From assembly GCF_010093025.1 (NCBI RefSeq), contig NZ_CP048114.1, positions 2,294,001 through 2,358,000 of the forward strand: a DNA stretch of 64,000 nt. Reading direction: 5' to 3'. The stretch comes from Edaphobacter sp. 12200R-103 (GTDB lineage: Bacteria; Acidobacteriota; Terriglobia; Terriglobales; Acidobacteriaceae). How positions within the stretch are numbered: the first letter of the stretch is position 1; each line of letters begins with the position of its first letter. The translations under genes and the position numbers were made by a program. Shown piece by piece: positions 1 to 64,000 of the stretch. Below the pieces are notes generated by a model. The model saw only the letters and a list, made by a program, of their open reading frames with translations, made no database searches and was not told the DNA's origin.

Positions 1-2
1 AC

Positions 3-1175
3 GGCATCGCATACGACTCTTCCCTGTTCGGCATCTACGAGCAGAACATCTTCCAAAACCCTCCCTTCGTCAATACGCCAACCATCTCGAACACTAGCTT
101 TGACAATCCCGCGGCCGTTTCGGCCAATGTGAACTACAGTGCCCAGGTGATTCGTGCGACCTCACCAAAGTTCCACACGCCATACAACCAGCAATGGTCA
201 CTGAACCTGCAGCAGCAGTTTCCGTTCGGCGTCCTTGCCGAGGTGGGCTACGTAGGCAGCGGACAGCGCCACCTGCTTGGCCTGGTAGACATCAACCAGG
301 CCCCTGTCGGCGCATGGGCCGCAGCCAAACCTGGCACGGCATTGACGACAGGCAACATCGCTCAACTGAATCAGTACCGTCCTTACAAGGGATTCAGCGC
401 CATCAACTCGGTGCAGCCGATCTTTATAGGCAACTATCACTCACTGCAGGCTTCTGCACGCAGGCAGTGGTCGCATGGAACCCTGTTGGCGGCAAACTAC
501 ACTTGGTCGCATGCTCTGACGAACGCAAATGCGGATCGCAGCGGCGCTCCGCAGATATCTTCGAACACCGCGGCGGAGTACGGCCCATCTGCGGCCGACC
601 GCAGGCACATGTTCAACTTCAATGGCGTCTATGCCCTGCCCTTCTGGTATGAACAGCATGGCGTAGTGGGCCATATCCTCGGCGGATGGGAGATTTCAGG
701 GCTTGGTTACTTCAACACGGGCCTTCCGCTCAACGTCACCACCAGCGGACTGGATCCTGCGGGGGTCGGCGTCGTCTTCAGCTCGAGCGTCTCCTCAGGG
801 CGCCCCGACCGCGTTGGAGATCCAAATGCCGGAACACCGGGCAATCCGATCCATACACGCCGGCACTGGTTTAACGTCAATGCTTTTGCTCCCGTCCCTG
901 CGGGCCAGGTTCGCGGCGGAAACGCACAACGCAACGTGGTTCAGGGTCCGGGATGGTGGCGCGTCGATACCGGTCTGTTCAAAAACCTGAACATCACCGA
1001 ATCGCTGCATCTCCAGCTCCGCGGCGAGGCCTTCAACCTGTTCAACCACACCAATCCGGACGGCATCAGCACTTCCGGTCTCATTACGGCATCGGGCTAC
1101 AGCGCCTCGGCTGGAAACATTACCAGCTATCGCGACAAGCGCATCCTGCAGCTTGGGGCGAAGTTCATCTTCTAG
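3..1175 (+). CDS. TonB-dependent receptor (Oar-like), C-terminal part
   Basis: The frame is open from the left edge, so the gene begins before the window; about 390 residues of the C-terminal outer-membrane beta-barrel are visible. Seen: alternating barrel strands rich in aromatic residues, the phrase GEAFNLFNHTNP, and a final strand ending in LGAKFIF with a terminal Phe, as expected for a protein inserted by the BAM machinery. The same end-of-barrel pattern (GEAFNLLNH, then AAKFFF) is present in the complete receptor at 37879-41250, so I assign both to the same acidobacterial receptor group, which carries a carboxypeptidase-regulatory domain at the N terminus. The substrate cannot be told from this part. 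A strong terminator follows directly. Confidence 0.9.
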   Translation, partial: GIAYDSSLFGIYEQNIFQNPPFVNTPTISNTSFDNPAAVSANVNYSAQVIRATSPKFHTPYNQQWSLNLQQQFPFGVLAEVGYVGSGQRHLLGLVDINQAPVGAWAAAKPGTALTTGNIAQLNQYRPYKGFSAINSVQPIFIGNYHSLQASARRQWSHGTLLAANYTWSHALTNANADRSGAPQISSNTAAEYGPSAADRRHMFNFNGVYALPFWYEQHGVVGHILGGWEISGLGYFNTGLPLNVTTSGLDPAGVGVVFSSSVSSGRPDRVGDPNAGTPGNPIHTRRHWFNVNAFAPVPAGQVRGGNAQRNVVQGPGWWRVDTGLFKNLNITESLHLQLRGEAFNLFNHTNPDGISTSGLITASGYSASAGNITSYRDKRILQLGAKFIF

Positions 1176-1198
1176 ATTGGCGATTACCATTTCTTTTC

Positions 1199-1226
1199 AA
1201 GGCGTCCGTCGATGCGGACGCCTTTT
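1199..1226 (+). terminator. Rho-independent terminator after the receptor
   Basis: A perfect 10-bp stem, AAGGCGTCCG with CGGACGCCTT, encloses a 6-base loop and runs into TTTT at 1223-1226. It lies 24 bases after the stop codon. Confidence 0.85.
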
Positions 1227-1274
1227 CTTCGCACTTTGCGCTGCATCTCTCCGGATGCTAGAAGTCAAGTGGAG

Positions 1275-1320
1275 CCGCAGGTCCTCCGGCTACACCCTTC
1301 GGGCTTCGCTCAGGATGACA
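1275..1320 (+). repeat. Dispersed intergenic repeat, family A
   Basis: This is a degenerate copy: it begins CCGCAGGTCCTCCGGC and ends GCTTCGCTCAGGATGACA. The ending matches copies at 17167-17210, 22251-22293 and 31549-31594. Confidence 0.7.
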
Positions 1321-1517
1321 CTCATTTATATAGTGTTCGACCCGAGTAGTACGGCTAGCGCTCCACCGTTTAATGCGCGATTAGCACCGTTTGCCGCGCA
1401 AGCTCACCGCTGGATGGTGAAAGTCAGGCAGTTCTTTCTCTCAAAGGTAAAATAAAAGGGTTGTAACAACCCATGAGGCGCAGGCCACAGAAGGTCAGCC
1501 CTCTGAAGGAGCTTCAT

Positions 1518-2687
<1,170 letters not shown>

Positions 2688-2711
2688 GCCGTCGATCTTC
2701 GGCGAAAACAA

Positions 2712-2736
2712 GGGCGGTCCCGTGATGGGGCCGCCC
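2712..2736 (+). terminator. Hairpin after metK
   Basis: GGGCGGTCCC pairs with GGGGCCGCCC around the loop GTGAT, with a G-T wobble. No T-run follows, so termination is only probable. Confidence 0.5.
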
Positions 2737-2797
2737 TCAAACTTTGCGCGAACAAAGCGGAGTGTAGCCTTGCGCCAAGGCGGGGGAAGATACTGTC

Positions 2798-3914
2798 ATG
2801 ACGATGGCCGCAGACATGATCTCCGAGAGCTTCCACAGCGAACACTGGCAACGGGTGCTGGACCACGATGCAAGTGCAGACGGAACGTTCTTCTACGCTG
2901 TCCGGTCGACGAAGGTTGTCTGCAAGCCGAGCTGCCCAAGCCGCCGGCCTGTGCGTGCGAATGTAAGGTTCTTCCTTACGCTGGCAGAGGCTCTTGAGGC
3001 GGGGTACCGTACGTGTCAGCGATGCCATCCGGAACGAACGGAAGCAACACCTGATCCTGTGGCGCAGGCGGTTGCAAGGGCCACCACCTACATCGAACGC
3101 CATGCACGCGAACGTATCAGCACAGCAAAGATAGCTGCAGCCGCTGGGGTCAATCGGCTCACGCTTCACCGTGCCTTCCAGCGCATCTTCGGAATCAGTC
3201 CGGGAGAGTTCGTGCGACAACAGCGCATGAAGAGCTTTGACAGAAACTTGAGGGAGTCGGAGATGAGCGTTACCGATGCAATCTATGAAGCAGGGTTCGG
3301 TTCTAGCAGCAGACTGTACGAGAACAGCGGAAGACGGCTCGGGATGACGCCACGAGAGATGCGGAACGGTGCGCATGGTCTGGCAATTCATTATGCGACG
3401 GCGGAGAGTCCGCTGGGCAGGATGCTGGTTGCAGCCACCGAGAAGGGCGTCTGTACGATCACGTTTGGCGAAGACGACGCTGAGGTCACCTCCGCCCTCC
3501 AGGAGCGTTTCCCGAACGCAGAGCTGACGCGCGAGTCTGCAAGGAGCGGATGGCTGGCCGACGCGATTGGATTTGTCGCCGGCCACCTGAGCGAGAGCCC
3601 GACGGCGGCGACTTTTCCTCTTGATATTCGGGCGACGGCATTTCAGCAACGCGTGTGGAATGCCCTGCAGCAGATTCCCCGCGGCGAGACACGCAGCTAC
3701 TCCCAACTTGCTGCGGAGCTGGGTTCGCCATCGGCGACGCGAGCGGTAGCCCGGGCATGTGCAGCGAATCCTGTGGCTGTGGCTGTTCCCTGCCATCGTG
3801 TCGTCGGAAAGAACGGGCTCAATGACGGGCTATCGCTGGGGCACGGAGCGCAAGCGAAAGCTTCTGCAGGCGGAGAAGGCAGTCGCGCATCCCTCCCAAG
3901 CTCCTATAGAGTAG
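2798..3914 (+). pseudogene. ada: Ada: methyl-DNA regulator and O6-methylguanine methyltransferase, frameshifted
   Basis: Ada repairs methylphosphotriesters and O6-methylguanine and activates the adaptive response. Seen in order: the N-terminal metal site Cys42, Cys46, Cys73, Cys76; an AraC-type HTH (about residues 95-195, with LTLHRAFQRIFGISPGEFV); and the methyltransferase domain with active-site PCHRVV (Cys332). After GKNG the frame breaks. Ignoring the C at 3818 restores the expected ending (SMTGYRWGTERKRKLLQAEK) and a stop at 3912-3914. As written, the frame instead runs on into the transporter gene. Either the base is a sequencing error or the last 30-odd residues, which belong to the methyltransferase fold, are truly lost. 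The coordinates describe the repaired gene. It lies five bases before the MFS start codon. Confidence 0.88.
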
Positions 3915-3919
3915 GAGCG

Positions 3920-5248
3920 ATGATTCCGAGCGAAACTGCGAAGTCACCAGCGGTCGTGGAGCGCTCGCTCTACCGCAAGATCACCTGGCGGATTATTCCT
4001 TATCTCTTTCTGCTTTACATCGTTGCTTACGTCGATCGCGTGAACGTGGGTTTCGCCGCGATGGATATGAAGCGGCAGCTTGGCTTCAGTGACACGGTAT
4101 ACGGCACAGGCGCAGGCATCTTTTTTATCGGCTACGCTCTGTTCGACATGCCCAGCAACATGATGGTGCAGCGTGTCGGCACCAGGGTGTGGATTGCCCG
4201 GATCATGATCACGTGGGGGCTGATCGCGGGGTGCATGGCGTTTGTCCACTCCGCCGCCTCTTTCTACACCATGCGATTCCTTCTCGGCGTAGCTGAGGCC
4301 GGGTTTGTTCCGGGAATGCTGCTGTATCTCACCTTCTGGTTTCCCTCGCATGAGCGCGCACGTGCCGTCGCCAAGTTCATGACGGCGACTTCGCTGGCTG
4401 GTGTCGTAGGGGCACCGCTTTCGAGCGCGTTGCTGCGGCTCGACGGATTTCTGGGGCTGCAGGGATGGCAGTGGCTGTTCATCGCAGAGGGCATTCCCAC
4501 AATGCTGCTGGGGATCTCGGTGCTGTTCGTGCTCAAGAACGGACCTGCGGAGGCCGACTGGCTGAGGCCAGAGGAGCGGACGTGGCTGCTGCAGGAGCTG
4601 GAAGCCGACCGGGCACGGTATGGAGCGACGAAGCACCACTCATTCAAAGATGCGTTCCGCATGCCTGCGGTGTGGATGCTTGCCTTTGTCTATGTCACGA
4701 TCCAGATTGGCGTCTATATCGTCAATCTGTGGATGCCGCTGATGCTCGACAGCCTCTCCGGCGCGGCCGTCCGTGATGCAAGCACGATCGCGCGGTATGC
4801 CACTGTGCCTTATCTGCTGGCTGCATTGTTCACCGTGGTCGTCGGGTGGAGCTCGGATCGTTGGAATGAGCGCGGCGGACATCTTGCAGGCTGTATGGCG
4901 CTGGCCGCGATTGGATTTACGTGGGCGGGCATGGCACATAGCGTTGCCATCGCACTGTGCGCCTTCTGCCTGGCAGCGATGGGGTTGTGGAGCACCATGG
5001 GGCCGTTCTGGGCCCTGATGACGCGTACCATGGCAGGCACAGCGGCAGCGGCAGGAGTGGCGCTGATCACAACACTGGGAGGCTTAGGCGGGTTTGTGGG
5101 CCCCTATGTGACCGGGCGGCTTCGAGAAGCGACCCACAGCTTCTCCAATGGGCTGTATGCAATGGCTGTGCTTGCGCTTGCGGCTGCCCTGGTGAGTGTT
5201 GGGACCATTTGGCTGCAGTCTAGAAATGACGCAACCACAAGGGCTTAG
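3920..5248 (+). CDS. MFS transporter, anion:cation symporter type
   Basis: A 442-residue inner-membrane transporter of the major facilitator superfamily with about 12 hydrophobic segments. Seen: IPYLFLLYIVAYVDRVNVGF at the first helix, which is typical of the ACS branch (tartrate, phthalate, 4-hydroxyphenylacetate and similar organic-anion carriers), and the WFPSHERARA loop between helices 4 and 5. The substrate cannot be predicted. The start is the ATG at 3920, with AGGAG at 3913-3917 immediately upstream. Because of the base inserted in ada the two genes share one reading frame, so an automatic annotation would give a single 816-residue fusion; the separate ribosome-binding site and the repaired ada stop codon argue against that. 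Confidence 0.88.
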   Translation: MIPSETAKSPAVVERSLYRKITWRIIPYLFLLYIVAYVDRVNVGFAAMDMKRQLGFSDTVYGTGAGIFFIGYALFDMPSNMMVQRVGTRVWIARIMITWGLIAGCMAFVHSAASFYTMRFLLGVAEAGFVPGMLLYLTFWFPSHERARAVAKFMTATSLAGVVGAPLSSALLRLDGFLGLQGWQWLFIAEGIPTMLLGISVLFVLKNGPAEADWLRPEERTWLLQELEADRARYGATKHHSFKDAFRMPAVWMLAFVYVTIQIGVYIVNLWMPLMLDSLSGAAVRDASTIARYATVPYLLAALFTVVVGWSSDRWNERGGHLAGCMALAAIGFTWAGMAHSVAIALCAFCLAAMGLWSTMGPFWALMTRTMAGTAAAAGVALITTLGGLGGFVGPYVTGRLREATHSFSNGLYAMAVLALAAALVSVGTIWLQSRNDATTRA

Positions 5249-5310
5249 CTCAGCATCTCGGGAGGCCGGAAGCCACCGGAAGCGTGCCTTCGAGTGGTAT
5301 TCTAGACAAG

Positions 5311-5335
5311 CACAAAGTGCTGATTTTTTTCGAGA
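5311..5335 (+). terminator. Short hairpin with T-run upstream of ahcY
   Basis: AGCAC, loop AAA, GTGCT, then GA and seven T. With only five base pairs it is weak; it could end the MFS transcript. Confidence 0.35.
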
Positions 5336-5368
5336 TTTCAAGAACATCCGACACGAGAGGTGCCTTTC

Positions 5369-6805
5369 ATGGCGACAGCAACCATCGATAAAGCGGCAGT
5401 TGCAACCGAGTACAAGGTTGCCGACCTGTCGCTCGCGGACTTTGGACGTAAGGAGATCGACATCGCCGAGCAGGAGATGCCCGGCTTGATGGCCATCCGC
5501 AACAAATACGCTCCTTCGAAGCCGCTGGCAGGGGTTCGGGTCACCGGATCGCTCCACATGACGATCCAGACCGCCGTTCTGATCGAGACGATGGTTGCCC
5601 TGGGCGCGGATGTGCGCTGGGCAAGTTGCAACATCTTTTCCACCCAGGACCACGCTGCCGCCGCGATCGCCGCTGCAGGAGTCCCTGTCTTCGCCTGGAA
5701 GGGCGAGACGCTGGAGGAGTACTGGTGGTGTACCGACCAGGCTCTGCGCCACAAAGGCGGCCTTGGTCCGCAGATCGTCATCGACGACGGCGGAGATGTG
5801 ACGCTGCTGATCCACAAGGGCGTCGAGTTGGAGAAGGGCGATGGCTGGGTCAATACTCCCTCCGGCAACCAGGAGGAGCAGGTCATCAAGAACCTGCTCA
5901 AGAAGATTCATGCAGAGGATTCCGCACACTTCCAGAAGATCGCGAAGGAGTGGAAGGGTGTCGCCGAAGAAACGACGACCGGCGTTCACCGCCTCTACAA
6001 GATGATGGAACAGGGCAAGCTGCTCGTCCCAGCCATCAATGTCAACGACTCGGTTACGAAGTCGAAGTTCGACAATCTGTATGGCTGCCGCGAATCGTTG
6101 GTGGACGGCATCAAGCGCGCTACCGATGTCATGGTCGCTGGTAAAGTTGCGGTGGTGTGCGGTTATGGCGATGTGGGCAAGGGCTCGGCGCGTTCGCTGC
6201 GCGGCATGGGCGCTCGCGTTATCGTCACGGAGATCGACCCGATCAATGCTCTGCAGGCTGCGATGGAAGGCTACGAGGTCACCACGATTGAGGAGACGCT
6301 CGGCCTCGGCGACATCTATGTCACCACAACAGGCAACGTGGACGTCATTACCTATGAGCACATGCAGGCCATGAAGGACCAGGCCATCGTCTGCAATATC
6401 GGTCACTTTGACAACGAGATCCAGATGGACGCTCTCAACGCCGCGACCGGCGTCACGCGGCTGAACATCAAGCCCCAGGTCGACAAGTACACCCTCCCCG
6501 CCGGCAACAGCATCTTTGTACTCGCCGAAGGCCGTCTGGTGAATCTGGGCTGCGCTACCGGCCATCCGAGCTTCGTGATGTCGAACAGCTTTTCCAACCA
6601 GACGCTGGCGGCACTCGATCTCTGGAAGAACAAGGACAGCTATAAGCCCGGCGTCTACATCCTGCCCAAGAAGCTGGACGAAGAGGTCGCACGCCTTCAT
6701 CTGGAGAAGATCGGGGTCAAGCTGACAACTCTCTCCAGCAAGCAGGCGGACTATCTTGGCGTTCCTGTCGAAGGCCCCTATAAGTCCGAACAGTATCGCT
6801 ACTAG
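5369..6805 (+). CDS. ahcY: Adenosylhomocysteinase
   Basis: Hydrolyses S-adenosylhomocysteine, the product of SAM-dependent methylation, to adenosine and homocysteine; cytoplasmic and NAD-dependent. Seen: [20 protein letters not shown], the [13 protein letters not shown] block, the NAD-binding glycine motif [15 protein letters not shown] near residue 265, and the C-terminal SEQYRY ending that reaches the neighbouring subunit. The length of 478 residues fits the long bacterial form. The start is the ATG at 5369 with GAGAGG eight bases upstream; a GTG nine bases earlier has no such site. Together with metK it covers two steps of the activated-methyl cycle. Confidence 0.97.
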
Positions 6806-6829
6806 GCCTGGAGCCTTACAGAAAACAGA

Positions 6830-6860
6830 GGCCGCCGGTGATCTCCGGCGGCCATTTTTT
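6830..6860 (+). terminator. Rho-independent terminator after ahcY
   Basis: GGCCGCCGG pairs perfectly with CCGGCGGCC around TGATCT, and ATTTTTT follows. Confidence 0.92.
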
Positions 6861-6864
6861 GAGC

Positions 6865-7635
6865 CTATCGCTCCCGTTGAGAGTTCGGAACATAGTCCGG
6901 CGCGACGATAACCTGCATTCCCGGTTCCTGATCCTCCAGTGGACGGTCAGAGAGAACGACTGTGCTGGCCGATCCTGATGGATAGGAGATCTGTGCGCCT
7001 ACATACATTGCATCGGAATCTTCGAGCGGAACCGCTCCGGCCGGTTCCACGATCAGCGTGTAGGTGCCGGCAGGCAGATCAAGATAGCCGGTGTTGTCAC
7101 CAAAGCTGGTCCGGGTGATGACCGGACGGGTTTCGCTGATCTTCTGACCGGCGGGCAAGAGATAGATATCCACCATGCCACCCCTTATGGCCTGATGGAT
7201 AAACCGCAGCGCGGCACGCCCCGGGGCGGCGGGCATGTTTCGGTCCTGCAGCACGGTCTGCTGCATATCGTCGGAGAAGTTTCCGATCAGGACGGTGTAC
7301 TGTCCCCCGGCTGCGAACGTGGTTCGTGACCGGGTGAGGGCCTGCCGGGTACCTGAGATTGTCGACATCGTGGTAGATGGTCCGGCTTCGAGTGGAACAT
7401 AGGAGGTAATGGTTCCGAACGACAGCTTATAGGCGAGCGGCGACGTGTCCTGGTAGATATCGATCTCCGGAGCGTCGGGAGAGACGTCGATCATGCGCAC
7501 CTGCGGTCGATTGGAGGCCGTTGCCATGCCCTGGCATCCTGACAGCAGGACGAGGCAGATGCTCATAGCCGCTCCGCAGAGAGTCCTGATGGTGAAAGAA
7601 TGGAGCGACAAAGGCCGTTGGTTCGGGTTGAGCAT
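6865..7635 (-). CDS. DUF4397 lipoprotein
   Basis: A 256-residue envelope protein. Seen: a hydrophobic signal with lipobox LLSGC, so Cys34 should be lipidated, followed by two DUF4397-like repeats (APEIDIYQDTSPLAYKLSFG, and ALRFIHQAIRGGMVDIYLLP). DUF4397 is a beta-sandwich family of surface or secreted proteins with no defined biochemical role. The frame is open for a further 104 residues upstream, but that stretch is Arg- and Ser-rich and lies antisense to the next gene, so I start at the ATG complementary to 7633-7635. The divergent gene at 7654 begins only 18 bases away, so the two promoters must overlap the coding ends. Confidence 0.8.
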   Translation of the reverse strand: MLNPNQRPLSLHSFTIRTLCGAAMSICLVLLSGCQGMATASNRPQVRMIDVSPDAPEIDIYQDTSPLAYKLSFGTITSYVPLEAGPSTTMSTISGTRQALTRSRTTFAAGGQYTVLIGNFSDDMQQTVLQDRNMPAAPGRAALRFIHQAIRGGMVDIYLLPAGQKISETRPVITRTSFGDNTGYLDLPAGTYTLIVEPAGAVPLEDSDAMYVGAQISYPSGSASTVVLSDRPLEDQEPGMQVIVAPDYVPNSQRER

Positions 7636-7653
7636 CTTAAGTAGGGACTCGAT

Positions 7654-8967
7654 ATGCAACACTCTAAACGATTCCAAAGAATGAGGCTGCCGGTACTGGC
7701 GCCTGTGGCTTTGTATCTCGTTATCGCCACGGCGGCGTCTTTCGCGAGTGGCCAGACAGATCCGGCTACCCCCTCCGGCACCGCGCAGCAATCGCCTGCG
7801 ACAATCCCGCCTGCACCTCCCGTCTCGTCGCCGACAACTCCGGTCCTTGTACCAGCGGCTACCACTCCGGCAATTGGCTGCGGAGTACAGGCAATTGTGA
7901 GCATGCGCGACAATCACCTGACGACTGCCGCTGCCGTCGCGGCACACAAGAAAAACTACGAATTTACCCTCGACAGTGCGGACTGGGTAGACACCGGGGC
8001 GACCGTTGCCGCCGGAGAGGTCGCCTCATTTACCGCCAGCGGTAAGATCACCCTGGCTGACGGTCGAACGGCAACACCCGATGGAGTAGACCGTGGCTGG
8101 AAGGATCTTCTCCGTCAATTCCCACTCAACAGCGCGAAGGCAGGTGCGCTGGTGGGCAGGGTGGGTAACGCCGACGCCTCCGTGCCATTTTCCATCGGTG
8201 CCTCCGGACAGGTCACGATGCCGACGACAGGCGAACTGTATCTTCGCGTAAATACCAGCAGCGACCTGAGCTTCAGCGGAGATTACAAGGTAAAACTCAC
8301 ATTTCCGGAACCATCGAAGGCAAAGGCAGCCGCGCCTGCAGCTCCCGCCGTGCCTGTCAGCTCCCTGATCAGTCCGGCGATCTTCGCTGATATTCCGCGT
8401 CGCGTGTCGGATGTTCCTTCAGGCGAAGGCAATCCTGGAGACATGGTCAACTTCGGTCTTGTCGGGACCAAGGAGCAGGTCCTCGCCGCATTCAAAGCTG
8501 CCGGGTGGGTCGCCGTCGATAAATCTGTACAGGATGCCCTCATCAACGGACTTCTGAAGACGCTTAGCCGCGAGGCATATACGGCGATGCCGATGAGCAC
8601 ACTGTATCTCTTCGGGCGACCTCAAGACATATCGTTTGCGCGCGCTGATCCTTTGATGGTGGCGGCGGAGCGTCATCATCTGCGCGTATGGCAGACGGAT
8701 AAGACCATCGACGGTCGTCCGCTCTGGGTGGGTTCCGCGACGCACGACATTGGCTTTGAAAAGGATCAGCGTAATGGCGGGGTCACGCACAAGATCGACC
8801 CGGAGATCGACAAGGAGCGCGACTACCTGGTCCACACTTTCGACGCCGCCGGAGCATTTTCAAGCGCGGCGTATGTAACACCTTCGAATCCTCTGCTCGA
8901 TGCGAAGACAGCGACCGGCGGCAGCTTCCGCTCTGACGGCCGCATCGCCGTGATGGACCTGAAATAG
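7654..8967 (+). CDS. Secreted LecA-fold / LssY C-terminal domain protein
   Basis: A 437-residue exported protein. Seen: an N-terminal signal sequence (hydrophobic LAPVALYLVIATAASFASG), a Pro/Thr-rich linker, a region at about residues 100-215 resembling the galactose-binding lectin LecA (PA-IL) fold (ASFTASGKITLADGR, ALVGRVGN, PTTGELYLRVN), and residues 235-437 resembling the LssY C-terminal domain (VNFGLVGTKEQVLAAFKAAGW, GRPQDISFARADP, HHLRVWQT). LssY_C is found in DedA-like and PAP2-type membrane proteins and is of unknown role; a free secreted version joined to a lectin-like fold is uncommon. The start is the ATG at 7654; a second ATG at 7681 is possible. Domain assignment is from memory of the families. 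Confidence 0.72.
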   Translation: MQHSKRFQRMRLPVLAPVALYLVIATAASFASGQTDPATPSGTAQQSPATIPPAPPVSSPTTPVLVPAATTPAIGCGVQAIVSMRDNHLTTAAAVAAHKKNYEFTLDSADWVDTGATVAAGEVASFTASGKITLADGRTATPDGVDRGWKDLLRQFPLNSAKAGALVGRVGNADASVPFSIGASGQVTMPTTGELYLRVNTSSDLSFSGDYKVKLTFPEPSKAKAAAPAAPAVPVSSLISPAIFADIPRRVSDVPSGEGNPGDMVNFGLVGTKEQVLAAFKAAGWVAVDKSVQDALINGLLKTLSREAYTAMPMSTLYLFGRPQDISFARADPLMVAAERHHLRVWQTDKTIDGRPLWVGSATHDIGFEKDQRNGGVTHKIDPEIDKERDYLVHTFDAAGAFSSAAYVTPSNPLLDAKTATGGSFRSDGRIAVMDLK

Positions 8968-9022
8968 AGATCAGGAAAGGGCGGAGATAGGCTGGAGGAA
9001 ACGAGGCTCCAGCCCCCGCATA

Positions 9023-9334
9023 CTACTTCTTTGCCTTGTTTGCGATGATCTGGTCTTTGATCTTGTCGTAGACGCCCTGTGGCAGGATGCCGCGCGAAGC
9101 CAGCTGATTCTTTGCAGTGTAGGGACGGCCGTCGATGATCCGTTTCGCGTAAGCGTCTCCAATACCCGGAACGGCCTTGAGCTGGTCCGCAGTTGCTGTG
9201 TTGATATCAATCTTGTCAGCGGTGGCGGCAGCGGTGGCGGCCGGTTTTTTGGTCGAAGCCTTCTGAGCCGTCATAGTGAGGGGAAGAGTCGAAAAGAGCG
9301 TCGCGGCGATCAAAAGATTACGAAGGATACGCAT
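9023..9334 (-). CDS. ComEA-like helix-hairpin-helix protein
   Basis: A 103-residue exported protein: signal sequence (MRILRNLLIAATLFSTLPL), a short Ala/Thr/Lys linker, then a helix-hairpin-helix DNA-binding module with the standard phrase DINTATADQLKAVPGIGDAYAKRI. This is the layout of small ComEA-type proteins, which bind incoming DNA in the periplasm during natural transformation. No other competence gene is nearby, so a role in DNA uptake is an inference from the family. It converges with the LecA/LssY_C gene and diverges from the his operon. Confidence 0.8.
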   Translation of the reverse strand: MRILRNLLIAATLFSTLPLTMTAQKASTKKPAATAAATADKIDINTATADQLKAVPGIGDAYAKRIIDGRPYTAKNQLASRGILPQGVYDKIKDQIIANKAKK

Positions 9335-9472
9335 ATGCGGTGGAACTCCTGAAGGGAATAACCTGCAGTTGCAGAGGAAGAGTACGGAACCACAGCTTTC
9401 CCGTCAAACAATAACTTCACCGGCCTTCGGTGATTCCAAGGGGCTTGGCGCTGCCCCCACGTCGGGCATTTT

Positions 9473-9511
9473 GGAGGCAGGTTGACTTACAGTCGCCTCC
9501 AACGCTACTCT
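9473..9511 (+). promoter_or_regulatory. Possible his operon promoter with flanking dyad
   Basis: TTGACT at 9482-9487 and TACTCT at 9506-9511 are separated by 18 bases. GGAGGC (9473-9478) and GCCTCC (9495-9500) form an inverted repeat around the -35 box. If used, transcription would begin near 9518, three bases before the leader ATG, so the leader peptide would be essentially leaderless. This is a consensus guess only. Confidence 0.35.
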
Positions 9512-9520
9512 GAAAATGCG

Positions 9521-9604
9521 ATGCGTTCGCTGAACCTCCATCACGGACATCACCATCATCATGCGCAGAGCGTGTTGGCGGCTATGTCCGGTGTGGCGAA
9601 GTAA
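9521..9604 (+). CDS. hisL: His operon leader peptide
   Basis: A 27-codon ORF, ATG to TAA, with seven His codons in a window of eight (HHGHHHHH, codons 7-14, at 9539-9562). A His run of this kind directly upstream of a his operon and followed by a terminator is the hallmark of attenuation: shortage of charged tRNA-His stalls the ribosome in the run and changes the folding of the downstream RNA. There is no ribosome-binding site before the ATG, and the preceding bases resemble a -10 box, so translation may be leaderless. The peptide itself is expected to have no function beyond being translated. Confidence 0.85.
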   Translation: MRSLNLHHGHHHHHAQSVLAAMSGVAK

Positions 9605-9669
9605 CGAAGCTCGAGACCACAGGATTCTGAAAGGCCCGCTCAACGCGCATACCGCGAGCGGGCCTTTTT
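9574..9669 (+). promoter_or_regulatory. His attenuator: antiterminator and terminator
   Basis: Terminator: AAGGCCCGCTC (9631-9641) pairs perfectly with GAGCGGGCCTT (9656-9666) and runs into TTTTT (9665-9669). Competing pairing: GTTGGCGG at 9574-9581, inside the leader ORF, can pair with CCGC (9636-9639) and CAAC (9641-9644), leaving T9640 bulged; this consumes the 5' arm of the terminator. The antiterminator arm begins 12 bases after the last His codon, about the downstream reach of a ribosome stalled in the His run, whereas a ribosome reaching the stop codon at 9602 would cover it. The pairings are read from the sequence; the mechanism is inferred from the enterobacterial his model. Confidence 0.8.
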
Positions 9670-9697
9670 ACGTGTCAACGACCGATTGGAGATTGAA

Positions 9698-10054
9698 ATG
9701 GCTGAAGCACCCCAGACCGCTGCACCCCAAATCGACTTTGCCAAGATGGACGGCCTCGTCCCCGGCATCGTCCAGGACCATAAGACCGGCGAGATGCTCA
9801 TGCTGGGCTTTCTCAACGAAACCAGCTACCAGAAGACCCTTGAGTCCGGATTTGTCACCTTCTGGAGCCGCACCCGCAGCAAGCTGTGGATGAAGGGCGA
9901 GACCAGCGGCAATCGCCTGCGCATCATCGAGGCTTCGACCGACTGCGACAACGACGCCCTGCTCTTCCGCGTCGAGGTGGAAGGCGATGGCCTTGTCTGC
10001 CACGAGGGAACCGTAAGCTGCTTCACCAAAAAGATCGAAACGGAGAAGAAGTAA
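9698..10054 (+). CDS. hisI: Phosphoribosyl-AMP cyclohydrolase
   Basis: Opens the ring of phosphoribosyl-AMP in the third step of histidine synthesis; a zinc enzyme. Seen: the single cyclohydrolase domain with MLGFLNETSYQKTLESG, FWSRTRSKLWMKGETSGN, DCDNDALLFRVE and VCHEGTVSCF; the Cys residues of the last two blocks are the zinc ligands in the family. At 118 residues it lacks the HisE pyrophosphatase domain that many bacteria fuse to HisI. The start is the ATG at 9698 with TGGAGA just upstream; a TTG 12 bases earlier has no such site. Its stop codon is directly followed by the hisG start. It is the first structural gene after the attenuator. Confidence 0.95.
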   Translation: MAEAPQTAAPQIDFAKMDGLVPGIVQDHKTGEMLMLGFLNETSYQKTLESGFVTFWSRTRSKLWMKGETSGNRLRIIEASTDCDNDALLFRVEVEGDGLVCHEGTVSCFTKKIETEKK

Positions 10055-10939
10055 ATGAGCAACGTGCAGAAGAAGCTGAAGCTCGGAATTCCCAAGGGAA
10101 GTCTGCAGGACGCAACCATCGCGCTGTTCCAGCGTGCCGGCTGGAACATCTACGCCAACGGCCGCAGCTACTTTCCGTCGATCGACGACACCGAAATCGA
10201 ATGCATGCTGGTCCGTGCGCAGGAGATGGCTCGCTACGTGGAACACGGCGCGCTCGACGCCGGGCTGACCGGCAACGACTGGGTACTTGAGAACCAGCAC
10301 AGCGTGGAATACGTCACCAGCCTCACCTACTCCAAGCAGAGCCGCCAGAAGGTGAAGTGGGTGCTCGCTGTCCCGGAGGATTCGCACTACCAGAAGCCCG
10401 AGGACCTGGCTGGCTGCATCATCGCTACTGAGCTGGTCGAGTTCACCAAGCGCTACTTCGCTTCGAAGAACATCCCGGTCAAGGTTGAGTTCAGCTGGGG
10501 CGCGACCGAGGTGAAGCCTCCCACGCTGGCCGACGCCATCGTCGAGGTCACCGAGACCGGAAGCTCCCTACGTGCCAACCGCCTGCGCATCATCGAGACC
10601 CTGATGGAGAGCGAGACCCAGCTGATCGCCAACAAGACTGCCTGGAAGGATGACTGGAAGAAGGCGAAGATCGAGACCATCTCGCTGATGCTGAACGCCG
10701 CCATCGCCGCCCAGGGCCGTGTTGGCCTGATGCTGAATGCAAAGGCGGCTGATCTTCCCCTTGTCATTAACGTCCTCCCCGCGCTCAATTCTCCGACCAT
10801 CTCGCAGCTTAGCGATCCCGCCTGGGTGGCGCTCAATACCATCCTTGACGAGTCCGAAGTTCGCGATGTCATCCCCAAGCTCAAGGCCGTTGGAGCCACA
10901 GGCATTGTCGAGTATCCGCTGAGCAAGGTCGTTCTCTAA
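10055..10939 (+). CDS. hisG: ATP phosphoribosyltransferase, long form
   Basis: Catalyses the first, committed step of histidine synthesis, joining ATP and PRPP. Seen: [22 protein letters not shown] at the start, the phosphate-binding segment [19 protein letters not shown], and a C-terminal extension of about 75 residues with the ACT-like fold pattern ([26 protein letters not shown]). At 294 residues this is the long, hexameric form in which the C-terminal domain binds histidine for feedback inhibition, so HisZ should not be needed. Its ATG follows the hisI TAA with no gap, which suggests translational coupling. Confidence 0.96.
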
Positions 10940-10962
10940 AGAAGAGGAATGGAGCCGTCACG

Positions 10963-12231
10963 ATGAAGTTGGTAAAGACCTACGGACGCACCGCGAAGTC
11001 CGCCGCCGCCCTGATCGCATCGATCGAGCGGCGCGGCGCGGTCAACACGGCAAAGGTGGAACCCGTGGTGCGCCGTATCCTCGCGGATATCCAGAAGAAT
11101 GGTGATACCGCGCTACACAAATACGCTGCGAAGTTCGATGGACTGCCAAAAAAACAGCCGCTGCTGGTCACACGCGAAGAGATGCGCGCGGCCTGGGAGG
11201 AGACCGCTCCCGAGCTGCAGGCAGCCATGATGATCGCGCGTGGCAACATCCTCGCCTTTGCCGAGGCGCAGCTTCCGCAAGAGTGGAGCTTCGATGCCAC
11301 AGACGGCGTCAAGACCGGTCAGATCGTTCGGCCGCTGAGCTCAGTCGGCTGCTATGTTCCCGGAGGACGCTATCCTCTCCCGTCCACTTTGCTGATGACC
11401 GCCACTCCCGCGCAAGTCGCTGGCGTAGAGCGCATCGTGGTGTGCTCGCCCAAGCCTGTGCGCGAGACGCTTGCCGCCGCGTATCTCGCTGGAGTTACCG
11501 AGTTCTATAGGATCGGCGGAGCGCAGGCCATTGCGGCGCTTGCCTATGGCACCGACACCATCGCGCCGGTCGACAAGATCGTCGGGCCCGGCAATCTTTT
11601 TGTCACCGCTGCGAAGACGCTCGTCTCAACTCAATGCGGCATCGACATGCCCGCTGGTCCTACGGAGATCGTCGTCACCAGCGAGCGGGGATACGCTCCC
11701 GGCATCGCCGCCGATCTGGTCGCTCAGGCCGAGCACGATCCTGAAACGCTTGCCATCCTGATCACCAGCAATGAGAAGCTCGCCAACGATGTTGCTGACG
11801 AAGTGAAGCTGCAAGCGAAGAGCAACAAGATCGCAAAGCAGTCGCTGGCAGCACAGGGAGCCATCTTTATCACCCAGACGGTCGAGGAGGCACGCGAGCT
11901 GACGAATCGCCTCGCTCCGGAGCACCTCACGGTCGACTCTGCCAGCGATCTCAAGTGGGTGCAGAACGCGGGCTCCGTCTTCGTCGGCGACTACGCTCCG
12001 CAGTCGATGGGCGACTACGTCTCCGGTCCCAACCACGTGCTCCCCACAGGCCGCGTAGGTCGCGTACGTGGCGGCCTCAGCGTTCTTGATTTCGTTAAGA
12101 TCATTACGGTTCAGGACTACACGCGAAAAGGACTCGGCAAACTCGGTCCGCACGCCATTGCTCTGGCAACGGCGGAAGGGCTGACCGGCCACGCTGAAAG
12201 CGTTCGCGTACGAATGAGGTCAAAGCAATGA
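10963..12231 (+). CDS. hisD: Histidinol dehydrogenase
   Basis: Zinc- and NAD-dependent enzyme that oxidises histidinol to histidine in two steps, the last of the pathway. Seen: VGCYVPGGRYPLPSTLLMT, the signature IGGAQAIAALAYGT, KIVGPGNLFVTAAK, the zinc-site segment DLVAQAEHDPET, and NRLAPEHL with the catalytic Glu-His. The 422 residues match the family. It starts 23 bases after hisG with GAGG about 12 bases upstream of the ATG, and its last codons overlap the hisC start by four bases. Confidence 0.97.
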   Translation: MKLVKTYGRTAKSAAALIASIERRGAVNTAKVEPVVRRILADIQKNGDTALHKYAAKFDGLPKKQPLLVTREEMRAAWEETAPELQAAMMIARGNILAFAEAQLPQEWSFDATDGVKTGQIVRPLSSVGCYVPGGRYPLPSTLLMTATPAQVAGVERIVVCSPKPVRETLAAAYLAGVTEFYRIGGAQAIAALAYGTDTIAPVDKIVGPGNLFVTAAKTLVSTQCGIDMPAGPTEIVVTSERGYAPGIAADLVAQAEHDPETLAILITSNEKLANDVADEVKLQAKSNKIAKQSLAAQGAIFITQTVEEARELTNRLAPEHLTVDSASDLKWVQNAGSVFVGDYAPQSMGDYVSGPNHVLPTGRVGRVRGGLSVLDFVKIITVQDYTRKGLGKLGPHAIALATAEGLTGHAESVRVRMRSKQ

Positions 12232-13322
12232 GCACATCATCGAGCACTGCGACTGTGAAACCGCGCCCCCTCGTCCTCGAGATGCCGGAGTATCATCCGC
12301 CGCTCGCCGGCCGCGATGCTCTGCGGCTGGACTTCAATGAGAACACGCTGGCGCCTTCGCCGGTCGTTATGGACCGGCTGAAGCAGATCACTGCCGAGCA
12401 ACTTACCGTGTATCCCGAGCGCGAAGTGGGCGAACGCAAGCTGGCCGCCCACTTCGGCCTTGAGGCATCGCAGGTCCTGCTGACCAACGGAGTCGATGAG
12501 GGCATCCATCTGGTGTGCTGCACCTTTCTTGAAGACGGCGATGAAGCCATCATCTCGCCTCCATCCTTCTTCATGTACGACGTCTCGATCTCCCTGATGA
12601 CACGCGGCCTGGTCAAAGTGCAGGCCGACGAGACGCTGCAGTTTCCTTTTGAGCGGGTTCTCAACGCTATCAACGAGCGGACCAGGCTCATCGTCGTCGC
12701 CTCTCCCAATAACCCTACTGGGGCAACCGCCAGCCGTGCTCAGCTTCTGGCAATCGCGAATGCAGCACCCCATGCCGTGCTATTGGTAGACGAAGCCTAC
12801 TTCCACTTTCATGGCGAAACGGTTCTCGATGATTTGGCGACAACGCCCAACCTCCTCGTCGCCCGGACCTTCTCCAAAGCCTATGGCATGGCGAACCTGC
12901 GCATCGGGATGCTTGCGGGAAGCCCGGAGCTTATCGGGTATCTGCGCAAAGCAAGTTCGCCCTACAACATCAACGGCATCGCGCTCGATTGTCTCTCAGC
13001 CGCGCTTGAAGACGACGCCTATATCAACTGGTACGCCGAGGAGATCCGCACTGGACGCGAACGCGTCATGGGCGCGCTCGATGAGATGGGAGTGCACTAC
13101 TTCCCCAGCGCCGCCAACTTCGTGCTGATGAAGATCGGACCGCTCCACAAGGAACTGGTCGCTGCGATGCGGCGTCGGGGCGTCCTGCTGCGCGATCGTT
13201 CTGCCGATCCGGGCTGTGACGGTTATGTTCGCATCACCGTCGGAGTCAGCGATCATGTAACCCGAGGACTCGAAGCATTGAAAGCATCACTCGACGAGAT
13301 CGGCTGGAAACCGCAATACTGA
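12228..13322 (+). CDS. hisC: Histidinol-phosphate aminotransferase
   Basis: PLP-dependent fold-type I aminotransferase acting on imidazole-acetol phosphate. Seen: RLDFNENTLAPSP near the start (substrate binding), VVASPNNPTGA, the PLP-contacting DEAYFHF, the Schiff-base lysine in TFSKAYGMANLRIG (Lys217), and a C-terminal Arg in YVRITVGV. Length is 364 residues. Start ATGA overlaps the hisD stop, a sign of coupling. A copy of repeat family B separates it from hisB, the only long spacer in the operon. Confidence 0.95.
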   Translation: MSTSSSTATVKPRPLVLEMPEYHPPLAGRDALRLDFNENTLAPSPVVMDRLKQITAEQLTVYPEREVGERKLAAHFGLEASQVLLTNGVDEGIHLVCCTFLEDGDEAIISPPSFFMYDVSISLMTRGLVKVQADETLQFPFERVLNAINERTRLIVVASPNNPTGATASRAQLLAIANAAPHAVLLVDEAYFHFHGETVLDDLATTPNLLVARTFSKAYGMANLRIGMLAGSPELIGYLRKASSPYNINGIALDCLSAALEDDAYINWYAEEIRTGRERVMGALDEMGVHYFPSAANFVLMKIGPLHKELVAAMRRRGVLLRDRSADPGCDGYVRITVGVSDHVTRGLEALKASLDEIGWKPQY

Positions 13323-13367
13323 GAATGGAAACCAGAAAAGACCATTCTTCCGATACACACTGTCGCT

Positions 13368-13438
13368 TTGTTAAGGGCACGGCTTCAGCCGTGCCGAAAA
13401 GAATCAAAGGAGAAAGGGCTTTAGCCCCTGAGGTCCCA
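13368..13438 (+). repeat. Dispersed intergenic repeat, family B, between hisC and hisB
   Basis: Contains the palindrome GGCACGGCTTCAGCCGTGCC at 13376-13395, then GGGCTTTAGCCCCTGAGG. The same two blocks, in the same order and spacing, occur at 53019-53080 and 59101-59171. The GAGG at 13430-13433 lies six bases before the hisB ATG and is the only visible ribosome-binding site for that gene. Confidence 0.85.
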
Positions 13439-13439
13439 G

Positions 13440-14060
13440 ATGCCAAAGGCACGCACAGCAACCGGCTATAAGCCAAGAACAGCAACGATCAAGCGCAATA
13501 CCACCGAGACGCAGATTGCGCTCAAGCTGAACATCGACGGCACCGGCGTCTATAAGGTCTCTACCGGGATCCGCTTCTTCGATCACATGCTGGAGCTCTT
13601 CACCCGTCACGGCGGCTTCGATCTTACGCTCACCTGCACGGGCGATCTCGACGTCGACCAGCACCACACCGTCGAAGACGTGGGCATCGCGCTCGGCGAG
13701 GCCTTCAATAAGGCGCTCGGCGATAAGAAGGGCATCCTGCGCGCAGGCTACTTCGTGATGGCGATGGACGAGACGCTCGCCGTCGCTGCCGTCGATCTCT
13801 CAGGCCGCGTCGCCTACGTCGTCGACGATAAGGTGAAGGTGCGCCTAGTGGGAGACTTCCAGTCCGAGCTGCTCGCCGACTTCTTCGACGGCTTCGCCCG
13901 CGGAGCCAAGGCCAACGTTCACGTGAAGACGATGTACGGCCGCTCCAACCACCACAAGATCGAAGCGATCTTCAAGGCTTTTGCACGCGCTCTGCGTGGA
14001 GCGTGTTCGCGTGATGAGAGGATGGCCGAGATTCTGCCGAGCACGAAGGGCTTGCTGTGA
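13440..14060 (+). CDS. hisB: Imidazoleglycerol-phosphate dehydratase
   Basis: Removes water from imidazole-glycerol phosphate; manganese enzyme of 24 subunits. Seen: NTTETQI, the metal-binding [17 protein letters not shown] and [17 protein letters not shown] blocks, [17 protein letters not shown], and the second metal site [18 protein letters not shown]. The 206 residues correspond to the dehydratase alone, with no fused HisN phosphatase. The first 13 or so residues are basic and not conserved. The ATG follows the end of a family-B repeat, which supplies GAGG as probable ribosome-binding site. The stop overlaps the start of the next ORF. Confidence 0.96.
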
Positions 14061-14341
14061 ACATGGACGCCCGCCTGCGCCGGAGCATCTTCAAGGTGGG
14101 CGTGTATGCGTTTGTCACCAATCTTATGTTCTATGGCCTTTGGCAGCAGCTTTCTTCGAGATTCACTCCTTGTCATGGGAAAGCGGTCGGGGTTGAAGTG
14201 GGTTTGGCCTTTGCACTCATAACAGTCGTTCTCGCTCTCTTTGGTAAAGGTATGGGCCGATGGCTGCTGGCTGCTGCCGGCCTTGTGGCTTCTTACTTCT
14301 GGTTTAGCTGGATTACCTGGATAGGACAAATGCAATGCTAG
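14057..14341 (+). CDS. Small membrane protein in the his operon
   Basis: A 94-residue protein I do not recognise. Three hydrophobic stretches fit membrane helices: about residues 14-30, 46-62 and 68-90 ([18 protein letters not shown]). It is coupled on both sides: the GTG at 14057 overlaps the hisB stop (GTGA; an ATG at 14063 is the alternative start), and its own stop lies inside the first codons of hisH, a seven-base overlap. That arrangement suggests real translation, but nothing in the sequence links it to histidine chemistry. Confidence 0.65.
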
Positions 14342-14943
14342 CCGTTATCGACTACAAAGCGGGCAACCTAACCAGCGTCCTCAAGGCGCTGCACTACCTC
14401 GGCGCGGAGACACACGTCACGCAGTCGCCTGACGACGTGCGCAACGCAAGCAAGATTGTTCTGCCCGGCGTAGGGCACTTCCAGGCGACGCAGCTTCTGC
14501 ATGACCTTGAACTCACGGAAGCTACCCGCGAAGCGATCGCGAGTGGCGTGTCGTTCCTCGGCATCTGTGTTGGTCTTCAGTGGCTGTATGAAGGATCGAC
14601 CGAAGCAGAGGCAACGGAAGGTCTCTGCCACTTCGGCTCGAAGTGCGAACGCTTCCCTGCCAGCTTCAACGGCGCAGAGCTGAAGTCGCCGCATGTCGGC
14701 TGGAACTCGCTTGAGAACATTCGCGAAGACTCACGCCTACTGCGCGGCGTTGCGCCCGGCGGCTTCGTCTACTACACGCACTCATGGCGCGCGCCGGTGA
14801 GTGCAGATACAGCCGCAACCACCAACTACGGTGGCGACTTTACCGCAGCGGTCGAGCGCGACAACGTGATGGGCGTGCAGTTCCATCCCGAAAAGTCGAG
14901 CACCGTCGGCCTACAGATCCTCAAGAACTTCGTGGAGCTATAA
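14335..14943 (+). CDS. hisH: Imidazole glycerol phosphate synthase, glutaminase subunit
   Basis: Class-I glutamine amidotransferase that releases ammonia and passes it through the HisF barrel. Seen: IDYKAGNLTSVLKAL, the LPGVGHF oxyanion-strand segment, the nucleophile elbow LGICVGLQ with Cys78, and the His-Glu pair in FHPEKSS near residue 183. Length is 202 residues. The ATG at 14335 lies within the end of the preceding membrane ORF. Its partner hisF is one small ORF downstream. Confidence 0.96.
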   Translation: MLAVIDYKAGNLTSVLKALHYLGAETHVTQSPDDVRNASKIVLPGVGHFQATQLLHDLELTEATREAIASGVSFLGICVGLQWLYEGSTEAEATEGLCHFGSKCERFPASFNGAELKSPHVGWNSLENIREDSRLLRGVAPGGFVYYTHSWRAPVSADTAATTNYGGDFTAAVERDNVMGVQFHPEKSSTVGLQILKNFVEL

Positions 14944-14945
14944 CC

Positions 14946-15239
14946 ATGCCATTCGTCTATGAACTCATGCTCGCCGAAGAGACGTCCCAGGCGCAGTACA
15001 AGCTCGCGCAGCAGCTCGTCCCCGCGGGTACGCTCGTCGGTACCGGGCAGAACATCGCCGTGCTCTCCGACGGCAAATGCGAGTTCCATCTGCGCGCACC
15101 GCTGCAGGGTCTGCTGGTGGGCTGGTTCGCCGAGAGCGGAGACTCCCTCGATCCCGACGAGCCTCTCGCACGCATCGTTGCGGAGGGTGCCGAACGCCAG
15201 GTCGACGCCGTAACACCCGTGAGATCGCAACCATGTTGA
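14946..15239 (+). CDS. Lipoyl/biotinyl-like domain protein between hisH and hisF
   Basis: A 97-residue protein. After a short N-terminal part it has the pattern of a biotinyl/lipoyl hammerhead: [16 protein letters not shown], then [11 protein letters not shown], then [20 protein letters not shown]. In biotinyl domains the middle block is AMKMEF and in lipoyl domains it contains DKA; here a lysine (Lys44) sits at the equivalent turn but neither motif is complete. It may be a modified carrier, or a fold reused without cofactor. The start two bases after the hisH stop, and an end that overlaps hisF by seven bases, tie it to the HisH-HisF pair. A family role in histidine synthesis is not known to me. 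Confidence 0.72.
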
Positions 15240-16012
15240 CCAAACGCATCATCGCCTGCCTCGACGTCCGCGACGGCCGCGTCGTCAAAGGCATCCAGTT
15301 CGTCGATATCATCGATGCCGGCGACCCCGCCGAGCTCGCGCACCGGCACGCAGCCGCGGGAGCCGACGAGATCGTGCTGCTCGATATCACGGCCACACAC
15401 GAGGGTCGAGGCACACTGCTCGATACGGTGAAGCGCACTGCTGCGGAGCTGTTCGTTCCCTTCACGGTCGGTGGCGGCATCCGCTCTGCAGAAGACGCGG
15501 CGGCGGTCTTCGATGCTGGTGCTGACAAGGTCAGCATCAACTCCTCTGCCATCGCTCGTCCAGAGCTGATCGGCGAGATCGGCTCAAGCTTCGGCGCGCA
15601 AGCCGTTATCGTCGCCATTGATGCTCGACGCGCGGAAAACTCAGCCGACCCGGTCGGTGATGCCGAGGTCTTCGTCGCCGGTGGCCGTAAGCCCACTGGG
15701 CGCAAGGTGATTGAGTGGGCACGCGAAGCTGAGCAGCGCGGTGCGGGCGAGATTCTGCTGACCAGCATGAACACCGATGGCATGCGTTCGGGCTTCGACT
15801 GCGAGCTGACAGCACGCGTCTCCGAGGCCGTGCAGATCCCCGTGATCGCCAGCGGAGGCGCAGGTTCGGCGGCGCACTTCGCGGAGGTCTTCGGACGCGG
15901 TAAAGCCGATGCCGCGCTCGCCGCGAGCATCTTCCACTTCGGCGTGACGGACTCACGCGAGCTGAAGGCCGAGCTGCAGCGGGCCGGCGTTCCCGTTCGC
16001 CTACCCTGCTAG
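15233..16012 (+). CDS. hisF: Imidazole glycerol phosphate synthase, cyclase subunit
   Basis: TIM-barrel enzyme that uses ammonia from HisH to make imidazole-glycerol phosphate and AICAR. Seen: [16 protein letters not shown] with catalytic Asp11, [19 protein letters not shown] (phosphate site), VAIDARR with the second catalytic Asp, [14 protein letters not shown], and PVIASGGAG. Length is 259 residues. The ATG at 15233 lies inside the last codons of the lipoyl-like ORF, so the frame further upstream is not used. Confidence 0.96.
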
Positions 16013-16020
16013 CATTTTGT

Positions 16021-16317
16021 ATGACGAGTTTCTGGCTGGCCTTCCTCGCCGTGCAGTTTGCAGGACTGCTCGGTTCTGTGGGTGTCGGGATCTTCCATCA
16101 AAACCCTCTCGGCTTCGCCTGCCATCTGGCCGCAATCGTCTTGCTCGAGCCCGGCCTGGTCCTCGCTCGGGCCATCATCGACAAGTTCTACTGGGAGAGA
16201 TTCACCTCTGAAGACCTCTTTCGCTATGCCTCCGTCCTGAGCTTCTTTGTGAACATTGTTCTGGCCATCTGGGCGCGCGCCTTCTTCAATGCACTGCGTC
16301 CACAGCGCGATACCTGA
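16021..16317 (+). CDS. Small membrane protein between hisF and hisA
   Basis: A 98-residue hydrophobic protein with likely helices at about residues 4-24, 33-52 and 68-88; not recognised. It fits tightly in the operon, eight bases after hisF and 12 bases before hisA, on the same strand. It is the second small membrane ORF in this operon (see 14057-14341); the two do not look alike by eye beyond hydrophobicity. Confidence 0.6.
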   Translation: MTSFWLAFLAVQFAGLLGSVGVGIFHQNPLGFACHLAAIVLLEPGLVLARAIIDKFYWERFTSEDLFRYASVLSFFVNIVLAIWARAFFNALRPQRDT

Positions 16318-16329
16318 GAGAATATCGAC

Positions 16330-17031
16330 ATGCTTATACCCTCTATCGACCTTATGGGCGGCCGCATCGTGCAGCTCGTCCAGGGTGAAAAGCTCAAGCT
16401 CGCCTTTGATGATTTCGACTATTGGATCGAGCGTTTCAATAAGTATCCTCTCGTCCAGCTCATCGACCTCGATGCAGCTATGCGGCAGGGATCGAACGCC
16501 GAGCTGATCTCGCAGTTCACCTCGAAGCTCCCCTGCCAGGTGGGCGGAGGCCTGCGCACGGCTGAGGATGGCCAGCGCATGCTCGACCTCGGCGCAAAGC
16601 GCGTCATTTATGGCTCGTCGCTCTTTGGCGGAGACAATGATGCCGACCGCAAACGTCACCCACTGATCAACCTCGATTTCGCCCAGAAGCTGCGCGACGC
16701 ACTCGGAGAAGAGCAACTCGTCTTCTCAGTCGACACCAAGGGTGGCCAGGTAGCCGTGCGCGGATGGAAGGAGAACGTTGCGCTCACCCCGGAAGAAGCC
16801 GTCACCTGGCTTGAGGACTATTGTGCCGCCTTCCTTTACACGCACGTCGACACGGAAGGCACGATGACCGGGTTTCCGATCGATGTCGCCGCCATTCTGC
16901 GTGCCACCACGGCAAAACAACTGATCGTCGCCGGAGGGATCAAGGAACGCCGCGAGGTCGACGATCTCGATGGCATGGGTGTGGATGCCGTTGCGGGGAT
17001 GGCGGTTTATTCGGGAGCGATGGAGGCCTAG
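16330..17031 (+). CDS. hisA: Phosphoribosylformimino-AICAR-P isomerase
   Basis: TIM-barrel isomerase, an ancient relative of HisF. Seen: MLIPSIDLMGGRIVQL with Asp7, LIDLDAAM, CQVGGGLRT (phosphate site), VFSVDTKGG with the second catalytic Asp, YTHVDTEGTMTGF, and LIVAGGIKER. Length is 233 residues, and it is the last gene of the operon. The region after it contains only repeats. Confidence 0.94.
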   Translation: MLIPSIDLMGGRIVQLVQGEKLKLAFDDFDYWIERFNKYPLVQLIDLDAAMRQGSNAELISQFTSKLPCQVGGGLRTAEDGQRMLDLGAKRVIYGSSLFGGDNDADRKRHPLINLDFAQKLRDALGEEQLVFSVDTKGGQVAVRGWKENVALTPEEAVTWLEDYCAAFLYTHVDTEGTMTGFPIDVAAILRATTAKQLIVAGGIKERREVDDLDGMGVDAVAGMAVYSGAMEA

Positions 17032-17066
17032 AAATATAGGCTTTTCATCATCCCAGTCATCTAACG

Positions 17067-17210
17067 TGTCATCCTGAGCGAAGCCTCTCGCAGTCTTCTC
17101 GCGAGAGGCGAAGTCTAAGGATTTGCGGTTTGTACGCAGTAGTTCAAAAAGATGGCCTGCACAAAAGGACGCAGATCCTTCGACTCCGCTACGCTCAGGA
17201 TGACACTTTG
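17067..17210. repeat. Inverted pair of family A repeats
   Basis: TGTCATCCTGAGCG at 17067 opens a copy that reads to AAGGATTTGCGG near 17128; a second copy in opposite orientation, GCAGATCCTTCGACTCC to CTCAGGATGACA, ends near 17206. Together they could fold into a long hairpin after hisA. An inner hairpin GCCTCTCGC ... GCGAGAGGC sits in the first copy. Confidence 0.75.
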
Positions 17211-17249
17211 TAAGGATGGAACACTAACCACTATGTTTCTCGCTTTGGC

Positions 17250-18281
17250 CTAGTTGTTGTCAGGGCTGTCTGCCAGAGCGTAATACCCCTTGCGGGCCTG
17301 CACCTTCGTATCCTTGCCGCAGGTGATGTTCAGGGTGCGGAAGCTGCCGTCAGCCTTCAGGTTGGTCGGGGTGTAGCTGGCAAGATACTGGGTTCGCAGT
17401 TCATCCTGAATCTGGTCAAAGGCTTCCTGCAATTTCTTGCCATTGTTGCCCACATTGATCACGCGACCACCGGTCTCGCGCGCAAGACGGTCCATATCGC
17501 CTGCGCCGTAGTACCCAAAACCGCCGTAGAATCCTCGATCCGCGATCAGGATGACGTAGACGAGGGCATTCGACTTCTGGGCGGCTTCGATGGCCGTGCG
17601 GATGTTCTCCTGCGATCCCTGGTCCTGCCCATCGGTCAGGATGACAAGAACCTTGCGGCCGGCCTCCTGACGAAGCTTGTCGTGGGCCGCCAGGTAGACC
17701 GCATCGTAAAGCAGCGTTCCACGAGGAGTGCTGTTACCTGTGACCGATCCGGTTCCAGCGCCGGTATTGATGCTGGCCTTTTGCATAGCGCGCCTTAGCT
17801 CGCTGGGTGAATTGGTGTAATCCGCCAGCAGATCGACGTTGATATCGAACGAGATCAGGAACGCTTCATCCTTCGGGGTCAGAACGTCCTTTAGAAACTC
17901 TGCTCCGGCGTCCTGTTCCATCGGAAGGACACTCTGCTGGCTTCCGCTGGTATCCAGCAGAATTCCAATGGTCAGAGGAAGGTTCTTCTCCTGGGTGAAG
18001 TTTTTGGTCTTCTGCAGGGCCTTGTCTTCGAAGATCTGGCAGTCATCCTTGCCGAGGTTGGTAATGTACCCGTTCTTATCGCGGACGGAGAAGTACACGT
18101 TGACGAGATTTACGTTCACCTTCAGGGTCTGGGTGTCGCCCGTGTCGACCGGCTGCTCAGCGGGAGCAGAACTTGCCGGGGGCGGCCCACCGGGTGAAGG
18201 AGCCTCCTGCGCGCGTAAAGGGTTGGCAAAGCCGAGAGCAAAGACGAGCAGAGCCGCAGAGACACACAAAGAGGAACGCAT
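17250..18281 (-). CDS. VWFA-related Acidobacterial domain protein
   Basis: A 343-residue secreted protein. Seen: signal sequence (SAALLVFALGFANPLRAQ), a Pro-rich stretch, then a von Willebrand A-type domain with the metal-site motif DTSGS (Asp110, Ser112, Ser114), ILTDGQDQGS, and the family ending TQYLASYTPTN ... ARKGYYA. These proteins (TIGR03436-like) are expanded in Acidobacteria and presumed to act in the periplasm or at the surface; no substrate is known. It diverges from a second member of the family at 18515, with 233 bases between the starts. Confidence 0.9.
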   Translation of the reverse strand: MRSSLCVSAALLVFALGFANPLRAQEAPSPGGPPPASSAPAEQPVDTGDTQTLKVNVNLVNVYFSVRDKNGYITNLGKDDCQIFEDKALQKTKNFTQEKNLPLTIGILLDTSGSQQSVLPMEQDAGAEFLKDVLTPKDEAFLISFDINVDLLADYTNSPSELRRAMQKASINTGAGTGSVTGNSTPRGTLLYDAVYLAAHDKLRQEAGRKVLVILTDGQDQGSQENIRTAIEAAQKSNALVYVILIADRGFYGGFGYYGAGDMDRLARETGGRVINVGNNGKKLQEAFDQIQDELRTQYLASYTPTNLKADGSFRTLNITCGKDTKVQARKGYYALADSPDNN

Positions 18282-18514
18282 GCTTTATATAGACGAGCGA
18301 AGCCGCCAACGGGTCAGCTAAAAAAATAATTCCAAGGCGCTCCTGTACAGTACCGGAGGCGCAACGCGCTTATCGTCCTCCTGCGTCCTATCAGTTGAGA
18401 GGATCTGAGGTCTTTCAATGTGATAGCCTCCTGATTCACTGGCTGGTACTCTGGTATGAGGCAACACCCGGCGCCATTGGAAGTCTGGGTGGAACGTGGT
18501 ACGGGGGTTTTTGA

Positions 18515-19840
18515 GTGGTCAGGGAAAGCGTATTGGCGGGAGTTCTGGCGTTTCTGGCGCTGGGGCAGGCGCAGGCACAGAAGACGACCGAAGAGGCTTC
18601 GGCAGCGCAGCAGATACCCGACGCGCCGCGCCCACAGGTCGGTCTGCCGGCTGTCGATAAGGTTGCGCCAGGCATGGGCACCACGCCCACCTCCAACGGA
18701 GATCATGCTCCGGCCGATCAGCAGCAGGGCCCGCCTTCCAGTCTGCCCTCAACTGCGGCGCAGCAGCTGCAGCCCGCCGGCCAGGAAACCCCGCCGGAGC
18801 TGCCTGCTCCCGGTGAGGGCGCCGATGCCTTTAAACTGGTTGTCCGCACCAACTTCGTCGAAGTACCGTTTACCGTCAAGGACAACAAACAGCGGCTGGT
18901 TCCAGGGATTACGTGGCGTGAAGTGCGTATCTACGAGAACAACATTCCCCAGCGCATCAGCCTGTTTACGGTGGACCCTTTCCCTCTCTCGGTCGCCATT
19001 GTGATCGATCAGAGCCTGACCCCGGACAACATGGCCAAGGTAAATAACTCTCTGGCTGCGCTACAGGGAGCTTTCGCACCTTATGACGAGGTGGCGGTCT
19101 TCACCTACAACAACGGACCGCAGAAGCGCACAGACTTCACCGCCGCCAACAGCGCGCGCCTGGAGTTTGCTCTTAACAACTCCAAAAGCACGGGCCGCGA
19201 GGTCTACATGAATCTGGGCGGCCCGCTGGCCCAGACGACGGTGATCAACGGCAGAAACTTCGACCCGAACACCGCGCCGATCCGCAACAGCCAGGCGATG
19301 GAACTGAAGGTTCCCAAGGAAGTCCACACCCTCAACGACGCCATCCTCGAAGCTGCGAAGTCTCTTACAACCCGAGGCAGGGGCCGCAAGCGCGTGATCT
19401 ACGTCATCAGCGATGGCAAGGAATATGGTTCACAGGCCAAGACCAAGCAAGTGATCCAATACCTGCAGACCAACAAGATTGCGGTTTACGGCACGCTTGT
19501 CGGCGACTCCTCCCTGCCCATGGTCGGCTTCCTCGACAAGATTCATCTGCCCTATACCATGCGGGATAATGTCCTTCCCGTTTACGTGAACGAGACTGGC
19601 GGAAATCTGGATGCGGAGTTCCGGCAGCGGGGCATCGAGCAGAGCTTCCAGAATATCTTTGAAGAGGTCCGGACCCAGTACACCATTGGCTACTACTCGC
19701 ATCAGCCTTTCATCGATGGCAAGTACAGATCGATCGATGTCCGAGTGCTTCGTCCGAACCTCACCGTGATCGCCAAGAAGGGTTATATCCCGACGGCGAG
19801 CGATTCGGGGCCGGTAAATACGATCACACCGAACCGATAG
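18515..19840 (+). CDS. VWFA-related Acidobacterial domain protein, altered metal site
   Basis: A 441-residue secreted paralogue of the divergent gene: signal-like N terminus, about 80 residues rich in Pro, Gln and Ala, then the VWFA domain with VRTNFVEVPFTVKDNKQRLV, VIDQSLTPDN, VIYVISDGKEYGSQ and the ending QYTIGYYSHQP ... AKKGYIP. The metal motif is DQSLT rather than DxSxS, so metal binding may be weaker or altered. The start is the GTG at 18515; a TTG at 18533 is possible. Confidence 0.87.
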   Translation: MVRESVLAGVLAFLALGQAQAQKTTEEASAAQQIPDAPRPQVGLPAVDKVAPGMGTTPTSNGDHAPADQQQGPPSSLPSTAAQQLQPAGQETPPELPAPGEGADAFKLVVRTNFVEVPFTVKDNKQRLVPGITWREVRIYENNIPQRISLFTVDPFPLSVAIVIDQSLTPDNMAKVNNSLAALQGAFAPYDEVAVFTYNNGPQKRTDFTAANSARLEFALNNSKSTGREVYMNLGGPLAQTTVINGRNFDPNTAPIRNSQAMELKVPKEVHTLNDAILEAAKSLTTRGRGRKRVIYVISDGKEYGSQAKTKQVIQYLQTNKIAVYGTLVGDSSLPMVGFLDKIHLPYTMRDNVLPVYVNETGGNLDAEFRQRGIEQSFQNIFEEVRTQYTIGYYSHQPFIDGKYRSIDVRVLRPNLTVIAKKGYIPTASDSGPVNTITPNR

Positions 19841-19861
19841 AGACGCGCCAGGCAGAAGACG

Positions 19862-20743
19862 ATGCCGGGAGCAAACGCATGGTTCGCGCTAGCAGCTGCC
19901 GTTCTGTGGGGCGGTGGCGACTTCTCCGGAGGCATGGGAGCCAAGCGGGCCGGCAGCACCATGGGCGGCGCTCTGCGCGTCGTCCTGACCAGCCATGCAG
20001 CCAGCTTCTGTGTGCTGGTGGCGATCGCTACATGGCGAGGCGATGCCTTCCCTCACGGTGCTCCCCTGTTATGGGGGGTGCTGGCCGGGGTGATGGGAGG
20101 ACTCTCTCTCGTCGGCTTTTACATCGCTCTTTCGCGGGGAGCGATGGGCGTCTCGGCCGCGATCAGCGGTCTGCTGGCGGCGGCGATTCCAGCGGCGGTC
20201 TCGATCACGCGGGAGGGTTCACCCGGCCTGCTGCGAATCGTCGGTTTTATGGTCGCCGGAGTATCAATCTGGATGATTGCCGCAGGCGATAATCCGGAGG
20301 CACAGCCAGTCTCGAAGGGAACGACCTGGCTGGCGATTCTCTCCGGCGCAGGCTTCGGGATTTACTTTACTGCCCTCAAGTTTGCCGGAGTTGCCGGAGT
20401 GGTATGGCCGATGGCCACGGCGAGGATCGGAAGCCTCTCTACCTGTTCATTGATCCTGCTGGGGACCGTCTTTGCTGGAAGCGGCAAAGCGGGAGGACGC
20501 CGTTGGCTGCCCGGCAAGGCTATCCTGTGGGCGCTTTCGACTGCCCTGCTGGACACGTCCGGGAACCTCCTGTTTATCGCCTCCACGCGAGCCGGACGGC
20601 TGGATATCGCGGCAGTCCTGGCATCCCTCTATCCAGGTTCAACGATCCTGTTGGCGGCCTGGATGCTCCATGAATGGCCGACACGACGGCAGGCTGTGGG
20701 GATGCTGGTGGCCGCTGCCGCAGTGGTGATGATTACCCTTTAG
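19862..20743 (+). CDS. EamA/DMT-family transporter
   Basis: A 293-residue inner-membrane protein with about ten hydrophobic segments in two homologous halves, as in drug/metabolite exporters of the EamA type: WFALAAAVLWGGGDFSGGM in the first helix, and the second half beginning TTWLAILSGAGFGIYF. The substrate cannot be inferred. It starts 21 bases after the VWFA gene on the same strand, so they may be cotranscribed, though no functional link is evident. Confidence 0.85.
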   Translation: MPGANAWFALAAAVLWGGGDFSGGMGAKRAGSTMGGALRVVLTSHAASFCVLVAIATWRGDAFPHGAPLLWGVLAGVMGGLSLVGFYIALSRGAMGVSAAISGLLAAAIPAAVSITREGSPGLLRIVGFMVAGVSIWMIAAGDNPEAQPVSKGTTWLAILSGAGFGIYFTALKFAGVAGVVWPMATARIGSLSTCSLILLGTVFAGSGKAGGRRWLPGKAILWALSTALLDTSGNLLFIASTRAGRLDIAAVLASLYPGSTILLAAWMLHEWPTRRQAVGMLVAAAAVVMITL

Positions 20744-20823
20744 CCCCCAGATTTCTTCAATTCGCATTTCCATTATCGGATCGGACACGATGAGCCGACA
20801 CCGGTTATGTCTCTCATTCCGCT

Positions 20824-21267
20824 CTATTTATCTATAGTCACGGCTTGACCGTGCGTTCCCATTCTCCAGCCCCAAAGCGTGAGTGCTACAAAGAGACCGA
20901 CGACGAGGAGGTTGGGATAGATGAGAATCCCGTGGATGTGGGGCTCGTGGCCAGGGGTCCCCGCCCAGTACGAAGCTGGCTTGAGCAGCAGAGGCACATA
21001 GAAGAAGGGAGTCCAGTAGGAGAGCGAAAGAAGGGCCGCTGCTGTGAAGGCCGTACGCGGTTCCGGGGAAGGCCGCCAGAGCAGCCACGTAGCAGTCATC
21101 GCTACTCCGGCAAAGAAAAAGAGCAGAATGGCCGAGTGATACCGCGCATGCGGATGCCAGAGCGGATTAAGCAGGTGGTTGGGGCTCCAGTCCAGGACGA
21201 AAGACATGATGGACCCGCCGAGAAGGACGAAGGTGAGAAGGATTCTTCCGATAGCAGCTTGACGCAT
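20824..21267 (-). CDS. Membrane protein next to a TetR regulator
   Basis: A 147-residue protein with four probable membrane helices (near residues 8-27, 46-64, 73-93 and 115-137) and a conserved-looking HARYH segment between the first two. I do not recognise the family. The start is the ATG complementary to 21265-21267, with GAGG upstream on the minus strand; the frame extends 22 residues further but through the operator-like palindromes. The divergent TetR gene and the palindromes directly upstream suggest that TetR represses this gene. Confidence 0.7.
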   Translation of the reverse strand: MRQAAIGRILLTFVLLGGSIMSFVLDWSPNHLLNPLWHPHARYHSAILLFFFAGVAMTATWLLWRPSPEPRTAFTAAALLSLSYWTPFFYVPLLLKPASYWAGTPGHEPHIHGILIYPNLLVVGLFVALTLWGWRMGTHGQAVTIDK

Positions 21268-21279
21268 CGCGACCTCGCG

Positions 21280-21307
21280 CTCACTATTTAGTGAGTGATT
21301 GATCACT
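21280..21307. promoter_or_regulatory. Two overlapping palindromes, probable TetR operator
   Basis: CTCACTATTTAGTGAG (21280-21295) has 7-bp arms around TT. AGTGATTGATCACT (21294-21307) has 6-bp arms around TG. They share two bases and lie 13 bases upstream of the minus-strand membrane gene and 127 bases upstream of the TetR start. Site shape and position fit a TetR-family operator; binding is not demonstrated. Confidence 0.65.
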
Positions 21308-21433
21308 ATATTCTGAAGTACATAGGCTGGCAATAGCTTCGCTCAGGACTACATAAGGGTGAGGGTAGAGATCGTATACGTGTGCGGTGGAAGTCGTCCC
21401 GGTCGTGTACTTAGCGGGCGGAAGGAGGTGAGG

Positions 21434-22048
21434 ATGGACGCAGAAGAGGTAAAAGGTTCGGAGAGTGCTAAAAAACGCGGAAGGCCGAGTCGCAGGGCGG
21501 AGATCGTAAGAGCGGCAGAGCGGCTGGTGCGAGAACGTGGGGCTTCGGGGGTAACGACGCGGGCAATTGCGGAGAGTGTTCCCTGCTCCGAAGGTGCGAT
21601 CTATGTGCACTTCGCAGACCGTGTCGATCTGCTGTTGGCGGTTTTGGAGGAGGGCCTCCCGGAGATGCTGGTTCCTCTTCGGGAGCTGAAGGAGAAGGTT
21701 GGGCTTGGGACGCCGGAAGAGAACCTGATCATTGCCGTCGAGGGACTGCGGCATTTCCAGGAGAAGGTCGTAGTAATGCTGTGTTCACTGGCAGGAGAAC
21801 CCGAGTTACGCAACCGTTTTCAGGAGTCGCTGCGGTCGCAGGGACGCGGCCCGCAGCGCGGCGTGGCTACACTGGCCGAGTACATCGACGCGGAGAAGGC
21901 GCTTGGGAGGATTGCCGCTGACATTGATGGTGCCGTGGCCGGGCAGATGTTGATGGGATCGGTGTTCTTTCAGGTATTTTGTGCGGCGGTGCTGGGTGAG
22001 AGACTGCCGGGGGATGTGCGGGAACTGGTTGGCGGGGTGGTCAGGTAA
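21434..22048 (+). CDS. TetR-family transcriptional regulator
   Basis: A 204-residue repressor-type protein. Seen: a basic N-terminal tail (KKRGRPSRRAEIV), the TetR helix-turn-helix at about residues 22-66 (GASGVTTRAIAESV, then SEGAIYVHFADRVDLLLAV), and a helical C-terminal ligand domain. The start is the ATG at 21434 with AAGGAGG five bases upstream. It is divergent from a small membrane protein across a pair of palindromes, the usual layout for an autoregulated local repressor. Confidence 0.9.
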   Translation: MDAEEVKGSESAKKRGRPSRRAEIVRAAERLVRERGASGVTTRAIAESVPCSEGAIYVHFADRVDLLLAVLEEGLPEMLVPLRELKEKVGLGTPEENLIIAVEGLRHFQEKVVVMLCSLAGEPELRNRFQESLRSQGRGPQRGVATLAEYIDAEKALGRIAADIDGAVAGQMLMGSVFFQVFCAAVLGERLPGDVRELVGGVVR

Positions 22049-22379
22049 GCTCCGAGAACCTCGGACCTCTTCGAGTGAGCGGCTTTGTTCTGAATGACAA
22101 ATGCTCCGATTGGATAGTGAGGAGGGTTTGAGAGCGTCCGCAGCGGCTGAAACCGTGCCCTTAACATTGCGGTTCGCGCAATGCACAAACGGCGCACTCA
22201 TGCCGCGGGAAGCCTGCGTCATGAATGGGGCACACCCGGTACCAGGACAGAACCGCAGATCCTTCGACTCGCTCTGCTCGCTCAGGATGACACGTTTATC
22301 AGGACTGAAGTCGAAGGCGCGGGAGGGATTTTCGTGCTTCCCTGCAGCATGGAACAGGGGGATGGGGACGCCCGTAAGG
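22049..22379. other. Intergenic region with family A repeats
   Basis: No gene is supported. A degenerate family A segment (CTCTTCGAGTGAGCGG to TTCTGAATGAC) lies at about 22066-22100 and a clear copy at 22251-22293 (CCGCAGATCCTTCGACTCGC to CTCAGGATGACAC). Confidence 0.6.
22251..22293 (+). repeat. Dispersed intergenic repeat, family A
   Basis: CCGCAGATCCTTCGACTCGC followed by CTCAGGATGACAC, matching the copies at 17167-17210 and 31549-31594. Confidence 0.8.
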
Positions 22380-23186
22380 CTAGAGCTTAATCTTGGAGGG
22401 ATCCATTGAGGGCTCAGGGTATTTGAGCTTCAGGTCCTTCATGGCCTCGACGAGGATCCGGGAGATGGTGACATTTCTGTACCATTTGTAGTCCGACGGG
22501 ATGATGAACCAGGGAGCGTGTCTGCGGCTGGTGGCTCCGAGGATATGGTTATAAGCGTCCTCGTACTGAGGCCAGAACTCGCGCTCTCGGAAGTCGCTGG
22601 CCGAGAGCTTCCACTGTTTGTCTGGAGTATCGATGCGCGACTGCAGGCGGCGGGTCTGCTCCTCAAAGGAGATGTGGAGGAAGAACTTGAGGATGACAAG
22701 GTCGTTGTCGTGGAGCATGGATTCGAACTCGACAATGTCCTCGATATGCTCTTCCAGCTTTTTGCGGGAGACGAGTTTGTGGACGTGGGGAACGAGGATG
22801 TCTTCGTAATGGGAGCGGTTGAATATCTTGATCATCCCGCGCCGGGGAACCTGGGCGTGAATGCGCCAGAGGAAGTCGTGCTGGGACTCCTCGGGGGTAG
22901 GCTCACGGAAGCTGGCGACGTCGCAGCCTTGGGGATTGATGATGGAGAAGATGTGGCTGATGGTGCCGTCCTTACCGGCGGTATCCATCCCCTGCAGAAC
23001 GATCAGGAGTGCCTTTTGTTTGCTGGCATAGAGAATCTCCTGCAAGTCGGCAAGCTCCTGCCGATGACGGTCCAGAGCGGCCTTGGCGGCATCCTCGTGC
23101 TTAAAAGACCCTGTCTCGTCCGTTGCGAGGCGCGAGAGCCTGATCTTCGCGTGCGGCTTGACGAGATAGGGTGATTTTAGCTTCAT
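22380..23186 (-). CDS. ppk2: Polyphosphate kinase 2 family phosphotransferase
   Basis: Transfers phosphate between polyphosphate and nucleotides. Seen: Walker A segment LQGMDTAGKDGT (residues 65-75), the lid-module motif IFNRSHYEDILVPHVH, and the Walker B-like VILKFFLHIS, in a single-domain protein of 268 residues. PPK2 class I enzymes of this size phosphorylate ADP or GDP; classes II and III differ in few residues, so the exact nucleotide is left open. It stands alone; the downstream tatA is 84 bases beyond its start on the same strand. Confidence 0.93.
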   Translation of the reverse strand: MKLKSPYLVKPHAKIRLSRLATDETGSFKHEDAAKAALDRHRQELADLQEILYASKQKALLIVLQGMDTAGKDGTISHIFSIINPQGCDVASFREPTPEESQHDFLWRIHAQVPRRGMIKIFNRSHYEDILVPHVHKLVSRKKLEEHIEDIVEFESMLHDNDLVILKFFLHISFEEQTRRLQSRIDTPDKQWKLSASDFREREFWPQYEDAYNHILGATSRRHAPWFIIPSDYKWYRNVTISRILVEAMKDLKLKYPEPSMDPSKIKL

Positions 23187-23270
23187 CCAATGCGCAGGGA
23201 GCCGGCCTTGCAGTTTAGACGGAGAAGATGCGGGTTGTAGCAGCCGGCAGTTTCCAGTTCGTAGACCGGC

Positions 23271-23480
23271 TTACTTGGCGGTCTCTTCGGGCTTTGGTGC
23301 TGCGGTGTTCGTATCGACAGGCTTGTTGACCTCGTCGGTGACGCCCTTCATGCCCTCTTTGAAACCACGAAGACCCTCGCCGAGACCTTTGCCGAGCTCA
23401 GGCAGCTTTTTACCGCCAAAGAGTACGAGCACAACGACCGCGAGGACGATCAGATGCGTCGGTGTAAATAGTTCGCCCAT
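23271..23480 (-). CDS. tatA: Sec-independent translocase TatA/TatE
   Basis: A 69-residue pore-forming component of the twin-arginine export system. Seen: one N-terminal membrane helix ([14 protein letters not shown]), the [21 protein letters not shown] hinge and amphipathic helix, and a charged Thr/Pro/Lys tail. No tatB or tatC is beside it, which is common for TatA in this group. The ATG is complementary to 23478-23480, with GGGGAGATATCC upstream. Confidence 0.93.
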
Positions 23481-23792
23481 GGATATCTCCCCTTGCGCTG
23501 CCGCGAACCTATCGATGAAGTTCAGCGGCGGTAGGAACTATTGTCGCACACGAGAAGGTGCATTTGGGGATGGGGGAGGGCCGGGACTCGAATGAAGCCT
23601 ACTTCGTCGCTTGAGGCTGAAGATGAGGCGCCCGCAGTTGTCGGAGGAATGGCAGAAGAACGCTGCCCTCAAAACGAGGGAAGAAGTCTCCGACCAGCGA
23701 TAACAGAAATTGGCGCTTTCCGGGGCCACCGGAAAGGCATAGGTGCGCCGGACGTTATATCTTTGAAAGGTAACCGAAACACGCAGGAGCAG
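23481..23792. other. Divergent control region tatA / barrel protein
   Basis: The frame of the downstream barrel gene is open across 23541-23792, but this stretch lacks a ribosome-binding site and signal sequence, so I treat it as untranslated. I see no clear promoter boxes or hairpins. Confidence 0.45.
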
Positions 23793-24536
23793 ATGTTGGA
23801 GAAGAAGACCGAGGAGTTCGTGTTGCCCGAAGAGAGCAGGAGAGCGCGGCGGATGGGACGTCGCATATGGATGGGAACCCTGGCCATATTGTTGACCGCG
23901 GCGACCGGAGCGGCCACAGCGCAAAACGCACAGGTTCAGAACACACCGCAGGTGGCGCCGAAGCCGAAGCCCAAGGTCGGCTTTATCGCGCCGGTGACCT
24001 ATGACAATAAGTACGATGTCTATGGCGGTTTCAGCTTTATGAACTTCCAGGCGGGACAGGCGCTGACAGAGCGCATGAACCTGGGCGGCGTCGAACTGCA
24101 GGGTACCTACTGGCTTACCCACAAATGGGGAGTTGCGGCAGATTATCGCGGAGAATGGGGAACCACCCCGGTGAATCCGACCCCTTACATCTCTGGCCGT
24201 CCTCTGGTCTCGCTGAATATCGGAATGCTGGGAGTGCAGTATCGCGGGCCGAAGAACCAGTACGCCGCGCTGAACTACCATGCCTTCGCCGGCGTAGGCC
24301 ATGGCGCTTTCAACCACGACACAGGCGTGGTCCCCCCGCAGTATCTTCCGCTGATCGGACTGTACACCGACAGGACGAAACCCATCGGGGCGGTCGGCGC
24401 AAGCATCGATATCAACCATTCGAAGAACATGGCCATCCGGCTGTCTCCTGACCTGATCCTGGAGCACTTCGGCACGGAGACGAGGACCTTCTTCAGCATC
24501 TCCGGAGGCGTCGTCTACCGCTTCGGTCATCGCTAA
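23793..24536 (+). CDS. Outer-membrane beta-barrel protein
   Basis: A 247-residue exported protein. Seen: a basic N terminus (RRARRMGRRIW) followed by a hydrophobic signal ending ATGAATAQ, a Pro/Lys spacer, then a small barrel pattern: DVYGGFSFMNF, WLTHKWGVAADYRGEWG, YAALNYHAFAGVGHGAF, and a terminal strand ISGGVVYRFGHR. This resembles OmpA/OmpW-sized barrels common in Acidobacteria; no ligand can be named. The start is the ATG at 23793, preceded by CAGGAG. A strong bidirectional terminator follows. Confidence 0.78.
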   Translation: MLEKKTEEFVLPEESRRARRMGRRIWMGTLAILLTAATGAATAQNAQVQNTPQVAPKPKPKVGFIAPVTYDNKYDVYGGFSFMNFQAGQALTERMNLGGVELQGTYWLTHKWGVAADYRGEWGTTPVNPTPYISGRPLVSLNIGMLGVQYRGPKNQYAALNYHAFAGVGHGAFNHDTGVVPPQYLPLIGLYTDRTKPIGAVGASIDINHSKNMAIRLSPDLILEHFGTETRTFFSISGGVVYRFGHR

Positions 24537-24547
24537 GACGCAAAAAG

Positions 24548-24592
24548 AAAGGCCGCGTCCAAGGGTTCGCCCCCGGACGCGGCCTTTTCTTT
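24548..24592. terminator. Bidirectional Rho-independent terminator
   Basis: GGCCGCGTCC and GGACGCGGCC form a perfect 10-bp stem; AAAGAAA precedes and TTTTCTTTTTT follows, so it can end both the barrel gene (plus) and glgC (minus). Confidence 0.9.
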
Positions 24593-24599
24593 TTTGCGA

Positions 24600-25865
24600 C
24601 TAGGTAGTTCCGCCATTGCTCTGCAGGAACATGGGCGAGACCGGGTTCTCGTAGACGGAGTAGTCACGGGTAACGACGGTGAGTCCGCTCGAGGAGACGA
24701 AATAGTTCTTCTTGTCTTCCTGAGGGTCGTACCCGATGACGGTTCCGTCGGGGATATGAACGTCTCGGTCGATGATGGCGTGGCGGATGCGACAGTGCCT
24801 GCCGATGTTAACGTGCGAGAAGATCACCGACGAGTCCACATCGGCGTAGGAGTTGACGCGAACGTCCTGCGAGAGGACGGAGTTGCGCACGACGGCTCCG
24901 GAGACAATGGAACCGGCCGAGACGATGGAGTTGATGGCCATGCCAGTACGGCCGGGCTCTCCAAAGACGAACTTGGCGGGGGGATACTGATAAGGCCGGG
25001 TGCGCATGGGCCAGGACTTGTCGTACAGGTTAAAGGTCGGCGTAACAGAGGCCACGTCCATGTTGGCCTCGTAATAGGCCTCAAGCGTTCCCACATCGCG
25101 CCAGTAAAGCGCCTTCTGCTTATTCTCGTCGACGAAGTTGTAGGCCATCATGCGGTAGTGCCCCAGGAGCTTGGGCAGGATGTTATGGCCGAAGTCGTGC
25201 TTGGAGTGAGGATCCTCGGCGTCTCTGACCAGCTCCGGCAGAAGGACGTCGGTGTTGAAGAGATAGATGCCCATGGAAGCATCGACCATTTCGGGATCGA
25301 AGGGCGATCGCAGGCTGGTTTCCTTGGGCTTTTCGATAAAGCCGGTGACCTCACCGTTACGTGCCACCTCGACCACGCCGAAGGACGAGACCTCGCTGGG
25401 ACTGATGGGGAGGGTAGCGATGGTGATCTCGGCCCCGCTGTCGATGTGCTGTTGGAGCATGAGGGCGTAATTCATCTTGTAGATGTGATCGCCGGAGAGG
25501 ATGAGGACGTACTTCGGCTGCTCGGACCCGATGGAGTAGATATTCTGGTAGACGGCGTCCGCGGTTCCCTGATACCAGGACTTGGAGACGCGCTGCATAG
25601 GCGGCAGGATCTCGATAAAGTCGCCCAGCTCATTGGAAGCGAGGGTTCCCCAGCCCTCGCGGATGTGGCGATTGAGGGAGAGCGCCTTGTACTGGGTGAG
25701 GATGTACACCCGGCGAAGGTCAGAATTGATGCAGTTGGAGAGGGTGATGTCGATGATGCGGTACTGACCGGCAAACGGTACAGCCGGCTTTGCGCGATCG
25801 CGTGTCAGCGGGAAGAGACGTTCCCCGGCACCACCGGCTAACAGAACACCAAGCGTATCTTTCAT
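24600..25865 (-). CDS. glgC: Glucose-1-phosphate adenylyltransferase
   Basis: Makes ADP-glucose, the donor for glycogen synthesis. Seen: the nucleotide-binding start LGVLLAGGAGERLFPLT, RAKPAVPFAGQYRIIDITLSN (activator and substrate lysines in the family), SGDHIYKMNY, FIEKPKE, and a C-terminal left-handed beta-helix (SAGSIVSGAVVRNSVLSQDV). Length is 421 residues. No other glycogen gene is adjacent. Confidence 0.96.
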   Translation of the reverse strand: MKDTLGVLLAGGAGERLFPLTRDRAKPAVPFAGQYRIIDITLSNCINSDLRRVYILTQYKALSLNRHIREGWGTLASNELGDFIEILPPMQRVSKSWYQGTADAVYQNIYSIGSEQPKYVLILSGDHIYKMNYALMLQQHIDSGAEITIATLPISPSEVSSFGVVEVARNGEVTGFIEKPKETSLRSPFDPEMVDASMGIYLFNTDVLLPELVRDAEDPHSKHDFGHNILPKLLGHYRMMAYNFVDENKQKALYWRDVGTLEAYYEANMDVASVTPTFNLYDKSWPMRTRPYQYPPAKFVFGEPGRTGMAINSIVSAGSIVSGAVVRNSVLSQDVRVNSYADVDSSVIFSHVNIGRHCRIRHAIIDRDVHIPDGTVIGYDPQEDKKNYFVSSSGLTVVTRDYSVYENPVSPMFLQSNGGTT

Positions 25866-26006
25866 CTTCTAGCGACCTCTTATCAGCCCCTTTGCGGAGC
25901 ATGCTTGTGGGATGCACAAAACCGAAAACGCGTCCCCAGGGGAGGAGACGAGAGTCTATCATTGCACGTCGCTTTTAAATGCTTTTATTGAATGACGGCA
26001 GTGTAA

Positions 26007-26045
26007 ACAGAAGTGCCTGCGCATGAGAGACGCAGGCACTTCTGT
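26007..26045 (-). terminator. Terminator of the 26080-26385 gene
   Basis: A perfect 15-bp stem, ACAGAAGTGCCTGCG with CGCAGGCACTTCTGT, around a 9-base loop. On the minus strand the stem is followed by TTTAC. Confidence 0.8.
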
Positions 26046-26079
26046 CTGGAAACTCGATGGTCCGGGCCGGAGTTTTGAG

Positions 26080-26385
26080 CTAGCTGGCGGAAGACGCTTC
26101 GCCCGCATCCGCAGCGGCATCTTTCTCATTGACGCTGATGCGAAGCGATCTTAGGAAGGTCACATCGCTGGAGCTGAACGGGCCGCTCTCTTCGCCGGAT
26201 TCCTCCGTCTCCTCCGGGGTCGTCTCCACCTCGTTGAGGCCGATGGTAGCCTCAAGCATGAGAAGGACATCAAAGCCCTGGTCGCGGATATCCTTGACCA
26301 CGATGGCGATGTCTTCTGATCCGGAGACCGTCTCGTGGATGGCTTCACCAAGTTTCTGGATAAGCTGTTTGACTCTTTGATTCAA
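26080..26385 (-). CDS. Conserved-looking small acidic protein
   Basis: A 101-residue protein I do not recognise. The first 55 residues look globular and helical (VKQLIQKLGEAIHETVSGS, DVLLMLEATIGL); the rest is very acidic (TTPEETEESGEESG) followed by a Ser/Ala tail. The start is TTG (complement of 26383-26385), justified by GGAGG six bases upstream; no ATG lies nearby. A strong terminator follows. Together with the 48-residue ORF upstream it may form a short transcript. Confidence 0.62.
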   Translation of the reverse strand: MNQRVKQLIQKLGEAIHETVSGSEDIAIVVKDIRDQGFDVLLMLEATIGLNEVETTPEETEESGEESGPFSSSDVTFLRSLRISVNEKDAAADAGEASSAS

Positions 26386-26616
26386 TGCCGCCTCCGGATT
26401 GCTCGAAATACCTCATGACCTCGCATCGGGTATTCCCGACTGAAGAAGAACTGCGGGAACGGCATTGCGGGTACCACGAACGACTGTTGAGGACAGAATA
26501 CGCCTACCGGGAAGCGCGCCGCAACGAGTTTGCCCTGTGCAGGAGTGGATGATGGAGATGATTCCTCCAGTGGGGAGAAGCCAGTTTCTGCGCGCGGTTT
26601 TTTCATAAAGCCAGGG
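26386..26616 (-). other. Spacer between two small minus-strand genes
   Basis: An open frame of 74 codons (26382-26606, starting MKKPRAETG) ends in TTGA over the next gene's start, as coupled genes do, but it has no ribosome-binding site and a Pro/Ser/Phe-rich composition. I do not call it a gene. Confidence 0.4.
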
Positions 26617-26763
26617 TCAGGCGACGGTATGATGATCGGCCCAGGCATCCTCGAGACGGTGGGCCAGCTCATCCATGGGAACCGTTCTGCGGGGCCCCCA
26701 GACGATAATTCCAATAGCCGCGGCACAGACGCCTGCTGTGAAATAGAGAAATTTCTTCATCAT
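26617..26763 (-). CDS. 48-residue single-helix membrane protein
   Basis: A very short gene: MMKKFLYFTAGVCAAAIGI starts one membrane helix, followed by a soluble tail with WGPRRTVPMDELAHRLEDAW and a stop at 26617. GAGAGGG stands directly before the start on the minus strand. The positive-inside start (Lys-Lys) and clean helix support a real product; the function is unknown. A second ATG immediately after the first is an equal alternative. Confidence 0.58.
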   Translation of the reverse strand: MMKKFLYFTAGVCAAAIGIIVWGPRRTVPMDELAHRLEDAWADHHTVA

Positions 26764-26871
26764 GCCCTCTCACGTAATTTTTCTTCCGGCTAGGATGCAG
26801 CGTTGCCCGATCTGCGTTTGATGGCATGGGGAATCTTTGCTGCGGGAAGAGGAACGACTACACTCAACGGT

Positions 26872-27396
26872 ATGGATTCGGTACGCTTTGGCCGGGCGCT
26901 CGGGGTAGGAGCGCGAGCGGCAGCAAAAACGCTGGTAGGGGCTGTGGACGCCGCAACCTCACCGAATCCGCGTGCGTCTTCGACGACAACGCAGGCGCGT
27001 CCGGCGCAGAGCGCAGGTGCGCAGCGTACGACGACCAGCCGGCCGGCGGCAGCCCAGGCAACCCAGCAGGTAGCCCGGACCGCGCAGCAGGCGCGCCGCG
27101 CGACCGAAGGAGTGGCTCGCGGGGGCAAGCGGTTCGGCGAGGCTGTATGGAGCCCCTTTGTGCGGCTCTCCGGCGTACTCTGGCTGGAGTTTACAGGGGT
27201 CTTCTTTGGCATCTTTGCGCTGTATGCGCTGAGCGGAGCCTGGAAACTGCGGGAATACATCCATGAGAAACCCGGCAGTCATGATGCACACGTCCACTTC
27301 CTGATGGCGGCGATCATGGGCGTGGTCTTTACTTACTTCTGCGTCAGCAGCTTTTTGCGAGCCCGACGCAGAGAACGCACCACAGAACGAAACTAG
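26872..27396 (+). CDS. Hypothetical protein with two C-terminal membrane helices
   Basis: A 174-residue protein. The first hundred residues are Ala/Thr/Arg/Gln-rich and probably disordered (TTTSRPAAAQATQQVARTAQ); two hydrophobic segments follow (WLEFTGVFFGIFALYALSG and HFLMAAIMGVVFTYFCVSSF). It is not recognised. Start is uncertain: I take the ATG at 26872 (MDSVRFGRALGVG); the frame is open from 26803. It converges with the DUF2199 gene, sharing four bases. Confidence 0.6.
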   Translation: MDSVRFGRALGVGARAAAKTLVGAVDAATSPNPRASSTTTQARPAQSAGAQRTTTSRPAAAQATQQVARTAQQARRATEGVARGGKRFGEAVWSPFVRLSGVLWLEFTGVFFGIFALYALSGAWKLREYIHEKPGSHDAHVHFLMAAIMGVVFTYFCVSSFLRARRRERTTERN

Positions 27397-27920
27397 CGCG
27401 ACTCGCCCCGGTGCAGAATCATCTCGGCGATATCCTGCACGGTTTCGATGGAGATGCCGTCGCGCTGCTGAATGGCGAGAGGATGATTCGGGTCGGCGGC
27501 GGTAAACCGCGGGCGCTCACCAACCGGCTGGGTATGGACGTTCAGCTCAAGGTTGATGGTATCGCCAAAGAGGAACAGATCATTGTTGAGCCAGCCGGCG
27601 AAGGAAGGCTCCTGTTCGCGTCCGGGAACGTGCCAGAGCTCGTTGGAGCGAATGAAATTTTTGGGGCTGACCTCAGCCCAGACTCCCCAGACGAAAGGCG
27701 CATCGACACCGTGAACCGGAATCAGCATGCGGCCACGGAGGAAGAATTGCTGGTTGTCGATGACGCACTGATCGGCCGTGAGGAGGACGCGCTCTTCGAT
27801 CTGTTCCTGCGGGACTGTAAGGACGGCCTGAGGGGCCTTGACGCTGTATTTGAGAGGCAAAACGTCGTGCCGCTCTCCGCAGACCGTGCAGACAAACCCA
27901 CCGAAGACTTCTCCATCCAT
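27393..27920 (-). CDS. DUF2199 domain protein
   Basis: A 175-residue cytoplasmic protein. Seen: a putative metal site near the start, [18 protein letters not shown], then [11 protein letters not shown] and [12 protein letters not shown], the blocks that define DUF2199, a family without known function. The frame continues upstream but overlaps the divergent mutase start; I start at the ATG complementary to 27918-27920 just before the Cys motif. Confidence 0.8.
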
Positions 27921-27972
27921 AGGTTCATTGTTCCATAAAAGAATGTGGGGAAGACGAGTACACTTGGGCGTC

Positions 27973-29598
27973 ATGTCAAAGGACACGAAACGACCGCCGC
28001 AGAGAAAAGTCGAGACAAGCTCCGGCATTCCCGTGGACGTTGTCTACGAACCGGAGCGGCTGGAAGGTTTCGACCCAGCCGGAGAGTTGGGAAGCCCCGG
28101 AGCGTTTCCCTTCACGCGCGGAATTCAGCCGACGATGTATCGCGGCCGGCTGTGGACGATGCGCCAGTATGCTGGGATGGGAGATGCTGAGGAATCGAAC
28201 CGCAGGTACAAGTTTCTTCTATCGCAGGGGACGAAAGGCCTGAGCGTCGCGTTCGATCTTCCGACGCAGATCGGGTACGACTCGGATTCGCCGATGGCGC
28301 TGGGTGAGGTGGGCAAGGTCGGGGTCGCGATCGATTCGATCGAGGATATGGAACGGCTGTTCGACGGGATTCGGCTGGACGAGATCTCGACCTCAATGAC
28401 GATCAATGCGACGGCCTCCATTCTGCTTGCGCTTTACGTCACTGTCGCCAGCCGGCAGGGTGCGGATACAAAGAAGCTCAGCGGTACAGTCCAGAACGAC
28501 ATCCTGAAGGAGTACATCGCACGGGGAACCTATATCTATCCGGTGAGACATGCGATGCGTCTGGTAACGGACATCTTCGGCTGGTCGGCCCGGGAGATTC
28601 CGGAGTGGAACACGATCTCGATCTCGGGCTACCACATGCGCGAGGCAGGATGTACGGCGGTGCAGGAGGTGGCCTTTACTCTGGCCAATGGAATGACCTA
28701 CGTTCAGGCGGCGATCGACGCGGGCCTCGCGGTCGATATCTTCGCTCCACGCCTGAGCTTCTTCTTCAACGCACATAGCAACCTGCTGGAGGAGGTGGCA
28801 AAGTTTCGTGCTGCTCGCCGAATGTGGGCGCGGCTGATGCGAGAACACTTCGGCGCAACGAACCCAAAGAGCTGGATGCTGCGCTTTCACACACAGACGG
28901 CGGGATCCACTCTGACGGCACAGCAGCCGGAGAACAATATCGTGCGGACGACAGTTCAGGCGCTGGCAGCGGTGCTGGGTGGGACGCAGTCTCTGCACAC
29001 GAACGGGTTTGATGAGGCACTGGCGCTGCCGACAGAACAGGCGGCGAGGACCGCGCTCCGCACCCAGCAGGTACTGGCGCACGAGAGTGGGGTGGCTGAC
29101 ACGGTGGATCCGCTCGCGGGTTCGTACTATGTGGAGACCCTGACCAACGAGATCGAGGCCCGGGCCGAGCAGTACATGACAGCGATCGAGCGATTCGACC
29201 TGGGCGGCCACTATGGGATGCTGCACGCGATTGAGCAGGGATATGTGCAGCGAGAGATTCAGAATGCGGCGTATGCCTACCAGCGCGCTGTCGATGAGAA
29301 GAATGCCGTCGTTGTGGGAGTGAATGACTTTGTGACCGAGGAGATACAGGCGGTCCCGATCCAGAGGATCGATGAAGCCCAGGAACGCAGGCAGGTGGAG
29401 CGGCTGAAAGAGCTGCGGGGACGGCGTGATGTGGGAGTACACGCCACAGCCCTGCGAAGTATAGAAGATGCTGCACGCAGCGGCGAGAATCTGATGCCGC
29501 GGATTATGGCTGCGGTAGAGGCCTACGCCACGGTTGGGGAGATCGCGGATGTGCTGCGTGGGGTGTTTGGGGAGTACCGGGAGACGGTAGTGGTGTAG
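27973..29598 (+). CDS. Methylmalonyl-CoA mutase, catalytic subunit without B12 domain
   Basis: Catalyses the B12-dependent rearrangement between methylmalonyl-CoA and succinyl-CoA as part of a two-subunit enzyme. Seen: the TIM-barrel start [84 protein letters not shown], and [18 protein letters not shown]. At 541 residues it ends before the cobalamin-binding domain (DxHxxG), so a separate small subunit must exist elsewhere. The start is the ATG at 27973; the frame upstream lies antisense to the DUF2199 gene. Related acyl-CoA mutases cannot be excluded without comparison of active-site residues. Confidence 0.9.
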
Positions 29599-29606
29599 CG
29601 AACGGT

Positions 29607-30272
29607 CTATGGGGTCGGCGAAGGCCGGGCCTCTGGAGAGTTCGGAGCATTTGGATCGAGTGTGAAGTCGAAGACAACCGTTGAAAAGGTATTAGCGACC
29701 CTTGGAATAGGCTGAAGCGCATATTCGCCGGGAGCAAGAGCTTCTTTGGGCGTGATTCTGAACCATCCGTCGGAAAGTTTTCCGACAGTGACATCGATCT
29801 GGGAGTCGCTCCGCTTTGCGTTTCCAGTGAGTTGAGTAAATTTAACCTGCGAAAGAACGCGGTGATCTTTATCAACCTTTGCCCGAACCAGGGCCCAGGG
29901 ACCGAGTATATTCTCCGAAGAGTCCGCAGATGGATCCTCTTCCATGAGATGAATGTAGAAGACGGGGTTGTCAGAGTGAAGCGCCACGCGCGCGTGGGCG
30001 CCCTCGATCTCAGTCGTCATCTTGGGTTTGTAGAGGAAACTCCCGGCGAGAGAACCTGCAACATTGGCTCCCTTGTGGTTGTTCACGCCGACGTTCGTGT
30101 GATGAATAGGAACCAGCTCCTGCTTGCCCTCGAAGACATCCACCGCCCAGGGATAACTGCCATTGGTGATTTGTACGCCGGGGATAGGCTCAGGGATGTG
30201 CTGCGCGTATGCTGAACCGGCAAAAGGTATGAAAAAGACAGAGAAAAGGACAGACAAGGGAGCAGATTGCAA
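29607..30272 (-). CDS. Exported hypothetical protein
   Basis: A 221-residue protein with a signal sequence (LSVLFSVFFIPFAGSAYAQ) and a mostly beta-rich mature part (WAVDVFEGKQELVPIHHTNVGVNNHKG, ARVALHSDNPVFYIHLMEED) ending in a Pro/Ser tail. Not recognised. Start codon TTG (complement of 30270-30272) with GAGG six bases upstream; no ATG precedes the signal sequence. It converges with the mutase gene. Confidence 0.68.
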   Translation of the reverse strand: MQSAPLSVLFSVFFIPFAGSAYAQHIPEPIPGVQITNGSYPWAVDVFEGKQELVPIHHTNVGVNNHKGANVAGSLAGSFLYKPKMTTEIEGAHARVALHSDNPVFYIHLMEEDPSADSSENILGPWALVRAKVDKDHRVLSQVKFTQLTGNAKRSDSQIDVTVGKLSDGWFRITPKEALAPGEYALQPIPRVANTFSTVVFDFTLDPNAPNSPEARPSPTP

Positions 30273-30371
30273 AAGAGGCCTCAGTTAAGTCGGATTTGCT
30301 GCAAAGATGCCACAGGAAATCGTTATTGGCAACTCCCCATTCGTTGACCGTGAAGTTTCGGGGAAACTACG

Positions 30372-31529
30372 ATGGAGCGAGAGGGTAAAACTTTGCCAGA
30401 ACTTCAAACTCCCCTACGAAAAACTGCACTGAACGCTGTCCATCGCGCCGCGAAGGCCAAAATGGTGGATTTTGGCGGCTGGGACATGCCGGTAGACTGC
30501 TGCGGGCTGACGGCCGAGCATATGGCGGTGCGGACCGGCGTGGGCGTCTTCGACGTCTCGCACATGGGCGATATTCAGTTTCGCGGGCCGGGATCGCTGG
30601 CGGCGATCCAGAAGCTGTGCATGAACGATGCCTCGAAGCTGCAGGTGGGCCAGGCGCAGTACTCCGCGATGCTGTACCCGAACGGGACGTTTGTCGATGA
30701 CGTGGTGGTACACAAGCTGTCGGAGAACGATTATCTGATCGTCATCAACGCGGGAACGCGCGAGAAGGATGTGCAGTGGATCCGGCAGGTGATCGGCGGG
30801 ATGCCGGGCGTGCACATGAACGACTTCAGCGACTACTACACGCAGCTTGCGATCCAGGGCCCGAAGGCGCAGGAGACCCTGCAGAAGCTGACGCCAGTGG
30901 ACCTGAGCAAGATCAAGAACTACTGGTTTAGCTGGGGACAGGTCTGCGGCCTGCACAACGTGATGATCGCTCGCACGGGATATACGGGCGAAGACGGGTT
31001 CGAGATCTACATCCCGTCCGACGAGCCGACGAGTGCGCGGGTGTGGAATGAGGTGCTCGAAGCCGGCAAGGAGTTCGGGATTCTGCCGTGCGGCCTGGGC
31101 TCGCGTAACACGCTACGGCTGGAAGCTGCGATGGCCCTGTATGGCCACGAGATTTCTGACGAGATCAATGTCTTTGAGGCTGGGCTGGAGCGGTACGCCA
31201 AGTTCGACAAGGGCGACTTCGTAGGGCACGACGCCCTGGTGAAGATTCAGGAAGAGGGCGGACCGAAGCGGAAGCTGGTTGGCCTGGAGATGGTTGAGCG
31301 CGGCATTGGCCGGGATGGATATCCGGTATTTTCGCTGGACGGCAAGCGGATTGGCGAGATTACCAGCGGCTCGCCGGCGCCATTCCTGAAGAAGAACATC
31401 GCGCTGGCCTTTGTTCCGGTGGAGTTTACGGCGATTGATACCGAGGTCGCCGTGGAGATTCGCGGGCAGCTGGTGAAGGCGAAGGTGGTGCCGACACCGT
31501 TCTATAAGCGGCCAAAGAAACAGAGTTGA
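30372..31529 (+). CDS. gcvT: Glycine cleavage system T protein (aminomethyltransferase)
   Basis: Moves the methylene group of the aminomethyl-lipoyl H protein to tetrahydrofolate, releasing ammonia. Seen: MVDFGGWDMPVDC, FDVSHMGDIQFRG, NDYLIVINAGTREKD, ARTGYTGEDGFEIY, LGSRNTLRLEAAMALYGHEI, and the C-terminal barrel with GEITSGSPAPFLKKNIALAFV. Length is 385 residues. It begins a cluster with gcvH, gcvPA and gcvPB on the same strand. The 99 bases upstream show no glycine-riboswitch core. Confidence 0.96.
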   Translation: MEREGKTLPELQTPLRKTALNAVHRAAKAKMVDFGGWDMPVDCCGLTAEHMAVRTGVGVFDVSHMGDIQFRGPGSLAAIQKLCMNDASKLQVGQAQYSAMLYPNGTFVDDVVVHKLSENDYLIVINAGTREKDVQWIRQVIGGMPGVHMNDFSDYYTQLAIQGPKAQETLQKLTPVDLSKIKNYWFSWGQVCGLHNVMIARTGYTGEDGFEIYIPSDEPTSARVWNEVLEAGKEFGILPCGLGSRNTLRLEAAMALYGHEISDEINVFEAGLERYAKFDKGDFVGHDALVKIQEEGGPKRKLVGLEMVERGIGRDGYPVFSLDGKRIGEITSGSPAPFLKKNIALAFVPVEFTAIDTEVAVEIRGQLVKAKVVPTPFYKRPKKQS

Positions 31530-31548
31530 GTTTGGAGGCTGTGCAGGC

Positions 31549-31594
31549 AAACCGCAGATCCTTCGACTTCGCTGCGCTTCGCTCAGGGTGACAC
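31549..31594 (+). repeat. Dispersed intergenic repeat, family A, between gcvT and the next ORF
   Basis: ACCGCAGATCCTTCGACTTC to CGCTCAGGGTGACAC. A short tandem of GCACTGGCACC with CACAA before it follows at about 31623-31655. Confidence 0.78.
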
Positions 31595-31683
31595 TCTTTC
31601 CCCGAACCAGCGTCAGCCGCGACACAAGCACTGGCACCGCACAAGCACTGGCACCATACCCAAGTGACACCATAGGAGAGACG

Positions 31684-31974
31684 ATGCAGTTTCTGGTTTT
31701 GACGGAGCGTTTTACAGACAAGTTCCCTGCCGAGGCGTGGAAGCCGGAGCTGATTGAGGCAGAGGGCCAGCGGGTGAGGGAGCTGTATGCCGCAGGCGTT
31801 CTGCGCAGCGCGTGGCGGCGCAAGGACAAGCCTGGCGCGGCACTGGTTCTGGAGGTGGCGAGCGAGGCTGAGGTCCTGGAGGCGATTGAAAGCCTCCCGC
31901 TACGGAAGCTCGGCATGATTGGATTTCCGCTGGTGACGCAGTTGGAGCCTTATCCGGGATTTGGCCCGCGCTGA
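31684..31974 (+). CDS. Muconolactone isomerase-like small protein
   Basis: A 96-residue protein with the ferredoxin-like barrel pattern of the muconolactone delta-isomerase / YCII group: MQFLVLTERF at the start, AAGVLRSAWRRKDKPGAALVLE in the middle, and the closing LVTQLEPYPGFGPR. No catabolic genes are near, so a muconolactone role is unlikely and only the fold is claimed. AGGAGA precedes the ATG. It sits between gcvT and gcvH and is probably cotranscribed. Confidence 0.66.
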   Translation: MQFLVLTERFTDKFPAEAWKPELIEAEGQRVRELYAAGVLRSAWRRKDKPGAALVLEVASEAEVLEAIESLPLRKLGMIGFPLVTQLEPYPGFGPR

Positions 31975-32041
31975 CCGGCGTTTCCCCACTGTTTTCCACG
32001 CTGCACACACTACAATAGAAGCGGAGACCCCCAAAACATCT

Positions 32042-32431
32042 ATGTCCTATCCTGCGGATTACAAGTACACCAAGGAACATGAGTGGATCAGCGCCGATGG
32101 CGCGAAGGGCACGGTCGGCATCACTGACTATGCGCAGAGCTCGCTGGGCGATATTGTCTTTGTTGACCTACCCCAGGTGGGCGCGGAGCTGAAGGCCGGA
32201 GAGATCTTCGGATCGGTGGAGTCAGTCAAGGCCGTCTCGGACCTTTACTCCCCCGTGACCGGTACGGTGACCGAGGTGAACGAGTCGCTGAAGGATGCTC
32301 CCGAGAAGATCAACCAGGACGCGAATGCCACGTGGATGCTGAAGGTGGAGCTTGGCGATTCCTCGGAGCTGGAAAGCCTGCTGTCGGCAGCCGATTACGA
32401 AAAGTTTGTCAGCGAAGAGACCGGACACTAA
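32042..32431 (+). CDS. gcvH: Glycine cleavage system H protein
   Basis: Lipoyl carrier that shuttles the aminomethyl group between the P, T and L proteins. Seen: YPADYKYTKEHEWISADG, GITDYAQSSLGDIVFVDLP, and the lipoylation site ESVKAVSDL with Lys63. The 129 residues match the family. The start is the ATG at 32042; the frame further upstream is not conserved. It ends three bases before gcvPA. Confidence 0.97.
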   Translation: MSYPADYKYTKEHEWISADGAKGTVGITDYAQSSLGDIVFVDLPQVGAELKAGEIFGSVESVKAVSDLYSPVTGTVTEVNESLKDAPEKINQDANATWMLKVELGDSSELESLLSAADYEKFVSEETGH

Positions 32432-32434
32432 GGC

Positions 32435-33760
32435 ATGCGCTATCTTCCGAAGTCCCCGGCGGACCGCAAGGAGATGCTCGCCGAGATTGGCGTCGGCTCC
32501 ATCGACGATCTCTTTGCGACGATTCCGGCGGAGTACCAGCTGAAGCGTGATCTCGCGATTCCCCGCCAGCATGGCGAGTCGGAGATCATCGACAGGTTCC
32601 GCGAGTTTGCCAGCCAGAACGCAAGCGCCTATGCGAGCTTTCTGGGTGCGGGTGTGTACCGGCACTATCGGCCGGTGCTGATCGATACGGTTGTGTCGCG
32701 CGGTGAGTTTCTGACCAGCTACACGCCTTATCAGCCGGAGATCTCGCAGGGCACCCTGCAGGCAATGTTCGAGTTCCAGACGATGATCTGCGAGCTGACG
32801 GGCATGGAGATCGCGAACGCGTCGATGTATGACGGCTCGACCGGCGCCGCCGAGGCCATCATGATGGCGGTGCGCGTCACCGGGCGCGATGAGGCGGTGA
32901 TTGCGCGTACAGTGCACCCGGAGTATCGCGAAGTTGTGGCGACGTATGCGCAGCACCAGGAGATCCCGCTGGCTGAAGTTGGCTATGCAGAGAATGGCCG
33001 TGTGGATCTGGCGGCGCTGGACGCTGCGATCAACGACAACACGGCTTGCGTGCTCATCCAGTCGCCGAACTTCTTCGGATCCATCGAAGATGTTGCGACG
33101 ATTGCGGACATTACGCATAAGAAGGGCGCGATGCTGATCGTCTCGATTGCGGAGGCTGTATCGCTGGGAATTGTGAAGCCACCGGCTGAGGCGGACATTG
33201 TCTCGCTGGAGGCCCAGAGCTTTGGTGTGGCGCCGAGTTATGGCGGGCCGTTCTGCGGCGTGATTGCGTGCAAGGAAAAGTTTCTGCGGCAGATGCCGGG
33301 ACGTATCGTCGGTGAGACGAAGGATATGGATGGCAAGCGCGGATTCGTCCTGACACTCTCGACGCGCGAGCAACATATCCGCCGCGAGAAGGCGACTTCG
33401 AACATCTGCACCAATCAGGCACTGGTCGCGATGATGACGACGGTGTTCCTGACGGTGTACGGCAAGGAAGGCCTGAAAGATCTCGCCGTGCAGAACCTTG
33501 CAAAGGCGAAGTATGCGGCTGACACTCTAGGCAACGCAGGCAAGGTACTGTTTGCGGGTGCACCGCGCTTCCACGAGTTTGTGCTGGATGCTGGTAAGGA
33601 TGCGGAAGAGGTCAACGCTTCCCTGCTTGAGAAGAAGATTATTGGCGGACTGCCGTTGGCAAAGTGGTATCCGGAACTTGGGCCGAACGCAAGTTTGTGG
33701 TGCGCTACCGAGTTGACGACGAAGGCGCAGATTGACGCTGCGGCTGAGGCGCTGAAGTAA
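32435..33760 (+). CDS. gcvPA: Glycine dehydrogenase (decarboxylating), subunit 1
   Basis: One half of the split P protein that decarboxylates glycine with PLP. Seen: [72 protein letters not shown], and [20 protein letters not shown]. Length is 441 residues. The lysine that binds PLP is in the partner subunit GcvPB, encoded after a 114-residue ORF. Confidence 0.96.
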
Positions 33761-33761
33761 C

Positions 33762-34106
33762 GTGGATATCTCCGCAATCACCGGTGAAGAACTGAATGCA
33801 GTGGAGTTTGTGCAGGATTATCTGCAGCTTCGCTTTGACGAGCCTCTCCTGACCTTCTACGCATGGCCGCATCTTCTGTTCAGCGAGTATTCGCTGGCGT
33901 ATGGCGAGCCGGAGTATCGCAATGCTCTTTGCGCGTTGATAGGAGAGAAGGTGGAAGACGCGACATTGGAGGAAGGCGATTCGCTGACGTTGAAGTTTGA
34001 GAACGACACGGTGATTGCGCTTTCGCTGCGGGAAGAGGACCTGGACGGGCCGCAGGCGGGAGCGTTTTCGCCAACGGGTTTGGTTGCGGATCTGGAAGAG
34101 TTTTAG
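33762..34106 (+). CDS. Hypothetical protein between gcvPA and gcvPB
   Basis: A 114-residue acidic protein, not recognised. It looks globular (LNAVEFVQDYLQLRFDEP, SLTLKFENDTVIALSLREED). The GTG start is two bases after the gcvPA stop, so it is probably coupled to it. No cofactor or metal motif is visible, and its place inside the split P-protein pair is the only hint to a role. Confidence 0.62.
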   Translation: MDISAITGEELNAVEFVQDYLQLRFDEPLLTFYAWPHLLFSEYSLAYGEPEYRNALCALIGEKVEDATLEEGDSLTLKFENDTVIALSLREEDLDGPQAGAFSPTGLVADLEEF

Positions 34107-34140
34107 GCATTGGGTTGGAGTTGTGGCGACACGAGCTGAA

Positions 34141-34174
34141 TGCAGGGATTCTTCTCTCCGCTCAGGATGACGGC
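34141..34174 (+). repeat. Dispersed intergenic repeat, family A2
   Basis: GCAGGGATTCTTCTC then CGCTCAGGATGACGG: a shortened copy of the A2 type seen at 44246-44342, 57975-58018 and 60597-60641. It lies 35 bases before gcvPB. Confidence 0.7.
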
Positions 34175-34208
34175 CATAGGTAGGACGGTTTGCTGCTGTG
34201 AGGGATTA

Positions 34209-35768
34209 ATGAGTGATTCGAAATTTGTCGGAACGCCGAAGAAGGTGACGACGCACGTCAACCAGAACGAAGACCTGATGTTTGAAAAGTCTTCGCCGGG
34301 CAAGAAGGCCTATCGGCTGGCTGAACTGGACGTTCCTGCTGTCGATGCCGCTGCTCTGCTGGGCGATGCGGTGCGCAAGGATCTTGGCGTGATGCCGGAG
34401 CTGAGCGAGATCGAGATTGTTAGGCACTTCACGCGGCTTTCGACATGGAACTACGCGATCGATCTCGGCATGTATCCGCTGGGCAGTTGCACGATGAAGT
34501 ACAACCCCCGGGTAAACGAGCTGGTGTCGCGGCTGGAGGGGATCGCCGAGGCGCATCCTTATCAGCCGGAGTCGCTGTCGCAGGGTGTGCTCGGCATCAT
34601 GAAGCTGCTGAGCGATTGCCTGATCGAGATCACCGGGATGGACACGATCACCCTGCAGCCTGCGGCTGGAGCGCATGGCGAGTTCACCGGCATCCTGCTG
34701 GCTCGTGCGTACCACGAGGCGAAAGGAAATCCGCGCAAGAAGGTGCTCATTCCTGACTCGGCGCACGGCACGAATCCGGCGACCGCTGCGGTGTGCGGCT
34801 ACCAGGTGGCGAACCTGAAGTCGAACGCTCAAGGGATGGTCGACCTCGCTGAGCTGGAGCGCCTGGTAGACGAAGACACCGCAGCGCTGATGCTGACGAA
34901 TCCCTCGACCATCGGCGTCTTCGAGAGTGAGATCCACAAGATCGCCGACATCCTGCATGCCAAGGGCGCGCTGCTCTACATGGACGGTGCGAATATGAAC
35001 GCGCTGGTCGGCAAGACGCGGCCCGGGGACTTCGGTGTGGACGTGATGCACCTGAACCTGCACAAGACCTTCTCGACTCCGCATGGAGGCGGTGGCCCAG
35101 GATCCGGTCCGGTTGCCTGCAAGAAGATCCTGGAGCCGTTCCTGCCAACGCCGGTCGTCGCAACCAAGCCCGACGGGACGCTGGCACTCGACTACGATCG
35201 GCCGCAGAGCATCGGGCGCGTTAGGGCGTTCTATGGCAACTTTGGAATGTTCGTGCGGGCACTGGCGTACATCCTGGCCAATGGGCCGGATGGCCTGCGG
35301 CAGACCACCGAGGATGCCGTGCTGAACGCAAACTATATTCGCGCGAAGCTGGGCGATACCTTCGAACTTCCCTATAAGGCTCCCTCCCTGCACGAGGTCG
35401 TCTTCTCCGACAGGCGACAGGCGCGCAACGGCGTGAAGACCGGCGATATGGGCAAGCGCTTGATCGACTACGGCTTCCACGCCTACACGGTCTCCTTCCC
35501 ACTGGTTGTTCCCGGCGCCATGATGATTGAGCCGACGGAGAGTGAAAGCCGCGAAGAGCTGGATCTGCTGATCGATGCGCTGAAGCAGATTGCGCGTGAA
35601 GCCGAAGAGAATCCTGAGATCGTGACGACCTCGCCTCATACGACACGGCTTCGGCGACTGGATGAGACCACGGCAGCTCGCAAGCCAGTACTGAGGTGGA
35701 AGCCAAACCCTAATGGGCCGGCAGATTCATCGGCGCTGATGCCGGACTCTGCCGCGAAGGAGTGGTAG
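34209..35768 (+). CDS. gcvPB: Glycine dehydrogenase (decarboxylating), subunit 2
   Basis: PLP-carrying half of the P protein. Seen: LGMYPLGSCTMKYNP, LQPAAGAHGEFTGILLARAYH, PDSAHGTNPATAA, LTNPSTIGVFE, DGANMNALVG and the PLP lysine in HLNLHKTFSTPHGGGGPG (Lys286). Length is 519 residues. The start is the ATG at 34209 with GAGGGA upstream; the open frame before it is repeat sequence. Its stop overlaps the start of the following small ORF. Confidence 0.96.
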   Translation: MSDSKFVGTPKKVTTHVNQNEDLMFEKSSPGKKAYRLAELDVPAVDAAALLGDAVRKDLGVMPELSEIEIVRHFTRLSTWNYAIDLGMYPLGSCTMKYNPRVNELVSRLEGIAEAHPYQPESLSQGVLGIMKLLSDCLIEITGMDTITLQPAAGAHGEFTGILLARAYHEAKGNPRKKVLIPDSAHGTNPATAAVCGYQVANLKSNAQGMVDLAELERLVDEDTAALMLTNPSTIGVFESEIHKIADILHAKGALLYMDGANMNALVGKTRPGDFGVDVMHLNLHKTFSTPHGGGGPGSGPVACKKILEPFLPTPVVATKPDGTLALDYDRPQSIGRVRAFYGNFGMFVRALAYILANGPDGLRQTTEDAVLNANYIRAKLGDTFELPYKAPSLHEVVFSDRRQARNGVKTGDMGKRLIDYGFHAYTVSFPLVVPGAMMIEPTESESREELDLLIDALKQIAREAEENPEIVTTSPHTTRLRRLDETTAARKPVLRWKPNPNGPADSSALMPDSAAKEW

Positions 35769-36049
35769 TGTCGGATTTCCGCTATTTAGGCGATGACCGC
35801 CGAGCAGAGCTTGAGAAGTACGAGTTCATGATGGGCGAGGCACGCGGTCGTCTGGCCGCTACAATGGATTGCCTGACGGATGCGCTGATCCTGATAGGCC
35901 AGCATGGCGTCTACTGTACGAGCAACCGAAACCCGAAGGTTCCGGCGCTCGATCTGCAGGCTGTAATGGTGAATCTGAATGGAGCAAAGGAGCTGGTCTC
36001 GGCAGTGATGGAAAAATTACGAAAAGAAAGAGCAGCAGCCGATATTTAA
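35768..36049 (+). CDS. Hypothetical protein coupled to gcvPB
   Basis: A 93-residue helical protein, not recognised: an N-terminal charged helix (DDRRAELEKYEFMMGEARGR) and a C-terminal one (NGAKELVSAVMEKLRKERAA). The GTG at 35768 shares a base with the gcvPB stop (TAGTG) and has AAGGAG five bases upstream, a good translation signal. Not related by eye to any glycine-cleavage component. Confidence 0.6.
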   Translation: MSDFRYLGDDRRAELEKYEFMMGEARGRLAATMDCLTDALILIGQHGVYCTSNRNPKVPALDLQAVMVNLNGAKELVSAVMEKLRKERAAADI

Positions 36050-36075
36050 GCTCGATAGAATCGCAAGCGACTGCG

Positions 36076-37037
36076 ATGAGTTCTGCCTCCATTTCCGCTG
36101 AACAAGAAACAACCAGCCGTCCTTATTTGGCCCTCGGCCTTATGTTCCTTTTGCTTGGCGTTGGATACTCCATCCCGCTGAGGTTAGTACCTTTGCCGCC
36201 AAGACATATTTGGGAAGGGTCTCTCGCTACTGAGACATTGAATCTCTACGCTCTCACCGTGTTCGCGGGGTGGTCGCACTTCACCTATGCCTGGCGTGGG
36301 CAGTGGCTGGCCAGTCGGCGTTATTCCAGCGTCTCTCGAATTGGTTACTGGGCAATAGTCTGCATCCTGCTTTTTCTCCTGATCGGCTTACGAGCCTGGC
36401 TAGGACTGGCCATCTTCAGCCTGCTGGCGTGGGTGTATAACATCGCTCATTTTGTTAAAGCAGAGGTATTTTTCTCCGGGATCAGGGAGACGCGCACGGC
36501 TTACTACTCACCAGTAGCTGCATTCGCCTGGTTTACTTTGTGTCTGTTTCAGGTAGGACCGCTCGGCAATGCTTTGATCGTATTCGCAGGCTCCGGCGCA
36601 ATCGCGATCGGCATACTCGTGTTCGGCGGTTGGCGACTGCTTGCAGCAGGAGAGGTTCTGCTACCTCTGCTTACTCTGTTTCTTTTGGGCGAAACTATGG
36701 TTTGGTCCAGCTATGGAAGATACATGAGCGAGTCTTTCCGGGTGGCATCTACATCTTCCACATTGCCGCAGCGAGTTTCTATCACTATCTGACCGCGTAT
36801 TTTTACGCCGAGTCCCGGGGGAAAGGCGCCGATAAAGCTCTGAGGAGTTCACCCATTCTGATGGTTAATCTCGCTATGATTCTCATCGGAACTGCAACTG
36901 CATGGCTGCCTGCGATGCACTGGCTGCAGCCGCTATTCGGCGTGGAATGGTTCACCTTGTGGGTCGCACTCCACCTTGCCGCTAGCGATCTGCAGCCTAT
37001 TTGGAAGAGATCCTTGTCTACTCCGCCGTCACCGTGA
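36076..37037 (+). pseudogene. Polytopic membrane protein, frameshifted
   Basis: Two overlapping frames give one continuous membrane protein of about 320 residues with eight or nine helices. Frame one runs from the ATG at 36076 through VLLPLLTLFLLGETMVWSSY and then turns to Ser/Thr-rich sequence and stops at 36792. From about 36738 the next frame continues with PGGIYIFHIAAASFYHYLTA through two further helices to 37037. One base missing from the TTT at 36735-36737 (TTTT would restore the frame) explains it. Several His residues sit at helix ends (SHFTY, AHFV, FHIAAASFYHY, LHLAASD), possibly a metal site. The family is not recognised. Sequencing error and true inactivation are both possible. Confidence 0.7.
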
Positions 37038-37533
37038 CGTACTCGTCCGTGTTCTCCCACTTAACATGCAGCTCGGTCGAGTTGCTCTGCGTCTTCTCAA
37101 AGGAGATCGACATCCTCTCCTGGGGCGACGAAAGCCTTTCAGATTTCATGGGAATGCGGGCAAGATCCTGCGACTGGTCGTATTTGGTTCCCCACTGGCC
37201 GGTCTGCTTGTTGATGATCAGCATCCACTGGCCCGCGCTTGGAAGCGTGTAAAGGGTGTAGTTTCCGGCGGGTACAGTCGTACTTCCGACCTTGATGCTC
37301 CCATTGGTCACGAAGCTGGTGGCATCATTGGCTCCTGTGCGCCACACCTGACCGTAAGGGACCAACTCACCCATGATCTTGCGGCCACGCATGGAAGGAG
37401 CGCCGTACTTCACCGTAACCGTCTTGCCGTTCAGGGAGGCGGTGGCGGTCTCCGGGGGGCTGGGCATCTGGGCCACGCTGGCAGTGGCCAGCAGGGCTGT
37501 ACAGGCGAATGCGGCAAGGCTGCGACGAAGCAT
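37018..37533 (-). CDS. DUF2911 family exported protein
   Basis: A 171-residue protein with a signal sequence (LRRSLAAFACTALLATASVAQ) and the DUF2911 core: VTVKYGAPSMRGRKIMGELVPYGQVWRTGANDAT (seen as consecutive blocks), VPAGNYTLYTLPSAGQWMLI and INKQTGQWGTKYD. The family is common in Acidobacteria and Bacteroidetes, without a known role. I start at the ATG complementary to 37531-37533, just before the signal. Its end overlaps the end of the convergent frameshifted membrane gene by 20 bases. Confidence 0.88.
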   Translation of the reverse strand: MLRRSLAAFACTALLATASVAQMPSPPETATASLNGKTVTVKYGAPSMRGRKIMGELVPYGQVWRTGANDATSFVTNGSIKVGSTTVPAGNYTLYTLPSAGQWMLIINKQTGQWGTKYDQSQDLARIPMKSERLSSPQERMSISFEKTQSNSTELHVKWENTDEYVTVTAE

Positions 37534-37647
37534 GATCTGTCTCTCTTTCCTTGTTGAGCTGAGGTGATCCTGTTGCGACATCCTTCGATGCTGGACTGAA
37601 GCAACAAGCGCTGTCAATCAGCGGCGGACATGCTACGCTTAAAGTAC

Positions 37648-37724
37648 GCGCCCGTAGCTCAGCTGGATAGAGCGGCAGCCTCCGAAGCTGTAGGTCAGAA
37701 GTTCGAATCTTCTCGGGCGCACCA
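37648..37724 (+). tRNA. tRNA-Arg, anticodon CCG
   Basis: A full cloverleaf: acceptor stem GCGCCCG with CGGGCGC, D-arm with AGCTCAGCTGGATAGAG, anticodon stem GCAGC/GCTGT closing the loop CTCCGAA (anticodon CCG, reads CGG), T-arm with GTTCGAATC, and an encoded CCA end. An A+G-rich terminator lies about 100 bases downstream. Confidence 0.96.
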
Positions 37725-37826
37725 TTTTCCCTTCGACACGTTTCGCTTTGAACTGCGTTTCTTTTGGCCTCGCAAGCTCGGAGCGCAAACGTGAGATCTC
37801 ACTAACTGGAGTTCTACGGACAAACG

Positions 37827-37862
37827 AAAAAGAGAGGCTTCTTTTCGAAGCCTCTCTTTTTT
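37827..37862. terminator. Bidirectional terminator
   Basis: AGAGAGGCTTC pairs with GAAGCCTCTCT around TTTTC; A-run before and TTTTT after. It can end the tRNA transcript (plus) and the receptor gene (minus). Confidence 0.9.
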
Positions 37863-37878
37863 GTTTTGAACGGGGAGT

Positions 37879-40800
37879 TTAGAAGAAGAACTTCGCGGCC
37901 ACCTGAAGCTGGCGTGGACCGTAAAGCGAGTTGCTGGTCGAGCTGACAGCACCGAAGGCGCTGGAACCCTTTCCGGAGTAGGGAGCGATGCATCCCTGCA
38001 AGGGAGCTTCTGCCGTACCCGGAACCTGAGTAGCAACATTGCAGGCTCCAGAGGAGGCTGCAGCTGCATACTGCGAATGGGTGCCATTCACACCGGTGAT
38101 GATACGGTGGTTGAGCAGGTTGAAGGCCTCGCCCACAAACTGCAGCTTGATGTTGTCATGGATCGGAACATCCCGAGAGATGCGAAAGTCCAGGTTGTTA
38201 TAGCCCGGTGCGTAAATGCTGTTGCGGGCAATCTGTGGAGGACGGCCTGTAGTCGCAAAGCCCGAGCTGGAGCTGATGGCGCCACCGTAGATATTGCCGC
38301 CGGAGCCGTAGCTTCCACTACCGCCATTGAAGACCGTGCCGCTCATGCCCATGAAGATCGGCTGTCCACCCGAGGCCGTAAAGCTGCCCGAGAAGAGGAA
38401 GTCATCGAGGATGTGCTTCACCCAGACGTTCTCCTGCATGATCTTCGGCTGGTAGACGAAGCTCATCACAAAGCGGTTGCGAATGTCGGTATCGGAGTTG
38501 CCGTTATCAAGATTGGAACGGTTGGGATCAAGCGGGGTGTCGCCGCCGTAAAAGGTTCCACTGGAACCCTGCACCTGACCGGTATCGGTCGAGTGAGCCC
38601 AGGTGTAGTTCGCCAACAGCTCCAGGCCATTGCTGAAAGGCCTGCGAACGCTGACAGCCAGCGAGTTGTACCACGTGTTCGCAACAGAGAAGCCGGTGTT
38701 GTACGACTGCAGGGTCGGGACGATACGATCCTGCACTCTGTAGACCGGAACCGTAAGCTGCTGCTGAAGATTTCCATTGGAATCGACCACGTTGTAAGTA
38801 CGGGCGCCCGTCGGGGTCTGACCACGCAAATTGGCGTCGACAAAGATGGGAAGACGCATGCCGCGAGTGCCGACATAGCCGACCGAAAGAGTCATCTTGC
38901 CCGGCAGCAGTTGCTCGACACCAAGCTCAGCCTCGTGCGCATACGGAGGAACGAAGTTAGGATCGAGGCCGTGGAAGCTCTGCGAACCGAGAGTTCCGGA
39001 ACCCGAAACCTGGGGCTGGGCTGCTCCACTGGGAATGATCGCGGATGAGAGCGAAGGTCCCGGAGGAAGGAAGGGAACGTTCGGGAACTGCAGGCCCACC
39101 TTCGCGGCGCTGCTCGGTGTGCAGGTCGAGCCGCAGCCGGTAAAGTTGTAGTTCACCTGAACCACGCCGTTCTCTACACGCATCGCGTAATAGGTCGAGC
39201 CTTGGTTCAAGCCGGAGAAGAGACCGTAACCGGCGCGAACCACCGTGCCGTCAAACGGCGTCCAGGCAAGAGCCACCCGAGGCTGAAAGCGATCTGTGTT
39301 CTTGATCGTGCTGCTATAAAGCGTCGAAATGGGAGGAAAATTGGTGTTGTTCTGGACGGGAGGAGGAGTGATCTGAAGATCCCAGCGGATTCCCAGCGTG
39401 AGGGTAAGGTTCGGATGGATCTTCCACGAATCTTCCGCGAAGGCATCCAGCATCTTCATCCAGAAGTCGTCGAGACCCGCCTTGGCCGCAGGATTCAATT
39501 GATCGACCGTCTGAACGAAGCTGGTGAAGTGATATCCCGCCAGCGGATCGGTGTCTCCAGGCTGTCCACGGAAGCTGTCGGCAGCCCAGTTCTGGAAGTT
39601 GATCTGGTTATTCGTTCCGGAGTAGTTATAGATACCGCCGCCCTGGAAGAGATTGATCATCACCTCGTGAACGATGTTCACATCCCCGCCGAACTTGAAG
39701 CTGTGATGGCCGCGTGTGGTCGAAAAAACATCGGTAATCTGTGTACGGTGTTCATCCGGCTCGGCGGTACGAGGCAACGCGTTGGGCATGCCATAGGTAA
39801 AGGTTCCAATACCTACGCTCGGACCGGCAGCATTGGCCCCCGCCGTCTCAAGATCCCGGCCGTACTGGAAGTGAACCTGGTTGATGGAGCGATCGGAGAT
39901 CTGGCTGGTCAAACCCGCAACCAGGAAGCGCTCGTGGTAGCTCGTAGGACCGTTGGTCGAGGGCGAGCTTCCGCTGAAGGTGTTCGATCCGTTGTAGCCG
40001 TAGGTGGAATCGAAGTTCGCCCAGTTGAAGTTGACGAACATATCGTTCTTCGAGTTGATGTGCCAGTCGATGCGCGGGAAGAAGATGTTCTGCCTCGAGT
40101 TGCGGGAAGGCGCGCCAAAGCCGTTGTCCAGGATGAATTGAACCGCAGCATTGCACTGCGCCGAGGTAATCGTCGTAGGACACTGCGCCGGCGAGATCAC
40201 CGTTCCGCTGCTGTCCGGAGTCGGTGTCAGCGTCACAACATTGTTGTTGTAATAGAGCGCCTTGCCCACGCGACGGAAGCCGTCATAGGTGAAGAAATAG
40301 AAGAGGCGATCCTTGATGATTGGACCTCCGACTGAGCCGCCGAACTGCTGCTGCTGATGGACCGGCTGGGTTAGCAGGAAGGCGGCTGCCTGTGCATTGC
40401 TGGTATTGTGTAGCGCGCTCCACTTTGTCTGCGGATCCAGCGCATTCAGACTCGGATAACGCAGGTAGTAAAACAGGTCGCCATGAATGACGTTCGTGCC
40501 GGACTTGGTAATCGCGTTCACCTGTCCGCCGGCAGCCTGACCGAACTCAACCGAATAGTTCGAGGTCTCTGCCTGGAACTCTTTGATGGAATCGAGCGAG
40601 TAAACGTAGGGAGCGCCCGATGCGCGGCCGCGGGCCTCAGAGAAGAGCATCTGGTTGTTATTGGCGCCGTCTACGTAGTTCTGGTTATAAAGGCCAGAAA
40701 TACCGCGGAAGCTTACAAGACCACTGCCGCCATCGGGAGCGACGTTCGGCGTATTCAGAACGAAGGCGCTCCAGTTACGCGTATTGACCGGAAGATTGCT

Positions 40801-41250
40801 GATGAGCTGCTGGCCGATGGTCTGTGAAGTCTCGGTCTTTTCCGTGTCGAGGATGGGGGTATCGCTGGTAACGACGACCTGCGTGGAGGCGGAGGCCGGA
40901 GGAAGCGCAGCGTCGACCGTCAGGGTCTGGCCCACTGTCAGGAGGAGATTCGTGCGATCAACCTTGCCGAAGCTCTCGCCGCCCAGAATCACTTCATAGT
41001 GACCCGGCTGAAGAAATGTCGCCTGATAGTTACCGGCTGCATCCGTGGTGAGGGTACGGGTCACTCCCTTATCGGTATTGATGACCGTTACCGTGGCGCC
41101 CGCCACGATGGCTCCGCTGTTGTCGGTCACCGTGCCGCTGATATTGCCTACGCCGGAGGTCTGGCCCCGGCCGGGAATGGTCGCAGAGACAAGAAAAACC
41201 GTCGCCGCAACCATGGAAAAGAGGCGTTTACACGCAGAGAGATCGCTCAT
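37879..41250 (-). CDS. TonB-dependent receptor with carboxypeptidase-regulatory domain
   Basis: A 1123-residue outer-membrane receptor of the Oar-like group. Seen in order: signal sequence (SMVAATVFLVSATIPGRGQ); a CarboxypepD_reg-like beta-sandwich (GNISGTVTDNSGAIVAGATV to YEVILGGESF, about residues 35-115); a plug region with NYSVEFGQAAGGQVNAITKSG; and a long barrel ending QVAAKFFF. Such receptors in Acidobacteria are thought to take up large organic compounds, but none can be named here. The start is probably the ATG complementary to 41248-41250, just before the signal; another ATG 27-30 bases upstream lacks a better ribosome-binding site. No regulator is adjacent. Confidence 0.93.
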   Translation of the reverse strand: MSDLSACKRLFSMVAATVFLVSATIPGRGQTSGVGNISGTVTDNSGAIVAGATVTVINTDKGVTRTLTTDAAGNYQATFLQPGHYEVILGGESFGKVDRTNLLLTVGQTLTVDAALPPASASTQVVVTSDTPILDTEKTETSQTIGQQLISNLPVNTRNWSAFVLNTPNVAPDGGSGLVSFRGISGLYNQNYVDGANNNQMLFSEARGRASGAPYVYSLDSIKEFQAETSNYSVEFGQAAGGQVNAITKSGTNVIHGDLFYYLRYPSLNALDPQTKWSALHNTSNAQAAAFLLTQPVHQQQQFGGSVGGPIIKDRLFYFFTYDGFRRVGKALYYNNNVVTLTPTPDSSGTVISPAQCPTTITSAQCNAAVQFILDNGFGAPSRNSRQNIFFPRIDWHINSKNDMFVNFNWANFDSTYGYNGSNTFSGSSPSTNGPTSYHERFLVAGLTSQISDRSINQVHFQYGRDLETAGANAAGPSVGIGTFTYGMPNALPRTAEPDEHRTQITDVFSTTRGHHSFKFGGDVNIVHEVMINLFQGGGIYNYSGTNNQINFQNWAADSFRGQPGDTDPLAGYHFTSFVQTVDQLNPAAKAGLDDFWMKMLDAFAEDSWKIHPNLTLTLGIRWDLQITPPPVQNNTNFPPISTLYSSTIKNTDRFQPRVALAWTPFDGTVVRAGYGLFSGLNQGSTYYAMRVENGVVQVNYNFTGCGSTCTPSSAAKVGLQFPNVPFLPPGPSLSSAIIPSGAAQPQVSGSGTLGSQSFHGLDPNFVPPYAHEAELGVEQLLPGKMTLSVGYVGTRGMRLPIFVDANLRGQTPTGARTYNVVDSNGNLQQQLTVPVYRVQDRIVPTLQSYNTGFSVANTWYNSLAVSVRRPFSNGLELLANYTWAHSTDTGQVQGSSGTFYGGDTPLDPNRSNLDNGNSDTDIRNRFVMSFVYQPKIMQENVWVKHILDDFLFSGSFTASGGQPIFMGMSGTVFNGGSGSYGSGGNIYGGAISSSSGFATTGRPPQIARNSIYAPGYNNLDFRISRDVPIHDNIKLQFVGEAFNLLNHRIITGVNGTHSQYAAAASSGACNVATQVPGTAEAPLQGCIAPYSGKGSSAFGAVSSTSNSLYGPRQLQVAAKFFF

Positions 41251-41543
41251 GTTGGAAACTGGCTCCTTGAAAGACATCACCGATGAAAGACGGTGAGTGA
41301 AAAAGGCTTACTGCCGCAGCGCGGCTGTGAAATCCGCCGCAAGCTGGGTTCAGTTACGAAGAAAAACGGGAAATTTGCAGCACTTTAAGAGTCAAGCCTA
41401 TGAAGAGTCGCTGTCAAGATGCATCTTCAAACTCCTGGAACGATGGCACTTGACCGGGAGCACACCTCAGAACGGCTAGTTCAACAATAAATCTCGCCAA
41501 ATCTCAGCGGTTAACAAGCCGTAAATTCTCTTCCGTTCGTATC

Positions 41544-41957
41544 TCAGTGCAGTGTTTCGGGAATTACGGCATAGCGAATCAGCGTCTCGAAGGGAACGAT
41601 GGCAAGCGTGGCCTCATGGGTCGCCTCCAGCACAACGGGGCAGCCAGCGCCAGCCTGCTCGACCTCAAGCCACCGGGCGGCGCAGACACACCAGCGATCT
41701 CCAGGCTTCAGCCCCTGAAATCCATACTGCGGCATCGGCGTGCTGAGGTCGTTGCCAAGCAGCTTTGAAACGCGAAGAAACTCTTCATTAACCACGCAGC
41801 AGATGGTATGGACGCCAAGATCCTCCGGCCCGGTGTCGCAGCAGCCGGTACGATAAAAGCCAGTCATCGGCTCGCAACCGCAGGTCTCCAGCGGCTGCCC
41901 GAGGACATTCTTTCCCTTGCCTCGAATACTCTCCGTCGTGGATTCCAAATCTGGCAT
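41544..41957 (-). CDS. DUF2237 family protein
   Basis: A 137-residue cytoplasmic protein with the strongly conserved DUF2237 pattern: KNVLGQPLETCGCEPMTGFY, RTGCCDTGPEDLGVHTICCV, LGNDLSTPMPQYGFQGLKPG and DRWCVCAARWLEVEQAG. The many Cys residues suggest a metal or redox role, which is not established. A 293-base region without a gene separates it from the receptor start. Confidence 0.93.
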   Translation of the reverse strand: MPDLESTTESIRGKGKNVLGQPLETCGCEPMTGFYRTGCCDTGPEDLGVHTICCVVNEEFLRVSKLLGNDLSTPMPQYGFQGLKPGDRWCVCAARWLEVEQAGAGCPVVLEATHEATLAIVPFETLIRYAVIPETLH

Positions 41958-42091
41958 GATGGATTGCCTAACCTCTGAGTGTCGTTTGCGAGCTCAAAGC
42001 AAGTATCCCATGTTTGCCGCTCTGGTGAGAATGGCGCCTAATGCGGCAATTTCATGAGGAGAAAAAGCAGGGATTCGATAGGCTAAAGGAA

Positions 42092-43198
42092 ATGACGGAT
42101 TTAAAGAAGCTAAGGGTTGGAATCGTCGGCTGCGGAAAGATCGCCGACGGACATGCGGAAGTGGTGAAACACCTGGAAGGTGCCGAACTGGCTGCGGTGT
42201 GTGACCGTGAGCCCCTGCTGGCCGAGCAGCTGGCGGTCCGCTTTGGAGTTCCCGCCTGGTACGGAGATATGGGAGAGATGCTGGCCCGGGAGCAGTTGGA
42301 CGTCGTCCACATCACCACCCCGCCCGCTGTCCATTTGCCCCTCACGCGCCAGTGCGTCGAGGCCGGCGCGCATGTCTTTCTGGAAAAACCTCTAGCCCTC
42401 ACCGCCCCGGAAGCGCAGCGACTCATCGACACAGTGGTCTCTGGCGGTCGCCAGATGAGCATCAACTACTGGCCCAACTTCGATCCTCCCGCTATGCAGT
42501 TCAAGCAGATGCTGGCCTCTGGAGAGATCGGCGATCCGGTCCACGTGGAGGCCTTCATCGGCTACGATCTGTCAGGAGCCTACGGACAGGCACTGATGAG
42601 CGACGCGGCACACTGGGTGCACCGCCTCCCTGGAAAGCTCTTCCACAACATGATGGACCATATCTTCAATCGCATTGTGCCGCTGTTCCCCGACATCGAG
42701 CCAGAGGTTCACGCCTTTGCCTACAAGCGGCGCGAGGCCGTCCGTAACGACGCGACCGATGCCATGCTGGACGAGTTGAGAGTCTTTCTGCGGGCGGGAG
42801 GCGTCTCCGCTTATGGGAGCCTGTGCTCACACGCACGCCCGGTCGCGAACACCCTGACGGTGTACGGCACAAAATCGACGGTCGCGGTGGACTTCAACAA
42901 TCGCACCGTAGTTTCAACGGCTTCGCAGCGTTACCCCAGTGCGTTAGGGCGGCTCGCACCTCCACTCCAGATGGCTGGACGATACTTCTCCGAAGGCAGA
43001 AAGAACATCGGGCAGTTCCGGCGCAGCGAGTTTCACTTCTTCGCCGGCATGTCGAAGCTGCTGGAGCTGTTCTACCAGTCGATTCGCACTGGCAGTGCGC
43101 CGCCGATTCCCTACGCCGAGATCATCCGGGTCTGCACGGTGATGGACCGGGTAATCCAGCAGGTCTATCCGGCCCTGGTCGAGGAGGGCGTGCGATGA
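42092..43198 (+). CDS. Gfo/Idh/MocA family oxidoreductase
   Basis: A 368-residue NAD(P)-dependent sugar or cyclitol dehydrogenase-type protein. Seen: the Rossmann start LRVGIVGCGKIADGHAEVV, ITTPPAVHLPLTRQCVEAGAH, the signature FLEKPLALT, and the C-terminal beta-sheet domain. The substrate is unknown. The start is uncertain: ATG 42092 is preceded by AAAGGAA at short spacing, ATG 42041 would add 17 residues. Its stop overlaps the next gene (ATGA), with GAGGAGGG just before, so the two are coupled and probably act on the same compound. Confidence 0.88.
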   Translation: MTDLKKLRVGIVGCGKIADGHAEVVKHLEGAELAAVCDREPLLAEQLAVRFGVPAWYGDMGEMLAREQLDVVHITTPPAVHLPLTRQCVEAGAHVFLEKPLALTAPEAQRLIDTVVSGGRQMSINYWPNFDPPAMQFKQMLASGEIGDPVHVEAFIGYDLSGAYGQALMSDAAHWVHRLPGKLFHNMMDHIFNRIVPLFPDIEPEVHAFAYKRREAVRNDATDAMLDELRVFLRAGGVSAYGSLCSHARPVANTLTVYGTKSTVAVDFNNRTVVSTASQRYPSALGRLAPPLQMAGRYFSEGRKNIGQFRRSEFHFFAGMSKLLELFYQSIRTGSAPPIPYAEIIRVCTVMDRVIQQVYPALVEEGVR

Positions 43199-44217
43199 AG
43201 ATTCTTGTCACTGGCGCCGGTGGATTCCTTGGCAAGGCAATCGTCGAGCGTCTGCTCGCACATGGCGAGAACGACATTCGCTGCATGCTACGCGATCCGT
43301 CGAAGGCACGCGGCCTTGAGGCAATCGCATCCCGCTATCCGGAAGCAAGACTCGAGTTCGTCGCTGTCAACCTCCGCAACCTGGGTGAGATCGCCCCAGC
43401 GGTCTCCGCCTGCGACCTGGTGATTCACGCCGCTGCAGCACTGAAGGGATCGCCCGCCGAGATGTTCATGGACTCGGTCGTCGCTTCGCGCAACCTGCTG
43501 GAAGCTGTTGTGAATGAGTTGCGGCCGATACGAGTCGTGCTGGTCAGCTCCTTTGGAGCAATGGGAGTCGCCGAGCTTCCACGCGGCGCCATGGTCAGTG
43601 AGAACACTCCGCTCGAACGCCACCCGGAGCGTCGCGACGTCTACTCTCACTCGAAGCTCAGGCAGGAGCAGCTCTTTTGGGAGTACAGCGCAAAGTATGG
43701 TTTCGATCTGGTCGTGCTGCGGCCCGGCGTGATCTACGGCCCGGGCGGCGGACACTTCTCGAACAGAGTGGGACTCAAACTCTTCGGACGATTCCTCCAT
43801 CTGGGCGGCAACAACCTGCTGCCTTTGACCTACGTGGACAACTGCGCAGAGGCAATCGTGGTAGCCGCACTGACACCCGCTGCAGCCGGGCAGGTCTATA
43901 ACGTCGTCGATGACGATCTCGTCACATCGAAGCAATATCTCGCGCTTTACAAGAGCAAGGTCGCTTCCGTGCGGTCTATCCCCGTTCCCTACCCTGTCCT
44001 GATGTGGGGATCGAAGATGGTGGAACGCTACAGCGAGAGATCGCGCGGTCAGCTTCCTGCGATCTTCACGCCCTATAAGACGCAGGCGATGTGGGGCGGA
44101 AATCAGTTCAGCAATACAAAGCTGAAGAGCATCGGCTGGAGACCGCTCATCTCCACCAGCGAAGGGCTGGATCGGGCCTTGACAGCATTCCGACTGGAGC
44201 CGGAGAAGACGAAGTAA
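43195..44217 (+). CDS. NAD-dependent epimerase/dehydratase family protein
   Basis: A 340-residue extended short-chain dehydrogenase. Seen: nucleotide-binding TGAGGFLGKAIVERLL, DLVIHAAAALKGSP, VLVSSFGAMG, the catalytic YSHSK pair (Tyr and Lys), LRPGVIYGPG and PLTYVDNCAEAI. It could be a sugar epimerase or a 3-beta-hydroxysteroid-dehydrogenase-like enzyme. Coupling to the Gfo/Idh/MocA gene points to a two-step conversion of one sugar-like substrate. Confidence 0.88.
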   Translation: MKILVTGAGGFLGKAIVERLLAHGENDIRCMLRDPSKARGLEAIASRYPEARLEFVAVNLRNLGEIAPAVSACDLVIHAAAALKGSPAEMFMDSVVASRNLLEAVVNELRPIRVVLVSSFGAMGVAELPRGAMVSENTPLERHPERRDVYSHSKLRQEQLFWEYSAKYGFDLVVLRPGVIYGPGGGHFSNRVGLKLFGRFLHLGGNNLLPLTYVDNCAEAIVVAALTPAAAGQVYNVVDDDLVTSKQYLALYKSKVASVRSIPVPYPVLMWGSKMVERYSERSRGQLPAIFTPYKTQAMWGGNQFSNTKLKSIGWRPLISTSEGLDRALTAFRLEPEKTK

Positions 44218-44245
44218 TCGTCATGAAGGCTTCGATACGACGACA

Positions 44246-44342
44246 GTCATTCTGAGCTACGCGAAGAATCCCTGTATTTTGCCCGAAGCAGCTTAGACGC
44301 CATCGGCAGAATACAGGGATTCTTCATCCGTTCAGAATGACG
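44246..44342. repeat. Inverted pair of family A2 repeats
   Basis: GTCATTCTGAGC ... AAGAATCCCTGTATT (44246-44279) is mirrored by AATACAGGGATTCTTC ... TTCAGAATGAC (44309-44341). The arms can pair over some 30 bases, leaving about 30 in the loop. Confidence 0.82.
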
Positions 44343-44391
44343 GGGCGAAGGATTGTTTCTCGATGAAATGCCTTCGACCACTCCAGCGGCC

Positions 44392-45639
44392 TTACTTCGC
44401 CTCAAGAACCGCCTGAATGCGGTCACACGCCCACAACAGGTCTTCACGTGTGATCGTCAGCGGCGGAGCCAGGCGAATGACATTATCGTGCGTCTCCTTG
44501 CAGAGCAGCCCCTCGCGCATGAGAGCCTCGCAGATCGGACGTGCCGGTCCATTCAACTCAATCGCCACCCACAGACCACGTCCGCGAATCTCGCGGATCT
44601 GCGGGCTGCGAATCTGACGGATGCGTTCGATCAGCAGCGCACCCAGCTCCGCAGAACGCTCTGCCAGCTTCTCTTCTACGATGACGCGCAGTGAGGCTCT
44701 CGCGATCGCGCAGGCCATCGGGTTTCCACCAAAGGTGCTGCCGTGATCACCAGGGTGCAGCACGCCCAGAATCTCGCGTGAAGCGAGCACCGCGGAGACA
44801 GGGTAGAAACCTCCGGCAAGCGCCTTGCCGACGATAAGAACATCAGGAGTGACGTTCTCGTGCTCACAGGCGAAGAGCTTGCCGGTGCGCCCCAGGCCGG
44901 ACTGGATCTCGTCAGCGATGAACAGAACATTGTTCTCGCGGCAGACAGCGGCAGCCTCAGCGAGGAATCCGTCGGGCGGAATCAGAACCCCCGCCTCGCC
45001 CTGGATGGGTTCGACCAGGAAGGCTGCAGTGTTCGGTGTAATGGCCTCGCGCAGCGCCTTGGCATCGCCAAACGGAATCACCTTGAAGCCGGCCAGATAC
45101 GGCCCGAATCCATCGCGGTACTGCTCCTCGGTGGAGAAGCTGATGATGGAGATCGTGCGGCCGTGAAAGTTATTGGCGCAGACGATGATCTCCGCCTTGC
45201 CTTCGGGAATTCCCTTAATCTTGTAGCCCCACTTGCGGGCAATCTTCAGTGCCGACTCCACCGCCTCGGTCCCGGAGTTCATGGGCAGGACCATCTCAAA
45301 ACCAGTAAGCTCCGTAAGCTCCTTGTAGAAGAGAGGCAGCTGGTCGTTGCGGAAGGCACGCGAAGTCAGCGTGACGCGCTGCGCCTGCTCCTGCATCGCA
45401 GCGAGAATACGAGGGTGGCAATGCCCCTGATTGACCGCCGAGTACGCGGCGAGGAAGTCAAGGTAGCGCCGGCCTTCCACGTCGTAGATCCAGACGCCAG
45501 CGGCCCGCTCGACGACGACGTCAAGAGGCTTGTAGTTGTGTGCGCCGTAAGTATCTTCAAGCGCAATAAGATGAGAGGTTGCGGTAGTCCCGTCTTTCTG
45601 ATCTTCCGTTGTGTCGCTGTGCAGAACTGAGCTTGCCAT
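44392..45639 (-). CDS. rocD: Ornithine aminotransferase
   Basis: PLP enzyme converting ornithine and 2-oxoglutarate to glutamate semialdehyde and glutamate. Seen: the class-III start [94 protein letters not shown], and the PLP lysine in [16 protein letters not shown]. Length is 415 residues. The Tyr and paired His-rich motifs fit ornithine rather than acetylornithine enzymes. No arginine-catabolic genes adjoin it. Confidence 0.93.
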
Positions 45640-45757
45640 ATCGACCGCCTGAACATGATCGAGAGCGATAGAAGTTTCTCTCTTTATCTCTCTATTATTC
45701 CACGGCCCTTCTAAAACCCGCGAAAGACGGGCAGTTTATGCATATCCGATGCATAAA

Positions 45758-45786
45758 AGAAAAACGCGCGGCCATAAAAGCCGCGC
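45758..45786 (-). terminator. Terminator after the ABC-F gene
   Basis: GCGCGGC and GCCGCGC form a 7-bp stem around CATAAAA; on the minus strand GTTTTTC follows. Confidence 0.75.
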
Positions 45787-45832
45787 ATTTCCTGCGATCG
45801 AATGAATAAATATTCGTTGTATACGAGCCTGC

Positions 45833-47470
45833 TTACTTGGCTGCCAAAGCAAGCTGCTCCTGATATTCCGCGTATGGGCCCTTGTGGTCGGTAATGTGGA
45901 AGTCGGTCGGGCCGCCCTCAAAATGCCAGATGCGGGTACCAACCTCATCGATCAGGTCCTCATCGTGTGTGACGAGGAAGACCGTGCCCTCATACTTCTG
46001 CAGAGCCTGGTTAAGGGCGTTGATGCTCTCAAGATCCAAATGGTTCGTCGGCTCGTCGAGGATCAGGATGTTCGGCTTCTGCAGCATCAGCTTGCAGAAC
46101 AATAGGCGCGCAGCCTCGCCTCCTGAAAGTGCGTCGGTCTTCTTATTGCCCTCTTCGCCACGGAAGAGCATCTGCCCCAGAATGCCCCGGATATCCTCGC
46201 GGCTGGCCTGTGGATCGAACTGGTGCAGCCAGTCAGCGGCCGTCATGCCCAGTTGGATAGAGCCCTTGTGGTCCTGCGCAAAGTAGCCGATCTGCGCCTC
46301 ATGGCCCCACTTCACCGTGCCCGAATCGAGAGCGGTCGGGTCGGACTCATCCAGACCGGCGTTGGCCAGCAGGGCCTTCAGCATCGTTGTCTTGCCCTGG
46401 CCGTTACGGCCAATCAACACAACCTTGTCTCCACGCATGACTGCCGCGTTGAAGTTGTGGATGACGTGCTCGGTCTTGCCGTCGGGCTGGGTGTAGGACT
46501 TGTTGATGCCCTCTATCTCCAGTACGTGCTTGCCAGAGGGGCGAAGCATGTCGAAACGAATGTAAGGGCGCTGAATGTTCGAACGCGCAAGCTCAGTCGT
46601 TGCCAGGCGTTCAACTTCCTTCTTGCGGGAATTCACCTGCGAGCTGCGGGTACCGGCGGAGAATCGCGCAATGAAGTCGTTCAGCTGCGCGATCTTCTTT
46701 TCACGCTGCTCGTTCTGGCTCTCGATGCGGGCACGAACCTGCGTCTTCTGCAGCACCATATCGTCATAACCACCGGTGTAGGTGATGATCGTCTCATAAT
46801 CGATATCGGCGATGTGAGTGCAGACCGAGTTGAGAAAGTGGCGGTCGTGCGAGATCGTGATAACCGTACCGTTGTAGCGGTTCAGGAAATTCTCGAGCCA
46901 GTGAATTGAATCGAGGTCAAGGTAGTTCGTAGGCTCGTCCAGCAACAGCGCCTGAGGGTTTCCGAAGAGCGCTTGCGCGAGCAGAACGCGCACCTTCTGG
47001 CCGCCCTGCAGCTCGCTCATCTTGCGCTCGTGAACCTCGTCGGGGATGTCGAGCCCCTGGAGCAGAACGGCGGCGTTGGCTTCGGCCTCATAGCCGTCTT
47101 CGTCGCCGACGATGCCCTCAAGCTCACCCAGACGCGAGCCGTCCTCGTCGGTCAGCTCGGGCTTCTCGTAGATCCGCTCGCGCTCCTCAAGAGCCGCCCA
47201 CAGGCCCTTGTTGCCCATGATGACGGTATCGATCACCCGGTAGGCGTCGAACTCGTACTGGTCCTGCTTCAGGACGCCGATCTTTTTCGGGCGTACAACA
47301 GTTCCCTTCTGGGCATCGATCTCGCCCGTAAGGACCTTCATAAACGTTGACTTGCCCGCCCCGTTCGGCCCTGTCAGACCGTAGCGGCGACCCGTGGTAA
47401 AGGTGACCGAAACATCCTCAAAGAGGAGCTTCGAACCATAGCGCATAGTGACATTGGAGACAGAAATCAT
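45833..47470 (-). CDS. ybiT: ABC-F family ATPase, YbiT type
   Basis: A soluble protein of 545 residues with two ABC cassettes and no membrane part; ABC-F proteins act on the ribosome. Seen: Walker A GPNGAGKST and GRNGQGKTT, signatures LQGGQKVRV (altered) and LSGGEAARL, Walker B LLLDEPTNYLD and LILDEPTNHLD, and the linker between cassettes with RFSAGTRSSQVNSRKK. The start VSNVTMRYGSKLLFEDVSV and VCTHIADIDYETIITYTGGY match YbiT rather than EttA or Uup. The start is the ATG complementary to 47468-47470. A resistance role has no support here. Confidence 0.92.
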   Translation of the reverse strand: MISVSNVTMRYGSKLLFEDVSVTFTTGRRYGLTGPNGAGKSTFMKVLTGEIDAQKGTVVRPKKIGVLKQDQYEFDAYRVIDTVIMGNKGLWAALEERERIYEKPELTDEDGSRLGELEGIVGDEDGYEAEANAAVLLQGLDIPDEVHERKMSELQGGQKVRVLLAQALFGNPQALLLDEPTNYLDLDSIHWLENFLNRYNGTVITISHDRHFLNSVCTHIADIDYETIITYTGGYDDMVLQKTQVRARIESQNEQREKKIAQLNDFIARFSAGTRSSQVNSRKKEVERLATTELARSNIQRPYIRFDMLRPSGKHVLEIEGINKSYTQPDGKTEHVIHNFNAAVMRGDKVVLIGRNGQGKTTMLKALLANAGLDESDPTALDSGTVKWGHEAQIGYFAQDHKGSIQLGMTAADWLHQFDPQASREDIRGILGQMLFRGEEGNKKTDALSGGEAARLLFCKLMLQKPNILILDEPTNHLDLESINALNQALQKYEGTVFLVTHDEDLIDEVGTRIWHFEGGPTDFHITDHKGPYAEYQEQLALAAK

Positions 47471-47599
47471 CACCTTAATTCTCTCATGTCCGGCGTTCTT
47501 AAACGCTAGCTGAAGAGCCGACCGCGCGCGGATCATAACGACGCATCCGCATGAATTTGCTGAGATTTTGCAGAAATTCGATCAACCGCATCCCAATAG

Positions 47600-48030
47600 A
47601 AGCAGTTAGGAGCACTGCTAATCCGCCTCAGGAGCGGCCTTACGCTCAGGAAACTCAATCCCCGCGCTGTTTACGCAAGAGCCTGGACAGGCAGCTCTGC
47701 CTTCTATCTGGTTGCCATCCTCTCAGCTTTGGCTGCCGCAGCCGCACGGTTCGTTGCAGCATATCGGTATATCGGGAATCCGCGGGTCGAGTATGGTCTG
47801 CTTCATCTTCCGGTAGCATTCCTTCAGATTGCGATCTTCGCCGCGGCTCTTGGGCTGGCGTACCGCTGGTATCTCTACCGGGAACCACGGCAGCCGCTCT
47901 CGTCCAGGACACTGCCACCGCCTCCGCTCTTCTCGCAGACACTCCTGCTCTCTGGATCAGGATGGACCAGGGCGGCTACAGCATACTTTCGACGGAAGAA
48001 ATTCAAAAACTTCAATCGCTCCGTCACTAA
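47600..48030 (+). pseudogene. Possible two-helix membrane protein with a frameshift
   Basis: One frame, open from 47600, encodes two membrane-like helices (SSAFYLVAILSALAAAAARF and HLPVAFLQIAIFAAALGLAY) but has no good start codon, and after YREPRQP turns into Pro/Ser and then basic sequence. In the neighbouring frame the stretch ending at 48030 looks like a natural C terminus (ATASALLADTPALWIRMDQG, then STEEIQKLQSLRH). A single-base shift near 47880-47900 would join the two. The evidence is composition only, so this is tentative. Confidence 0.35.
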
Positions 48031-48049
48031 GGACTTTTTTCAACACAAA

Positions 48050-48101
48050 GGCGATGCAAGCGGATCATTATAAAAATAAAAGAGGATTCGCCTGCATCGC
48101 C
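48050..48101 (-). terminator. Inverted repeat after the DEAD-box helicase
   Basis: GGCGATGCAAGCGGATC pairs with GGATTCGCCTGCATCGCC across an A/T-rich loop of about 18 bases, with two mismatches. It lies just after the helicase stop on the minus strand; TTTG follows. Probably a terminator. Confidence 0.5.
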
Positions 48102-48114
48102 CCATAGCGCTTAT

Positions 48115-49599
48115 TTAGCGCCCTCCGCGATTCGGACGCGAACCGGAGCGAGCCTTGCTGCTGGCACGACCTGACGGGCCACTTGGCCTTCCGCCAGGCC
48201 CTCTCCGTCCCTTGCGACGTGCACGAGGGCCGTTGTCTCCGCCGTTTGCGGATGCGCCTGGCTGCCCGTTTGCGTCGCCACGCCAGGACCGGGTCTCAAG
48301 CGCCAACAACGCCTCGAGGCCTGAAGCTGCCTGGTTGACGATCCCTGAGGATCTAACAATGGAATTCAGATCTACCGGCTTGTTGCGCTCCTCTTTCTCA
48401 AGATTCTTGTCGGCCTCGCGCCACTCGAACTTGATCTTCAATTCGCGCTCCAGCTTGCGTGCGTCGTGACGCTCTTGCGGCATGACAAACGTCGTAGCCA
48501 CGCCCTTAGCGCCCGCTCGCCCGGTACGGCCGATGCGGTGCACGAAGTCTTCACTCGCATTCGGCAGATCGTAGTTGACGACATGCGCAATGTCAGAGAT
48601 GTCGATACCCCGCGCTGCAACGTCGGTCGCCACCAGCACGCGGTGCTTTCCGGTAGCAAAGCCCTTCAGAGCAGAACTGCGCTGGGATTGCGAGCGATCT
48701 CCGTGAATCGCGTTCGTATCGTGCCCAAGCTTTTCGAGCTTGCGCGAGATACGGTCAGCACCGTGCTTCGTACGCGAGAAGACCAGGAAGGTTCCCTGCT
48801 CCTCTTGAAGCATCTGGTTGAGCAGGCCAAGCTTCTGGTCCTGCATCACCGTATAGACGCGCAGTTCCACGCGATCCGACGGCTTCGATGTGGTGCCGAT
48901 CTCAATACGAACCGGGTTCTTCACGTAGTCGCGCACGACCTCCTGGATGTTGGCATCCAGAGTCGCGGAGTAGCACATCGTCTGCCTTCCCTTGGGAATG
49001 GCGGAGACAATGCGGCGAATCGGCGGCAGAAATCCCATATCGAGCATGCGATCGACCTCATCGAGGACGAACATGTCGACATGCGACAGATCGATCTGGC
49101 GCCGGCGAAGATAGTCCTCAAGACGGCCAGGAGTAGCAACCACCAGCCTTGGGCCACGATTGAGATTCTCAAGCTGCGTGTTCTCAGAGAGCCCACCGCA
49201 GACGAGCACGGCGTCGTGCTTCATGCCGGGCATCAGCTTGTAGTAGCTCTCAAGCACCTGCATTGCAAGCTCGCGGGTGGGCAGCAGAATCAGCGCGCGG
49301 ATCGGGCTGCGCTTACCCCGTGTGCTCGGGGCGGACGTGGCGTCCAGCCGCTCCAGCATCGGAACAAGGAAGCTCAGAGTCTTACCGGTTCCAGTCGATG
49401 CTGTCGCCAGAATGTCCCGGCCCTCGAGGGCTGGAGGAATCGCTCCAGCCTGAACCGGCGTCGGGGTTACAAAGCCAGCGTCTGTCAGGCGCTTCTTGAG
49501 CGCGTCCGAGATGTTGAAGTCTGTAAAAACGGGTGAGTTGCTGGAATTGTTTGCGGTAGTCGAATCCAGCTGCTGAGGTACTTCTAAAATTGTCGTCAA
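48115..49599 (-). CDS. DEAD-box RNA helicase, RhlE type
   Basis: A 494-residue ATP-dependent RNA helicase. Seen: the Q motif (FTDFNISDALKKRLTDAGF, then PTPVQAGAIP), motif I ASTGTGKT, PTRELA, TPGRLEDYL, DEVDRM, SAT, and the second domain with VATDVAARGID and HRIGRTGRAG. The C-terminal tail is rich in Arg, Gly, Ser and Pro, as in cold-shock helicases that bind RNA loosely. Start TTG (complement of 49597-49599) with AAGGA five bases upstream; the open frame before it is not conserved. A 411-base stretch without a gene precedes it. Confidence 0.93.
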   Translation of the reverse strand: MTTILEVPQQLDSTTANNSSNSPVFTDFNISDALKKRLTDAGFVTPTPVQAGAIPPALEGRDILATASTGTGKTLSFLVPMLERLDATSAPSTRGKRSPIRALILLPTRELAMQVLESYYKLMPGMKHDAVLVCGGLSENTQLENLNRGPRLVVATPGRLEDYLRRRQIDLSHVDMFVLDEVDRMLDMGFLPPIRRIVSAIPKGRQTMCYSATLDANIQEVVRDYVKNPVRIEIGTTSKPSDRVELRVYTVMQDQKLGLLNQMLQEEQGTFLVFSRTKHGADRISRKLEKLGHDTNAIHGDRSQSQRSSALKGFATGKHRVLVATDVAARGIDISDIAHVVNYDLPNASEDFVHRIGRTGRAGAKGVATTFVMPQERHDARKLERELKIKFEWREADKNLEKEERNKPVDLNSIVRSSGIVNQAASGLEALLALETRSWRGDANGQPGASANGGDNGPRARRKGRRGPGGRPSGPSGRASSKARSGSRPNRGGR

Positions 49600-50010
49600 A
49601 ATAATCCTTAAGTAAGGCCGCAAGCGATGCGGTGTGCCTGGAGAATGCAGAACGATGCGAAGACGCATCATGGATTCCGGGGTTATCAGCTTGCCCTGCT
49701 TCGGGCGTACGCTGCTGCACGGCGAGAAAGGTCACCATTGACCTTCCGTCCAAGCCAGAGCAACCAGCGCATTCTATCCTGAAAATTAACAGAAAGGGCG
49801 CGGGGAGTAAGCTTCACGGTCTCTGGCCAGCCCGAATCCATCCGGGGCGTCCCGTAAAGCAGATGAGGACGAAATCTTTCTCGCCTTCTTTTTGAGGATA
49901 TCACAACTCCGGGAAGCGGAGCCGCCGAATCTCTGCCCGCGCCGCCCCGGGAAAAACAGAAGTGGCGCAGCTCACCGGCCACGCCACTTCAGATTCATTA
50001 AGGGGTCGGT
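49600..50010. other. Intergenic region upstream of the helicase
   Basis: No gene is supported on either strand. The msrA terminator occupies 49952-49990. The remaining 350 bases may be a long helicase leader; I see no conserved RNA element. Confidence 0.5.
49952..49990 (-). terminator. Terminator after msrA
   Basis: GAAGTGGCG and CGCCACTTC form a perfect 9-bp stem with a 14-base loop; on the minus strand TGTTTTT follows. Confidence 0.85.
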
Positions 50011-50487
50011 TTAGATATGACAGCTCACCATTCCACGCTTCTCCAGGTAGCGCTGGTGGTACTCCTCAGCCTTCCAGAACACCTTCGTTGGAAGTACCTG
50101 GGTAGCGATGGCATTGCGGTACGTGCCTGATGCGTTTAACTCAGCGATCTTCTCTCTCGCTTCTGCAAGCTGTGCTTCGCTGTGGGTGAAGATCACACTG
50201 CGGTACTGCGTACCCACGTCCGGGCCCTGCCGATTGACCTGTGTGGGGTCGTGCATCGCGAAGAATGCATCCAACAGCTTCTCGTATGTAATTCGTGAGT
50301 TGTCAAACGTAACCTGAACAACCTCCGCATGGCCGGTGCGGTCTGTACACACATCCTGGTAACTCGGCCGCTCGAGGTCTCCGCCTTCGTAGCCCGCCGT
50401 TGTATCGAGTACTCCAATAATTTCATTGAACTTTGCTTCTGCACCCCAGAAGCATCCTGCACCAAATGTAGCCTTCTCGATTGCCAC
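50011..50487 (-). CDS. msrA: Peptide-methionine (S)-S-oxide reductase
   Basis: Repairs oxidised methionine in proteins. Seen: the active-site block TFGAGCFWGAEAKF with Cys12, GYEGGDLERPSYQDVC, TGHAEVVQVTFD, and DPTQVNRQGPDVGTQYRSVIF. The 158 residues are a short, single-domain form. A Cys near the end (VSCHI) may serve as resolving residue. It has its own terminator. Confidence 0.96.
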   Translation of the reverse strand: MAIEKATFGAGCFWGAEAKFNEIIGVLDTTAGYEGGDLERPSYQDVCTDRTGHAEVVQVTFDNSRITYEKLLDAFFAMHDPTQVNRQGPDVGTQYRSVIFTHSEAQLAEAREKIAELNASGTYRNAIATQVLPTKVFWKAEEYHQRYLEKRGMVSCHI

Positions 50488-50776
50488 TGTTACTGACTCC
50501 TTTGCTGCACACTGCGACTTGCCTGTGATGCGACTGACTTACCACCTCGTTGCAGTCGGACGACACCTATTGGATGCTCTTATCGACCGGTTTGTCATCC
50601 CCCGGATGATGAATAGCGGGAGTAATTCTGGTCGCTTATAACCGGAGCTGTCAATGCCACGTGACTATCTTTCGATAGCCGGAAGATAGTTCTCTCCCGA
50701 AGGGAGCACCGCCCGCCATCGAACCCCTCATGGCTTGCATGGCCTGCACCTTATCAGGATCTTAATTTTGTGGAAA

Positions 50777-51679
50777 TCAGCCCCGCCGGCCCTCGGTCCT
50801 CGGGACCGGACGTTGCTTCTTCTTCGGAGGAACAGGCTTTTTGAGCTGGGCGAACTCCGGAACCCTCTGCTTCGGCGTGACCTTCAGGCCATGTGCGGCT
50901 CTCTCTAGAGCCATCACCTCTCCCTGCGTCAGCTCACGATACTCCCCGGGAGGCACATCGAGCCGCAGAGCGCCATAGCCGATTCGGCGGATCTTCTCCA
51001 CATGATGCCCAACCTCCTCGAACATCTTGCGGATCTGCCGGTTTCGGCCCTCCGTCAGGGTAAGCTCAAACCACGGATTATCCCCGCCCCTCACCTGCTC
51101 GATCTTTGCCGGCGATGTAAGAACGCGATCCCTGCGACCGCTGCGCACCTCGTTCAGGCGGCCGCGATCGATCATAATGCCCCGGCGAAGCTGATCGACC
51201 GCCTCCTGCGACGGTGCCCCGGCTACCTTCACGAGGTAAGTCTTCTCCACGCCTGCTGCAGCCTTTGACAGCTTGTTGGCCAGTCCCCCATCGTTCGTCA
51301 TCAGCAGCAGGCCCTCAGAGAGATAATCGAGGCGCCCGACCGGGTAGAGACGCACGGAATCCCCATGAGGCCCACGCTTGCTGGCCATCAGCTCAACGAC
51401 CGTGGGACGTTTCTCCGGATCGGAGAGCGTGGTGACATAGCCTCGCGGCTTGTTCAGCATGTAGTAGCGGCGCTGCTCTTTTCCATGCAGCAGTTTGCCA
51501 TCGACGCGAATGTGATCCCGGTCGGCGTCCGCACGGGTTCCCAGCTCGGTGACGACCTTGCCATTGACCTGGACCCGTCCCTCCAGAATGAGCTGTTCCG
51601 CCTTGCGACGGCTCGTCACTCCCGCTCCCGCAAGGATCTTCTGCAGGCGTTCGCCCCTCTGTTCGGTCGGTTCGGTCAT
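50777..51679 (-). CDS. Pseudouridine synthase, RluB/RsuA type
   Basis: A 300-residue RNA-modifying enzyme. Seen: an S4 RNA-binding domain (RLQKILAGAGVTSRRKAEQL), LNKPRGYVTTLSD, the catalytic block YPVGRLDYLSEGLLLMTNDG with the essential Asp, and LTEGRNRQIRKMFE, then a basic Pro/Lys tail. 23S rRNA is the likely target (RluB). Start is either the ATG complementary to 51677-51679 (GGAGGG very close) or a TTG at 51727 that has AGGTGG upstream and would add 16 residues. It follows scpB, as in many bacteria. Confidence 0.9.
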   Translation of the reverse strand: MTEPTEQRGERLQKILAGAGVTSRRKAEQLILEGRVQVNGKVVTELGTRADADRDHIRVDGKLLHGKEQRRYYMLNKPRGYVTTLSDPEKRPTVVELMASKRGPHGDSVRLYPVGRLDYLSEGLLLMTNDGGLANKLSKAAAGVEKTYLVKVAGAPSQEAVDQLRRGIMIDRGRLNEVRSGRRDRVLTSPAKIEQVRGGDNPWFELTLTEGRNRQIRKMFEEVGHHVEKIRRIGYGALRLDVPPGEYRELTQGEVMALERAAHGLKVTPKQRVPEFAQLKKPVPPKKKQRPVPRTEGRRG

Positions 51680-51735
51680 CCCTCCATTATCTCCTGAACG
51701 GGCTGACTCCGCTTCCTGGGAGAACAAGTTCCCAC

Positions 51736-52866
51736 CTACTCGGCGGGTTCCTCCACAAGATCACTGCTCTCGCCCTGCACAGGCTCTTCTGTCGCTTCAG
51801 CCCCTATGCTCTCAGGCTCATCGTCGGGAAGCTGATCGTCGAGCGGATCATCGACCGGGTCGGGGCTGCCGTCGGCCTGCGGAAGATGCGTATGCCGCTC
51901 TGGTTCCAGTTCCTCGGCGCTCTCCGGTGCATGATGCTCCGGCGCCGGCTCCATAGGAATCTCCTCCTGTTCGGCCAGTTCTCCCGCCATCTTCTCGAAC
52001 TCCTCGATCGAGGGCAGTTCGTTGATGTCCTTCAGCCCGAAGCGCAGAAGAAAGTCCTTCGTCGTTTTATAGAGAATTGGCCGTCCGATGACCTGCTTGC
52101 GTCCCGCAGTCGTCACCAGCTTACGGGCCATCAACGAACCCAGCACGCCGCCCGAGTCGACCCCACGAATCTCCGACACCTCCGGCGCCGTAATCGGCTG
52201 CTTATAGGCCACAACTGCCAGCGTCTCCAGTGCCTGCAGCGAGAGCTTCAAGGGCGGCTTGAGCGACTTTACAAAACCCCGCACCGCGTCGTGATACTCC
52301 GGCTTGGTGGCCATGCGATAGCCGCTTGCAACCTCACGAATCTCCAGGCCGCGATGATCGTTAGCGTACTCGACAATCAGCTGGTCGAGAATGGAGCGGA
52401 AGTACTCGCGCAGTTTCCGGTTTCTCTCCTTCTCCTCCTTCGCCTCTCGCGCGGACTGCCGTCCGGGAGTCTCGGCCTCCTCCTCATCCTGAGAAGACTC
52501 GGTAGCAGCTGCGGTGGCAACTTCTTCCGGAAAAGATCCCATCTCCTGATGGGACTCCGCCGCTTCGGTGACAGGCTCGGCCCCTCCCTCCGGCCCGGGG
52601 GCAGAGGCATCGTCAGGAGACGTCTCATCCGAGTCGACAATCTCTTCGTTCAAACCCTCTACATCGGTATCACGTGCGTCGTTCGCTTCAGAGGAACTCT
52701 CGTCGCTGTTCTGCTCCTCTCCCTCCAGGGCAAGCGCCTGTTGGGCCTGCGCAATCTGGTCAAGCTCGGCCTGGGCCTCCTGGCCGAGCAGGCCCATCAG
52801 CTGGGAAAGGGTCACCGGTTCTTCCGATGCGTAAATGACGGCTTCGATCTTTGCTTTGAGGCTCAT
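51736..52866 (-). CDS. scpB: Segregation and condensation protein B, with long acidic insertions
   Basis: Winged-helix partner of ScpA in the Smc condensin complex. Seen: the start LKAKIEAVIYASEEPVTLSQL and the second half with EVASGYRMATKPEYHDAVRGF, QALETLAVVAYKQPITAPEV, EIRGVDSGGVLGSLMARKLV and GRPILYKTTKDFLLRFGL. Unusually, about 100 very acidic residues separate the first helices (to about residue 45) from the rest, and about 75 acidic residues follow residue 300. The total of 376 residues is roughly twice the usual length. scpA lies beyond the pit gene on the same strand. Confidence 0.92.
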   Translation of the reverse strand: MSLKAKIEAVIYASEEPVTLSQLMGLLGQEAQAELDQIAQAQQALALEGEEQNSDESSSEANDARDTDVEGLNEEIVDSDETSPDDASAPGPEGGAEPVTEAAESHQEMGSFPEEVATAAATESSQDEEEAETPGRQSAREAKEEKERNRKLREYFRSILDQLIVEYANDHRGLEIREVASGYRMATKPEYHDAVRGFVKSLKPPLKLSLQALETLAVVAYKQPITAPEVSEIRGVDSGGVLGSLMARKLVTTAGRKQVIGRPILYKTTKDFLLRFGLKDINELPSIEEFEKMAGELAEQEEIPMEPAPEHHAPESAEELEPERHTHLPQADGSPDPVDDPLDDQLPDDEPESIGAEATEEPVQGESSDLVEEPAE

Positions 52867-53018
52867 TGCCTACGAGTGTATAAGAAGGCCGCCCCGCCAG
52901 AGCATCCAGCAGAAGGAGCATTCGGGACGCGTTTTGCACAGTGGAAGAGATAAAGTGAGCGTTTCCCCACCCGGAATACGTGTGCCAGGAGAGCAGTCCT
53001 CACCGCAGCTCGCTTATT

Positions 53019-53080
53019 GGCACGGCTTCAGCCGTGCCAATGGGTTTTGTCCCGGAAAGCAACTTTAGCCACTGAGGTCA
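53019..53080 (+). repeat. Dispersed intergenic repeat, family B
   Basis: GGCACGGCTTCAGCCGTGCC at 53019-53038, then AAGCAACTTTAGCCACTGAGGTC. It is the same layout as the copy before hisB; here it lies between pit and scpB. Confidence 0.85.
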
Positions 53081-53105
53081 GCGCTGCCTGGAGCTAACCC
53101 GCCAC

Positions 53106-54710
53106 CTATTTCACCAGCAAATTGAACAGCCAGTACAGGCCTCCAGCAAGGACGGCCGCAGCCGGAAGCGTAAAGACCCATGCCAGGGCAATATCGCGCA
53201 GCGTCGCCGCCTGCAGGCCGCTCTTGTTGGCGGCCATCGTCCCGGCCACGCCCGACGAAAGTACGTGGGTCGTGCTGACCGGTAACCCGTACCCATCCGC
53301 CGCGAGGATGGTCGCCATCGCCACCAGTTCGGCCGAGGCGCCCTGCGCGTACGTCAGGTGAGTCTTGCCGATCTTCTCGCCGACCGTCACCACGATTCGC
53401 TTCCACCCAACCATCGTTCCCAGTCCCAGGGCCAGAGCAACCGCTACCTTCACCCACGAAGGAATGAACTTCGTAGAACGGTCCAGAAAGCCCTTGTAGT
53501 TTCCGAAGACCTTTTTATCGTGGTCGGAGATGTTGCTGGGGCCATACTTCGGCAACAGGCGCATCGTCTCGCTTACAAGGTACATCTGGTTGCGAACGTT
53601 GGCCTGCATATTGGCGGGCACGCGCCCAAGGTCGCCGTAGCGGGTGACCTCGTTCTGAATATCGTTGATCATCTGCCGCATTGCCAGCATGGTATCCGGC
53701 TGAAATTGATGCGTAGAAACAAAATGCTCCAGCTCCTGGCCGGAATCCGCCACGACGGCATTCGGATCGAGATAATGCGAAACAGCATCCGAGGTCTGCT
53801 GCGAGACCGCCACAAAGGTCTGAACCTGGGACCGGGTGACGGCATGGTTCAAAGCATAGGCGGTTGGTACGGTGCCCACCAGAATCAGCATGATCAGCCC
53901 CATTCCCTTCTGGCCGTCATTGGATCCATGGGCAAAACTGACACCGGTGCAGGTGAGGACCAGCAGCGCGCGAATATAGAAGGGCGGCGGCTCCGTACCT
54001 TTCGGAGCCTCATAAAGACGCGGATCGCGCAGCAACAGCTTGAACAGCCCAAACAGCACTGCCGCGCCCAGAAATCCAACCAGCGGGGAAAACAGCAGCG
54101 CCTTGAAGACCTTTGTCACCTGCTCCCAGTCCACGCCGCTCACGCCGCTGGCGCCGTGCAACATCTGGTTGGTGATGCCGACGCCGATAATGGAGCCGAT
54201 CATGGTATGTGAGCTGGAGGCAGGCAGGCCGCGCCACCAGGTAGCGAGATTCCACAGGATGGCCGCCACCAGCAGCGCAAAGACCATGGCGAAGCCCGAT
54301 CCCTTGCTGACCTTCAGGATCAGCTCGACAGGCAGCAGCGTAATCACCGCATACGCTACTGCTCCCGAGCTGGTGAGCACGCCGACAAAGTTCCAGAGCC
54401 CCGACCAGACGACCGCGATATGAGGCTCCAGAGAGTGTGTATAGATCACCGTCGCAACCGCATTCGCCGTGTCATGGAAGCCGTTGACAAACTCAAACCC
54501 AAGGGCGATCAGCAAAGCGATTCCCAGCAGAAAGTAGGGAAAGATCGAACCGGTGTGGGCGAACGACAGGTCCTTTGCAAGCTGGCTGACGATGTAGCCA
54601 AGCCCACACACCAGCAACAAGCCAAAGAGGACAGCTCCAACTTTACCGGGGGAGGACTTTTTCAGCTTTTCGTCGAGAAGAGAACCTGGAAGCGTGGCTG
54701 GCGTCGCCAT
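53106..54710 (-). CDS. pit: Inorganic phosphate transporter, PiT family
   Basis: A 534-residue inner-membrane, cation-coupled phosphate carrier. Seen: both family signatures, GFEFVNGFHDTANAVATVIY in the first half and DGYGLPVSTTHVLSSGVAG in the second, plus SSSHTMIGSIIGVG and SFAHGSNDGQKGMGL. About ten membrane helices flank a hydrophilic central loop of some 120 residues (around 300-420). It interrupts the scpA-scpB pair. Confidence 0.94.
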   Translation of the reverse strand: MATPATLPGSLLDEKLKKSSPGKVGAVLFGLLLVCGLGYIVSQLAKDLSFAHTGSIFPYFLLGIALLIALGFEFVNGFHDTANAVATVIYTHSLEPHIAVVWSGLWNFVGVLTSSGAVAYAVITLLPVELILKVSKGSGFAMVFALLVAAILWNLATWWRGLPASSSHTMIGSIIGVGITNQMLHGASGVSGVDWEQVTKVFKALLFSPLVGFLGAAVLFGLFKLLLRDPRLYEAPKGTEPPPFYIRALLVLTCTGVSFAHGSNDGQKGMGLIMLILVGTVPTAYALNHAVTRSQVQTFVAVSQQTSDAVSHYLDPNAVVADSGQELEHFVSTHQFQPDTMLAMRQMINDIQNEVTRYGDLGRVPANMQANVRNQMYLVSETMRLLPKYGPSNISDHDKKVFGNYKGFLDRSTKFIPSWVKVAVALALGLGTMVGWKRIVVTVGEKIGKTHLTYAQGASAELVAMATILAADGYGLPVSTTHVLSSGVAGTMAANKSGLQAATLRDIALAWVFTLPAAAVLAGGLYWLFNLLVK

Positions 54711-54841
54711 AAATCGTCACCTTGAGATGGATTCGGGCCCGTGGTCAGTGACGCTGAGCATAGGACGGCTCTGCGAACAGAATGTAAAAACCGGGTAAAG
54801 AAATCGACTTTAGTAGCCAGCGCTAACCCGGCGGCTCGGGA

Positions 54842-55819
54842 CTATTTCCAGTCGTCCCTGGCCTGTTGCTGGTCCGCAAAGACCTGATCGAAGTTTTCGG
54901 CTTTCTTGATGAGGATGTCTCCCTGTACAACCGGCTGGTAGAACAGAACCGCCTGCAGACGCACCAGCTCCAGCATCGCCAGGAACATGCAGATCAGCGC
55001 CCGCTCCGTATGCGTGTTATGCAGCAGCTTCCTCAGCGAGACCGCCTTGTCTTCCATCACCAGGCGCCGCTTCACATAGTCAATCATCTGTGCGACTGTG
55101 ACCGACTCCTCGTCGACATCCAGCACGGGACGCTTGCGCAGCCGCCCCAGAATGTCCTGGAAGACACGAACCAGATCCACAGTGTCCGCCGCAATCTCCC
55201 GCTCGGCGTCTGCCGAATCGCGAAAATCCCGTATCCCCGGATTCGTCCAGGTCGCTTCCTCAATCTGCTGCTTCTGCATCAACATCTGGGCCGCGGCCTT
55301 GAAGCGTTCATGCTCCAGCAGCCGCTCCACCAGCTCACGACGTGGATCCTCCGCCTCGCCTCCGGCCACGTCACTGGGATCGCGAGGAAGCAGCATCTTC
55401 GACTTGATATGAATCAGCAGCGAAGCCGTGTAGATGAACTCCCCCGCGGCGTCCACATCCGTCTGTTGCAGCTTATGTGTGTACTCCAGAAACTGTTCAG
55501 TAATCCGCGCGATAGGGATATCGTAGATGTCGATATTCTGCTTCCGGATCAGGTCCAGCAGAAGGTCGAGCGGGCCATCGTAGACCTGCCCCACGATCAC
55601 CGAAAACGGCGACTGCGATGCCTCTTCCTTCTCCCTGTCCTTCTCCTTTGCCTGCCGCTTCGGCTCCGGCGCTGGAGCAGGCACAGGATGCTTCAGCGCA
55701 AACGGTTCCTGCGCTTGCGGCTCCTGCGCGGTCTCTTCATGAGGCGTCAGAGCTTCCTGCTCTGTCGCTTCATAAACCTTCGGCGTTGCATTGTCAGGAT
55801 GAAGAGTTTCGTCGGTCAT
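54842..55819 (-). CDS. scpA: Segregation and condensation protein A
   Basis: Kleisin subunit that links the heads of Smc. Seen: an acidic, Pro-rich extension of about 70 residues, then the ScpA core FSVIVGQVYDGPLDLLLDLIRKQNIDIYDIPI (as blocks), FIYTASLLIHIKSKMLLPRD, and the C-terminal winged helix (ALICMFLAMLELVRLQAVLF). Length is 325 residues. The start ATG overlaps the trpS stop by four bases. The N-terminal extension parallels the acidic additions in scpB. Confidence 0.92.
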   Translation of the reverse strand: MTDETLHPDNATPKVYEATEQEALTPHEETAQEPQAQEPFALKHPVPAPAPEPKRQAKEKDREKEEASQSPFSVIVGQVYDGPLDLLLDLIRKQNIDIYDIPIARITEQFLEYTHKLQQTDVDAAGEFIYTASLLIHIKSKMLLPRDPSDVAGGEAEDPRRELVERLLEHERFKAAAQMLMQKQQIEEATWTNPGIRDFRDSADAEREIAADTVDLVRVFQDILGRLRKRPVLDVDEESVTVAQMIDYVKRRLVMEDKAVSLRKLLHNTHTERALICMFLAMLELVRLQAVLFYQPVVQGDILIKKAENFDQVFADQQQARDDWK

Positions 55820-56991
55820 AAGGATGAAAGGCCCACCGCATCGCGGACTTCCTGCATGGTCTGGTTCGCCCGCTTTGCGGCGCGTACCGCCCCCTGCCGG
55901 AGAATCTCTTTTACTTCAACGAAGTTCGCCTCATAGTGACGGCGGCGTTCCTGGATGGGAGCCAGATGCGCGACAATCGCATCCGCCACCCAGCTCTTGC
56001 ACTCGATACAACCAATACCTGCAGTCGTACAGCCCTCGCGAGCCTTCTGCTGTGTCTCTACGCTCGAAAACACCCTGTGCAGGTCGAAGACAGGGCAGAC
56101 ATCGGGATTGCCTTTATCTTCACGGCGCACGCGAGCAGGATCCGTCACCATCGTCTTCAACTTCGCCCGAATCTCCGTCTCGGGATCAGACAGCAGAATC
56201 GTGTTCTTGTAGCTCTTGGACATCTTTCGCCCGTCGGTACCCGGTAGCTTGGGAGAAGGCGTCAGCAGCACATCCGGTTCTGGCAGAATCTCATGGCGGC
56301 CAAAGCCGGTCAGTTTCTTGGTCTGCTGCGCCGCTTCATAAAGTTCATGCGCAGAAAAGGTCGTCCTGGTCTTGTCTCCGGAAAGTTTTCGTGCTTTTTC
56401 CTGGATGGCGCCCATCTCCCATGGTGCCGCATCCGGCGCAAGAAAAAAATCCCCAGGGAAAAACTGGTTGAAACGCCGCGCAATCTCTCGAGTCAGCTCG
56501 ACATGCGCAATCTGATCGGCTCCCACAGGAACATAACGGGGCTTATAAAGCAGAATGTCCGCACTCTGCAGCAGAGGATAGCCAAGGAACCCAAAGGTCG
56601 CCAGGTCCTTCTCCTTCAGCTGCTCCTGCTGATCCTTGTAGGTTGGCACCCGCTCCAGCCAGCTAAGGGGAGTAATCATGCCTAACAGATCGTTGAGCTC
56701 AAAGTGCGCCTTTACGTCGCTCTGGATAAAGATCGTGCAGACCTCAGGATCCAGTCCTGCGGCCAGAAAGTCCAGGATGACCTCGTCAACGTTCTCCCTC
56801 AGCTTGGCTGTGTTCGCATAGTCTGTCGTCAGCGCGTGGAAATCCGCGATAAAGAAGTAGCACTCATACTCGTGCTGCAGCTTCACCCAGTTGTAGAGCG
56901 CACCCATGTAGTTGCCCAGGTGCAGCTTTCCTGTAGGCCGCATACCGCTCAAAATCCGTGGCCGTGTCGTCGAAGAGGTGGGTTCGGTCAT
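55816..56991 (-). CDS. trpS: Tryptophanyl-tRNA synthetase
   Basis: Class-I synthetase charging tRNA-Trp. Seen: ILSGMRPTGKLHLGNYMGAL (HIGH-type motif as HLGN), FFIADFHALTT, VPVGADQIAHVELTREIARRF, and KMSKSYKN. At 391 residues it is slightly longer than E. coli TrpS (334), mostly through insertions in the C-terminal half. The start is the ATG complementary to 56989-56991; a TTG nine bases upstream is also open. Coupled to scpA by a four-base overlap. Confidence 0.96.
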   Translation of the reverse strand: MTEPTSSTTRPRILSGMRPTGKLHLGNYMGALYNWVKLQHEYECYFFIADFHALTTDYANTAKLRENVDEVILDFLAAGLDPEVCTIFIQSDVKAHFELNDLLGMITPLSWLERVPTYKDQQEQLKEKDLATFGFLGYPLLQSADILLYKPRYVPVGADQIAHVELTREIARRFNQFFPGDFFLAPDAAPWEMGAIQEKARKLSGDKTRTTFSAHELYEAAQQTKKLTGFGRHEILPEPDVLLTPSPKLPGTDGRKMSKSYKNTILLSDPETEIRAKLKTMVTDPARVRREDKGNPDVCPVFDLHRVFSSVETQQKAREGCTTAGIGCIECKSWVADAIVAHLAPIQERRRHYEANFVEVKEILRQGAVRAAKRANQTMQEVRDAVGLSSL

Positions 56992-57067
56992 GATTCTCAA
57001 CTAGTGATGATACGGGAAAGCTCCCGCGGAGGCAGTATCGGCAGCATATGTGATTCCTTCTTGTGAA

Positions 57068-57113
57068 GTGTCATCCTGAGCGGAGCGCAGCGGAGTCGAA
57101 GGATCTGCGGTTT
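57068..57113 (-). repeat. Dispersed intergenic repeat, family A
   Basis: TGTCATCCTGAGCGGAGCGC to GTCGAAGGATCTGCGG, the reverse orientation of the copy at 22251-22293. It lies between the protease and trpS. Confidence 0.82.
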
Positions 57114-57177
57114 GATGATTGCCGATGAATTTTACCCGATCAGCACCGACTCGCCTTCCATCGCAGCAACCCTCCCG

Positions 57178-57879
57178 CTAAAGCGCCGCCAGGATACCGT
57201 CAAACGCCGACTGCAGCGGGTAGAGAAAGACGCGGAAGATGAACCCTCCAGCCAGCAGCATAAAGATCCACAGCGCCAGCATCCCCATGCGGTCATAAAG
57301 CTGCAGCGCGTTGTACGGAAGAAAGTGACGCAGAATCCGGCTTCCATCCAAAGGAGGAAATGGAACCAGATTGAACACAAACAGCAGCAGGTTGATCAGG
57401 ATGATGAAGTAGAGCAGCAGCGCTACGGGAAACAGCGCCGGCAGATTCTCCGTGGAGACACCGGGATAATGCATCGCCAACGCCATGGCCGTGAAGACCG
57501 CCACTGCTCCGCCGGAGACAAAATGCTTGATCAGCAGCAGCAGAATCAGCGCCCCTGTCGCCAGCAGAAGATTGCTTGCCGGTCCCGCCAGGGTCACCAG
57601 AATGTCGTCCCGCTTGTAGTTCTTAAAGTTCCGCGCCGTCACCGGAGTTGGCTTCGCCCAGCCGATCAGCGGCCAGTGATAGACCAGGGCAATCAAAGGC
57701 ATCAGCACCGAGCCGAAAAGGTCCAGATGCTTCAGCGGGTTCAGCGTCACACGGCCCAGCATCCGGGCCGTAGGATCGCCCAGCCGCCATGCCACCCAGG
57801 CATGCGCGCACTCATGAACGCTAAAGGCCAGTACGAGCGCAAACACCTGGAAGAGTATGAGAATGACGTTCTGATCCAT
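57178..57879 (-). CDS. Site-2 protease family membrane metalloprotease
   Basis: A 233-residue intramembrane protease of peptidase family M50. Seen: the zinc motif HECAH (His22, Glu23, His26) in the first helix, the GPASNLLLA segment, and the third ligand in NLVPFPPLDGSR, across about five to six membrane helices. The substrate is unknown. In many bacteria this short form stands next to trpS and scpA, as here. Confidence 0.92.
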   Translation of the reverse strand: MDQNVILILFQVFALVLAFSVHECAHAWVAWRLGDPTARMLGRVTLNPLKHLDLFGSVLMPLIALVYHWPLIGWAKPTPVTARNFKNYKRDDILVTLAGPASNLLLATGALILLLLIKHFVSGGAVAVFTAMALAMHYPGVSTENLPALFPVALLLYFIILINLLLFVFNLVPFPPLDGSRILRHFLPYNALQLYDRMGMLALWIFMLLAGGFIFRVFLYPLQSAFDGILAAL

Positions 57880-57974
57880 CTCCCTAGCTTAAAGGATCAA
57901 CCTTTGCAGAAGGAAATCAATGCCGCAGCAAGCTGAGTCTTAAGTTCCACTTCATTCACAGGCATCATCACCCC

Positions 57975-58018
57975 GTCATTCTGAGCCGAAGGCGAAGAAT
58001 CCCTGTATTTCGCCCGAA
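57975..58018 (+). repeat. Dispersed intergenic repeat, family A2
   Basis: GTCATTCTGAGCCGAAGGCG then AAGAATCCCTGTATTTCGCC; matches 44246-44279 and 60597-60641. Confidence 0.82.
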
Positions 58019-58120
58019 CCGACATGACTCTCCATCCGAAGCCTCATTTCGACCGGAGCAGGACAGCCTCACTTTCGAGCGCAGCGACGAAATCCGCCTC
58101 TCAACCGAAACCGAACCCAC

Positions 58121-58915
58121 CTAAGCAGACTGGCCCTTCCCCCGCTTCACCTTCGCCGGAATCCCCACCGAGACAACGTCAGCCGGAACAGCCTTCGTCG
58201 CCAGCCCCATCGCTCCCAGCATCGCATTCTCGCCGACATTTGCTCCTGCCAGCACCGTTGCGTGATAGGTAATTCGCGCCCGCGGCCCCAGTTCCGTCAG
58301 CTTGTTGGTCACATCGGCCTGAACGTTGATGTCATGAGTGTGCGAATAGATATTTGCGTAGTCCGAGACGCTTGTCCCCTCGCGCAGAATGATCCCCCCG
58401 CGATCGTCCAGCAGCACATTCCTGTGGATGGTGCAGTTGTCCTCGATGGTGAGGTTGTACCCGTAGGTGAACTCCACATTGTGAAAGATCTTCACGCCCT
58501 TTCCCATGGACTTGAAGATGTGATGCCCCAGCATGCAGCGGAACCGGAAACCCAGCCAGTGATTCAGCCCCAGCGGAGATCGATCGAACATCTGCCAGAA
58601 CCAGATCAACGGCTTGCGGATCGCATATTTCTCCGCATCGATGTCGCCGTAGTACTCCGGCTCGAGCGTTACATTGCGAGGATCGAAGCACTCCATCTGC
58701 GCATGACTTGCAAGCTCGCTGGTCAGCGTGGCCGGCGTACGTCCTCCGTGGGGCCTTCCCAGATACATCTGGTAAAGCTCATCGCGCACAATCTCCGACC
58801 GGCGGTCAACAGACTGGTGCCGCGTGAATTCGTCGTTCAGCTGCGCCAGCCAACGGCGAAAAGTGGACTCCGCCTCGGCTGTCGGCTTCAGTTCGCGATA
58901 GGTGTACTGAGGCAT
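58121..58915 (-). CDS. Hexapeptide-repeat acyltransferase
   Basis: A 264-residue enzyme with a left-handed beta-helix. Seen: an N-terminal helical part (LNDEFTRHQSVDRRSEIVRD), VKIFHNVEFTYGYNLTIEDN, CTIHRNVLLDDRGGIILREG, SDYANIYSHTHDI with the catalytic-type His, and VLAGANVGENAMLGAMGLAT. It resembles maltose, galactoside and serine acetyltransferases; the acceptor is unknown. I start at the ATG complementary to 58913-58915. The same frame stays open for another 64 codons through a 39-bp tandem repeat, which would add repeated FVARLKPCVNMQ units; I regard that as accidental. Confidence 0.85.
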   Translation of the reverse strand: MPQYTYRELKPTAEAESTFRRWLAQLNDEFTRHQSVDRRSEIVRDELYQMYLGRPHGGRTPATLTSELASHAQMECFDPRNVTLEPEYYGDIDAEKYAIRKPLIWFWQMFDRSPLGLNHWLGFRFRCMLGHHIFKSMGKGVKIFHNVEFTYGYNLTIEDNCTIHRNVLLDDRGGIILREGTSVSDYANIYSHTHDINVQADVTNKLTELGPRARITYHATVLAGANVGENAMLGAMGLATKAVPADVVSVGIPAKVKRGKGQSA

Positions 58916-58960
58916 GGCTTCTCTCTTTCTCAATGCAGCTCTGACTTGGATGCATGGATG

Positions 58961-59110
58961 CGCCACAAACACTTGCATGTTAACGCATGGCTTCAGCCGC
59001 GCCACAAACACTTGCATGTTAACGCATGGCTTCAGCCGCGCCACAAACACTTGCATGTTAACGCATGGCTTCAGCCGCGCCACAAACACTTGCCTTGTTA
59101 AGGGCATGGC
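58961..59110. repeat. 39-bp tandem repeat, almost four units
   Basis: Units begin CGCCACAAACACTTGCATGT at 58961, 59000, 59039 and 59078 and include GCATGGCTTCAGCCG. The unit is built from half of the family B palindrome; a normal family B copy follows at 59101-59171. Confidence 0.92.
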
Positions 59111-59171
59111 TCATGGCTTCAGCCGTGCCGCAAACACTTCCTTCTGGAAGGCGGCTTTAGCCGCTGAGGTC
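59101..59171 (+). repeat. Dispersed intergenic repeat, family B
   Basis: GGCATGGCTCATGGCTTCAG with CCGTGCC, then GGCGGCTTTAGCCGCTGAGG. The left palindrome arm is altered by a small duplication; the right block is intact. Confidence 0.8.
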
Positions 59172-59215
59172 GCCGCATCACCACCTTCTCTTCGCGGAAG
59201 TCTCCCCAGCCCAGC

Positions 59216-59944
59216 TTATTCGATGGCGAAGACAGCATAGATCGTGGCCATCTTCTCCACTTCCCGCGGATTGATCGCCAGCGGCTGAACCTTTTCCATC
59301 GCAGGCGCCGCCGCCATCGCGCGGAACATGGGCCGGGGACCGCTGGGCTGAACCTCATTACTGGCATACAGCAGTGAACCCAGCTTGGCGTTCAAACTGG
59401 TCGCCATCTGTTCGGCCTGGTCGTGCGCACGCTTCAGAGCCTTGGCTGCAGCCTGCGTCTCGGGCGCATTCTCGTCCTTGAAGCCCCAGTCGATCTGACC
59501 CGACTGATTCGCGCCGGCCTTCACCGCTACATCCAGCGCCTTTGCGGCATCATCCGCATTCATCTTGATCGTCCAGCTTTGTGTCACTTGAAACTGCCTC
59601 TGCGCCTTCTGGGCCTCGGTCAGCTTGTCGAGCTGGTAGTTCTGGACGGGCGCAACCTGCTGGCTCTCGCTCTGGATGGACTCCTTCGGAACACCTGCGC
59701 CGGTCAGCGCCTTCACAATCCCATTGGACAGCTTCGAGCCATTCGCATACGCCGTATTGCTATCAGGACCATAGGCGATAAAGCCCACATGCAGCGTCGC
59801 CTGATCGGCAATCGCCGTAACTTTGTCCGTTGCCGTAATGGCGATCGTCCGGTTCTCTTTATTGACCTGAATGGTCTGGGCCTGGCTCGAGAAAGTAAGG
59901 CCAGTCAATACAAGGCTGAGGGTGGCAATGCGAAATCGCGTCAT
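59216..59944 (-). CDS. SIMPL (DUF541) domain exported protein
   Basis: A 242-residue periplasmic protein. Seen: signal sequence (RIATLSLVLTGLTFSSQAQ), then the SIMPL core: ITATDKVTAIADQATLHVGF, GVPKESIQSESQQVAPVQNY, DDAAKALDVAVKAGANQSGQ, and AAKALKRAHDQAEQMATSLN. Family members resist stress (for example oxidative stress in E. coli YggE); the molecular role is unknown. The start overlaps the end of a 60-residue ORF by four bases. Confidence 0.9.
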   Translation of the reverse strand: MTRFRIATLSLVLTGLTFSSQAQTIQVNKENRTIAITATDKVTAIADQATLHVGFIAYGPDSNTAYANGSKLSNGIVKALTGAGVPKESIQSESQQVAPVQNYQLDKLTEAQKAQRQFQVTQSWTIKMNADDAAKALDVAVKAGANQSGQIDWGFKDENAPETQAAAKALKRAHDQAEQMATSLNAKLGSLLYASNEVQPSGPRPMFRAMAAAPAMEKVQPLAINPREVEKMATIYAVFAIE

Positions 59945-60123
59945 TGTTCTTCTCCTGTCCTGTTGATGAGATCGGCAAGCGTCTGCCTGTGCTTCTCTTT
60001 AATTGCACGCTTCTGTTTCGGATCGGGCAAAATGCGTTCCGGCGGCGGCTGCCCTACGCGCTCACGCGCGTTTGCCTTGGCGGCCTTTACTGCTGAGAAA
60101 ACCTGTTTCTTCGCCTTGCTCAT
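59941..60123 (-). CDS. Small basic hypothetical protein
   Basis: A 60-residue Lys/Arg/Ala-rich protein, probably helical (KKQVFSAVKAAKANARERVG, IKEKHRQTLADLINRTGEE). Not recognised. Its stop overlaps the SIMPL start (ATGA), so the pair is likely coupled. The basic character would allow nucleic-acid binding, but there is no motif for it. Confidence 0.55.
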   Translation of the reverse strand: MSKAKKQVFSAVKAAKANARERVGQPPPERILPDPKQKRAIKEKHRQTLADLINRTGEEQ

Positions 60124-60268
60124 CTGCCTGCACCGTAAGCCTCTGTCAGTCTACGTGCGAGGCCCTCTGAGATTATGCAATACTCTTGTACTTATGGTCT
60201 GGTAACTGCCGGACCGCACGTGGGTTTGCAGTCCTCAAAAAACCGACCGCAAACCAAAGAGGTGCAGG

Positions 60269-60541
60269 ATGGAAGAACGGGATTTTTTCGAGGAGCGTCC
60301 GGAGCAGAGGACCCACACCATGACCTGCCCGCACTGCGGACAGCAAGGAGAATACGAGCTCGGCTGGATCGTGCGAAGAAAGAAAAGTCAGCTGCCCCGC
60401 GGGGCCGACGAGCGCGACCGCGCACGCTTCGCCAAGGCCCAGAGCTACATGGTGCGCCGCGACGATATGGTCGGCTGCAAGAATATCCGCTGCCGCAAGC
60501 GGTTCGAAGTCGCCGGCATTCAGTCCGTAGCCTTCCTCTAG
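60269..60541 (+). CDS. Zinc-ribbon hypothetical protein
   Basis: A 90-residue protein with CPHC (Cys20, Cys23) and CKNIRC (Cys70, Cys75), a four-Cys zinc ribbon in which the two halves are 46 residues apart. Basic residues dominate the middle (WIVRRKKSQLPRG). Not recognised further. GAGGTG lies seven bases before the ATG. Confidence 0.66.
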   Translation: MEERDFFEERPEQRTHTMTCPHCGQQGEYELGWIVRRKKSQLPRGADERDRARFAKAQSYMVRRDDMVGCKNIRCRKRFEVAGIQSVAFL

Positions 60542-60874
60542 AGCGCTTCCTGCAAGCGCGAAATCGGAAGCAAGCTGTCACCCTGTTCCAGGAACCGTCA
60601 TTCTGAACCGGAGGCGAAGAACCCCTGTATTTTGCTCGCAGCGCCACCAGCTCTCCCGCGAAGGACAGGAATACTCGCGATTGTTCGATCTCTTAAATGG
60701 AGGAACAATCATTCAGCTACCTTTCCAGCCGGTAAACGGACTGCCGCTCGCCTTATCGGACAGAAAGAACAAACCGCCGCAATGCTCTATGGTTTAATAG
60801 AGCAGAAGCTGCTGCCCCATCGGCGGTGCTTCCCGCGAACCGTAACAAAATGCAGGGAGACTGGAAAGAGAATC
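60542..60874. other. Intergenic region with a family A2 repeat
   Basis: The repeat at 60597-60641 is the only element I can name. The following 230 bases have no supported gene; the frame of the next gene is open through them without a start signal. Confidence 0.5.
60597..60641 (+). repeat. Dispersed intergenic repeat, family A2
   Basis: GTCATTCTGAACCGGAGGCG then AAGAACCCCTGTATTTTGC; one-base differences from the copy at 57975-58018. Confidence 0.8.
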
Positions 60875-61159
60875 ATGGCTAACACACTGCTGCCCATCGA
60901 AGAACGGAATCTGACCCCCGACGAAGTCGAACATCTGGACAGGCGCCGCCGTCGCGGCCAGCTCTTCCTGACCATCGGCTTTCAGTGCCTCATCGTCTTC
61001 TTCCTTGTGACGATCTGGGCCGGTCAGGACTTCACGCTCTCGCCGGGTCTGGCGCACCCCATGGTCTATTGGGACGCCCTTACAGGTGTGCTCTCCATCA
61101 TCTTCCTGGTGGCTGGCGTCCGTCTGCGCCGCGGATCGAACGAGTTTCTCAGCTACTAG
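60875..61159 (+). CDS. Small two-helix membrane protein upstream of the ETF oxidoreductase
   Basis: A 94-residue protein: charged N terminus (IEERNLTPDEVEHLDRRRRR), two membrane helices (LFLTIGFQCLIVFFLVTIW and WDALTGVLSIIFLVAGVRL) and a short tail. Not recognised. GGAAAGAG precedes the ATG. It is on the same strand as the Fe-S oxidoreductase, about 120 bases upstream, and may be a subunit or unrelated. Confidence 0.62.
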   Translation: MANTLLPIEERNLTPDEVEHLDRRRRRGQLFLTIGFQCLIVFFLVTIWAGQDFTLSPGLAHPMVYWDALTGVLSIIFLVAGVRLRRGSNEFLSY

Positions 61160-61279
61160 CCTCATCGGTACGCTCCGGTCTCGCCGGCCCTCGAAAGATT
61201 GTTCGAAAGAGCGAACAGCCAGTCCTCACGACGGCCTGTTCGCAGACAGGTTCGGATGATTCCAGGGAAGCTCCCTTCG

Positions 61280-63289
61280 ATGGCTCTACCCCCTACCTTC
61301 GCGAGCGCCATGCTCCTGTTGCCAGACGAAGACCTCAGATTCTCGGGCTCCCTTGCGGAGCCCGGCGCATTTAAGTCAGTCGAGACAGGCCTTCTAGTCG
61401 TAGGAATTCTTCTCTCCACCGGACTCTTCTTCTGGCGCTTCGCCCCCATCCTCAGCATCATCCTGCGCTCCAGGAAGGACACAAGCTACACGCTGCGCCC
61501 TCTCGGCCAGCGCATCTGGACCTTTTTCTCCGAGGTTCTTTGCCAGTCGAAGGTCATACGCCAAAGGCCGCTTCCCGGTCTGGCCCACGCCTTCGTCTTC
61601 TGGGGATTCCTTGCCTTCGCCCTCGTCAGCCTGAACCACATCGCCCTGGGGTTCGGCATGGGATTCCTGTCCCCCACCGGCGCGGCAGGCCGCTTCTACT
61701 TTTTCTTCGCCGCCGTCTGGGCACTGTTAGTTGCGGTCTCGATCACCGCGCTCTTTATTCGGCGCTTTTTCGTCCGGCCAGTCTGGCTTGGCCAGAAACT
61801 CTCCTATGAGTCCGGCGTGATCGCCTTCCTGATCTTCCTCCTCATGGTGAGTTACCTGGGGGCCTTTTTCGTTCAGGACGGCAGTACAGCGGTCCATCTG
61901 CTGTGGTGGACCCATACCCTGACCCTTTTGGTCTTTCTTCCTCTGATTCCTCACACGAAGCACCTTCACCTGGTGCTCAGCCCCGTAACCGTCTTCCTTA
62001 AGAACGGTGGTTACGCCCAGATCCCTCCTCTAGCGGGAGATGAGGACTTCGGACTGGTCGCCGGAAAGGATATCACCCAGCTCATCTCGCTCCAGACCTA
62101 CAGCTGCGTGGAGTGTGGCCGGTGCACGGAGCACTGCCCCGCCTCAACAACCGGCAAGGTTCTCAATCCAAAAGAGATCATCCTCGGGCTGCGTACTTAC
62201 CTGAACGGGTTCGGGCCTCAATCGGACTCTCCCCTGCTTACTGAATCTCCCGTCACTTCTCCGGACAATCCTCCTGCAAATTATCTGAGCATGGAGGCTG
62301 CCTTTGAGTGCACGACCTGCGGGAGCTGCGAGTTCCAGTGCCCGGTGGGGATTCAGCATGTGCCTGTAATAGTTGGGCTTAGGCGGGGAGCTACGAATAC
62401 CGGAGCCTGGGAGGACGACTACGGGACGAAGCTCTTTCTCGCCCTCGAAAAGAACGGCAATGCTCTCGGGCTAAGCTCTCTTGAGAGGGATAAGTTCCTT
62501 CAGAAACAGGGTTTCCCCATCTTCGATGGCACCCAGGAGTACTGCCTGTGGCTGGGCTGCATGGGGAGCTACGACCCGAAAGGCCGTGAGATTATCGCCG
62601 ACTTCGCCCGGGTCATGCAGCACCTGGGGACCAACTTCGGCGTCCTCAAAAAGGAGAAGTGCACAGGAGACCCCGCGCGGCGGCTGGGGAACGATCTCGT
62701 CTTCCAGAATCTGGCCGAAGCGGGGCTGAAGAGCTTCGAGGCAGCCAAGGTCAAAAAGATCGTTACGATCTGCCCGCACTGCGTGCGCACCATCGCGACC
62801 GACTGGAGGGAGTTCGGCATCGCGCCAGAGATCGAGCATCACTCCGAGTTCATGGCGCGGCACAAAGACCAGTTGTCTGAGGATAAGTGGAAGGTTCCAT
62901 CGATCGTATATCACGACCCTTGTTACCTCGGACGATACAGAGGTATCTATGAAGAACCTCGCACAATTGTCGAACAAAGTGGATTCATAATCGAAGCTTC
63001 GCGTTCGCGCGAACGTAGCTTCTGCTGCGGAGCAGGTGGGGGGCTCGCTTTTCTCGGCGAAGAAGCCGGGGAGCGGGTAAGCCACGTCCGCGCCAAAGAA
63101 CTAACGGATACTGGCGCTCAGATAATCGCTACCGCCTGTCCTTTCTGCAATACGATGTTCCGCGATGCACTGACTGCCGTCTCAGAGCATCCACCGCAGT
63201 TGCTGGATATCGCGCAGCTTACCGCCCGTGCCCTGCCAGCATCGCAACCAGCAGCAAACCAGTCACCGGAATCAGGAGGAGCGCAGTGA
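61280..63289 (+). CDS. Membrane Fe-S oxidoreductase, probable ETF:quinone oxidoreductase
   Basis: A 669-residue protein: about five to six N-terminal membrane helices resembling the b-type cytochrome subunit of nitrate reductase (NarI), with paired His residues (WWTHTLTLLVFLPLIPHTKH); a two-[4Fe-4S] ferredoxin domain with CVECGRCTEHCP and CTTCGSCEFQCP; and two CCG-type domains (DPCYLGRYRG, CCGAGGG), as in heterodisulfide reductase subunit D. This architecture, coupled to etfB, fits the ETF:(methyl)menaquinone oxidoreductases (EMO) that pass electrons from acyl-CoA oxidation to quinone. The start is uncertain: ATG 61280 chosen; 61199 (TTG) and 61256 (ATG) are open. The end overlaps etfB (GTGA). 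Confidence 0.88.
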   Translation: MALPPTFASAMLLLPDEDLRFSGSLAEPGAFKSVETGLLVVGILLSTGLFFWRFAPILSIILRSRKDTSYTLRPLGQRIWTFFSEVLCQSKVIRQRPLPGLAHAFVFWGFLAFALVSLNHIALGFGMGFLSPTGAAGRFYFFFAAVWALLVAVSITALFIRRFFVRPVWLGQKLSYESGVIAFLIFLLMVSYLGAFFVQDGSTAVHLLWWTHTLTLLVFLPLIPHTKHLHLVLSPVTVFLKNGGYAQIPPLAGDEDFGLVAGKDITQLISLQTYSCVECGRCTEHCPASTTGKVLNPKEIILGLRTYLNGFGPQSDSPLLTESPVTSPDNPPANYLSMEAAFECTTCGSCEFQCPVGIQHVPVIVGLRRGATNTGAWEDDYGTKLFLALEKNGNALGLSSLERDKFLQKQGFPIFDGTQEYCLWLGCMGSYDPKGREIIADFARVMQHLGTNFGVLKKEKCTGDPARRLGNDLVFQNLAEAGLKSFEAAKVKKIVTICPHCVRTIATDWREFGIAPEIEHHSEFMARHKDQLSEDKWKVPSIVYHDPCYLGRYRGIYEEPRTIVEQSGFIIEASRSRERSFCCGAGGGLAFLGEEAGERVSHVRAKELTDTGAQIIATACPFCNTMFRDALTAVSEHPPQLLDIAQLTARALPASQPAANQSPESGGAQ

Positions 63290-64000
63290 AGATCGTCGTA
63301 GCCATCAAACAGGTGCCGGAACGTGATGCTCCCATTCGCATCGCTGCAGACGGCCGATGGATCGAAGAGGGTGACCTGAACTACACCATCAACGAGCCGG
63401 ACGCCTACGCGCTCGAAGAGGCGCTACAGTTCAAGGAGAAGCAAGGGACGGGAGAGGTCGTCGTCATCTCCGCCGGTCCGGAGCGCGTGCAGAGCACCCT
63501 GCGTGAGGCGCTGGCCAAAGGAGCCGATCGGGCGATCCATATCGAGTGTGACGATCCGGGCTCGCGCGATACGCTCGGCGTCGCGCAGATTCTGGCAGAG
63601 GCGATCAGGGCCGAATCCCCCGACCTGATCCTGACGGGCCTGCAGTCCGACGATCTTGGGCTGGGGCAGACAGGAGTGGTGCTTGCCGAGTTGCTCGGCA
63701 TACCACACGCCACCATCATCATGCAGATCGAGCCCACCGCCGGCGGCCTGAAGGTCAAGCGCGAGCTCGAGGATGGATGGTTTCAGCACCTGGAGATGCC
63801 CCTGCCCGCGCTGCTGACGATGCAGTCCGGCGGAAACAAGCTGCGATATGCCACGCTGATGGGGATCAAGAAGGCGAAGACGAAGGAACTGAAGTCCGTT
63901 CCTGCAGCGACGTCGGCCAGCGGACCTGCCGTGTCGCTCGAGCGCGTGTATCTGCCGGAGAAACAGAAGAAGACCGAGATGCTGACCGGCTCCCCGCAGG
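63286..64000 (+). CDS. etfB: Electron transfer flavoprotein beta subunit, runs off the end
   Basis: Beta chain of the FAD-containing electron carrier; about 238 residues are present and the gene leaves the window before a stop. Seen: MKIVVAIKQVPERDAPIRI, YTINEPDAYALEEALQFKE, VVVISAGPERVQSTLREALA, ADRAIHIE, PDLILTGLQSDDLGLGQTG, LAELLGIPHAT and PALLTMQSG, the standard order for EtfB. The GTG start overlaps the stop of the Fe-S oxidoreductase, with AGGAGGA ten bases upstream. etfA is expected just beyond the window. Confidence 0.95.
   Translation, partial: MKIVVAIKQVPERDAPIRIAADGRWIEEGDLNYTINEPDAYALEEALQFKEKQGTGEVVVISAGPERVQSTLREALAKGADRAIHIECDDPGSRDTLGVAQILAEAIRAESPDLILTGLQSDDLGLGQTGVVLAELLGIPHATIIMQIEPTAGGLKVKRELEDGWFQHLEMPLPALLTMQSGGNKLRYATLMGIKKAKTKELKSVPAATSASGPAVSLERVYLPEKQKKTEMLTGSPQ

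Follow-up and report, generated by a model that had tools for sequence, protein, structure and literature searches.

A ribosome-mediated attenuator is the probable regulator of the histidine operon in Edaphobacter sp. 12200R-103 and related Acidobacteriota

The hisIGDCB..HFA operon of Edaphobacter sp. 12200R-103 is very probably controlled by a ribosome-mediated transcription attenuator. A short His-rich leader ORF, an intrinsic terminator, an antiterminator that excludes this terminator, and a promoter-like sequence lie directly upstream of hisI, and this arrangement is conserved in relatives. The mechanism is of a known, classical kind; the present analysis adds a conserved promoter for a putative leaderless start and the spread of the system in Acidobacteria. 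The locus lies in a 64,000-nt stretch of the chromosome (NZ_CP048114.1, positions 2,294,001 to 2,358,000), which we call the window and whose numbering we use below.

The first structural gene, hisI (9698-10054, plus strand; PF01502, 100.9 bits), encodes phosphoribosyl-AMP cyclohydrolase. The ORF list and Pfam matches place the other his genes downstream at 10055-17031 on the same strand: hisG starts at 10055, hisD at 10963, and hisB at 13440, and a hisC-like aminotransferase gene at 12228 and a hisH-like glutamine amidotransferase gene at 14335 take their his names from their positions. Two His_biosynth proteins that both match PF00977 start at about 15227 and at 16330, and we take these to be HisF-like and HisA-like, respectively, from the starts of the proteins. 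A 94-aa ORF without a Pfam match (14057-14340) lies between hisB and hisH. Upstream of the leader, an HHH_3-domain gene (9023-9334) is on the opposite strand, so that the terminator described below cannot be its own and the leader belongs to the operon.

The leader ORF extends from ATG 9521-9523 to TAA 9602-9604 (9521-9604, plus strand) and encodes a peptide of 27 residues, MRSLNLHHGHHHHHAQSVLAAMSGVAK. Seven of eight codons between 9539 and 9562 are His codons (starting at 9539, 9542, 9548, 9551, 9554, 9557, and 9560) and would be the regulatory codons; a Gly codon (GGA) at 9545 interrupts the run. The sequence-only reading had placed both the 27-codon ORF and the seven His codons at exactly these coordinates. 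It had also claimed an 11-bp terminator with a T run before hisI. The terminator is present between the leader ORF and the first structural gene (9630-9669, plus strand), but its stem has 12 bp, formed by AAAGGCCCGCTC (9630-9641) and GAGCGGGCCTTT (9656-9667), with nine G+C-rich pairs, three A-T pairs, and a loop of 14; three of the five T residues of the T run (9665-9669) are inside the stem. This terminator is absent from the list of the terminator-scanning program because that scan permits loops of only 3-8. When the 171-nt leader RNA was folded, its stability was 3.7 sd better than that of dinucleotide shuffles, and the terminator was present in the fold.

The 5' strand of the antiterminator, arm 2 (9570-9581, plus strand), has the sequence GCGUGUUGGCGG (= GCGTGTTGGCGG) and lies inside the leader ORF. 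Its 3' strand, arm 3 (9636-9648, plus strand, CCGC-T-CAACGCGC), overlaps the 5' arm of the terminator. The two form a duplex of 12 pairs and one bulged U at -22.8 kcal/mol. The earlier proposal that GTTGGCGG (9574-9581), which begins 12 bases past the last His codon, pairs with CCGC (9636-9639) and CAAC (9641-9644) is borne out by the sequence, with T 9640 as the bulge, but the helix is longer than was proposed and continues with GCGT (9570-9573) against GCGC (9645-9648). The antiterminator thus excludes the terminator, and it starts 3' of the putative stall site.

In many predicted leader folds, arm 2 is held in a hairpin with His codons in its loop, as expected for a classical 1:2 hairpin. 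The hairpin predicted in the window (9545-9589, plus strand) pairs GGACAT (9545-9550) with ATGTCC (9584-9589) and includes inner pairs; it would form only while the His codons are free of ribosomes. We propose that RNA polymerase would begin a short distance, a few bases, 5' of the leader AUG and that a ribosome would load directly at the 5' end. When charged His-tRNA is short, the ribosome would stall in the His run and block the 1:2 hairpin, which would leave arm 2 free to pair with arm 3 before arm 4, the 3' arm of the terminator, is made; the terminator would not form, and the operon would be transcribed. When His-tRNA is plentiful, the ribosome would run over arm 2 toward the stop codon, or the 1:2 hairpin would form behind it. 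With arm 2 unavailable in either case, arm 3 would pair with arm 4, and transcription would end near 9669.

Transcription begins about 7 nt past a -10 box. In the window, a putative -35 box (TTGACT, 9482-9487) and a putative -10 box (TACTCT, 9506-9511) are separated by an 18-base spacer (promoter 9482-9511, plus strand), which places the expected start at about 9518-9521. The window promoter matches 8 of 12 consensus bases and was not detected by the promoter-scanning program at the window leader. Across the family, 45 of 50 leaders match at least 9 of 12 consensus bases, compared with 1.7% of shuffled upstream regions, and in the family form TTGAC(A) and TAnnnT are separated by spacers of mostly 16-18. 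Of the 48 leaders with a score of at least 8, 42 have a -10 box whose end lies 6-12 nt upstream of the leader start; among the other six, L019, L028, and L033 have an in-frame ATG further upstream that fits this distance better. This spacing and the rule of about 7 nt predict a 5' UTR of a few nt, with transcription starting no more than a few bases from the leader AUG. Shine-Dalgarno-like bases precede the leader start in only 2 of 50 family leaders and are absent in 48, the window among them; by a looser count, 41 of at most 49 loci have such bases ahead of at least one candidate hisI start. The promoter spacing and the missing Shine-Dalgarno bases suggest that the leader peptide is probably translated from a leaderless mRNA. 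The accessible part of a survey predicts that 13.3% of genes, on average over three acidobacterial genomes, are leaderless (PMC3160421). When the Edaphobacter genome was scanned with the consensus promoter for further leaderless ORFs, 9 sites emerged, compared with 6 for a reversed-pattern control, and no attenuator was recognised among them.

We determined how widely this arrangement is kept in the family. In a first set of 80 genomes, 54 contained hisI at 55 places, four of which were left out (one whole, three contig fragments) and 51 of which were taken, including that of the window. A short ORF with at least four His in eight codons precedes hisI in 50 of these 51 loci; at the one exception (L048), the contig ends 132 nt upstream of hisI. 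A second collection comprised 80 titled loci, chosen as the best among 403 relatives, and every one of these 80 has a His-rich leader ahead of hisI; the species include Terriglobus roseus, Edaphobacter modestus, Granulicella aggregans, Silvibacterium bohemicum, Terracidiphilus gabretensis, and Acidicapsa dinghuensis. The two sets share some species, and 126 of the 130 leader ORFs are distinct. All 50 leaders of the first set, including that of the window, have 5 to 8 His in eight codons, which compares with no short ORF of at least five His in eight codons and two of at least four in 263.9 strand-kb around the family leaders. CAT is the slower-read His codon, and it makes up 211 of 359 His codons in the leaders compared with 13 of 54 in pieces of hisI. 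A T-tailed hairpin lies 20-45 nt past the leader stop in 46 of 49 leaders scanned (L036 and L048 were left out); the picks of the scan are doubtful for L030, L045, and L047, where a GC-rich hairpin followed by a T run is visible in the sequence.

Of the 26 of 80 family genomes in which hisI is absent, none has HisG and one has HisB, and 17 combine a completeness of at least 90% with a contamination of at most 5%. Many members of this family thus seem to have lost the his pathway and, with it, to be histidine auxotrophs.

In the aligned upstream regions of the relatives, the His run is conserved, and the terminator and antiterminator both covary. Alignment A1 (MAFFT, 50 rows) was built without structure and was not fitted to the antiterminator. 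On it, 83.8% of antiterminator cells are paired compared with 26.8-42.1% in slid registers, and 5 pairs and 13 cells show double-sided change, values matched in 1 and 3 of 500 shuffles, respectively. For the terminator, 80.0% of cells are paired, and double-sided change occurs in 48 cells (reached by 0 of 500 shuffles) and 9 pairs (14 of 500). These counts are support rather than proof, because kinship alone can lift them above shuffles. In the family leaders, the median distance from the last His codon to arm 2 is 8.5 nt, and that from arm 2 to the leader stop is 11 nt. Typical pairs of arms are GUGUCAGCGG with CCGCUGACGC and GUGUCGGCGG with CCGCCGACGC, and forms near that of the window are GUGUUGGCGG with CCGCCAACGC, CCGCUAACGC, or CCGCUCAACGC. 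A motif of about AGGATTC, or GGCCAGAGAGATC in others, recurs between the leader stop and the terminator (L001-L051, L192-L271); no pairing partner was seen for it in the family leaders, and it is possibly a pause or protein site.

Because arm 2 is coding, synonymous recodings sampled according to the codon use of hisI served as the reference for it. The native pairing of the ORF tail with arm 3 is in the best 5% of recodings in 29 of 50 family leaders (median rank 0.033); in the window it is matched by 7.2% of recodings (rank 0.072). When arms were swapped between family members, native pairing exceeded the mean of swapped pairing in 41 of 50 leaders and was in the top 5% in only 5 of 50, which is a weak test because the arms are alike across the family; in nine leaders, such as L009, L013, L015, L019, and L051, native arms were worse than swapped ones. 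The whole leader ORF is more stable than its synonymous recodings at the 5% level in 35 of 50 leaders. Recoding of only the head of the ORF, which contains arm 1, gave values at the 5% level in 23 of 126 distinct leaders for pairing and in 12 of 126 for stability. This signal is far below that of whole-ORF recoding and implies that most of the excess stability resides in the tail codons. Support for selection on arm 1 of this hairpin is modest. On A1, the five inner 1:2 pairs (columns 13-17 with 31-35) are paired in 85.0% of cells and have 18 double-change cells, both more than in every shuffle; for the same pairs, the counts of pairs and of pair types changed were reached by 453 and 307 of 500 shuffles. 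Slid by +2, these pairs still reach 70.3% of cells and a covariation score of 0.266, compared with 0.254 unslid, because the CAY repeats make the sequence periodic. Column-wise covariation of the whole 1:2 hairpin on alignment A2 (77 of the 126 distinct leaders; L004 and L051 left out) was abandoned because its register shifts by two bases between lineages, as judged by eye.

A folding model of the switch asked, for 130 leaders, whether newly made arm 3 is paired upstream before arm 4 exists. The accessible part of one report states that a ribosome covers about 12 nt downstream of the translated codon (PMC4833913); the footprint that we chose masks 18 nt on the 5' side and 14 nt on the 3' side of the first base in the A-site codon. 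When the A site lay 14-17 codons ahead of the stop, arm 3 was paired upstream with a median probability of 0.74-0.80. This value fell to 0.28-0.40 at distances of 12 codons to 1 codon from the stop and was 0.47 at the stop itself, a course that favours the proposed switch. Placed on the first His codon, the ribosome gave a median of 0.78, with 115 of 130 leaders above 0.5, and on the last His codon 0.64 (89 of 130); with the ribosome at the stop, the median was 0.46 and 64 of 130 leaders still permitted antitermination, and with no ribosome the values were 0.64 and 78 of 130. The contrast is weak in the window, where the values are 0.64-0.69 for the His codons, 0.35-0.57 for most tail positions, and 0.69 for the stop. 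As a control, E. coli hisL gave 0.22 for the His codons and 0.43 for the stop, the reverse of the known switch, so that the model is not validated and the case rests on comparison. For the full leader at equilibrium, the terminator has a median probability of 0.99 in the 130 leaders and 1.00 in E. coli, and the decision for antitermination must therefore be kinetic. In this model, the state without a ribosome does not clearly lead to termination; a competing 1:2 hairpin that a stalled ribosome would disrupt is a likely, predicted part of the switch.

We next consider other families of the class and phylum, whose loci were picked by best HMM scores or by family. A His-rich leader precedes hisI in 30 of 50 loci from other families of the class, with all positives in f2 (1 of 1), f4 (5 of 7), f5 (11 of 11), f6 (9 of 9), f7 (2 of 2), f10 (1 of 1), and f13 (1 of 1); none was found before hisI in f3 (0 of 5), f8 (0 of 9), f9 (0 of 3), or f12 (0 of 1). 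Among the 20 misses, 15 have a same-strand open frame of 250 codons or more that terminates no further than 400 nt upstream, as do 12 of the 30 positives, and some of the missed hisI genes may therefore be internal to operons. Elsewhere in the phylum, such a leader precedes hisI in 8 of 50 loci (f25, f34, f43, f53, f55, and f67). The 37 distant leaders within 330 nt, a limit that excludes the leader found at L076, all have a terminator candidate by a loose rule, although that of L102 is without a real T run. A promoter score of at least 9 was reached by 21 of these 37 leaders and by none of the 11 in f5, which usually have a -10 box but no -35 box. Tail pairing beats 95% of recodings in 17 of 35 testable distant leaders, the tails of L118 and L128 being too short. 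By eye, the arms in f4 and f7 are like those of the window's family, and those of f5, f6, and other classes are unlike them.

Where hisI does not lead, 24 of 29 loci had no His-rich ORF in the sequence available upstream of hisG, which was at most 1.5 kb; hisG may not lead in these loci either. In f27, two His-rich leaders and two T-tailed hairpins stand in series before hisG in all four genomes, from two genera (L178, at about 950-1330 of the reverse complement, L310, L311, and L312), apparently as tandem his attenuators. Both f35 genomes (L173 and L308) have one leader and terminator 1.1-1.2 kb before hisG, and in L173 the gene next after the leader resembles hisZ by eye. In f37, L180 has a His-containing ORF before hisG (at about 1180-1255 of the reverse complement) with TATAAT seven bases 5' of its ATG and no clear terminator; its control is perhaps at translation. 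We consider it likely, with less confidence than we hold for the attenuator of the window, that these loci represent an old, phylum-wide class of his attenuators that is unrelated in sequence to the proteobacterial one, with a leaderless peptide, arms that drift from family to family within a constant layout, varied first genes (hisI, hisG, or hisZ), and, in one family, a doubled copy before hisG.

The his attenuator of E. coli and Salmonella (Rfam RF00514) likewise combines a leader peptide of His codons (hisL, MTRVQFKHHHHHHHPD), an intrinsic terminator before the first his gene, and a mutually exclusive antiterminator. The E. coli hisL ORF stops two codons past the His run, and its regulatory arms are mostly beyond the leader stop, whereas the acidobacterial ORF continues and contains arm 2. 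The first gene is hisG in E. coli and hisI here, where the leader ORF is also apparently leaderless. RF00514 His_leader (gathering threshold 49 bits) had no match in the window, none up to E = 10 in 9400-9750, and none in 12 relatives, and the E. coli control scored 131.6 bits. Sub-threshold Rfam hits (CRISPR-DR23, ncr1175, adapt33_4, and Thr_leader) were taken as chance. The part of the sequence-only reading that recognised ribosome-mediated his attenuation agrees with the conserved ORF and with the covariation of both pairings, and relatives without the ORF or the terminator, which that reading had named as a refutation, are not what the comparison showed; but the element is not the enterobacterial one. 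In Actinobacteria, mycobacterial polycysteine uORFs are leaderless leader-peptide attenuators that lack a Shine-Dalgarno sequence and carry a run of codons for one amino acid; these differ from the present leaders in phylum and in using Cys rather than His, and the present leaders resemble them in the missing SD, in the run of codons, and probably in a leaderless start.

That reading had also regarded attenuation of this kind as best documented in Proteobacteria; his attenuators have already been described in Firmicutes, and the acidobacterial case extends beyond Edaphobacter sp. 12200R-103. The accessible parts of two studies describe leader peptides as known from Proteobacteria and Actinobacteria, add those of bacilli (PMC2965389), and add further Firmicutes his attenuators (PMC9413887), so that His leader peptides are reported from the B. 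cereus group, relatives of C. difficile, and Erysipelotrichales (PMC2965389, PMC9413887). In those parts, the Firmicutes systems share with ours a His run, a terminator, and an antiterminator before histidine-related genes in a non-proteobacterial phylum, but they have 3-5 consecutive His codons and occur in small groups of species, compared with 5-8 of eight codons in several families here; a leaderless start is not mentioned in them (PMC2965389, PMC9413887). The first of these studies also notes that associated functions are missing from almost all attenuators predicted for phyla like Acidobacteria (PMC2965389). A literature search that drew mostly on titles and abstracts, with little coverage of subscription papers, found no description of leader-peptide or his attenuation in Acidobacteria. 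If an acidobacterial case was predicted earlier, Lopatovskaya and others, 2010, is a likely source.

Three other explanations were weighed against attenuation. The leader could encode a functional His-rich peptide, for example one that binds metals, with the hairpin as the ordinary terminator of its gene. His runs do bind metals, and both the conservation of the ORF and the likeness of the peptide tails among family members fit this idea, but the conserved tail residues (VSA, VLA, and MPA) coincide with arm 2. Moreover, the tails vary between families (GHTPRPLRCA, VCQRA, and GGRSLF), yet pairing with the terminator arm persists, and the antiterminator outdoes synonymous recodings in the 29 of 50 family leaders given above. 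The Edaphobacter genome has 61 sites with four His codons, two of which are the leader itself. The first 30 were examined; seven entries among them were short His-rich ORFs, of which two had weak candidate hairpins, and these 30 sites held no second copy of the leader layout. We therefore regard a peptide function of this kind as very improbable.

Control could instead be exerted through translation or Rho, if stalling exposed or hid the hisI start or a rut site. The His-containing ORFs before hisG in L180 and in L176 and L309 of f28 have no clear terminator, and variants of the translational or Rho type may therefore exist. Such a scheme for the window's operon is at odds with the T-tailed stems that follow nearly all family and distant leaders and with the hisI gene's own SD-like bases, and we give it as little weight as the peptide. 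T-boxes and HisR control his genes in Gram-positives, according to the accessible part of PMC9413887, and a T-box, a riboswitch, or a HisR-type repressor could in principle use the terminator here, with the His ORF as incidental. Rfam found no T-box or riboswitch in the window or in 12 relatives, and 130 of the 131 family-level loci retain a His-rich leader; another sensor is the least probable of the three. Thus, we conclude that ribosome-mediated attenuation is the best explanation of the locus.

With well over 100 natural variants, this attenuator offers material for learning which spacings matter. The leader ORFs and the family models are candidates for inclusion in annotation. The system also raises the question of how attenuation works when the sensing ribosome would start on a leaderless mRNA.
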